A DNA stretch of 34,799 nt from Candidatus Moraniibacteriota bacterium (lineage in GTDB: Bacteria; Patescibacteriota; Minisyncoccia; Moranbacterales; UBA1568): contig JAHFON010000009.1 of NCBI GenBank assembly GCA_023261695.1, positions 1 through 34,799 of the forward strand, read 5' to 3'. The notes under the pieces are model-generated. The model was not told where the DNA came from. It searched no databases and worked only from the letters and a program-made list of their open reading frames with translations. The position numbers were made by a program, and so were the translations under genes. Below are positions 1 through 34,799 of this stretch, piece after piece; within the stretch, counting starts at the first letter, position 1; each line of letters starts with the position of its first letter.

Positions 1-2
1 AT

Positions 3-1244
3 GTCGGATTGCCGCTGGCGGTGCGCGCCCAAGAAAAGGGTTATGATGTGATTGGATTTGATATTGACGAAGAAAAAATCAAGCTCCTCAAGAAAGGAGA
101 AAATATTTTCAAAAAAGACACTTTCTTGAAAGAGAATCTTTTGAAGTACCCTTTCAAGGCAACCAGCGATCCGAAAAACATCGCCTCGGCCGATATTCAT
201 ATTATCTGTGTTCCGACACCGGTCGACGCTTTGCATCACCCGGATCTTGGCCAGCTTATCGGTGCATCGGAAACTATCGCGCAACATTGCAAAGCGGGCG
301 CGCTCATCATTTTGGAATCCACTGTCAATCCGTATGTTTCTGAAGAAGTCGTCCGTCCGATTTTTGAAAAGCGCGGCTTCACTGTGGGCAAGGATATTTT
401 CATTTCGCATTGTCCCGAGCGCATCAATCCGGGTGATCCAAAATGGAACGTAACCAACATTCCCCGCGTGGTCGGTTCATTTGAAAAGAAAGGGCTGGAA
501 ATGTCGCTCCAGTTCTATCGCTCCATCATTGACGCTGACATCCGTCCGATGAAATCCATCCGCGAAGCCGAGGCGGTCAAGATTCTGGAAAACTCTTTCC
601 GCAATATCAACATCGCGTTCATTAACGAGATCGCTATGTCCTTTGACAAGCTGGACATTGATACGAAAGATGTCATAGACGGCGCCGCGACCAAACCATT
701 TGCTTTTATGAAACACTATCCGTCCTGCGGTGTGGGCGGACACTGTATTCCGGTGGACCCGCATTATCTCGTGGAACGCGCTAAAGAATCCGGTTTTAAT
801 CACGAATTCTTAAAGCACGCGCTTGAAACCAACGACGGTATGCCGGCCTACACTGTAGAGCGCCTGCAAGACGCTCTTAACGATAAACGTCTGGCAATGA
901 AAGATACGGTCGTGGGCGTGTTGGGACTCGCTTACAAAGCGAATGTTGACGACGTGCGCGAATCCCCGGCGCTCAAAATTATTGAACACCTCAAGGAACA
1001 CAAATGCAAAGTGGAAACGTTCGATCCTCATTTGAAAAGAAAATCCACAATGAAGTCTCTTGAAGCAATTCTCAAAAAGGCAGAAGCGCTGATCATCGCC
1101 ACGGATCATAAGGAATTTAAGGAAGCTCTAACTCCGGCGCTGATGAAAAAATACAATATCCAAGTGATTGTAGACGGAAAAAATTGTTTAGATAAGCAGG
1201 TATTTCTAAAATCTGGTATTATTTATAGAGGTATAGGGAGATAA
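3..1244 (+). CDS. Nucleotide-sugar dehydrogenase (UDP-N-acetyl-mannosamine/-glucosamine 6-dehydrogenase family, WecC/TviB-like), 5'-truncated by window edge
   Basis: GLPLAVRA continues upstream of the track start (codons gtc gga ttg from nt 3); motifs FDIDEEK, CVPTPVD, ESTVNP, CPERINPGD, GGHCIPVDPHYL, GLAYKANVDDVRESPAL. Confidence 0.92.
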   Translation, partial: VGLPLAVRAQEKGYDVIGFDIDEEKIKLLKKGENIFKKDTFLKENLLKYPFKATSDPKNIASADIHIICVPTPVDALHHPDLGQLIGASETIAQHCKAGALIILESTVNPYVSEEVVRPIFEKRGFTVGKDIFISHCPERINPGDPKWNVTNIPRVVGSFEKKGLEMSLQFYRSIIDADIRPMKSIREAEAVKILENSFRNINIAFINEIAMSFDKLDIDTKDVIDGAATKPFAFMKHYPSCGVGGHCIPVDPHYLVERAKESGFNHEFLKHALETNDGMPAYTVERLQDALNDKRLAMKDTVVGVLGLAYKANVDDVRESPALKIIEHLKEHKCKVETFDPHLKRKSTMKSLEAILKKAEALIIATDHKEFKEALTPALMKKYNIQVIVDGKNCLDKQVFLKSGIIYRGIGR

Positions 1245-1289
1245 AGATAAGTGATGAGTGATAAAAGATGATGAATAAGCGATAAAAAA

Positions 1290-1526
1290 ATGTTTTCTAT
1301 TATCAAACTTATAATTTGGCTGGCCGGCGTCACGGTGATTGCTTATTTCGTTTTGCCGTATTTTGGTTATGAAATTAACACAAATTATTTCAACGAAAGT
1401 CGGGACGCCTGCCAAAAAACACTTGAGTTGTGCCAGAAAAATTTAATCCAAAAAGGCCTTGAGGGCATCAAGGGCAATTGCGATTGGCAGTGCATTGATC
1501 CCAAAGTGCTCATCAAGAAAAAATAA
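1290..1526 (+). CDS. Small single-TM protein with four cysteines, unknown function
   Basis: 78 aa; N-terminal hydrophobic helix (IIWLAGVTVIAYFVLPYFGY) followed by ACQ..LCQ..NCDWQC; lies in-line between glycan genes. Confidence 0.55.
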   Translation: MFSIIKLIIWLAGVTVIAYFVLPYFGYEINTNYFNESRDACQKTLELCQKNLIQKGLEGIKGNCDWQCIDPKVLIKKK

Positions 1527-1570
1527 CAATCCATTTTTTATTGTTGATTTTACATTTTGATTTTAAAATT

Positions 1571-2524
1571 ATGCGTCTCATCGTCAATCTGCCGGCGTTC
1601 AATGAGGAGGAAAAGATCGCAAGTACTATCAAGAGAATACCCCGCCAACTTGAAGGTATTGATGAGGTTTTCGTTCAAGTTATTGATGACGGATCAAAAG
1701 ACAAGACATTTGAAGTCGCCAGAGAAGCCGGTGCCGATTTCGTCTATTCCAACGGTATCAATCGCGGTATCGGCAAAACATTCCGTCATGCCGTAGAGCG
1801 CGCGTTGGAAAACGGCGCTGATGTCATGGTGAACATAGATGCCGACGGTCAGTTTGATCCAGAGGACATTAGAAAGATCATCGCGCCGATTCTCGCAAAT
1901 CAGGCCGATATGGTGAGCGCTGACCGTTTCGATCATCTGAAAGCCAAAAATATACCTCTCCTCAAAGATATTTTGAACCGTATGGCCGCCAGAATCATCG
2001 GTAACTTTATGAATGTCAATATCAAAGATCTCACCTGCGGCTTTCGCGCCTACAATCGCGAAACGCTCCTGCGTCTCAATCTGCCTGGGGATTATACTTA
2101 TACACAGGAAGTTATCATAGATGCGCTCGGTAAAAATTTAAAGATTATGTGGATTCCGGTGGAAGTCACCTATTTTGCCGGTCGCAAATCGCGCGTCGTC
2201 AAAAGCGTGATGAGTTATATCAACAACAGCTCCCGCATTATCCTGAAAGCCGTTCGCGACGTTCGCCCGATGAAATTTTTCGGAATTCCCGGACTTACTC
2301 TTATCACGCTCTCAATGATCATATTCGCGATATTTCTCTTTCAGTATCTTTCACACGATTTCAAGATTACGCCCTACCTCAATTATATAATCTTCGGTAG
2401 CGGTATGTTCATTATCGGTATCCAGCTTCTTATATTTTCTTTCATTGCCGATATGATCAAATCCAACCGCAAACTTACCGAGGATTTGATGTACATATTC
2501 AAGAAGGAAAAATACAAGAAATGA
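1571..2524 (+). CDS. Family 2 glycosyltransferase (DPM1/polyprenyl-phosphate glycosyltransferase-like) with C-terminal TM helices
   Basis: MRLIVNLPAFNEEEKIASTIKRIP, DDGSKD, NIDADGQFDP, DLTCGFRAY; ATG at 1571 preferred over the track start at 1541; overlaps next gene by ATGA. Confidence 0.88.
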   Translation: MRLIVNLPAFNEEEKIASTIKRIPRQLEGIDEVFVQVIDDGSKDKTFEVAREAGADFVYSNGINRGIGKTFRHAVERALENGADVMVNIDADGQFDPEDIRKIIAPILANQADMVSADRFDHLKAKNIPLLKDILNRMAARIIGNFMNVNIKDLTCGFRAYNRETLLRLNLPGDYTYTQEVIIDALGKNLKIMWIPVEVTYFAGRKSRVVKSVMSYINNSSRIILKAVRDVRPMKFFGIPGLTLITLSMIIFAIFLFQYLSHDFKITPYLNYIIFGSGMFIIGIQLLIFSFIADMIKSNRKLTEDLMYIFKKEKYKK

Positions 2525-3603
2525 AAATTCTATTCATCTCTCGCGCTTATCCTCCGGTCACTGGCGGAATTGAAAATCAAAACTACGAGCTTTCCATGTG
2601 GCTTCCGAAACACGCGGAAACCAAAACGCTGGCCAACCGTCGAGGCAAGAAATTTCTTCCGTTTTTTTTACCGTACGCCGCTTTGCGCGCGTTGTTTCTT
2701 ATGCGGCGATATGATGTTCTTTTGCTGGGCGACGGCGTGCTGGGTATCGTGGGTTGGTGCGTGAAACTTTTTTATCCGAAAAAAACCGCTGTTGCAATCG
2801 TGCACGGTCTGGATCTCACATTCCAAAACGCTTTTTATCAGAGATTTTGGGTACGGGCGTTCCTGCCGTCTTTGGATGGACTGATCGCCGTCGGCAATGA
2901 AACGATCCGGCAAGGTGTCGCGCGCGGTGTCCCGGAACATAAATTCACTTTTATTCCCAATGGCGTGGATACGGAAAAGTATTTCGCGTTTCACACGCGC
3001 GCGGAATTGGAAACCGTTATCGGTCTGCCGCTGAAAAACAAGTATATTCTTCTCACTTCCGGCCGTCTGGCCAAGCGTAAAGGCGTCGCGTGGTTCATCC
3101 GCTCTGTAATGCCTAAGCTTGCAGAGAACGTCCTCTATGTTGTCGCTGGCGACGGAGCTGATCGCAAAAATATTGAGCAAGCAGTGCGAGAGCGAAACCT
3201 TTCTCCGCGCGTTAAACTTCTCGGTCGCGTTTCCGATGAGACGCGCGATGCCCTTTTTAATACTTGCGATCTTTTCATCCAGCCGAATATCAGAGTGAAG
3301 GGCGATATGGAAGGCTTTGGTATCTCTGTCATAGAAGCGGCTTCGTGTGAATTGCCAGTCATCGCATCCAGACTTGAAGGACTGCAGGATGCTATCGAAA
3401 ATGGTGAAAACGGATTTCTCGTCGAAACGGAAAATGCCAAGCAATATATTTCCATCATCACAGAGCTCTTAAACGACCAACCGCGTTTACAGGCCTTCAA
3501 AAGTCGGGTGCGCCGCTATGTCATAGAACACTACGCCTGGGAAAACATTATACGTCTCTATATTTCCGCGCTGGAAAAAATAGCCGGTATGGGGCATAAT
3601 TAA
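2521..3603 (+). CDS. Family 4 glycosyltransferase
   Basis: N-terminal SRAYPPVTGGIENQ; PNGVDTEKY; LTSGRLAKRKGVAWFI; EGFGISVIEAASCELPVIAS. Confidence 0.9.
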   Translation: MKILFISRAYPPVTGGIENQNYELSMWLPKHAETKTLANRRGKKFLPFFLPYAALRALFLMRRYDVLLLGDGVLGIVGWCVKLFYPKKTAVAIVHGLDLTFQNAFYQRFWVRAFLPSLDGLIAVGNETIRQGVARGVPEHKFTFIPNGVDTEKYFAFHTRAELETVIGLPLKNKYILLTSGRLAKRKGVAWFIRSVMPKLAENVLYVVAGDGADRKNIEQAVRERNLSPRVKLLGRVSDETRDALFNTCDLFIQPNIRVKGDMEGFGISVIEAASCELPVIASRLEGLQDAIENGENGFLVETENAKQYISIITELLNDQPRLQAFKSRVRRYVIEHYAWENIIRLYISALEKIAGMGHN

Positions 3604-3608
3604 AAGGT

Positions 3609-5606
3609 ATGCATCCATTTCTGGCTTCAATCGTATTTCTTTGGGTTTCCGGTATTCTTTTTTTTGTACCGGGCTGGGTGATTTTGCGCGTGTTTTTCAG
3701 AAACACTCGTTTATTTATGCCCCTAGAAACGCTGATTTTTTCTTTCGGTATCAGTCTGGGATTGATTGATTTTTTGATGATCATCATCGGAAAATACGGG
3801 TTTAAACTGAATGCTTTTACAATCACTCTCGGGCTGGCGGCCAGTTTGATGACGCTTGTCGGAGTGGTGTTTATCTGGAAACGTTTTAATAAAAATCCAG
3901 AAACTGAAACTGAAATAAAAACAGAAATAGGAAACGCGGAATCTTTTTTCTTCACCAAGAAACAGGGCTGGATTTTTGTTATTCTTATCACGCTTACGAT
4001 TTTAACCAAAGGTGTGTTTCTCGCTCACGCGGTGCTTCCAACCGCGACCGATCTCGGTCACCATATGTATTGGGCTAAATTGATCTCTACGACTGGCGCA
4101 CTCCCCTTCTATGCCAAGCAGGAGATTGTCACCACTGCTGAAGGCGTCTATCAACTCACCAATCCTCAACCGATTATTGATTTCATCATCGGCGAACATT
4201 TACCGTTTGCGGCCATCAACATCGTAAGCGGCTTGGATTTCTTGTCAGCATTTCCGGTGGTTTTTCTTTTTCTTTACAATTTGCTCGGTCTGATTGCCTT
4301 GTTTGTGCTGGCTTTACGTTTTACCGAAGACATCCGGAGTAAATTTTTCTCAAAAAAGATTTTTACTCCGCAAAATGTCGCGCTGGTCGTTTTATTCTTC
4401 TTTGGTCCGCTCTATACTCTCGCTTCTCCGCAGGCTAAGTTTGTGTCAGGCGGCGTGGTCGGAAATACTTTGGGTAATTTTTTTATTCCGCTGATTATTC
4501 TCGCCTATTTTCGCGCGTTCAAAGAAAAAAACCCGCGCCTGCTTGCTTTAGGATTTTTTCTCACACTGACTCTCGCATACACCCATCACTTAAGCATGTT
4601 AATGCTGGCATTTACTCTCGCGGCAGGATTGCTAACTTTTCTTTTTTTGAATGCCAATGCTTTGCGGGAAACATTGCTCCCGTGGCTGAAGCTTTTTTTC
4701 TCGCCTGCTCCTATTCTGACTATTTTTTTAGCGGGAGTTTTTTTCTTTGCTGTCGCTTTGCCGACCTACATTGGAACCAACGCTGTTTCAACCGCTCTGG
4801 GCACACCCACCAAAACCACGCGCACCGGGCTGACTTTTTTACAAATTACTTTTTCTTCCGGCGAGGCCCGGGTCGCGCTGGGATTGGCAGGTTTGGTCAT
4901 AATACTTGCGGCTTTTGCGTTTCGCCGCAAAGGCATAGCCTCCGCGTTTCTGGTCGGCTGGAGCGCTATTTTGCTTTTGATGACCTATAAGCCGGCGTGG
5001 CTTTTGATTGATATTCCTTCCAATCGGATTGGGGCTTATCTTTCTTTTCCGCTGGGAATGTTGTCTGCCATTGCGGCGGTGGCTTTTTTTGCAGCGCTTT
5101 ATAAGCAAGAGACAAATCGCAAAATATACTTGCCGCACCTGTTATTTTTGACCATCGGCTTTTCACTCTTTGTTTTTTCCATAGGTAGCGGAACGTTTGA
5201 TAACAGCCAGACCCTGCTTGCCAGAAGCAAGGCCTCTGACGCTCTGCAAACATTTGACGCGTCAAATTATTTGGCGGAACATAGTTTACCGGAAGATACG
5301 ATTCTGAAAGACCACAATTATATAGTGGCTGATTCCTGGATAAAACTTTTTTTTCTGCGCGACTATTCCTATCCGCTCTCGCGTGGTTTTTTCAAACGTT
5401 ACACGGATAATCCAAAGCGCGAACAATGTACTCTGCTTATGATTTCCACTCCCAATACGCCGCGCGGAGAAAAATGTTACAATGATTTAGGAGTTGATTT
5501 TGTTATGATCAATCCGCATTTTGACACCGCCCAATTTAAGAAATCACAAAATTTTTCGCGCATCTATGCTTCGGATAATATTCACATTTATTCTCGAATA
5601 AAATAA
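3609..5606 (+). CDS. Large polytopic membrane protein, possible GT-C-like glycosyltransferase or polymerase
   Basis: 665 aa with many hydrophobic helices and a C-terminal soluble segment; position between glycosyltransferases. Family not pinned down. Confidence 0.7.
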   Translation: MHPFLASIVFLWVSGILFFVPGWVILRVFFRNTRLFMPLETLIFSFGISLGLIDFLMIIIGKYGFKLNAFTITLGLAASLMTLVGVVFIWKRFNKNPETETEIKTEIGNAESFFFTKKQGWIFVILITLTILTKGVFLAHAVLPTATDLGHHMYWAKLISTTGALPFYAKQEIVTTAEGVYQLTNPQPIIDFIIGEHLPFAAINIVSGLDFLSAFPVVFLFLYNLLGLIALFVLALRFTEDIRSKFFSKKIFTPQNVALVVLFFFGPLYTLASPQAKFVSGGVVGNTLGNFFIPLIILAYFRAFKEKNPRLLALGFFLTLTLAYTHHLSMLMLAFTLAAGLLTFLFLNANALRETLLPWLKLFFSPAPILTIFLAGVFFFAVALPTYIGTNAVSTALGTPTKTTRTGLTFLQITFSSGEARVALGLAGLVIILAAFAFRRKGIASAFLVGWSAILLLMTYKPAWLLIDIPSNRIGAYLSFPLGMLSAIAAVAFFAALYKQETNRKIYLPHLLFLTIGFSLFVFSIGSGTFDNSQTLLARSKASDALQTFDASNYLAEHSLPEDTILKDHNYIVADSWIKLFFLRDYSYPLSRGFFKRYTDNPKREQCTLLMISTPNTPRGEKCYNDLGVDFVMINPHFDTAQFKKSQNFSRIYASDNIHIYSRIK

Positions 5607-5622
5607 AAAATGTTTTTCCATT

Positions 5623-5976
5623 ATGTCGCAAAAACATCTTATCCTTATCTCTCTCTTACTATTTACGACCAGTGTATTCTTTCTTTTCTGGCAGAACGCG
5701 CGTGAGCTCAATCCCGATACTGATAAAAATTGGTGGGTTGCCGCATTTGCATTTCCTAAAAATACCACCGATCTCGCTTTCACTATAGAAAATCACAGCA
5801 ATCAGACCGAATTTCAATATACGATAACCGTTGATAAAACAGATTTTTTGCAAGACAAGATTTTTGTAAAAAGCGGAGAAAAAACAACTGTTACTCCATC
5901 ACTTACCGCCCAACCAAACGTCCGCACCTCCATCATAATCACAGCAGGAAAAGAAAATAAAGAAATTTACAGATAA
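5623..5976 (+). CDS. Small membrane-anchored protein with predicted extracytoplasmic beta-rich domain (DUF1616-like tail, tentative)
   Basis: 117 aa; signal/TM helix then NPDTDKNWWVAAFAFPKNTTDLAFTIENHSNQTEFQYTITVDK...; in operon order. Confidence 0.55.
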   Translation: MSQKHLILISLLLFTTSVFFLFWQNARELNPDTDKNWWVAAFAFPKNTTDLAFTIENHSNQTEFQYTITVDKTDFLQDKIFVKSGEKTTVTPSLTAQPNVRTSIIITAGKENKEIYR

Positions 5977-5981
5977 ATTAT

Positions 5982-7106
5982 ATGTCATCTAAAAAAATCC
6001 TGCTGGCTACTCGCCCCCTTGTTCCCCCTTGGGACGAAGCTTCCAAAAACTTCGCTTACTTTCTTGCCAAATCTGTCACCAAGCACCATATGAGTATTCT
6101 TACCACGCCGACTTGGCTTTCTGATTTACCGGCTAACGTAACGCAAATCCCCTGTTATGCCAAGGACGAGCTCGATTTCTCAGAAAAACTTCGCCTGCTT
6201 GCATCGCTTCGAAAACTGCGCGGAAAATATGACATTACTCACTATCTCTTCACGCCCACGCGCAAAAACACCTCGCTTATAAATTTCTTCAGCCGTCCCA
6301 CGCGCGGTAAGACCATTCAAACCGTTGCGACACTTCGTGAAGATATCTACGGCCCGAAACAGTTAAAACAGCTTCTCTTCGCCCACCACATTGTCGTGTA
6401 TTCTGATTATTCCCGGAACCGTCTCAAACATATAGGTTTTCATAACGTCAGCCGCATCTATCCCGGAGTTGATCTTGATTTCTACCATCCCCAAGTTAAA
6501 GATTCGGAGGCTATGGCGTTTTTCAAACTTTCATCGGAAGATTTCGTGGTTATGTATCCGGGAGAATATGCCCGTCTTGGCGCTACCGATATGCTCGCCT
6601 CTTGGCTTATTGATTATTTCCAAAAGTATCCTGATTCAAATATGAAATTTATTTTCGCCTGCCGCGTGAAGAAACACGAGGATGATCAACAGAAAAAATC
6701 AGAAATAGTAAAACGTTTCAAAGAAGCCGGTATCCTCGACCGGGTGCGTTTCACCGATACTTATGCTGATATGCCCAAGCTCTACAATCTGGCTGATGTG
6801 GTGGTATTTCCCGTCAATGATATGCGTGGTAAATTCGATGTGCCGCTCGTCATCATCGAAGCTTACGCCTGCGGAAAACCAGTTATTCTGTCTGATCTTC
6901 CCATCTTTGCAGAGTTTTCAAACCCGGAAATTTGTGTTACTGTGGCTCGTGGTTCAATGGAAGAATTATCCAAAAAACTGGCTTATCTAAAAGATAACAG
7001 GGCAATCAGAGAATCACTCGGCCAGAACGCCCGCGCTTTTGTGGAACAAAATTTCAATCTCAAAGATACTGTGCGGGAGTATGAAAACCTTTACACCGAG
7101 CTTTAA
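5982..7106 (+). CDS. Family 4 glycosyltransferase
   Basis: IYPGVDLDFYHP, MYPGEYARLGATDMLASWL, DVPLVIIEAYACGKPVILSD, C-terminal NFNLKDTVREYENLY. Confidence 0.88.
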   Translation: MSSKKILLATRPLVPPWDEASKNFAYFLAKSVTKHHMSILTTPTWLSDLPANVTQIPCYAKDELDFSEKLRLLASLRKLRGKYDITHYLFTPTRKNTSLINFFSRPTRGKTIQTVATLREDIYGPKQLKQLLFAHHIVVYSDYSRNRLKHIGFHNVSRIYPGVDLDFYHPQVKDSEAMAFFKLSSEDFVVMYPGEYARLGATDMLASWLIDYFQKYPDSNMKFIFACRVKKHEDDQQKKSEIVKRFKEAGILDRVRFTDTYADMPKLYNLADVVVFPVNDMRGKFDVPLVIIEAYACGKPVILSDLPIFAEFSNPEICVTVARGSMEELSKKLAYLKDNRAIRESLGQNARAFVEQNFNLKDTVREYENLYTEL

Positions 7107-7109
7107 TAT

Positions 7110-8618
7110 ATGAAATACGAAAACTTTATAAAAAACACGAATGATTATCGTCAGAAATTCCAGACGGAAAATATGAAAGTGCCGGTGATTTTTCATACGC
7201 AAGACGCGCTCCTTCCCAACGAGGCAACTTTCGCCCAACTGGAAGACGTCGCTTCCAATGACGGCATTTTTCAGCATATCGCCGCTTTGGCTGATGTGCA
7301 CAGTAAACCGGGACGCAAAAATGCCACCGGCACGGTTATCGCGTCTGAAAAATATATTTTTCCGCAAGTGAATGACTCTGATCCCGCCTGCGGAATGCGG
7401 CTGGTGAAAACTAATTTGGACGACAGTAATGTGACCAAGGAGGAGTTGGACAAACTTTTTCAAGCACTGACTGCGACCGCTCCGACTAAAACTTATATCG
7501 GAACTTATCTGCCAATGCGGATCATTGTGGATATTTGCCGTCTGGGCATCGCGCCGCTGATTGATTATCTCGGCATCCGCACGAAAAATGAAACGACTAA
7601 TTGTCTGGAACGCGGCAATTTTTTTGATCAGGAAAAATCCCGTGAATATATTTTTCAAGTGATTCCAAAATTATTTTTGTTTTTTGCGCAGTTTCGCGCG
7701 GGTATCTTGGGCGCGGCCGGCAATCACTTTCTGGATTTGGTGAAAGTGACTGATATTCTAAACGAAGACATCGCCCGAAAATTTGATCTTCGCAAAGGGC
7801 AATATCTTTTTATGGTGCACTGCGGTTCCGGCATTTTGGGACAATACACGATGTATATGTACACCGCCAAGAAACGGGAACATCTATCAACCGCCATTCT
7901 TATGAACATAGGCCGTTTTTTTTGGAAAACGCCTTTCAAAAAAACCGTCGCTCTCATCGCTCAAAAAATAAGAAAGTCTGGTTTTGGCAAACAAAAACAA
8001 CTCATTACGTTCAATGGAGACGGCGAGGACGGCAAACTTTATATGGCGGCGCGCAATGCCTGTTCCAATTTCGCTCACGCCAATCGCGCGGTTATCACGC
8101 ACAATATTTCGGAAACCATAAAAAAAACGCTCGGCCGCGATCCGGAGCTGGAACTTCTCTATGATATGCCGCATATTCTCGTTTCTCGCGAAGAACACTA
8201 TGGCCAAAATGTTTGGGTGCACCGCAACGGAGCTTCGCGCGCTTACGGCCAGTCGCGGATGCAGGATCATCCGCTTTTCAGAGAAACAGGAGAACCGGCA
8301 TTTATTCCGTCTTCAATGAGCACGGCGGCGTATCTTTGCGTTGGCACAGATGAAAATGTTTCCGGTTTTTATTCTTGTAATCACGGAGCGGGCAAATCAT
8401 CTCAAAAAACAGAGAACCTCGTTCCGCGCAACAAAACAGAGATGAACGAAAAATTGGCCGCCAAAGGCGTTAAACTTTACAACGGCCGTTCTTCCAAAGT
8501 GATTGAGCAGGATTCATCTCATTATAAACGCGCGGAAGACGTGATAGCCAGCGCGCAAGCTAACAACATTGTGAAAACCGTGGCCAAATTGCAGCCGGTA
8601 TCGGTGATTATGTATTAA
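7110..8618 (+). CDS. Divergent RtcB-like protein (tRNA-splicing ligase/RNA ligase superfamily)
   Basis: Colinear RtcB motifs: HIAALADVHSKPGRKNATGTVIA; DSDPACGM (cf. GVDIGCGM); GNHFLDL; VHCGSGILG (cf. HSGSRGLG); ITHN; VHRNGASRA (cf. RKGA); FIPSSMSTAAYL (cf. PGSMGTxSY); CNHGAGKS (cf. xHGAGR). Confidence 0.85.
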   Translation: MKYENFIKNTNDYRQKFQTENMKVPVIFHTQDALLPNEATFAQLEDVASNDGIFQHIAALADVHSKPGRKNATGTVIASEKYIFPQVNDSDPACGMRLVKTNLDDSNVTKEELDKLFQALTATAPTKTYIGTYLPMRIIVDICRLGIAPLIDYLGIRTKNETTNCLERGNFFDQEKSREYIFQVIPKLFLFFAQFRAGILGAAGNHFLDLVKVTDILNEDIARKFDLRKGQYLFMVHCGSGILGQYTMYMYTAKKREHLSTAILMNIGRFFWKTPFKKTVALIAQKIRKSGFGKQKQLITFNGDGEDGKLYMAARNACSNFAHANRAVITHNISETIKKTLGRDPELELLYDMPHILVSREEHYGQNVWVHRNGASRAYGQSRMQDHPLFRETGEPAFIPSSMSTAAYLCVGTDENVSGFYSCNHGAGKSSQKTENLVPRNKTEMNEKLAAKGVKLYNGRSSKVIEQDSSHYKRAEDVIASAQANNIVKTVAKLQPVSVIMY

Positions 8619-8621
8619 ATT

Positions 8622-9224
8622 ATGAAATTCATCGCATTTTCTGGCGTTGATGGCTCTGGAAAATCAACACAACTAGAGTTGCTTCGGGAAAAATTGGAAC
8701 GTGAAAATCTGAATGTCGCTTATTTTCACGCAGTAGAATTTTCTCTGGCCAATAGAATCTTCCGCTTTTTCAAAGGACAAAAAACATTTGAACCGGGAAA
8801 AGAAAAAGCCGTCACCCAAGCCTCATGGTTTTCTGCTATTGTGCGGGAGAAATTATTGTTTTTGGATATGCTCCGTTTTCGCCTGTTTTTGCGCAAACTC
8901 AAAAAAGAAAATTGCGATTATCTCCTTTCCGACCGCTATTTTTATGACTCTTTGATCAATATCTCCTATCTTTCTGATTCCAAACTGATAAAAATCGGGA
9001 TGTTTTTTTTGGAAGCCATACTGCCCAAAACGGATGTCGCTTTTTATCTTAATATCTCTCCGGAAAGCATTATGACGCGGGAAAATGTTCCGGAACAAGG
9101 TATGGATTATCTCCACGCCAAACAAGATCTCTTTGAACAAAAAATTGCTGATTGGAATTTAATCGCGATTGACGCCGGCAGAGACAAAGAAATAATTTTC
9201 CAAGATATTCTAACAAAAATATGA
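8622..9224 (+). CDS. Thymidylate-kinase-like P-loop nucleoside/nucleotide kinase family protein
   Basis: P-loop FSGVDGSGKSTQ; LSDRYFYDSL (DR motif); LID-like MTRENVPEQGMDYL; C-terminal IAIDAGRDKEIIFQDI. Confidence 0.85.
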   Translation: MKFIAFSGVDGSGKSTQLELLREKLERENLNVAYFHAVEFSLANRIFRFFKGQKTFEPGKEKAVTQASWFSAIVREKLLFLDMLRFRLFLRKLKKENCDYLLSDRYFYDSLINISYLSDSKLIKIGMFFLEAILPKTDVAFYLNISPESIMTRENVPEQGMDYLHAKQDLFEQKIADWNLIAIDAGRDKEIIFQDILTKI

Positions 9225-10699
9225 AAAAATTTTCGCAAGCGCTGGTCTGGCTGACTATTTCAGAAATTATTTTTAATCTCGCGGGCTATATTATTCATTC
9301 GTCAGTCGGACGTATTTTGGGACCGGCCGATTACGGACGCTTCAGCGTGATTGTCACCTTGACGACTATGGTGATTGTTTTGATCGGCAACGGCATTCCG
9401 ACAGCAATGTCCAAGTATTTAAGTGAAATTTTCCAAAACGCTCCGGAGAGGATTCTCGGCATCAAACACAAGGCGATGGCGCTTCAGTCCGTTCTGATAC
9501 TTTGCGTCACGCCGCTTTTCTTTTTTAGTTCTTCTCTCATCGCGCGGGCGCTTTCCGATCCCAGTCTCACGCCGCTTTTCCAAATCTCATCTTTGATTAT
9601 TCCCTCTTTTGCGGCCGCTTCTTTTTATTTCTATTATTTTACCGGCTTGCATTTTTTCAAACTTCAAGCTGTGCTGAAAACGGTACGCGCTTTAGGACGG
9701 ATCATTTTTATTATAAGTTTTGCCTACTTCTTTGGAGTCAAAGGAGCGATATCCGGTTATATCGCGGCGCCGCTTTTTGTGTTTGCTATCGCTTTTATTC
9801 TGGATATTTTGATTACCCATCGTTATTTTCCCGCTGTCAAAAAACCGCTCTCTTCGCCGATACAATTTTCAGGAAAAACTCTTTTGACGTATGCCTGGCC
9901 GCTGACGTTATTCCTTCTTTTTTATGAATTTATTCTGACGCTGGATTTGTATTTTGTTAAGGGCTTGCTCCAAAGTGATTATCTGACAGGCATTTACAAT
10001 GCCGCCATCACGGTGGGACGTATCCCGTATTATCTTTTCTACGCTCTCACGATTATTCTTTTACCGGCCATTTCTCATACGACCACCAATCAAGACACAG
10101 CCCAAACGGAGAATCTCGTGAATAAATCATTGCGCCTGATGACTCTGCTTTTGTTTCCGATAATCACGCTTCTCATCGTGTACGCTTCGCAAACCCTTCG
10201 TCTTTTTTATGGTGTAAAATATTTAGATGCGGCTGTTCCAATGAGTGTTTTTACGATCGGAGTGGGATTTCTGACGGTTTTTTATGTTTTGAGTTTTGCT
10301 TTGAATGGCGCCGGACTGGTGAAAATACCGATGAAGCTGACTTTCTTCGGACTGCTGGCAATCATCGCTCTTAACTTTATTTTGATTCCGCAGTTTAAGC
10401 TAATCGGCGCGGCTCTCTCTGCTACGGTGGTGGCTTGTCTGCTGATGATCAGCATTCTCGTTTATGTGGAATTTCATTTCAATGTCCGCTTGCGTTTCAA
10501 AACGATTGCGCTTTCTTTGATCAGCGCTATTTTGATAGCCTCTTTGGCGCGTTTTCTGCCACACGGAAACTTCAACTTCATAATTTCAGCCACGGCATTG
10601 TTCTTCCTTTACTTTATCTTGCTAAAAATTTTCGGCGAGCTGAAAACAGACGATGTTGCTCCGTTTGTAAAACTTTTACCAAAGCGCGATCGCCGCTAG
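9221..10699 (+). CDS. Polysaccharide/oligosaccharide flippase (MOP/Wzx-like)
   Basis: 492 aa polytopic; SSVGRILGPADYGRFSVIVTL N-terminus typical of PST/Wzx transporters; ATGA overlap with upstream gene. Confidence 0.88.
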   Translation: MKKFSQALVWLTISEIIFNLAGYIIHSSVGRILGPADYGRFSVIVTLTTMVIVLIGNGIPTAMSKYLSEIFQNAPERILGIKHKAMALQSVLILCVTPLFFFSSSLIARALSDPSLTPLFQISSLIIPSFAAASFYFYYFTGLHFFKLQAVLKTVRALGRIIFIISFAYFFGVKGAISGYIAAPLFVFAIAFILDILITHRYFPAVKKPLSSPIQFSGKTLLTYAWPLTLFLLFYEFILTLDLYFVKGLLQSDYLTGIYNAAITVGRIPYYLFYALTIILLPAISHTTTNQDTAQTENLVNKSLRLMTLLLFPIITLLIVYASQTLRLFYGVKYLDAAVPMSVFTIGVGFLTVFYVLSFALNGAGLVKIPMKLTFFGLLAIIALNFILIPQFKLIGAALSATVVACLLMISILVYVEFHFNVRLRFKTIALSLISAILIASLARFLPHGNFNFIISATALFFLYFILLKIFGELKTDDVAPFVKLLPKRDRR

Positions 10700-11433
10700 C
10701 AATGAGCCTCTGCCACGGCCAGTTGTTGTTTGTCATTCACGCCAAGGCCTTCATAGGGATTCTCTATCACGCAAGCCGCTATCCTCTCTCCCTGTTCAAA
10801 GGCCATTCTGAACATATCCGTCAGATAATACTCTTTGGCTACATTTTCGTTTTTCAGTTTTTCGATGTTTTCCCACAACCAATCCGCGTCAAAGCAATAA
10901 TAGCCAGTATTGACTTCGCCGATTCTTTTTTGTTCTTCAGAAGCATCTTTGAGTTCTACGATACCTGTCACGTCTTCGTTGTCTCCGCGTATCACTCTGC
11001 CGAAATTATAAAAACTCGCGAAGTCCCCTTCAAAGTGCGGGACGGAAACAATAGCTAAAGAAATCACGGCTTCTTTTTTCTGCCGCAGATCCACGAGTTT
11101 TTTCAAAGTTTCCGAGCTGATCAACGGACTGTCTCCGGGCGTTACCAGAATATTCTGATAACCTTTGTGCGCCAAAACAGACTTGGCGCACAAGATGGCG
11201 TGACCCGTCCCCAACTGTTCGGGTTGACGGACATACAGATACCCGTTGCCCAACTCGGCAATCACCTCGTCGCCTTTGTATCCAACAATAATAGTCGGGC
11301 GTTCAAAAATGTTTTCTACATTTCTTAAAAGCCGCTTGATAATCGGGATACCCTTCACATTGTGCAATACTTTCGGCCTATCCGATTGCATCCGAGTCCC
11401 CTTCCCTCCAGCCAAAATCACAAGTTGATTCAT
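10696..11433 (-). CDS. GlmU N-terminal-like UDP-HexNAc pyrophosphorylase (nucleotidyltransferase only, no LbH acetyltransferase domain)
   Basis: MNQLVILAGGKGTRMQSDRPKVLHNVKG, EQLGTGHAILCA, TPGDSPLI, EVNTGYY; ATG at 11433 preferred (track start 11445 is a TTG). Confidence 0.88.
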   Translation of the reverse strand: MNQLVILAGGKGTRMQSDRPKVLHNVKGIPIIKRLLRNVENIFERPTIIVGYKGDEVIAELGNGYLYVRQPEQLGTGHAILCAKSVLAHKGYQNILVTPGDSPLISSETLKKLVDLRQKKEAVISLAIVSVPHFEGDFASFYNFGRVIRGDNEDVTGIVELKDASEEQKRIGEVNTGYYCFDADWLWENIEKLKNENVAKEYYLTDMFRMAFEQGERIAACVIENPYEGLGVNDKQQLAVAEAHC

Positions 11434-11442
11434 AATGTTATT
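11408..11442. repeat. Imperfect 35 bp direct repeat, copy 1 (5' end of functional glmU-like gene)
   Basis: ccagccaaaatcacaagttgattcataatgttatt; matches copy 2 at 33/35 positions. Confidence 0.95.
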
Positions 11443-12494
11443 CAAATTTTTTTGTATCTAGCGCCTCTTTTTATCCCTATTCTTTCAATCAATTTTAAAA
11501 CAACCAAGCGAGACAATGCCTGTTTGAGAGTAGCCATCGGAATAGAACCTTTGAGTTGCTTGTTAATTTCAGAAACGCTTAAAGTGTCAACCTGAAATAA
11601 CTGATAAATCACAAGTTGTTTTTCTGAAAGAAGTTTTTCTGGCTGGTCTTCTCTCATTATACTCTTAGCTCTTTTGATTTGCTCCAAAAGCGCATCCAAT
11701 AGAAAATTGAGCCAGGGCGTAACATCCTCGTTTTTTGTCTTATGTTGAGACTGGGTTTTGCGCAGAGCCAGATAATAATCAATTTTTCTTTCTTCAATAA
11801 TTTCATCCAGTGAAACATAGGGAACATAAGTGTATCCGGCTTTAAGAAGCAACAATGTAGTGAGCGCCCTCGAGAGCCTGCCATTGCCGTCACGAAACGG
11901 ATGAATAGCCAAAAACTCAAAAATGAAATTGGCAATCAGAATGAGCAAATGAATATCTTTTTTGCTGGTCTCTTCATTCATCCAAAAAATAACATCGTCC
12001 ATTTCTTTTTTAGTGAGATATGAAGGTGTCGGTTCAAAAATGACAATTTCTTCGCCATCTTTCTTCCGCATCACCACTTTATTATCAGATGTCTTGTACT
12101 TACCCCTATGGGTTTTGTCTTTTTCTGAAAAATTGAGCAGGATTTTATGAAAATGCAAAATTTGCCCCTCCGTAATTTTGAGAGTTTTCCAATTATCAAA
12201 AATTCTTCCCAATAAATCAGCATACCCCGCCACTTCCTCCGCATCTCTTCCTTGGGGCGGTGTTGATTTGAGTCCCGCGATCAGCCTCGCCACTTCATCA
12301 TCTGACATCTTTGAACCCTCAATACGAGTAGACGCCCCCGTGCTGGTGATGAGGACGCTTCTTTTTAGTCTGCCTAATGTTTGAGGACTCAACCTCAAAC
12401 TCCCCTTCCACAAGCCTCTAAATTCGTCTATTTGAGCTATCTTTTGAAGTATTTTTTGGCTCAAATTGACCCTTTTTTCAAATCTATTTTCCAT
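11442..12494 (-). CDS. Fic family protein (class II, N-terminal inhibitory motif) with C-terminal winged HTH
   Basis: HPFRDGNGRLSR Fic core motif; N-terminal STRIEGS matching [S/T]xxxE[G/N]; C-terminal IYQLFQVDTLSVSEINKQL...ATLKQALSRLVVLKLIERIG wHTH. Confidence 0.93.
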   Translation of the reverse strand: MENRFEKRVNLSQKILQKIAQIDEFRGLWKGSLRLSPQTLGRLKRSVLITSTGASTRIEGSKMSDDEVARLIAGLKSTPPQGRDAEEVAGYADLLGRIFDNWKTLKITEGQILHFHKILLNFSEKDKTHRGKYKTSDNKVVMRKKDGEEIVIFEPTPSYLTKKEMDDVIFWMNEETSKKDIHLLILIANFIFEFLAIHPFRDGNGRLSRALTTLLLLKAGYTYVPYVSLDEIIEERKIDYYLALRKTQSQHKTKNEDVTPWLNFLLDALLEQIKRAKSIMREDQPEKLLSEKQLVIYQLFQVDTLSVSEINKQLKGSIPMATLKQALSRLVVLKLIERIGIKRGARYKKI

Positions 12495-12500
12495 ATAACC

Positions 12501-12527
12501 ATTAGATATAAATTAACTATATCTAAT
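12501..12527 (-). promoter_or_regulatory. 10 bp perfect inverted repeat (7 nt spacer) between fic promoter and start codon; candidate operator
   Basis: attagatata-aattaac-tatatctaat; overlaps the 3' edge of the -10 box and sits 6 nt upstream of the ATG. Confidence 0.7.
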
Positions 12528-12553
12528 TATAGTCATTTATACCTATAAGTCAA
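12526..12553 (-). promoter_or_regulatory. Predicted sigma70-type promoter of fic: TTGACT-N16-TATAAT
   Basis: Minus strand TTGACT TATAGGTATAAATGAC TATAAT; -35 at 12548-12553, -10 at 12526-12531. Confidence 0.7.
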
Positions 12554-12560
12554 ACGCCAC

Positions 12561-12595
12561 CCGGCCAAAATCACGAGTTGATTCATAATGTTATT
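12561..12595. repeat. Imperfect 35 bp direct repeat, copy 2 (orphan glmU-like 5' end)
   Basis: ccggccaaaatcacgagttgattcataatgttatt; reverse strand reads ATG AAT CAA CTC GTG ATT TTG GCC GGG (MNQLVILAG) then diverges. Confidence 0.95.
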
Positions 12596-13559
12596 TTAGT
12601 TCTTCAATTTTATAATCATCAAATTCAATGTCCATAAAATCTGTGCGGATGCCAGCGTAACCTTCATCCATAAAAGCTTTGCCGCCATAACTTTTTCCAT
12701 TGTCCTTTGCCTCGGTAATTAACTGCCAATTTCCGTCACGCTTCCGATCTATAAATACTTTGATACTCACCATTCCGTTAACTTCATTTTTTACCTCTGA
12801 CCTAAGGCCAATCCAGGCATTATGCGGTAAAAGATTTGGTTTTTTCTTTCGGTTATATTGTCCGGGGTAGATCCGATTGTATGCCATTGTAAAATACTCT
12901 CCTTTTATCTTTTTCTTGATGACCGCGAAACCATCCACCCGAATACCAGTATAATAGAGATTTTCTCCGTCTCGGTATCTATTAAACAGAAGAATTCCGT
13001 TCGACTCTCCCCGATTTTTATCTTTGCTTAAATTAAGATGATTTATTTTAAAATAACATTCTTGTTGAAAATTTTTCCACTTACTTCTTGTAACAAAACG
13101 AAAAATGTTTTGTGGATGATAACCGCCGTCTGTTTCATCAGAATTATAATTCAGATAATCAATCTGCCATTTTGATCTATTTTCCAAAGGTCCCTGAATT
13201 GTTTTTGCAATGCCTTTATCAACATAAACATATGCTCCAGAGTTCAGCCACCAATTTGCGTTCCCGCTTTCTTCACCTCTTCCCGTTTCCTCTATTACTT
13301 CTTGGTAATTAAATGAGTCAGAAAATTCATTGGTTTTTGTTTCTTGGAATTTTTCAATATTATTGATCCCAGTATCTTGTTTTGAACCGACCTGAATATC
13401 TTTCTTCTCGTCTTGAAATCGGGATTCTACTAAAGAAGAATTAGTAGTATCGTGAGCCAATTCGTTTTTTTTAGAGTAAACATAAAAATGTGCCCAAATA
13501 ATTAAGGAAGGTGTTAAAAACAGTACCACTATAATGCAATGTTTCTGTTTAATCCTCAT
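12591..13559 (-). CDS. Membrane-anchored protein with ConA-like/LamG-DUF1080-like beta-sandwich domain (tentative)
   Basis: N-terminal TM (IIVVLFLTPSLIIWAHFYVY); WKNFQQECYFKI..NGILLFNRYRDGENLYYTGIRVDG..GYAGIRTDFMDIEFDDYKIEEL. ATG at 13559 overlaps the preceding stop (ATGAGGATTAA). Confidence 0.65.
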   Translation of the reverse strand: MRIKQKHCIIVVLFLTPSLIIWAHFYVYSKKNELAHDTTNSSLVESRFQDEKKDIQVGSKQDTGINNIEKFQETKTNEFSDSFNYQEVIEETGRGEESGNANWWLNSGAYVYVDKGIAKTIQGPLENRSKWQIDYLNYNSDETDGGYHPQNIFRFVTRSKWKNFQQECYFKINHLNLSKDKNRGESNGILLFNRYRDGENLYYTGIRVDGFAVIKKKIKGEYFTMAYNRIYPGQYNRKKKPNLLPHNAWIGLRSEVKNEVNGMVSIKVFIDRKRDGNWQLITEAKDNGKSYGGKAFMDEGYAGIRTDFMDIEFDDYKIEELK

Positions 13560-15144
13560 TGATATTTTTAACTTCAATGTCTTTTATCTCCACCGACGAC
13601 TTTGATATTTTTTCTGAATTCCAGATATTGAATCCTACTCCACCATAGCCAAAGTTTGCAAATATTTTTCCACTAACAACAGGAGTCTTATCAAGATAAC
13701 ATTTAGCAAAATTGCCATATACACTAATGGACACTCTACCGCCATCAATAAACAACGATTTATTATTAGTTGACGCCTCTGAAATTTTCTTCCTTTTTTT
13801 GTTAGTAATTTGATTTAAGGCTACTTGATTATCCTGATATGTGCAAGAAACATAATTGTTACCATCAATCACTCTTGCTAAAAGAGAAAAAGATTGTGGG
13901 CTCTTTAGTTTTGCTGTGGCATTCATCTTAAAATCATTCCATCTAGATGATCCAACCAAGAACACACTTCTAGAAGAAAAATTTTCGTTATTGTTCAATA
14001 TAAGAGAAGGTGTCTCAGAAATTTCAAAACCAGACCGACCTTCGGTTGAGGTTGAAATCCAATTTTTCTTATTTATGAATGACTCAAAAAAGGGGAGTGT
14101 TTTAGTTTTACCAGCTTCCAAAGTATCTACTATATTTTTTCCTGTCGTGCTTTTGAAAACTTTGATTCTCCGGGGTGTAAAACTATGAGCTCCTACGTTC
14201 GGGAAATTATAACTATAATACCCAGTCCTAGCTTCCGGCCGAAATTGATAGAAAGCGATGGGATAAATATCGCTTACCACACCTAAAATTTTATGCGCTT
14301 GTGATTCATCACCGTAGTCACCGAAAGGAAATGCAAAGCTTATTACTACATTATTAAATTCTTTTTCAAGATCTTTCTTCGCTCCTAAAAGATCTCCTCT
14401 GATTCGATCATAGTATTCAATATCTGTTTCTATTCTACCCTCATCTTTTAGCCACTGTTTAGCTATGATGAACCTTCCATTGTCTCCCTTTTCATTTATG
14501 GTTACATACCCATGATCTGCACGTCCGTGTGATTGTATGTCCCAACGACCATTATCAGCCATTTGATGGAGCTCTGCTTTACTGAGATAATATGAGCTAT
14601 TCTCGTCTGATAGACTATGACCTGTAATGACAAACACAACTGCGTGAAAATCCAATGCGCTTAAAATAGAATCCACAGGATAATAACTATCCTTGCGTGC
14701 GTCATCAAAAGTTAAGAGAAACGAATTTTGCGTTAATTCCACTTCTCCTTTTATAAATTCATAAAATTCATTGATAGTTACAGTTTTATATCCGGCTTTC
14801 TTCAGTGCAAACATTTGCTCCTTAAACTCATTTAAAGGAATAGTCTCATTTGATGTATCACTGGATATCCCATGATAAACGAGTACTGGAATTGCATCCG
14901 CTTTCTCTGCGGCATTATCAACAATGTTTGATGTACCTACAAATTCTTCAAACTCTTTTTTATACTCACTGGCTAATTTATCCAATTCCGCCTGCGTAGG
15001 ATTCTTGGGCAGTATAGATCGAGCAACGGTTTCCTGCTTTCCGAAAAAGTTAACAAAGTTTTTGTAAGTGTAATACTTTTGAACAACAATAAAGAAAAGG
15101 CCTCCTAGCACTAACACAAAAAAACATTCTACAAAAAACCTCAT
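13549..15144 (-). CDS. Polysaccharide deacetylase (NodB/CE4, PgaB/IcaB-like) fused to C-terminal ConA-like domain
   Basis: IPVLVYHGIS, LLTFDDARKDSYY, WDIQSHGRADHGYV, FAFPFGDYGDES; C-terminal SRWNDFKMNATAKLKSP..SLLARVIDGNNYVSCTY. Start either 15144 (ATGA overlap) or 15156. Confidence 0.85.
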   Translation of the reverse strand: MRFFVECFFVLVLGGLFFIVVQKYYTYKNFVNFFGKQETVARSILPKNPTQAELDKLASEYKKEFEEFVGTSNIVDNAAEKADAIPVLVYHGISSDTSNETIPLNEFKEQMFALKKAGYKTVTINEFYEFIKGEVELTQNSFLLTFDDARKDSYYPVDSILSALDFHAVVFVITGHSLSDENSSYYLSKAELHQMADNGRWDIQSHGRADHGYVTINEKGDNGRFIIAKQWLKDEGRIETDIEYYDRIRGDLLGAKKDLEKEFNNVVISFAFPFGDYGDESQAHKILGVVSDIYPIAFYQFRPEARTGYYSYNFPNVGAHSFTPRRIKVFKSTTGKNIVDTLEAGKTKTLPFFESFINKKNWISTSTEGRSGFEISETPSLILNNNENFSSRSVFLVGSSRWNDFKMNATAKLKSPQSFSLLARVIDGNNYVSCTYQDNQVALNQITNKKRKKISEASTNNKSLFIDGGRVSISVYGNFAKCYLDKTPVVSGKIFANFGYGGVGFNIWNSEKISKSSVEIKDIEVKNINED

Positions 15145-16559
15145 CCTCGGTACCATATCATTTTTTTTATTGTTAATGCAGAATAAAAAATAAGCCATGA
15201 CAAAATCAACGTTGATAATAAGCTCATCAATGGACGATACATCCATTTGTGGCAGTCCCTATTCTCTAGTTTATACGCTAATCCAAACATAAACCCGATA
15301 AAAACTATTCCGGCAATATAAAGGATGGCGGCATTTAAATTTCCGCGTAAAGGAAGATAGATTAAATGTCGAAAAGTAATGAATGGTCCAGCTAAAACAA
15401 AAAGGATATGGAGGTAATAATTCAAAGCTGGTATAAGAGGTTTTCTCCAATAAAACGCCCCTGTAAAAAACATATTACGAATGAAACTTTTCTTCCAACG
15501 AGCCTGCTGTTTGATCACTTTGGAAAACGTGTCTGGAACATTCGTCCACGCTTTCGCCGCTTTACAGTAAACTATTTTCCAATCATTAAGAGGATAATCG
15601 CAATCCTTCACAAATGGCGAATCCGCGTATTTTTTCTTGAGTCTTCCCCCTATTGCTTTGCTCCCCAACACAAAACCAGTAAGCGTTCTATCGGTTGCAA
15701 ACTTAAATTCCTGACCAAGAAAAGTATCATTTTCCCATGCGGGAATAAAATTATAGACAGCTTCGCGCCGAAACACTGCCAAAGGACCGGATACACAAGT
15801 CACAGCGCCAAACACGCTCTCAAAAGCTTTGCGAATAGAAAATTGCCCTTCATACCAAGAATCCTGAACTCTCGTAAGCAAATTTTTATTGCCATTCATA
15901 GCTCGACAGTGACCACTCACCGCGCCGATTTCCGGAAAAACATTAAAAATAGCAACAATCTTTTCTATAGCATCTGCCGCGATTACGGAATCGCTATCCG
16001 AAAAAACAAAGATGGATCCTCTGGCAATGCGCATAGCTTCACTAAGTGCTTTCTTCTTTCCTACATTTTTTGCTAAATGAATAACCTGTATTGCCCCCCC
16101 CCTTGAATATTCATCCAATATTTTCCCCGTCCCATCAGCACTTCCATCATTCACAAAAATAATCTTTCTATTTTTGTAAGTTTGATTAATGAAAGATAAA
16201 ATACAGCGCTCTATAACATCTTCTTCATCCTTTACGGCAACCATGCAACTTACTAATGGCTCTGGCCTGAATGCTTCAAGATTTCGTATAGCAAGTTCGT
16301 AAGGATCTTTGTAAAGAACAAAAGCAAAAAAGAAAGTCGTCAAAATTACTAGAGTAACAACTATGCCATAGCTATAAAGAAAAAGACTGGCGGAATCGGC
16401 AAACCAGTATTTCCCCATAAGGATAGTAAGCAATGCAAATACGACAAAATGTGTAATAAGTCGGTACTCCAGTCTTCTTTCCTCTTTCTTCTGTGTCGTC
16501 GTGCCAACTAAGCTCAGTGGATTAGATTTTCTTGGCAGTTTCCAAAATATATCATTCAT
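15141..16559 (-). CDS. Processive family 2 glycosyltransferase (hyaluronan synthase/NodC/PgaC class)
   Basis: VAVKDEEDVIERCILSFINQTY, NDGSADGTG, FSDSDSVI, ATDRTLTG, KQQARWKKSFIRN; N- and C-terminal TM helices. Confidence 0.88.
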   Translation of the reverse strand: MNDIFWKLPRKSNPLSLVGTTTQKKEERRLEYRLITHFVVFALLTILMGKYWFADSASLFLYSYGIVVTLVILTTFFFAFVLYKDPYELAIRNLEAFRPEPLVSCMVAVKDEEDVIERCILSFINQTYKNRKIIFVNDGSADGTGKILDEYSRGGAIQVIHLAKNVGKKKALSEAMRIARGSIFVFSDSDSVIAADAIEKIVAIFNVFPEIGAVSGHCRAMNGNKNLLTRVQDSWYEGQFSIRKAFESVFGAVTCVSGPLAVFRREAVYNFIPAWENDTFLGQEFKFATDRTLTGFVLGSKAIGGRLKKKYADSPFVKDCDYPLNDWKIVYCKAAKAWTNVPDTFSKVIKQQARWKKSFIRNMFFTGAFYWRKPLIPALNYYLHILFVLAGPFITFRHLIYLPLRGNLNAAILYIAGIVFIGFMFGLAYKLENRDCHKWMYRPLMSLLSTLILSWLIFYSALTIKKMIWYRG

Positions 16560-16666
16560 ATTTTTTCCTTACAGAAAACAATATCTAAAAACTAACCGTT
16601 GATTCGTCAATTATTACAAACAAAAACGGCCTTCCGAGCCAGAGCCAATCCTTTTCATAAAAGTTT

Positions 16667-16694
16667 ATTATACACGAAAAGCCTTTTTAGTCAA
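16667..16694 (-). promoter_or_regulatory. Predicted sigma70-type promoter of the GT2-deacetylase operon: TTGACT-N16-TATAAT
   Basis: Minus strand TTGACT AAAAAGGCTTTTCGTG TATAAT; -35 at 16689-16694, -10 at 16667-16672, about 100 nt upstream of ATG 16559. Confidence 0.7.
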
Positions 16695-16765
16695 TAGTTG
16701 TGTAGTTTGAAATGACCATATTTGTAGATTATAAACACTATATTAGATGAAATTTTGAAGTTAAC

Positions 16766-18307
16766 TTACTTCCTCTCCCAAGTATAAACGTCAATCGCGC
16801 CGCGCACTTGATCGTTGCTGACGCGCGTCATATTTTTTTGCAAAAATTCTTTCACCCCGTTGCCCACATAATCATAATCATTGTCCGACAAAATTACCCA
16901 GCCCGTCTTGTAGTCTGTCATCAGTTTTACCAAATCATCCTGCGAAAGCCTTGTTTTGGATATTTCGTCGCCCAGATCATACACCGGCACCTTCGCGCCG
17001 CTCCAATAATAATTACGCACATTGCGAGTTACCAGCACGTCGGTATCTATATGTTGTTTTTTGAAATACGCGAACACTTTGCGATAATTCGGATTGCCGC
17101 CCGATGAAGTTTCGTGATAAGTGTTGTTCTCTTCCGTGAAATAACCAAAGTTCGGCACCAGAATAATCAACAGCCCCAAAACTACCCAAGCTTTCTTTGC
17201 CGTCAGATTCCACTTTTCGCAAATAAGTTTCCAGAGGCCGAAAATACCGGCCGCTACCAGTATCAGAGCGAACGCTTGAGCAAAGAAAATATACTGCGCG
17301 CCGATATTGCGCCGCCACAGCCAGATCGCCATCGCCAGAGGCGCGAGCAATGACAAAGAAATCCAATAGGCTTCCCGCGGCAAATTCTCTCGTTTGGCGA
17401 TGAACCAGCCGCCCAATATCATAAGTAAAACCGCCCAAAGAGGATGGTAATAATCGCGGAGTACATAACTTATATAGCCGTAATGATTGTCAAAGAAAAT
17501 CAGACCGCCCGCAAAAGAGCGAAAAAACCGCGAAAAAAATAAAGCTGTGGCGATTGTTCCCAGAATTCCCAAAGCAAGCAAAATAAAATATTTATTGCGC
17601 CATTGGTTATTCAGACGGTATTCTTGAAAAGCTCTCACTATCAAATAAACCGCCAAAGAAAAAATAAGCGTCATCGTCAATTGGTGTGTAAACAAAGCCA
17701 GAATAAAAAACACCAAAGCGGCGGCGGCAAAACCAATATGGATGCCCAATTTCTCATATAAATATCGGCAGAAACGCATCTGACCAGCGTAAGTTCTTTC
17801 CAAAGATAGAAACGCGAATGTACCGGTTATCATATAGAGTGGAAAAAACATCGCGTACATTCGCAGAGTCCGATCAAAAATAATTCCGCTCACGGACACC
17901 GCAAAAAGCAATGCCGCTACCAATGCAATCTCCTTACGCCGCGTCATGGCGTACGCCGCCCAGAAGATGGCGCCGATAGAAATAACGCCCCAGAGCACGC
18001 TTATGCTCCGCGCCACGTTTTCAGTGGGCGGCAAAAAACGAAAAAGTTGCGCCACTTGCCATTTGTAGACTACCGATCGCAAATCGCGCGGCGCGTTGAT
18101 ATTGACTGCCGATGGTCTGCCGAAATTGAAATCCCAAGCCTTCCATTCTCCCGTCTGTGAATATCCGTAAGCCGAATTCATATCCAAAAACTCGTCCGAC
18201 ACGAAGGCATTGTTGCTCAAACCGTAAAATCGCAATCCCGCGCCTAAAACTATAATCAGCGCTAACATAAAAAACGTCTGTTTCCAAGTTATATCAATCA
18301 TAGTCAT
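16766..18307 (-). CDS. GT39/PMT/ArnT-like membrane glycosyltransferase
   Basis: N-terminal TM then NNAFVSDEFLDMNSAYGYSQTGEW (acidic DE motif in first extracytoplasmic loop); multiple TM helices. Confidence 0.8.
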   Translation of the reverse strand: MTMIDITWKQTFFMLALIIVLGAGLRFYGLSNNAFVSDEFLDMNSAYGYSQTGEWKAWDFNFGRPSAVNINAPRDLRSVVYKWQVAQLFRFLPPTENVARSISVLWGVISIGAIFWAAYAMTRRKEIALVAALLFAVSVSGIIFDRTLRMYAMFFPLYMITGTFAFLSLERTYAGQMRFCRYLYEKLGIHIGFAAAALVFFILALFTHQLTMTLIFSLAVYLIVRAFQEYRLNNQWRNKYFILLALGILGTIATALFFSRFFRSFAGGLIFFDNHYGYISYVLRDYYHPLWAVLLMILGGWFIAKRENLPREAYWISLSLLAPLAMAIWLWRRNIGAQYIFFAQAFALILVAAGIFGLWKLICEKWNLTAKKAWVVLGLLIILVPNFGYFTEENNTYHETSSGGNPNYRKVFAYFKKQHIDTDVLVTRNVRNYYWSGAKVPVYDLGDEISKTRLSQDDLVKLMTDYKTGWVILSDNDYDYVGNGVKEFLQKNMTRVSNDQVRGAIDVYTWERK

Positions 18308-18332
18308 ATTTTTTTCACAAGTTATTATTTTT

Positions 18333-20150
18333 TCAATTATTCTGCGCGTCTTCTGATTGTTCCAATGGAGTTTCTTCTTCTTGGCTTGTAACTGCGTTGC
18401 GCTCCCAAAATTCTCTCCAGGTATAGCGCGGAGCGGATTTGAGATCGCTGGCTTTCAATTTGGAAAAATCTTGCCGCTCGGCGTCAATCGCTTCAATTTT
18501 GGGATGAAGTTCAACAGCTGTCAATGTTCCGAAGGATGTGGTTTTACCAACTGTATAATTTACGCGATATTTTTTAAGTGCGTCTTCCAGATCGGACTGT
18601 GTTCGCAAGATGAGATAATATATCCCCTGCCGATAAATACCATCAAAGCCCAAGACACCATTTTCCAGGCCGCGCTTTTCCATGAGATATTTTAACGCGC
18701 GGCGATATTGCGGCTCGCTCCACATATACACCGGATAGCCGGTTTCTCTTGCGCGGCGTTCCAAAAAGTCCACAACCGCGTTTTCTTGCGCAAACGTCAC
18801 GCGAATGAGCTCTTTGAGAATCCGGTCCGGCGGGCTGTCCACCGCTTCCGCTTTGGCGCGGGATAACTCGTTAAATCGCTGATTCAAAAAATAAAGATTG
18901 GAAATGACGCCTAAAAAAATAATGAGTAAAACGACTTGTCCGCCCAACAGCCAGACGAAGCGACCGATTTTTAATTTGTCGTAAAATTTACACAAAGATT
19001 TCAAAAGTAGCCCGAGCAAAATAAAAAATAACGGCCCGGAAAGCAGAAAAAATCGCGGCGCGATATCATACGCCAAGGGTAAAAACAAAACAAACGTGAC
19101 CCCAAACCAAATACCGCAAAGCCACAGAAAATCCCGCTGTTTTTGTTCCTTTGCGTAACGCCAAAACCATATCAGAGACAGAAGTCCGGAAATCAACACG
19201 ATAACTGCCGCCACACCGTACCACTTGCCCTTATCGCAACGGTTTTCGCATACCCAACTGATCCGCCCTCGTTCTCCCCCAGTAGTAATAGATGGAAACG
19301 CGCCGCCCTCAAAACCCGTAATGATTACCATACCGCCCAGAGCGTGTTCGGAGACATCGCGTATAAACTTGCCTGCCAAAGTATGTTGGCTTTTTCCTGA
19401 TTTTTCCGTTACGGCTTGAAAAAATTCCTGAGTATTCGCAAAGTTTGCCTCTTTTTCATTCAAGAACACCGGTAAATAAAGAACCAGAGAAATAACTAGC
19501 GCGCTAAGCCAAACTTTCCAAGAAAATTTAGGCCAACGGAGAATGAGAAATATGACAAAAATTATGGGTAATGCCAAAAACGCGAGAAAATGAAAATGTG
19601 TTGCCAAAACCAAGGAAAAAACAGATATAATAAACCACATTCCCTTTTTGGTTTCATTGTGATCGACCGCCCGCAGTAGAGAGTAAAAGCCAAAGATGAC
19701 GAAAAATGGCAACAGGTTAGGATTCCAGGCGAAACGGCCATACATCACGAAGTACGCCGAGGTTGCGAATAAAAACGTGAGTCCCAGTGACAGTTTTTTG
19801 GGAAAATACCGTCTAAGCAAAAAGTAAAAACTCGGTATGGCCAAAATGGAAAATACAACTACAAATCCGGCCATACCGGACGGAGATGCTCCGAATACGC
19901 GTGCGCTTAGATATTGCAGATAATAAAATCCCGGTGCCAGCCGCAGAAGCGTCCCACCGGCCTTAGGTCCGAGCAATGGTAAGTCAATGATGCCGCCCTC
20001 AAGCGCCTTATCAATAACACGCGCGTCGCGCGCCTGATCCAATTCAAAATGAAGCCAAGGAGAAAAATGATACACGCGTAAAAAAAATCCCAGCCCGATA
20101 GCCATCGCTAATCCAAACACAAGTGGCCATTTTGTCAGCCAATAACGCAT
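18333..20150 (-). CDS. GT39/PMT-like membrane glycosyltransferase
   Basis: HFELDQARDARVIDKALEGG in first loop; RLAPGFYYLQYLSARVFG; polytopic. Confidence 0.8.
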   Translation of the reverse strand: MRYWLTKWPLVFGLAMAIGLGFFLRVYHFSPWLHFELDQARDARVIDKALEGGIIDLPLLGPKAGGTLLRLAPGFYYLQYLSARVFGASPSGMAGFVVVFSILAIPSFYFLLRRYFPKKLSLGLTFLFATSAYFVMYGRFAWNPNLLPFFVIFGFYSLLRAVDHNETKKGMWFIISVFSLVLATHFHFLAFLALPIIFVIFLILRWPKFSWKVWLSALVISLVLYLPVFLNEKEANFANTQEFFQAVTEKSGKSQHTLAGKFIRDVSEHALGGMVIITGFEGGAFPSITTGGERGRISWVCENRCDKGKWYGVAAVIVLISGLLSLIWFWRYAKEQKQRDFLWLCGIWFGVTFVLFLPLAYDIAPRFFLLSGPLFFILLGLLLKSLCKFYDKLKIGRFVWLLGGQVVLLIIFLGVISNLYFLNQRFNELSRAKAEAVDSPPDRILKELIRVTFAQENAVVDFLERRARETGYPVYMWSEPQYRRALKYLMEKRGLENGVLGFDGIYRQGIYYLILRTQSDLEDALKKYRVNYTVGKTTSFGTLTAVELHPKIEAIDAERQDFSKLKASDLKSAPRYTWREFWERNAVTSQEEETPLEQSEDAQNN

Positions 20151-20241
20151 AAAACCGGTCTTTCCTTTTTTACTTATTTAGGCTAGGATACAAGGAGCCT
20201 TCCTTTTATTCTAAACCATTTTCAAGGCCTAGACAAACTCT

Positions 20242-22512
20242 ATGGCGGACTTTTTTTCAAGCTTAGAAAATCGGATTTATGGTTTCTTGTCTGTATTGAT
20301 CGCGCTCAATACTCTTTTTTTCATCGCGCTTCAAGTTTCTGCGCTGACTTTGTTTCGCCTGATTTCAAATAATGATTATTTTTACTTGGGATTTGCCGCC
20401 GCGGCAGTACTGACTTTAGCCGCCACGGCTTATTTTTCGGAAAAATTTGATTGGAAAAAACAACTGGCGACTATTCTCCTCATCTGGTTGCCAGCTTGCG
20501 TGATTCTGACTTTCGGTTTGAACGCGTCGCGTAATTTTCATTATATTTTTCCAATAGCTCTGGGCGGGTATGTGATTTTCTCAGGCATACTTATTTCCAA
20601 CCTTTTCATTGAAACAGAACGCTCTGTCAAAGAAAAAGACCAGGAGGCGCTTACTTGCCGGGAGTGGTTTCGTGCTCAAGGTTGGCCGGCTTTACTGCTC
20701 GTTTTTTTGGCTACCGGAATATTTTTTACATTTGGTTTTTATCATTTGACGCAATATGCTTCCGTTGACGAACCGCTTTGGATTGACGGACGCATAGCCA
20801 GATATTGGAAAAATATCGGCGAACACGATTGGAAAGGCACCAACATCAGTGATAAACCGGGCATTACCGTGGCGCTGATTTCCGGTCCCGGAAATTTTTT
20901 CAAATCCACTAAAGAGTACCGCACTATTCATTTATCCGGGGAAGTTTTCAATCTCAAAAACAACGTGGAGGACTATTATTTCGCCTTTCGTTTTCCGCAA
21001 CTGCTTTTCATCGCTCTGATACTGCCGCTTTTTTATTTTTTTCTGGAACGTCTCACGGGACGCGGAAGCGCGCTTTTGAGTTACACGCTGATTGCGACGT
21101 CTCCGGTTTTGATCGGGATGGCCAAGATTATCAATCCAGATTCTCTCCTTTGGATTTTTACCCCCCTGTCTCTTCTGGCTTATTTCGTATTTCTCAAACG
21201 CGGAACGTTTCGCTATCTTATTTTCTCCGGTATCTTGCTGGGTTTGGCTCTTCTGACTAAATATGTTTCCAATATTCTTTTTATTTTTTTTCTGGGACTC
21301 GTCTTTCTGGATTATCTCTATTGTCCGCGACTGGTTGTCATATCTTTTGTTGAATATCTGAAAAAATTTCTCAAGCATTTCGCTCTTCTCACTTTTTCCG
21401 CTCTCGCCACGTTTTACATTCTCTTTCCGGCTGTCTGGATCAAACCGTCCAAAATTCTTACCGGCACACTCTTTAGCCAGGCTTTTGAGAAAGTCGCCCC
21501 GCTTTTTCTTATTCTCATCGCATTCGTTTTAATCGACCAATGGTTTAACAAAACGCGCATTACATCAGCTATTATCGCGCTTCTTGAAAAAGCTAAATCC
21601 AGAATTGCCGTTGCCATCGCGTTGATATTTTTCTTGGCTGTCTTGGTCGTCGCCTTCAATGCGTGGTTTGGTATGGCGCTATACAACTTCACCGATCTGC
21701 TCTCTTCTCCCAAAACCATCGCCAGCAAAAGCGATTTCATCGGCATCTACCTTACCAATTTTTACCCGCTTATTTTTGGAGTCACGCCGCTTATTTTTTT
21801 CTCACTGTTTATCGCGCCGTTTCTGTTTTTTAGAAAACATCCGACGGAATCAGTCGCTTTACGCACAACATTTTATCTGATCATTTTCATTCTTCTTTAT
21901 TACCTAGGCACAACCGTCAACAATGTGGGAGCTATCGTGCGCTACCAGATCATCCTGTTCCCGATGGCCGCGATCATTGCCGGAGTCACGCTGGAATATA
22001 TCTTTGCGGCCATCAACCGAAAGTTTTTTGTCAGAGAAACACTGACGCCGGTTTTTGCGGCTACGGCCATCATAATCATCGGAACGCTGATACTTTTTTT
22101 CACGCCGTTTCCTTTGAGCTATGCCTCGTCATTGCTCCCCAACCAATACCATATTGATGTAAAAGATATGGGCGCCGGGAGCTATGAGGTGGCCCGATAT
22201 CTGAACGCCTTGCCCAATGCCAAGGATCTGCTGATTTGGACTGACAAAGATGGGGTATGCAAATTTTTTGTCGGTCGTTGTAAACGCGGATTGAATTACA
22301 GTAAACTGCGCGATGAAGGACTTGATTATATCGTAGTGTCTGCCGGACGCGAAAGCCGTACCGCCAAAATGATGAGCGGAGACATCACAAATAACAAGAC
22401 TGGCCTCATTCGTTTTGATCAATATTACGGCCGTGCCGATCCGACCTTCGTGATATACGTTAATGGCCGCGCAACGCATTACGTAAAGGTTTTCAAGTTT
22501 GACACAAAATAA
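20242..22512 (+). CDS. GT39/PMT-like membrane glycosyltransferase with extended N-terminal TM region
   Basis: ASVDEPLWIDGRIARYWKNIGEHDWKGTNISDKPGITVALISG; polytopic 756 aa. Confidence 0.8.
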   Translation: MADFFSSLENRIYGFLSVLIALNTLFFIALQVSALTLFRLISNNDYFYLGFAAAAVLTLAATAYFSEKFDWKKQLATILLIWLPACVILTFGLNASRNFHYIFPIALGGYVIFSGILISNLFIETERSVKEKDQEALTCREWFRAQGWPALLLVFLATGIFFTFGFYHLTQYASVDEPLWIDGRIARYWKNIGEHDWKGTNISDKPGITVALISGPGNFFKSTKEYRTIHLSGEVFNLKNNVEDYYFAFRFPQLLFIALILPLFYFFLERLTGRGSALLSYTLIATSPVLIGMAKIINPDSLLWIFTPLSLLAYFVFLKRGTFRYLIFSGILLGLALLTKYVSNILFIFFLGLVFLDYLYCPRLVVISFVEYLKKFLKHFALLTFSALATFYILFPAVWIKPSKILTGTLFSQAFEKVAPLFLILIAFVLIDQWFNKTRITSAIIALLEKAKSRIAVAIALIFFLAVLVVAFNAWFGMALYNFTDLLSSPKTIASKSDFIGIYLTNFYPLIFGVTPLIFFSLFIAPFLFFRKHPTESVALRTTFYLIIFILLYYLGTTVNNVGAIVRYQIILFPMAAIIAGVTLEYIFAAINRKFFVRETLTPVFAATAIIIIGTLILFFTPFPLSYASSLLPNQYHIDVKDMGAGSYEVARYLNALPNAKDLLIWTDKDGVCKFFVGRCKRGLNYSKLRDEGLDYIVVSAGRESRTAKMMSGDITNNKTGLIRFDQYYGRADPTFVIYVNGRATHYVKVFKFDTK

Positions 22513-22521
22513 TTAGCGGAA

Positions 22522-23466
22522 TTACTTCTCTCGTGTACTCAAATATTGTGGCAAGGCGATAAATGAAATCAGCATCTGCAAGAAACGCGAAAGCAAAGCG
22601 ACGGTCAGGGCGGTTTCTATACTTACTCCCAACAAACCGAAAAATGTCACATACGCCCATTCCTTGATGCCGATATTGTTGATGGAAAGAGGAACTGTGG
22701 ATATGATTGTGACAAGAAAAATCACGCTCAAAAAAGGAATAAATCCTATATCACTGCCCAACGCGCGAAAAAGCATAAAATTGGAAAGCGCCACACCGAC
22801 AAAAATAAACAACGCCGACCAAAGGCTGGCGCGCCACCAAATATGCTTTTTAGTATAAAATGTCACTTCTTCAAATAATCTTTTTACTTTATGAAATGGA
22901 ATGCGTAAGACAGCGCGATGGAACCACGGTTGGCAATACGCGTACGTTATAATAAGATCGGCCACAAAGAAAGCCGCGAGCACTATCAATGTCAGAAAAA
23001 GCGGCAGACTGTTTTTTATCAAAGGAAATAAAAACGGACTAAGCGCGAGTGCTAGAATCGCCATCGTCCAAAGTCCGCTGAATCGATCAAAAACGACCGT
23101 AGAAAGAGCGGCGGCTTTGGCGCCGGAGCGTTTGGCCAGCCACAGACTGCGATACGCATCTCCGCCAATCGTTGACGGCATAAAATTATTGATAAATGTA
23201 CCGGTAAGATAGACAAAAAATCCCTCTTTCACTGTGAAATGAAGATCTTTGAAAGCAGAAATGATTTGCCATTTTCTCGTGGAAATCACGTTGCCCATAA
23301 GCTGAAAAACAACATACGCCGCAAGAAATGACCAGGAAACATTATAAATCTGGACTTCCATTTGCCGCCAATTAACACCTTGAACCAGCCAATATATAAG
23401 CGCGATGCTCACGATAATTTTCGCGCCGACGAGCAGTATTTTTTTGTAAGTTTTAATTTTTTGCAT
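22522..23466 (-). CDS. Lysylphosphatidylglycerol synthase TM/UPF0104 (AglD-like) family flippase-like protein
   Basis: WRQMEVQIYNVSWSFLAAYVVFQLMGNVISTRKW; GTFINNFMPSTIGGDAYRSLWLAKRSG; PLSINNIGIKEWAYVTFFG. Confidence 0.85.
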   Translation of the reverse strand: MQKIKTYKKILLVGAKIIVSIALIYWLVQGVNWRQMEVQIYNVSWSFLAAYVVFQLMGNVISTRKWQIISAFKDLHFTVKEGFFVYLTGTFINNFMPSTIGGDAYRSLWLAKRSGAKAAALSTVVFDRFSGLWTMAILALALSPFLFPLIKNSLPLFLTLIVLAAFFVADLIITYAYCQPWFHRAVLRIPFHKVKRLFEEVTFYTKKHIWWRASLWSALFIFVGVALSNFMLFRALGSDIGFIPFLSVIFLVTIISTVPLSINNIGIKEWAYVTFFGLLGVSIETALTVALLSRFLQMLISFIALPQYLSTREK

Positions 23467-23480
23467 ATTTTTTTATCGTT

Positions 23481-24647
23481 TCAATTATTATAAGTTTTAA
23501 TGGTCTCTTGATATAAATTATAATATTCCAGCGCGACATTTTTCCAGCTCATCGTTTCCGCGCGTCTGCGGCTTGCTTGACCAAAATGCGCACACAACTC
23601 TTCATCATTCATTAACCGCTTTAATTTTTCCGCCAGATCACGCGCAGATTTTTGAATCACGGAAAATCCGTTCTCACCGTCTGTCAACAACTCTTCTGTG
23701 CCGCCAGTCATAGTCGCAAGCAGGGGCAAACCGCACGCCAAGGCTTCCAACATCGCGTTACTCATACCCTCATTAAGCGAAGGCAAAACGAATATGCTGG
23801 CTTCCTGATAATATGGAACTGTCTGTTCTCTAGGAATACGTCCCAGAAATTCGACATTTTTTTCGATACCTAGTTTCTTCACAAGGATTTCCAATTCTTG
23901 GCGGGCATTTCCATCCCCCATTATTTTTGCGCAAATGTTTGGATACTCTGTAGCCAACTGTGCGACGGCCTCAATCAGATATCGCAAACCCTTCCGATGT
24001 GTCACACGCGAGGCTCCGGTTGTTAGAATAAATCGCGGTGATTGCTTTCGCAGATTAGAATCCGGCTTGAAGTGATCGACGTCGACGCCGTTGTAAATGA
24101 TGCCTATTTTTTGTTTTGGCGCTGTTGGGAAGGCTAACTCCTTCAATTTTCTACTATTGGAAATAACAAACTTCGCTCTGCGCCAAACAAGACGGATGAG
24201 CGGCCGCAAAAAAATATAGAGTAATGAAAAACGTTCACTAAACCCAGGCACATCCGCTCCGCGCAGAGACACAATGTACGGCACGCCGTAGCTTTTGCTC
24301 AAACACAGCGCCATCAAACCGCAAGGTACGCCAAAAAAAGCGTGAATTGCGTCAAACTCCTCTTTTTTAAGCAGCTTATTGGCATAGCGGTATCCCCGCC
24401 AGGCGTATGTCAGCACGTTGATAATTGACTGATGATGCAATTCGCGATCTTTTTTTCCGATCGGCACGCTGTGAACAAATATTTTCTCCCCCACGACGGT
24501 ATTATGATAAACGCCGTCCACGGAGGAGGTTACCAAATGCACTTCAAAATTTGGAATGTGAACATACTCTTTGAGTATATACTCCGTGGCATTTCCCGCC
24601 CCGCCGCCCAAAGGCGGATATTCATAATTTAAGAAAAGTATTTTCAT
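23481..24647 (-). CDS. Family 4 glycosyltransferase
   Basis: LNYEYPPLGGGAGNATEYI; IIYNGVDVDHF; TTGASRVTHRKGLRYLIEA; PSLNEGMSNAMLEALACGLPLLAT. Confidence 0.92.
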   Translation of the reverse strand: MKILFLNYEYPPLGGGAGNATEYILKEYVHIPNFEVHLVTSSVDGVYHNTVVGEKIFVHSVPIGKKDRELHHQSIINVLTYAWRGYRYANKLLKKEEFDAIHAFFGVPCGLMALCLSKSYGVPYIVSLRGADVPGFSERFSLLYIFLRPLIRLVWRRAKFVISNSRKLKELAFPTAPKQKIGIIYNGVDVDHFKPDSNLRKQSPRFILTTGASRVTHRKGLRYLIEAVAQLATEYPNICAKIMGDGNARQELEILVKKLGIEKNVEFLGRIPREQTVPYYQEASIFVLPSLNEGMSNAMLEALACGLPLLATMTGGTEELLTDGENGFSVIQKSARDLAEKLKRLMNDEELCAHFGQASRRRAETMSWKNVALEYYNLYQETIKTYNN

Positions 24648-24662
24648 AATCTGCCAATCGGT

Positions 24663-25691
24663 TCAATGCAAACGTCGCGGAGTAATTTTTTTTATTATAT
24701 CGTCCATTGCGCTTTTTGAGAGAAGTCCGGCGATAGCTCCATAAGCGCCAACCACACTTCCGCTATTGGCTATGCCGTAACGAAGTCCGTAATCAATCGA
24801 TTTGCCTTCCAAAATCGCGACTAAAAATCCCGATGCGAACGCGTCTCCGGCGCCGGTGCTATCTATCAGCCCATTGAGCGTGTAACTGGGACAATACCAG
24901 CATTCTTGGCCGTCAAAACTCCACGCCCCGCGCTTGCCGTCTGTCATACCAATGATGCCGGCGCCTAAATTTTTGAGAGTTTTCAGCAGAAACATTTCGT
25001 CATCCAGATGTTCCCGAGAGATTTCCTTTTGCGTTTCCAGTATAAGTTCAATCGCCTCGTCTTTATTTAACACCAGCACGTCGGACTTTGTCATCGCCTG
25101 AAACATCAGCTTTGCGTCTTCTTTGATGTTATGTTGTCCGGGATTGAGCGCGAGCGCGTAGCCGTATTTTTCTTTCAGCGCAATTAATGTTGTCAGTTTT
25201 TTTCTCCAATCTCCGTTTAACGCGCTGACAAAAACCCAAGAGGCATCCGCGAATTTTTCTTCGATGATTTCCAGTTTTTCGTTGGCGTCACGGTTATGAA
25301 AAATGACGCGCTCGCCATTTTGTATCAGAACAATAATAGCGGAGAGATCGGTTTTGGCCGCCTCATCAATAAATAGCATCTCTGCCGGCACGTTTTCGCG
25401 TTCAAATTCACTGACGATCCACTTGCCAGTGGCGTCATTGCCAATCTTGCTATAACAACCAGCCGCCTGCCCAAGGCGTGTCAATCCGTGCGCGACATTA
25501 GCCGCCACGCCGCCGACTGCCTCGTAGCGATCCGCCACGGCGTATTTACCTCCCAACTCAAAAGCGATCTTCTGCTTCGCGGTGATGTCTTCCGGCGTGT
25601 CCAGAATAACTCCTTCGTCCGTCGGAAAAAAAACATCTTTGGAAACCGATCCCACGCAAATTACTTTGTAAGATTTTTTGCGAAAAAACAT
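24663..25691 (-). CDS. PfkB-family carbohydrate/nucleoside kinase
   Basis: VGSVSKDVFFP, GGVAANVAHGLTRLGQ, DSTGAGDAFASGFL; ATG at 25691 preferred (track start 25889 overlaps eno). Confidence 0.88.
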   Translation of the reverse strand: MFFRKKSYKVICVGSVSKDVFFPTDEGVILDTPEDITAKQKIAFELGGKYAVADRYEAVGGVAANVAHGLTRLGQAAGCYSKIGNDATGKWIVSEFERENVPAEMLFIDEAAKTDLSAIIVLIQNGERVIFHNRDANEKLEIIEEKFADASWVFVSALNGDWRKKLTTLIALKEKYGYALALNPGQHNIKEDAKLMFQAMTKSDVLVLNKDEAIELILETQKEISREHLDDEMFLLKTLKNLGAGIIGMTDGKRGAWSFDGQECWYCPSYTLNGLIDSTGAGDAFASGFLVAILEGKSIDYGLRYGIANSGSVVGAYGAIAGLLSKSAMDDIIKKITPRRLH

Positions 25692-25692
25692 A

Positions 25693-26982
25693 TTATTTAT
25701 CGGATTCAAAAATTTGTAGCAATCTATTATATTTGGTGATGCGTTCTCCGCGCGAAAGCGAGCCGGATTTGATAAATTCCGCGCCCGTGCCAAAAGCGAA
25801 ATCAGCGATAAAATCATCAACGGTTTCACCGGACCGGTGCGATACGATCCTGTGCATTTTGTGTTTCTTGGCCAGTTCCATACAGGCAATAGTTTCCGTG
25901 ACTGTTCCGATCTGATTCAATTTGATAAGTATGGCATTGCAGGATTGCTCCGCTATGGCTTTAGTCAGACGTTTGACGTTAGTCACCAAGAGATCGTCCC
26001 CGATAAACATCAGAGGCTTTCCGGAAGCACTTGCTTCTTTTTGAAGTTTTTCCCGCATCAGTGTCCAGCCCGGCCAGTCTTCTTCGTGCAATCCATCCTC
26101 AATAGAAACTACAAAATATTTTTGTATCCATTCACGGTAAACATTAATGAGGCTTTCGCGCGAAAGAGAAACATTTTCCGGTTTCAGCAAGTATTGATTA
26201 GTGTTCTCTTCATAAAAAGAATTGGCCGCCACATCCAGACCGATGCACACTTCCTGACCGGGACGATAACCAGCATCCGTGATAGCCCGTATAATTAGTT
26301 CTAATGCCTGCGCGTGACTCTCCACGCGCGGCGCGAAACCGCCCTCGTCACCCACGCCGGTAGCGAAACCCGCCTGATTCAGCAATTTTTGCAACGTATG
26401 AAAGATCTCGCTCCCCGCTTGCAATTGTTTCGTGAATCCTAAAATGCCGGACGGAATAATTTTGAATTCCTGAACCGAAAGTCCGGAGTCGCTGTGTTTG
26501 CCACCATTCAAGATATTGAACATCGGAACAGGAAATGAATTGCCTTTTTTCTTTTTTACGGAAAGCAGTGTGCCTATATGCGTGTACAGTGGTTTTCGCA
26601 AAGATTTAGCCGCCGCCCTGCAAACGGCCAGTGAAACTCCGAGAATGGCATTCGCCCCCAGCCGCGATTTGTTTTCCGTTCCATCCAGCGCGATCATTTT
26701 TTCGTCCAGCACTTTCTGACCCTCCGCATCCATACCAATGACCGCTTCCGCTAAATCTCCATTGATATGAGAAACGGCGTTCAATACGCCCGCTCCTCCA
26801 TAGCGATGCGGATCGCCGTCACGCAATTCCACCGCTTCACAAGCGCCAAGCGATGCTCCCGACGGCACGCCCGCGCAAGCGGAAGTAAAGTCATCCAGAG
26901 TTACAGTCACTTCAATGGTCGGATTGCCCCGCGAGTCCAAAATTTCCCTGCCTTTTACATCTGTAATTTTTGCCATAGCCAT
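25693..26982 (-). CDS. eno: Enolase
   Basis: VKGREILDSRGNPTIEVTV, GVGDEGGFAP, SIEDGLHEEDW, GDDLLVTN, KLNQIGTVTE, SHRSGET. Confidence 0.97.
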   Translation of the reverse strand: MAMAKITDVKGREILDSRGNPTIEVTVTLDDFTSACAGVPSGASLGACEAVELRDGDPHRYGGAGVLNAVSHINGDLAEAVIGMDAEGQKVLDEKMIALDGTENKSRLGANAILGVSLAVCRAAAKSLRKPLYTHIGTLLSVKKKKGNSFPVPMFNILNGGKHSDSGLSVQEFKIIPSGILGFTKQLQAGSEIFHTLQKLLNQAGFATGVGDEGGFAPRVESHAQALELIIRAITDAGYRPGQEVCIGLDVAANSFYEENTNQYLLKPENVSLSRESLINVYREWIQKYFVVSIEDGLHEEDWPGWTLMREKLQKEASASGKPLMFIGDDLLVTNVKRLTKAIAEQSCNAILIKLNQIGTVTETIACMELAKKHKMHRIVSHRSGETVDDFIADFAFGTGAEFIKSGSLSRGERITKYNRLLQIFESDK

Positions 26983-27007
26983 CTCGTAATTTTATAAACA
27001 CCAGTCA

Positions 27008-28069
27008 TTATAACACGCCTCCTATTTCCAAGGCCGCCAAACCGGGAAGTTTATGGCCGCTCAAATACTCCAGCATAGCTCCGCCTCCCGAAGACACAAA
27101 ACCGATTTTATCCATCACATTGGCTTTTTCCAAAACGGCCAGAGATTCCCCTCCGCCGATCAGCACAAAGGCTTCACTCTCAAGCATAGCCTGCAAAACC
27201 GCGCCGGTACCGACATCATACGGTTTCTCTTCAAACTTGCCCATTGGTCCGTTCCAAATTATTGTCTTGGCTGTCTTAATGATTTGAATATAATAGGCAA
27301 TCGTGTTCGGTCCGATGTCCAGACGCTTCGGGGAATCAAAATCTTGCGGCACCAGCACTTTTTCAGAGCAAGTAATTTTTTCGTCAATCATTTCATTGGC
27401 CACCTTGCCGCCTACCAAAACAGCATCGTAATTTTTTTCCAATTCTCGAATGAGCGGCAATTTTGTTTCAATTTTGGCGCCTCCGATTACGGCAATAGCC
27501 GGCCGCCGCGGCATCAGCCGCACTTGATCAAGCTTTTCTATTTCCCGCAAAACGCGAAATCCGGCGTAAGCCGGCAACAGCTTGGGCACTCCGACCACGG
27601 AAGCATGCGCGCGATGACAAACACTGAAGGCCTCATTAACAAATATGGAAAAAGGTTTGGCAAGAGCCCGGGCGAATTCCGGATCATTTGCTTCTTCCCC
27701 ATCATAAAAGCGCGTGTTTTCCAGAAGCAATAGCGTATTTTGAGATAAACTTGACAAAGCCGCTTCCACCCTCTCGCCTGTGCAATCCGGCACAAAAGTG
27801 ACAGGCTTTTGCAAAGCGCGTTCCACCGCCATGGTTATTTGTCCGACTGAAAATTTCTCGTTTCTCTTTCCATCGGGGCGTCCGAAATGCGTAAGCAGAG
27901 CGACCTTGACTCCGGGAAATGCGGAAATATAATTTATAGTTTCTTTGACAATATCCAAACGAAAATGTTCCTGAACTTCAGATACATTGTTCAGTTCCAC
28001 GTTGAAATCCACCCGTACGAGAACGCGCGCGTTTTTGAAATCAACTTGTTGGACATTTCGTAATTCCAT
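27008..28069 (-). CDS. pgk: Phosphoglycerate kinase
   Basis: VLVRVDFNVEL, LTHFGRPDG, VNEAFSVCHRAHAS, GGAKIETKLPLI, GGKVANEMI, WNGPMGKFE. Confidence 0.96.
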   Translation of the reverse strand: MELRNVQQVDFKNARVLVRVDFNVELNNVSEVQEHFRLDIVKETINYISAFPGVKVALLTHFGRPDGKRNEKFSVGQITMAVERALQKPVTFVPDCTGERVEAALSSLSQNTLLLLENTRFYDGEEANDPEFARALAKPFSIFVNEAFSVCHRAHASVVGVPKLLPAYAGFRVLREIEKLDQVRLMPRRPAIAVIGGAKIETKLPLIRELEKNYDAVLVGGKVANEMIDEKITCSEKVLVPQDFDSPKRLDIGPNTIAYYIQIIKTAKTIIWNGPMGKFEEKPYDVGTGAVLQAMLESEAFVLIGGGESLAVLEKANVMDKIGFVSSGGGAMLEYLSGHKLPGLAALEIGGVL

Positions 28070-28121
28070 ATATTTATACATCCAAAACAAAATACTCTGA
28101 TCAGGATGTTACGATATTATT

Positions 28122-29243
28122 TTATTTTCCAATGCCTATTCCCATACCAAAAATTCCAATGACCACTCCAATGAGAGCCGTCAGAGCGGTAAAAATCCAG
28201 GCGCGCATCACTATTTTCGGCTCCGGCCAGCCTTTAGCCTCAAAATGATGGTGAAGCGGGGCCGCCAGAAAAAATTTGCGGCCGAGAAAACGTTTACTCA
28301 ACAGCTGAATGGCGACACTGCCAGATTCCAAAACATAAATAAAAACAATGACAAAAAATACCGGCACGGAATTAGTCAGCATCGCGATCACGCCCAATGT
28401 GGTGCCGAGAGAAATCGCTCCGGTATCTCCCATAAAGAACCGCGCCGGATAAATATTGAACCACAGAAACGCCAATAAAGCGCCGGCAATAGCCGCGCAC
28501 AGCGAAGCTAAATCCATTTTATTTTGAGTAAAAGCCATCAGCGTGAAAGAACTGAAGGCGATCAAAAGCACGCCCCCATTCAAGCCATCCAAACCGTCGG
28601 TTTCGTTGGAAGAAATCGCCGAAAAAAGAATAACGAAAATGAAAAGCGGAATATACCACCAGCCGATGGCGAAATCGCCCACTGCCGGAATATGAATTTG
28701 ATCCCAACCGAGTTTGGAGTAAAACCACCAGGCGCCTACTCCAGCAATCACAAACAGCCACCAGAAACGGAACGCGAAGCGCATACCGCCGCCTTTGTTG
28801 TTGCCATAACCGCGCACGCTCATATAATCGTCCAGAAACCCCAAAGCACCGGCAGTGACCAACGCGAAAAGTGGCAACCAAACTTGAGAACGTTTGAAAA
28901 AATCCAAACGCGCGATGAAATTAGTATCGGTAAAAACCGCGATAAAAGGAAAAATATAATGCGAAGCAAGCGCAAGCAACAATACGGATACCCAGACAAT
29001 CACACCGCCCATCGTAGGCGTTCCCGCTTTACCGGCGTGTAACTTATTGATCACCGTAAGATGATCGCCATCCACGGACTTTTCTTTTATTTTGATGCCA
29101 AATTTGTATACGTATAATATATGCGTCCAAATCGGCGTCAACAAAAACGCCAATACAAAAGCCGTCAAACCAGTAGCGAGTATTTTGAGAGCGTTGATGA
29201 TGATGGGAATATTTTGTATCTGGGCTATTTGAATCGTTTCCAT
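28122..29243 (-). CDS. mraY: Phospho-N-acetylmuramoyl-pentapeptide-transferase
   Basis: KAGTPTMGGVIV, FLDDYMS, SNETDGLDGLNGG, FMGDTGAISLG, APLHHHFEAKGWPE. Confidence 0.96.
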   Translation of the reverse strand: METIQIAQIQNIPIIINALKILATGLTAFVLAFLLTPIWTHILYVYKFGIKIKEKSVDGDHLTVINKLHAGKAGTPTMGGVIVWVSVLLLALASHYIFPFIAVFTDTNFIARLDFFKRSQVWLPLFALVTAGALGFLDDYMSVRGYGNNKGGGMRFAFRFWWLFVIAGVGAWWFYSKLGWDQIHIPAVGDFAIGWWYIPLFIFVILFSAISSNETDGLDGLNGGVLLIAFSSFTLMAFTQNKMDLASLCAAIAGALLAFLWFNIYPARFFMGDTGAISLGTTLGVIAMLTNSVPVFFVIVFIYVLESGSVAIQLLSKRFLGRKFFLAAPLHHHFEAKGWPEPKIVMRAWIFTALTALIGVVIGIFGMGIGIGK

Positions 29244-29267
29244 AAATTATTCCTTCTACGTTGTAGA

Positions 29268-30308
29268 TTATCTCCAATCAATGGCGCTAAAACTCCAATC
29301 AAACATCGAACGAATAGACTGCCAACGGTCCGGATCATTCAGCACAACCGCGATAATCTTGTGATTTTGATTTTGATCGCTAGCCACAGCTAAAAGCGAA
29401 TAACCGGAGAGCGGCGTGAATCCAGTTTTGGTCCCGATTAAATTCGGCAATTGACCCAGTAACTGATCGGTATTGAAAATCTCGTGGGTATATTTGCCGT
29501 CATCAGAAACAACAAATGTTTTTTCCGAACGCATAATATTCCAAAGAATAGCATATTTGAGAGCCTGCTTTGTAAATTGCGCCACGTCCCGCGCTGAAGA
29601 ATAACATTCGTTTTCCCGTCCGTCCAATTCCAAGCCTGACGGCGTGCAAAAATGCGTATTTTGCAAACCCAGTTTTTGAGCGCGCTCGTTCATCATATTC
29701 ACAAAACCCACCTGCGTTCCGCCGATATGCTTGCCAAGCGCGATGGCCGCATCATTAGCGCTGTTCATCAGCATCGCTTTCAAAAGATTGCGCGCGCTTA
29801 TTCGCTCTCCTACTTTCAACCGTTCCCCGTTGCAAAATCCAGAACGCGGACAACCAACTCGCGTGCCTTCGGTATATACCGCCTCCTCGTCAATCGTCAC
29901 CAGTTCGTCTAAATTTTTCAACTTTTCAACCACCAACGTCGCAGTAAATAATTTGGTGAGCGAGGCGATCTGTCGCCGTTGATCGGCGTTATTTTCATAC
30001 AACACGTCTCCGGAATCAGCATCCAAAATAGTTGTGGCGTGCGCCGTAGAAATACTTAAGCGCGGCGCGTAAGCACGTAATTCCGGACGAAAGCCAGTCG
30101 TCAAACTGCGATCTTCAAACACAAATGGCGCGTTTAACAGATTATCCGAAATATTTGAAGTTCCGGAAAAACGATCTTCAGCCGGCTCAAAAAAACTAAA
30201 AATATTCTCGCCGCGCGCAGAAAAATTCGCGCCCCGCTCAATCACAAAGTAGTAAGCCGCGATCACGGCTATGCTAAAAACTATCAGTTTGCGCCTTTGT
30301 TTAGTCAT
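29268..30308 (-). CDS. D-alanyl-D-alanine carboxypeptidase (S11 family)
   Basis: SxxK in IASLTKLFTA; SxN in MNSANDAAIAL; KTG in IGTKTGFTPLSGYSL; ATGACTAA overlap with scpB. Confidence 0.92.
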   Translation of the reverse strand: MTKQRRKLIVFSIAVIAAYYFVIERGANFSARGENIFSFFEPAEDRFSGTSNISDNLLNAPFVFEDRSLTTGFRPELRAYAPRLSISTAHATTILDADSGDVLYENNADQRRQIASLTKLFTATLVVEKLKNLDELVTIDEEAVYTEGTRVGCPRSGFCNGERLKVGERISARNLLKAMLMNSANDAAIALGKHIGGTQVGFVNMMNERAQKLGLQNTHFCTPSGLELDGRENECYSSARDVAQFTKQALKYAILWNIMRSEKTFVVSDDGKYTHEIFNTDQLLGQLPNLIGTKTGFTPLSGYSLLAVASDQNQNHKIIAVVLNDPDRWQSIRSMFDWSFSAIDWR

Positions 30309-30870
30309 CTTGTTTTTTAATATCTTCCGTCAACAATGTCTTCAGCAGTTGATCTTGAGAAAATGTCGCGTAATCCGGTAATTCCGCGACGTTCTTTAGT
30401 CCGAGAGATTGAAGAAATTTGAAAGTGGGAAAATAAACATAACCGCGCGCATCTTCCGGATTGCCCTGGCGTTCAATCAGATCACGCAACAACAAATTAC
30501 GCAAAGTGAAACTGCAATTAACTCCGCGAATAGCTTCTATCTCAACGCGCGGAATCGGCGAAAGGTAAGCGATAATTGACAGCACCTCCAAAGCCGCTTT
30601 GCTCAAATCTTCTTTCAACACGCTTTTGGTCAACGCCTCGACAAATTCCGCGTTTTCTGATTTTGTCGCAAGCGTGACTTTTTGGTCTTTGACAATCAGC
30701 ATTAAACCGTGCTCCGCATCGCGCTCGTATTTTTCCGCAAGCGCTTGGACACAAGCCTCTATTTCGTCGTTATTTATTTTCAGTATTTTCGCCAAACGTC
30801 CGAAAGCTAGCGGTTCGCCACTGATAAAAAGCAGGGATTCCAAAACTGATATTTGGCGCGCGGATGTCAT
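30301..30870 (-). CDS. scpB: Segregation and condensation protein B
   Basis: LESLLFISGEPLAFGRLAKIL; AALEVLSIIAYLSPIPRVEIEAIRGVN; L.RDLIERQGNPEDARGYVYFPTFKFLQSLGL. Confidence 0.93.
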   Translation of the reverse strand: MTSARQISVLESLLFISGEPLAFGRLAKILKINNDEIEACVQALAEKYERDAEHGLMLIVKDQKVTLATKSENAEFVEALTKSVLKEDLSKAALEVLSIIAYLSPIPRVEIEAIRGVNCSFTLRNLLLRDLIERQGNPEDARGYVYFPTFKFLQSLGLKNVAELPDYATFSQDQLLKTLLTEDIKKQDD

Positions 30871-30872
30871 AA

Positions 30873-31586
30873 TCAAATTCTTTTAATGCGAATATCACTA
30901 AAAAATCGCGTTTGCTCAACAAGAATAATTCTCTGTTTCACCATTTCCAGCACCGCCAGAAATGAAACAATAATCTCCACGCGATCGGCCGCCAGACGAA
31001 CCAGCTCGGAAAAAGACGCTTCTACGCGTTTCGCGAGCGTCTGTTGAAAAGAAAAAATTTTCTCTTCCAGAGTAATCACAGCGCGTATTTCTTTCTCCGG
31101 CAAATCTTCCAATACCGGTATTTCTCCCAAAACATCGGCAAAATGCGCGGAGAGCGAAGCGGTCGTCAAATCTTCCGGCGGATAAAAAACCGCACGCGTT
31201 CCCAAAAAACTCTTGCGGCTATAAGCCGCGCCCACTTGTCCGAACAGTACGCCCAATTTTGCCGCGACCTCGCGAAAACGCTTGTATTCGACAAGCCGTA
31301 ATTCCAAATCATCTATAGATGCCTCTTCTTCATCGCTAAATTCCAAAATAGGCAAAAGCGCGCGCGACTTAATGAGTATCAGACGCGCCGCGATAGTCAG
31401 AAACGAGGCGAGATTCTCTAATGAAATGGATTCATTCTGGCGCAGGTATTCCAAGTACTGATCAGCTACCTTGGCCAGACTCAAACGCGTGATGTCCAAT
31501 TCCTCATTCTCAATCAGAGACAACAAAAGATCCATCGGCCCTTCAAATTGTTCCAAATGGGTGTGATAAACCATAGCAAAACACAA
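30873..31586 (-). CDS. scpA: Segregation and condensation protein A
   Basis: LEQFEGPMDLLLSLIENEELDITRLSLAKVADQYLEYL; FLTIAARLILIKSRALLP; VSFLAVLEMVKQR. Likely start MVYHTHLEQFEG at 31574. Confidence 0.94.
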   Translation of the reverse strand: MCFAMVYHTHLEQFEGPMDLLLSLIENEELDITRLSLAKVADQYLEYLRQNESISLENLASFLTIAARLILIKSRALLPILEFSDEEEASIDDLELRLVEYKRFREVAAKLGVLFGQVGAAYSRKSFLGTRAVFYPPEDLTTASLSAHFADVLGEIPVLEDLPEKEIRAVITLEEKIFSFQQTLAKRVEASFSELVRLAADRVEIIVSFLAVLEMVKQRIILVEQTRFFSDIRIKRI

Positions 31587-31609
31587 GTGAGTAATCTACT
31601 TTCTCACTT
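31585..31609 (-). promoter_or_regulatory. 7 bp inverted repeat (11 nt spacer) at the scpA 5' leader/start
   Basis: aagtgag-taatctacttt-ctcactt immediately downstream of the predicted -10. Confidence 0.45.
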
Positions 31610-31610
31610 A

Positions 31611-31639
31611 AGAATAGCATTTTTGGCCTAATTCGCCAA
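31611..31639 (-). promoter_or_regulatory. Predicted promoter upstream of scpA: TTGGCG-N17-TATTCT with TGC extended -10
   Basis: Minus strand TTGGCG AATTAGGCCAAAAATGC TATTCT; -35 at 31634-31639, -10 at 31611-31616. Confidence 0.5.
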
Positions 31640-31666
31640 ATGATTCCTTTTTTATCTTTACTTCGT

Positions 31667-31692
31667 AAAAAAGTCCAACCTAAACAGGTCGG
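31667..31692 (-). terminator. Candidate intrinsic terminator downstream of the AAA+ ATPase gene
   Basis: Minus strand CCGACCT-GTTT-AGGTTGG-ACTTTTTT: 7 bp stem (one G:U), 4 nt loop, T6 tract. Confidence 0.65.
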
Positions 31693-31759
31693 CACGATGA
31701 CTGATACAGGCGGGTTTTCAAAATCAAAAAACACCTTTTGTACATTTCACTCATACGAT

Positions 31760-33073
31760 CTACTCTTCTGTCAAAAGCCACTTCCAAAGAGGAATGAAAG
31801 TCACTGTGCCATATTCATATCTTTCGGTGCCTTCAAATTCTTCTGTAATGACAAAGATGCGCTCCGGCTTCAGCCTCTTGGCCGCCTTCGCAATTGCACG
31901 CATCTCACGCTTTTTCGTATCCCCGATGAAATCTCCCGCGCAGACCTGAACGATCTCTCTGATATGATTCCCACTTTTCACGACGAAATCAACCTCTTTC
32001 CCTTCCACACCCGACTGCTCATCTTTCCAATAGAAAAATTCCAATTCAGGCATATTTATCTTCCTTCGCAGATATTCCAAATAGACTATGTTCTCCGCGA
32101 CTCTGCCAAAGTCATCGCTCATCCTGAACCCGACCGCCCCGGCCAGGACGGCATCGATAGAATAGATCTTCCTTGGACTTTTCTGCTGCGCCTTTATTCC
32201 AAGCGAGAACCGCTTCAGAAGAAATAGCAGATATGACTGCTCAAAATATGAAATAAATTTCTCCACCGTGTCCGGAGACAATTTCAGAAATTTTGCCGCA
32301 GAATTGAACGTCATCGATTTCGCGATGTTGCTCATATAAAAATTGAGCAATGCCTTCAGCTCTTCGACCTTCCTCACCTTGAAACGTTTCACGAGATCTT
32401 TCTCGAGAATGTCATCATAGTAGGCAAGAAACCATTCGCGCGCACTATCCCGCAGCAGCGCCAACGCCGGAAACGACCCTTTCGTAAGATACTCGCGCAG
32501 ATATCCCCTTACCGCAGAAACCGATAGCTCCGACGGATTCACTCCTTTGAAATCCAGAAACTCTCCAAAAGACAGGGGGTATACTATCATATCCAAATGC
32601 CTTCCCGTCAGAACCGTGCCCAATTCACGACTGAGCAATTTCGCATTGGAGCCGGATATAACCAAAGTGGCTTTGCTCAATTCATGTGCCGCCCGAACCC
32701 ATTTCTCCCAACCCTCGACCTCTTGGATTTCATCAAGAAAGATATAGAGCTTCTTGTCCGGTCGCAGGTATTCCTGATACGTTTCGAAGATCTCATCCAA
32801 AAGCCGGGTATCACGTCCTAGCCAACGCGGGTCTTCAAAATTGACGAACAGGATATTTTTCTTATCCGCTCCATTTTTCACCAGTTCGGAAGCAAGCTGT
32901 TTCATCAAAAAAGATTTCCCGCTCCGCCTCGCCCCCGTAATCACGAGAACCTGCCCGGAATCAACATAATTCCGCATTTTCCCCAAATAAAACGGTCTCA
33001 AAACACCCTCTTCCCATTGGGTTTTCCAAAGATTCCAATCCTCTAAAACAGCCATTATTTCAACTTTATTCAT
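31760..33073 (-). CDS. AAA+ ATPase with DUF4143-like C-terminal domain (COG1373-type)
   Basis: VLVITGARRSGKSFLMKQLA (Walker A), LYIFLDEIQEVEGWEKWVRA (Walker B), VISGSNAKLLSRELGTVLTGRHL, KEVDFVVKSG. Confidence 0.9.
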   Translation of the reverse strand: MNKVEIMAVLEDWNLWKTQWEEGVLRPFYLGKMRNYVDSGQVLVITGARRSGKSFLMKQLASELVKNGADKKNILFVNFEDPRWLGRDTRLLDEIFETYQEYLRPDKKLYIFLDEIQEVEGWEKWVRAAHELSKATLVISGSNAKLLSRELGTVLTGRHLDMIVYPLSFGEFLDFKGVNPSELSVSAVRGYLREYLTKGSFPALALLRDSAREWFLAYYDDILEKDLVKRFKVRKVEELKALLNFYMSNIAKSMTFNSAAKFLKLSPDTVEKFISYFEQSYLLFLLKRFSLGIKAQQKSPRKIYSIDAVLAGAVGFRMSDDFGRVAENIVYLEYLRRKINMPELEFFYWKDEQSGVEGKEVDFVVKSGNHIREIVQVCAGDFIGDTKKREMRAIAKAAKRLKPERIFVITEEFEGTERYEYGTVTFIPLWKWLLTEE

Positions 33074-33078
33074 ATATA

Positions 33079-33094
33079 GTATAAACTTTTATAC
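33079..33094 (-). promoter_or_regulatory. 16 bp near-perfect palindrome in the AAA+ gene leader; candidate operator
   Basis: gtataaa-ct-tttatac, 5 nt upstream of the ATG at 33073. Confidence 0.55.
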
Positions 33095-33111
33095 AATTGT
33101 TTCTACTATGA

Positions 33112-33140
33112 ATAATATACTAGGGAAAAACATGTGTCAA
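33112..33140 (-). promoter_or_regulatory. Predicted sigma70-type promoter of the AAA+ gene: TTGACA-N17-TATTAT
   Basis: Minus strand TTGACA CATGTTTTTCCCTAGTA TATTAT; the -35 overlaps the stop codon of the upstream gene. Confidence 0.6.
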
Positions 33141-34799
33141 AACTCCATTTCTTTGTTGCAAACTTTTCTTCTCCGTTGCACAAAACCGTAACCAAGATAT
33201 CCCAAACACAAAATTAGTGTTGTGGCGGAAATAATCAGGCCGAGGTAGAAATAGGATTGAGGTTTGAAGTAAAGAGTTAATTCAATATCTATGCTCCCAT
33301 CAGGATTTTCTTTGTAGCGGTCTTTGGGAAAGTGATTTCGAATATATTCTGAGGTAATATCCCATCTATTAAACAATCCGTTCAACAGTTTATGGGTGTC
33401 TGAAAAAGAGCCCCTACCCCATAAATATACCATTTCATCCCCCTGATAAAATTTTCCTAATGTAGCACATTCTCTGCTTGTCGTAACATCATCAGAAGTT
33501 TCAAAAATATTGTTTTTATTTCCAATAGTATTCTCATTTATGATCGCACAATAAGTCGGCTGATTATTCTTTTCTAAATAAAGCTGCCAACTTCTATCAA
33601 ATGTGTATAGAAAATTCAGGTTAACACTTTTTTTCAGATTCCTTATATTTATTTGATATCTAGTAGGATTAATCTTGTAAAAATCTACTTCTGATTCTTT
33701 GTTGGTGTTAGACAAAAATATCTTCGGTAATATATATGGCTTCTTAATTTCATATACATCTAACTTGCCAAAAACGGCTTTATTAAAATATGTATCAGAA
33801 TATTCATAGTCAGTAACATTATTGATATCTCTCTGATGATAGATATGAGTAGCCCCCACTTTTTGAAATAAAATTAAATCTTGATCATTTTTTTTCAAAC
33901 CATCAAAAAAATTATTCAAATAACTAAAGGCTAGACCACCGCCATTACTAAATAAATCAACTATTGGTAATGGAGAGATAGATTTTAATATATTACTAGA
34001 ATTTGAACGCAAGTTTCTATCATCGAATTGATATGAAGTGCCATTAACTGCAGAATCCAGTATTACCGCTCTTTTATTCTGAGCCCCTGGTATATCCCTA
34101 TATGCATCGGCAAATTGAAAATAATATTCTGGCACGTCGTATGCCCTTAATAACTCGTCGTGTGCCCATGGCAAGAGATAAGAAATAAAAAATAGTATAA
34201 TAACAATTTTGCTTATTTTTGATTTTGTATTTATTAAAATATTTGCCGATAAAATTATAAAAATAAAATAAGGTATAATCATCCATTTTAGTGGATCTCG
34301 GAACATTTTAAAAAACACAGTTTTTTCTATTAATAAAGGGTATAAATCGGAAAATGGTTTATTGAACCCTTTACTGAAAAATAAAAAAATAAAAAATAAT
34401 GTAACCAAGGCAAATGTATTTATCGCTATTTTATTCTTTTGCTTTCTTGAAAAGCTTGAAAAGAACGAGTGGCTTAATACTAGGATGATAGTAATATAAG
34501 AAACTATGACGATATAATTACTTCCAAGATAATTAATAAAAAATGAATTATCGTTGTTCTGTTTTTTTATCAAATCAAGATTTGGAGTTAACTTAAATAA
34601 CTGATCTAGAGTATACCGACCGGAGATGCCCTCTAGAAAATTGCCGAACACGTCCTCGCTTGCCTTGGAGTTTATTGTTTCAAAAAAGTGTTGGGGTGGC
34701 GCAAAAAAGGCTGAATAGCCAAATGGAATAAGCCAATACGCATTGGACAGCGCGAAAACAACCATAAAAAATAGAATGGGAGTTATCTTTAAGCGAATA
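33137..34799 (-). CDS. Polytopic membrane protein (YfhO/arabinofuranosyltransferase-like layout, family uncertain), 5'-truncated by window edge
   Basis: Reading frame remains open to the window end (IRLKITPILFFMVVFALSNAY...); many TM helices plus C-terminal beta-rich segment and final TM. Confidence 0.6.
   Translation of the reverse strand, partial: IRLKITPILFFMVVFALSNAYWLIPFGYSAFFAPPQHFFETINSKASEDVFGNFLEGISGRYTLDQLFKLTPNLDLIKKQNNDNSFFINYLGSNYIVIVSYITIILVLSHSFFSSFSRKQKNKIAINTFALVTLFFIFLFFSKGFNKPFSDLYPLLIEKTVFFKMFRDPLKWMIIPYFIFIILSANILINTKSKISKIVIILFFISYLLPWAHDELLRAYDVPEYYFQFADAYRDIPGAQNKRAVILDSAVNGTSYQFDDRNLRSNSSNILKSISPLPIVDLFSNGGGLAFSYLNNFFDGLKKNDQDLILFQKVGATHIYHQRDINNVTDYEYSDTYFNKAVFGKLDVYEIKKPYILPKIFLSNTNKESEVDFYKINPTRYQINIRNLKKSVNLNFLYTFDRSWQLYLEKNNQPTYCAIINENTIGNKNNIFETSDDVTTSRECATLGKFYQGDEMVYLWGRGSFSDTHKLLNGLFNRWDITSEYIRNHFPKDRYKENPDGSIDIELTLYFKPQSYFYLGLIISATTLILCLGYLGYGFVQRRRKVCNKEMEF

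Follow-up and report, generated by a model that had tools for sequence, protein, structure and literature searches.

A putatively reshaped RtcB relative and a kinase-like partner kept in a surface-sugar operon across an uncultured order

Based on residue comparisons, gene neighbourhoods and phylogeny, we propose that a gene of a Candidatus Moraniibacteriota bacterium encodes a divergent, catalytically competent RtcB-fold nucleotidyltransferase that is fixed in the envelope-glycan pathway of Ca. Moranbacteria and common to two related families, our best explanation, to which we give a probability of about one half. Judged by sequence, this reshaped RtcB relative is kept together with a kinase-like partner in a surface-sugar operon across an uncultured order. 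As a bolder form of this explanation we tentatively suggest, at odds clearly short of even, that the RtcB-fold enzyme and a kinase derived from thymidylate kinase (TMK) make phosphodiesters on glycan or lipid-linked intermediates, using a nucleotide other than GTP. Our literature searches found no prior description of an RtcB-like/TMK-like pair in a glycan operon.

The window, i.e. the whole stretch of 34,799 nucleotides that was analysed, belongs to a draft genome of 860 kb. Several glycosyltransferases (GTs) and a flippase, the features of a surface-glycan operon, lie together on one strand at 9-10699 (+), with the intact RtcB-like and TMK-like reading frames directly upstream of the flippase gene:

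9-1244, + strand: nucleotide-sugar dehydrogenase (UDP-sugar type); TIGR03026, 390.6 bits, above cut-off; reaches the window edge
1290-1526, + strand: U78, small one-TM protein, operon-conserved
1541-2524, + strand: GT2 glycosyltransferase, AglJ-like; PF00535; TIGR04182, 123 bits, under its cut-off
2521-3603, + strand: GT4 glycosyltransferase; PF00534, E=1e-35
3609-5606, + strand: U665, multi-TM membrane protein, ~14 predicted TM segments; no family match
5623-5976, + strand: U117, small one-TM protein; no Pfam match
5982-7106, + strand: GT4 glycosyltransferase directly upstream of the RtcB-like gene; PF00534
7110-8618, + strand: RtcB-like protein, 502 aa, ATG start, divergent clade; PF01139, E=2.8e-74, 251 bits, residues 43-500
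7830-7832, + strand: codon G241 of the RtcB-like gene, aligned with the canonical RNA-backbone Arg238 position; Gly in 83/83
8382-8384, + strand: codon H425 of the RtcB-like gene, at the position of His404, the guanylylated residue in P. horikoshii RtcB; His in 83/83
8610-8612, + strand: codon M501 of the RtcB-like gene, at the canonical guanine-contacting Lys480 position; Met/Val in 82/83, Lys in 0/83
8622-9224, + strand: TMK-like P-loop kinase-fold protein, 200 aa, ATG start; PF02223, 34 bits (cut-off 27)
9221-10699, + strand: flippase (polysaccharide synthesis/MurJ-like); PF01943, E=8.4e-25

The GT4 gene ends at 7106, gaps of 3 nt precede both the RtcB-like and the TMK-like gene, and the flippase gene overlaps the latter by 4 nt from 9221; the coordinates, spacing and single strand given in an earlier note on this DNA are exact. 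A promoter and terminator scan across the operon gave no signal clearly above that of shuffled sequence. In its nucleotide-sugar dehydrogenase, GT2, GT4s, multi-TM protein and flippase, and in an O-antigen-ligase-like gene present in some relatives, the arrangement resembles Wzx/flippase-type surface glycan operons, from which it differs by the additional RtcB-like and TMK-like pair, both members of which are predicted to be soluble.

Fold and family profile (PF01139, 251 bits) place the RtcB-like protein in the RtcB superfamily: the top structural matches of its AlphaFold2 model (pLDDT 93) are all RtcB, at TM ~0.8, with a Foldseek E-value of 5e-37 against 4dwq. Using P. horikoshii RtcB numbering, with correspondences across species taken from alignment and numbering offsets, ten residues (D65, C98, N202, H203, F204, H234, H329, S380, H404 and Y451) are identical at 83/83 Moranbacterial loci. 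They include the guanylylated histidine (H404), the asparagine at the alpha-phosphate (N202) and the metal ligands C98, H203, H234 and H329, while the fifth ligand, D95, is Asp in 53/83, Ala in 29/83 and Ser in 1/83. The earlier note had listed the catalytic histidine and the metal ligands as retained, which is correct for the histidine and four of five ligands; its assignment of the 'THN' histidine as a ligand is rejected, as H355 (motif YDMPH) aligns with P. horikoshii His329. The likeness to the RtcB RNA ligases (4dwq; human RTCB, 7p3b) thus extends over the fold, the nucleophile, these four ligands, N202, D65, F204 and Y451.

The protein differs from these ligases in its glycan-operon setting, in having no adjacent archease and in seven residues replaced in 83/83. 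R238 is exchanged for Gly, E206 for Asp and E446 for Gln at every locus; K351 is Asn or Ser in 82/83, N330 Ile or Val in 81/83, S385 Ala or Gly in 81/83 and K480 Met or Val in 82/83, with the canonical residue in 0/83 at each position. The motif deviations named in the earlier note are real, and they are fixed in the family. Among 20 long-type canonical RtcBs of the same phylum, R238, N330, K351, S385 and E446 are kept in 20/20, E206 in 19/20 and K480 in 18/20. In ten further RtcBs, most of them shorter, R238 (10/10), N330, K351, S385 and E446 are likewise kept, with E206 and K480 mixed, so the latter two alone are not diagnostic. In canonical enzymes, E206, S385 and K480 contact the guanine base and E446 its N7 (PMC8668186; for Lys480 also PMC3973293), D95, N330 and K351 contact the released phosphate (PMC10944509), and R238 binds the RNA backbone, the equivalent zebrafish variant R263A being inactive (PMC12135372). 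In P. horikoshii RtcB with archease, the K480A variant yields more product with ATP than the wild type does (PMC3973293). S200 was rejected as a lost RNA contact, as Ala also occurs in the canonical copies compared. On these alignments, the nucleotidyl-transfer core is retained and the RNA, guanine and phosphate interface replaced; the invariant core, the interface exchanged in 83/83 and the intact canonical controls favour our best explanation and suggest a new role.

Within its genus, family and order, 53/57 genomes encode homologues of the RtcB-like protein, and scanning a species-wide genome collection with a profile gave 114 related loci, 80 of which were retrieved with organism names. 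On simple longest-ORF gene calls, 73 of the 80 Moranbacterial loci with room (83 loci in total) have a same-strand GT4 gene at most three genes upstream, and TMK-like and flippase genes follow downstream on the same strand in 71/83 and 68/83, respectively. The clade-wide link to TMK-like and GT genes that the earlier note had proposed to look for spans the order and extends to the flippase, which supports a role in the glycan pathway, as suggested by gene neighbourhood. At some loci genes are inserted on the opposite strand, with the TMK-like gene usually still following; a Wzy_C (O-antigen-ligase-like) gene lies between the two on the opposite strand at L083:1562-2866 and in 14 other cluster members. 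We note that one record titled Micavibrio sp. (L126) carries a Moranbacteria-like RtcB locus and is probably a misbinned contig.

The two related families of the same class show different arrangements. In f54, GT4, one further gene and the RtcB-like gene share one contig, joined in genome G186 by U665 and U117, and the TMK-like and flippase genes share another; this split of the operon into GT4-RtcB and TMK-flippase units favours our best explanation. In f41 the genes are dispersed, the RtcB-like gene adjoining yvcK and the TMK-like gene adjoining rnc rather than lying among GT genes, which counts against it. A CofD-like neighbour in f41, which would have pointed to GMP-activated phospholactate chemistry, was rejected, as this neighbour scores as YvcK. 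The loss of D95 in 30/83 also weighs against the explanation, given that RNA is not ligated by RtcBs of other species carrying the D95A change (PMC10944509, PMC3973293), as does the abundance of GT genes in these genomes.

Profile searches of 289 genomes of the class detected the RtcB-like protein in 30, U665 in the identical 30 and the TMK-like protein in 29. In an RpoB tree from which G017, a row in the wrong frame, and the fragments G152 and G215 are excluded, the genomes carrying this set form one clade, so that the shared distribution is consistent with a single acquisition rather than independent support. Co-occurrence alone is therefore weak evidence for a partnership, was rejected as proof of one and, being explained by one acquisition, counts against our best explanation. 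For G002, G025 and G032, true gene loss was rejected; assembly breaks are plausible instead because U665 or its fragments lie at or near contig ends.

In a maximum-likelihood tree, the Moranbacterial RtcB-like proteins and those of f41 and f54 form one group (99/98) apart from canonical RtcB, in agreement with the separate clade expected in the earlier note. The f41 and f54 proteins have R238G, E206D, K351N, E446Q and K480M in common and keep S385. For pairs where it could be estimated, dN/dS is ~0.04-0.13 for the RtcB-like gene, which is under purifying selection, and 0.09-0.30 for the TMK-like gene; the separate clade and the RtcB-like values favour our best explanation. In a phylum sample of 382 genomes, an RtcB match of any kind occurs in 30, of which 27 fall outside this clade, and the near-universal presence of the RtcB-like gene (53/57) where other RtcBs are rare (27/382) points the same way. 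Archease is a frequent, though not universal, partner of RtcB. Three of the 57 relatives encode it on the same contig as, and close to, a canonical-type RtcB, and the other 54 are without it, a distribution that again favours our best explanation. A search of the source genome found no archease anywhere, extending the earlier observation that none is nearby. The three loci with archease (L071-L073, genomes G010, G038 and G035) appear sporadic and may reflect horizontal gain.

Further RtcBs were seen in the surroundings of this clade. Genomes of family f54 encode an additional RtcB of the short type, ~391-395 aa, adjoining a NUDIX gene (L198, L199). Another divergent RtcB clade, distinct from this one, is found near GT genes in tandem pairs (L192, L193, L194) and as single copies (L195-L197), with a CDP-alcohol phosphatidyltransferase adjoining in several loci; in the tandem pair, the His404 motif HGAG is kept by one paralogue but has become PSAA in the other. 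A phage or plasmid origin was rejected, the matches listed being RtcBs at ~25-28% identity.

The alternative that survives best, though we consider it unlikely, is that the RtcB-like protein serves the lineage as its RNA 3'-P/5'-OH ligase, with a sequence that has diverged and a gene that is incidentally co-transcribed with glycan genes. It would account for the kept fold and catalytic residues, for rnc among the f41 neighbours and for the RtcB-like protein being the only RtcB of the source genome. The last point also bears on the earlier note, which had favoured repurposing and named a sole RtcB as evidence against it: no second copy was found there, though four of the 57 relatives carry a canonical-type one. 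An RNA ligase is difficult to reconcile with the change of every guanine contact, with the linkage to GT and flippase genes across the order and with the coexistence of canonical-type RtcB and archease in three relatives. It is weakened mainly because R238, the equivalent of which is essential in zebrafish, is Gly in 83/83, and with it the notion that a gene for RNA repair was trapped in the operon loses ground. The separate clade, the linkage and the lost RNA and guanine residues thus speak for repurposing, and the sole RtcB speaks against it.

Regarding the proposed partner, the TMK-like protein scores 35.7 bits against a curated dTMP kinase model with a cut-off of 83.25 and is hence not assigned as that equivalog, while its fold matches dTMP kinases (TM ~0.7), identifying a P-loop kinase fold of the TMK type. 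It shares this fold with dTMP kinases (PF02223) such as Sulfolobus tokodaii ST1543 and P. falciparum TMK, and its P-loop and DR motif are invariant. The LID differs from that of canonical TMK, and the acceptor-side Arg segment of the P. falciparum enzyme appears to be replaced by FHAxEFS, in a region where the alignment is uncertain. A canonical Tmk, for which the earlier note had suggested searching, is encoded on another contig of the source genome. In family f50, which is without the RtcB-like gene, double-length TMK-like proteins of ~400 aa occur among glycosyltransferase genes (L254, L256), the L254 frame containing two TMK-like matches.

Given the chemistry of RtcB and the nature of its kinase-like partner, a scheme of phosphorylation, activation and joining may be drawn for the two proteins. 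The TMK-like protein could phosphorylate a glycan or lipid-linked intermediate, the identity of which is the least certain step. The RtcB-like protein would form an NMP-His425 intermediate, for which the nucleotide need not be GTP and ATP is the first candidate. The NMP would then be passed to the phosphate on the glycan or lipid-linked intermediate, followed by displacement through a hydroxyl to form a phosphodiester; alternatively, the NDP-activated intermediate may be the end product. Finally, the flippase encoded next would export the glycan or lipid-linked product.

A related but rather improbable alternative is that the RtcB-like protein makes an NDP-sugar by transferring the NMP from its histidine to a sugar phosphate, with no later joining step. 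Apart from the phosphate acceptor, this would correspond to the second step in the RtcB reaction, and it fits the nucleotide-sugar dehydrogenase and several GTs of the operon, but the window already holds ordinary sugar nucleotidyltransferase genes (10696-11445). Least probable is a non-catalytic scaffold or regulator of RtcB descent, suggested by the lost substrate and base contacts and by the tandem-RtcB clade, where one paralogue can lose His404, since the nucleophile, C98, N202, H203, H234 and H329 are present in every one of the 83 proteins, unexpected for a non-catalytic protein.

In conclusion, our data suggest a new job for the RtcB-like protein that is amenable to direct laboratory testing. 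All RtcB functions described in the literature searched act on RNA ends. If true, the phosphodiester-forming role proposed here would take RtcB chemistry beyond RNA repair into the synthesis of envelope polymers, adding a new class of substrates, and would point to an unknown phosphate-containing step at the cell surface of Ca. Moranbacteria.
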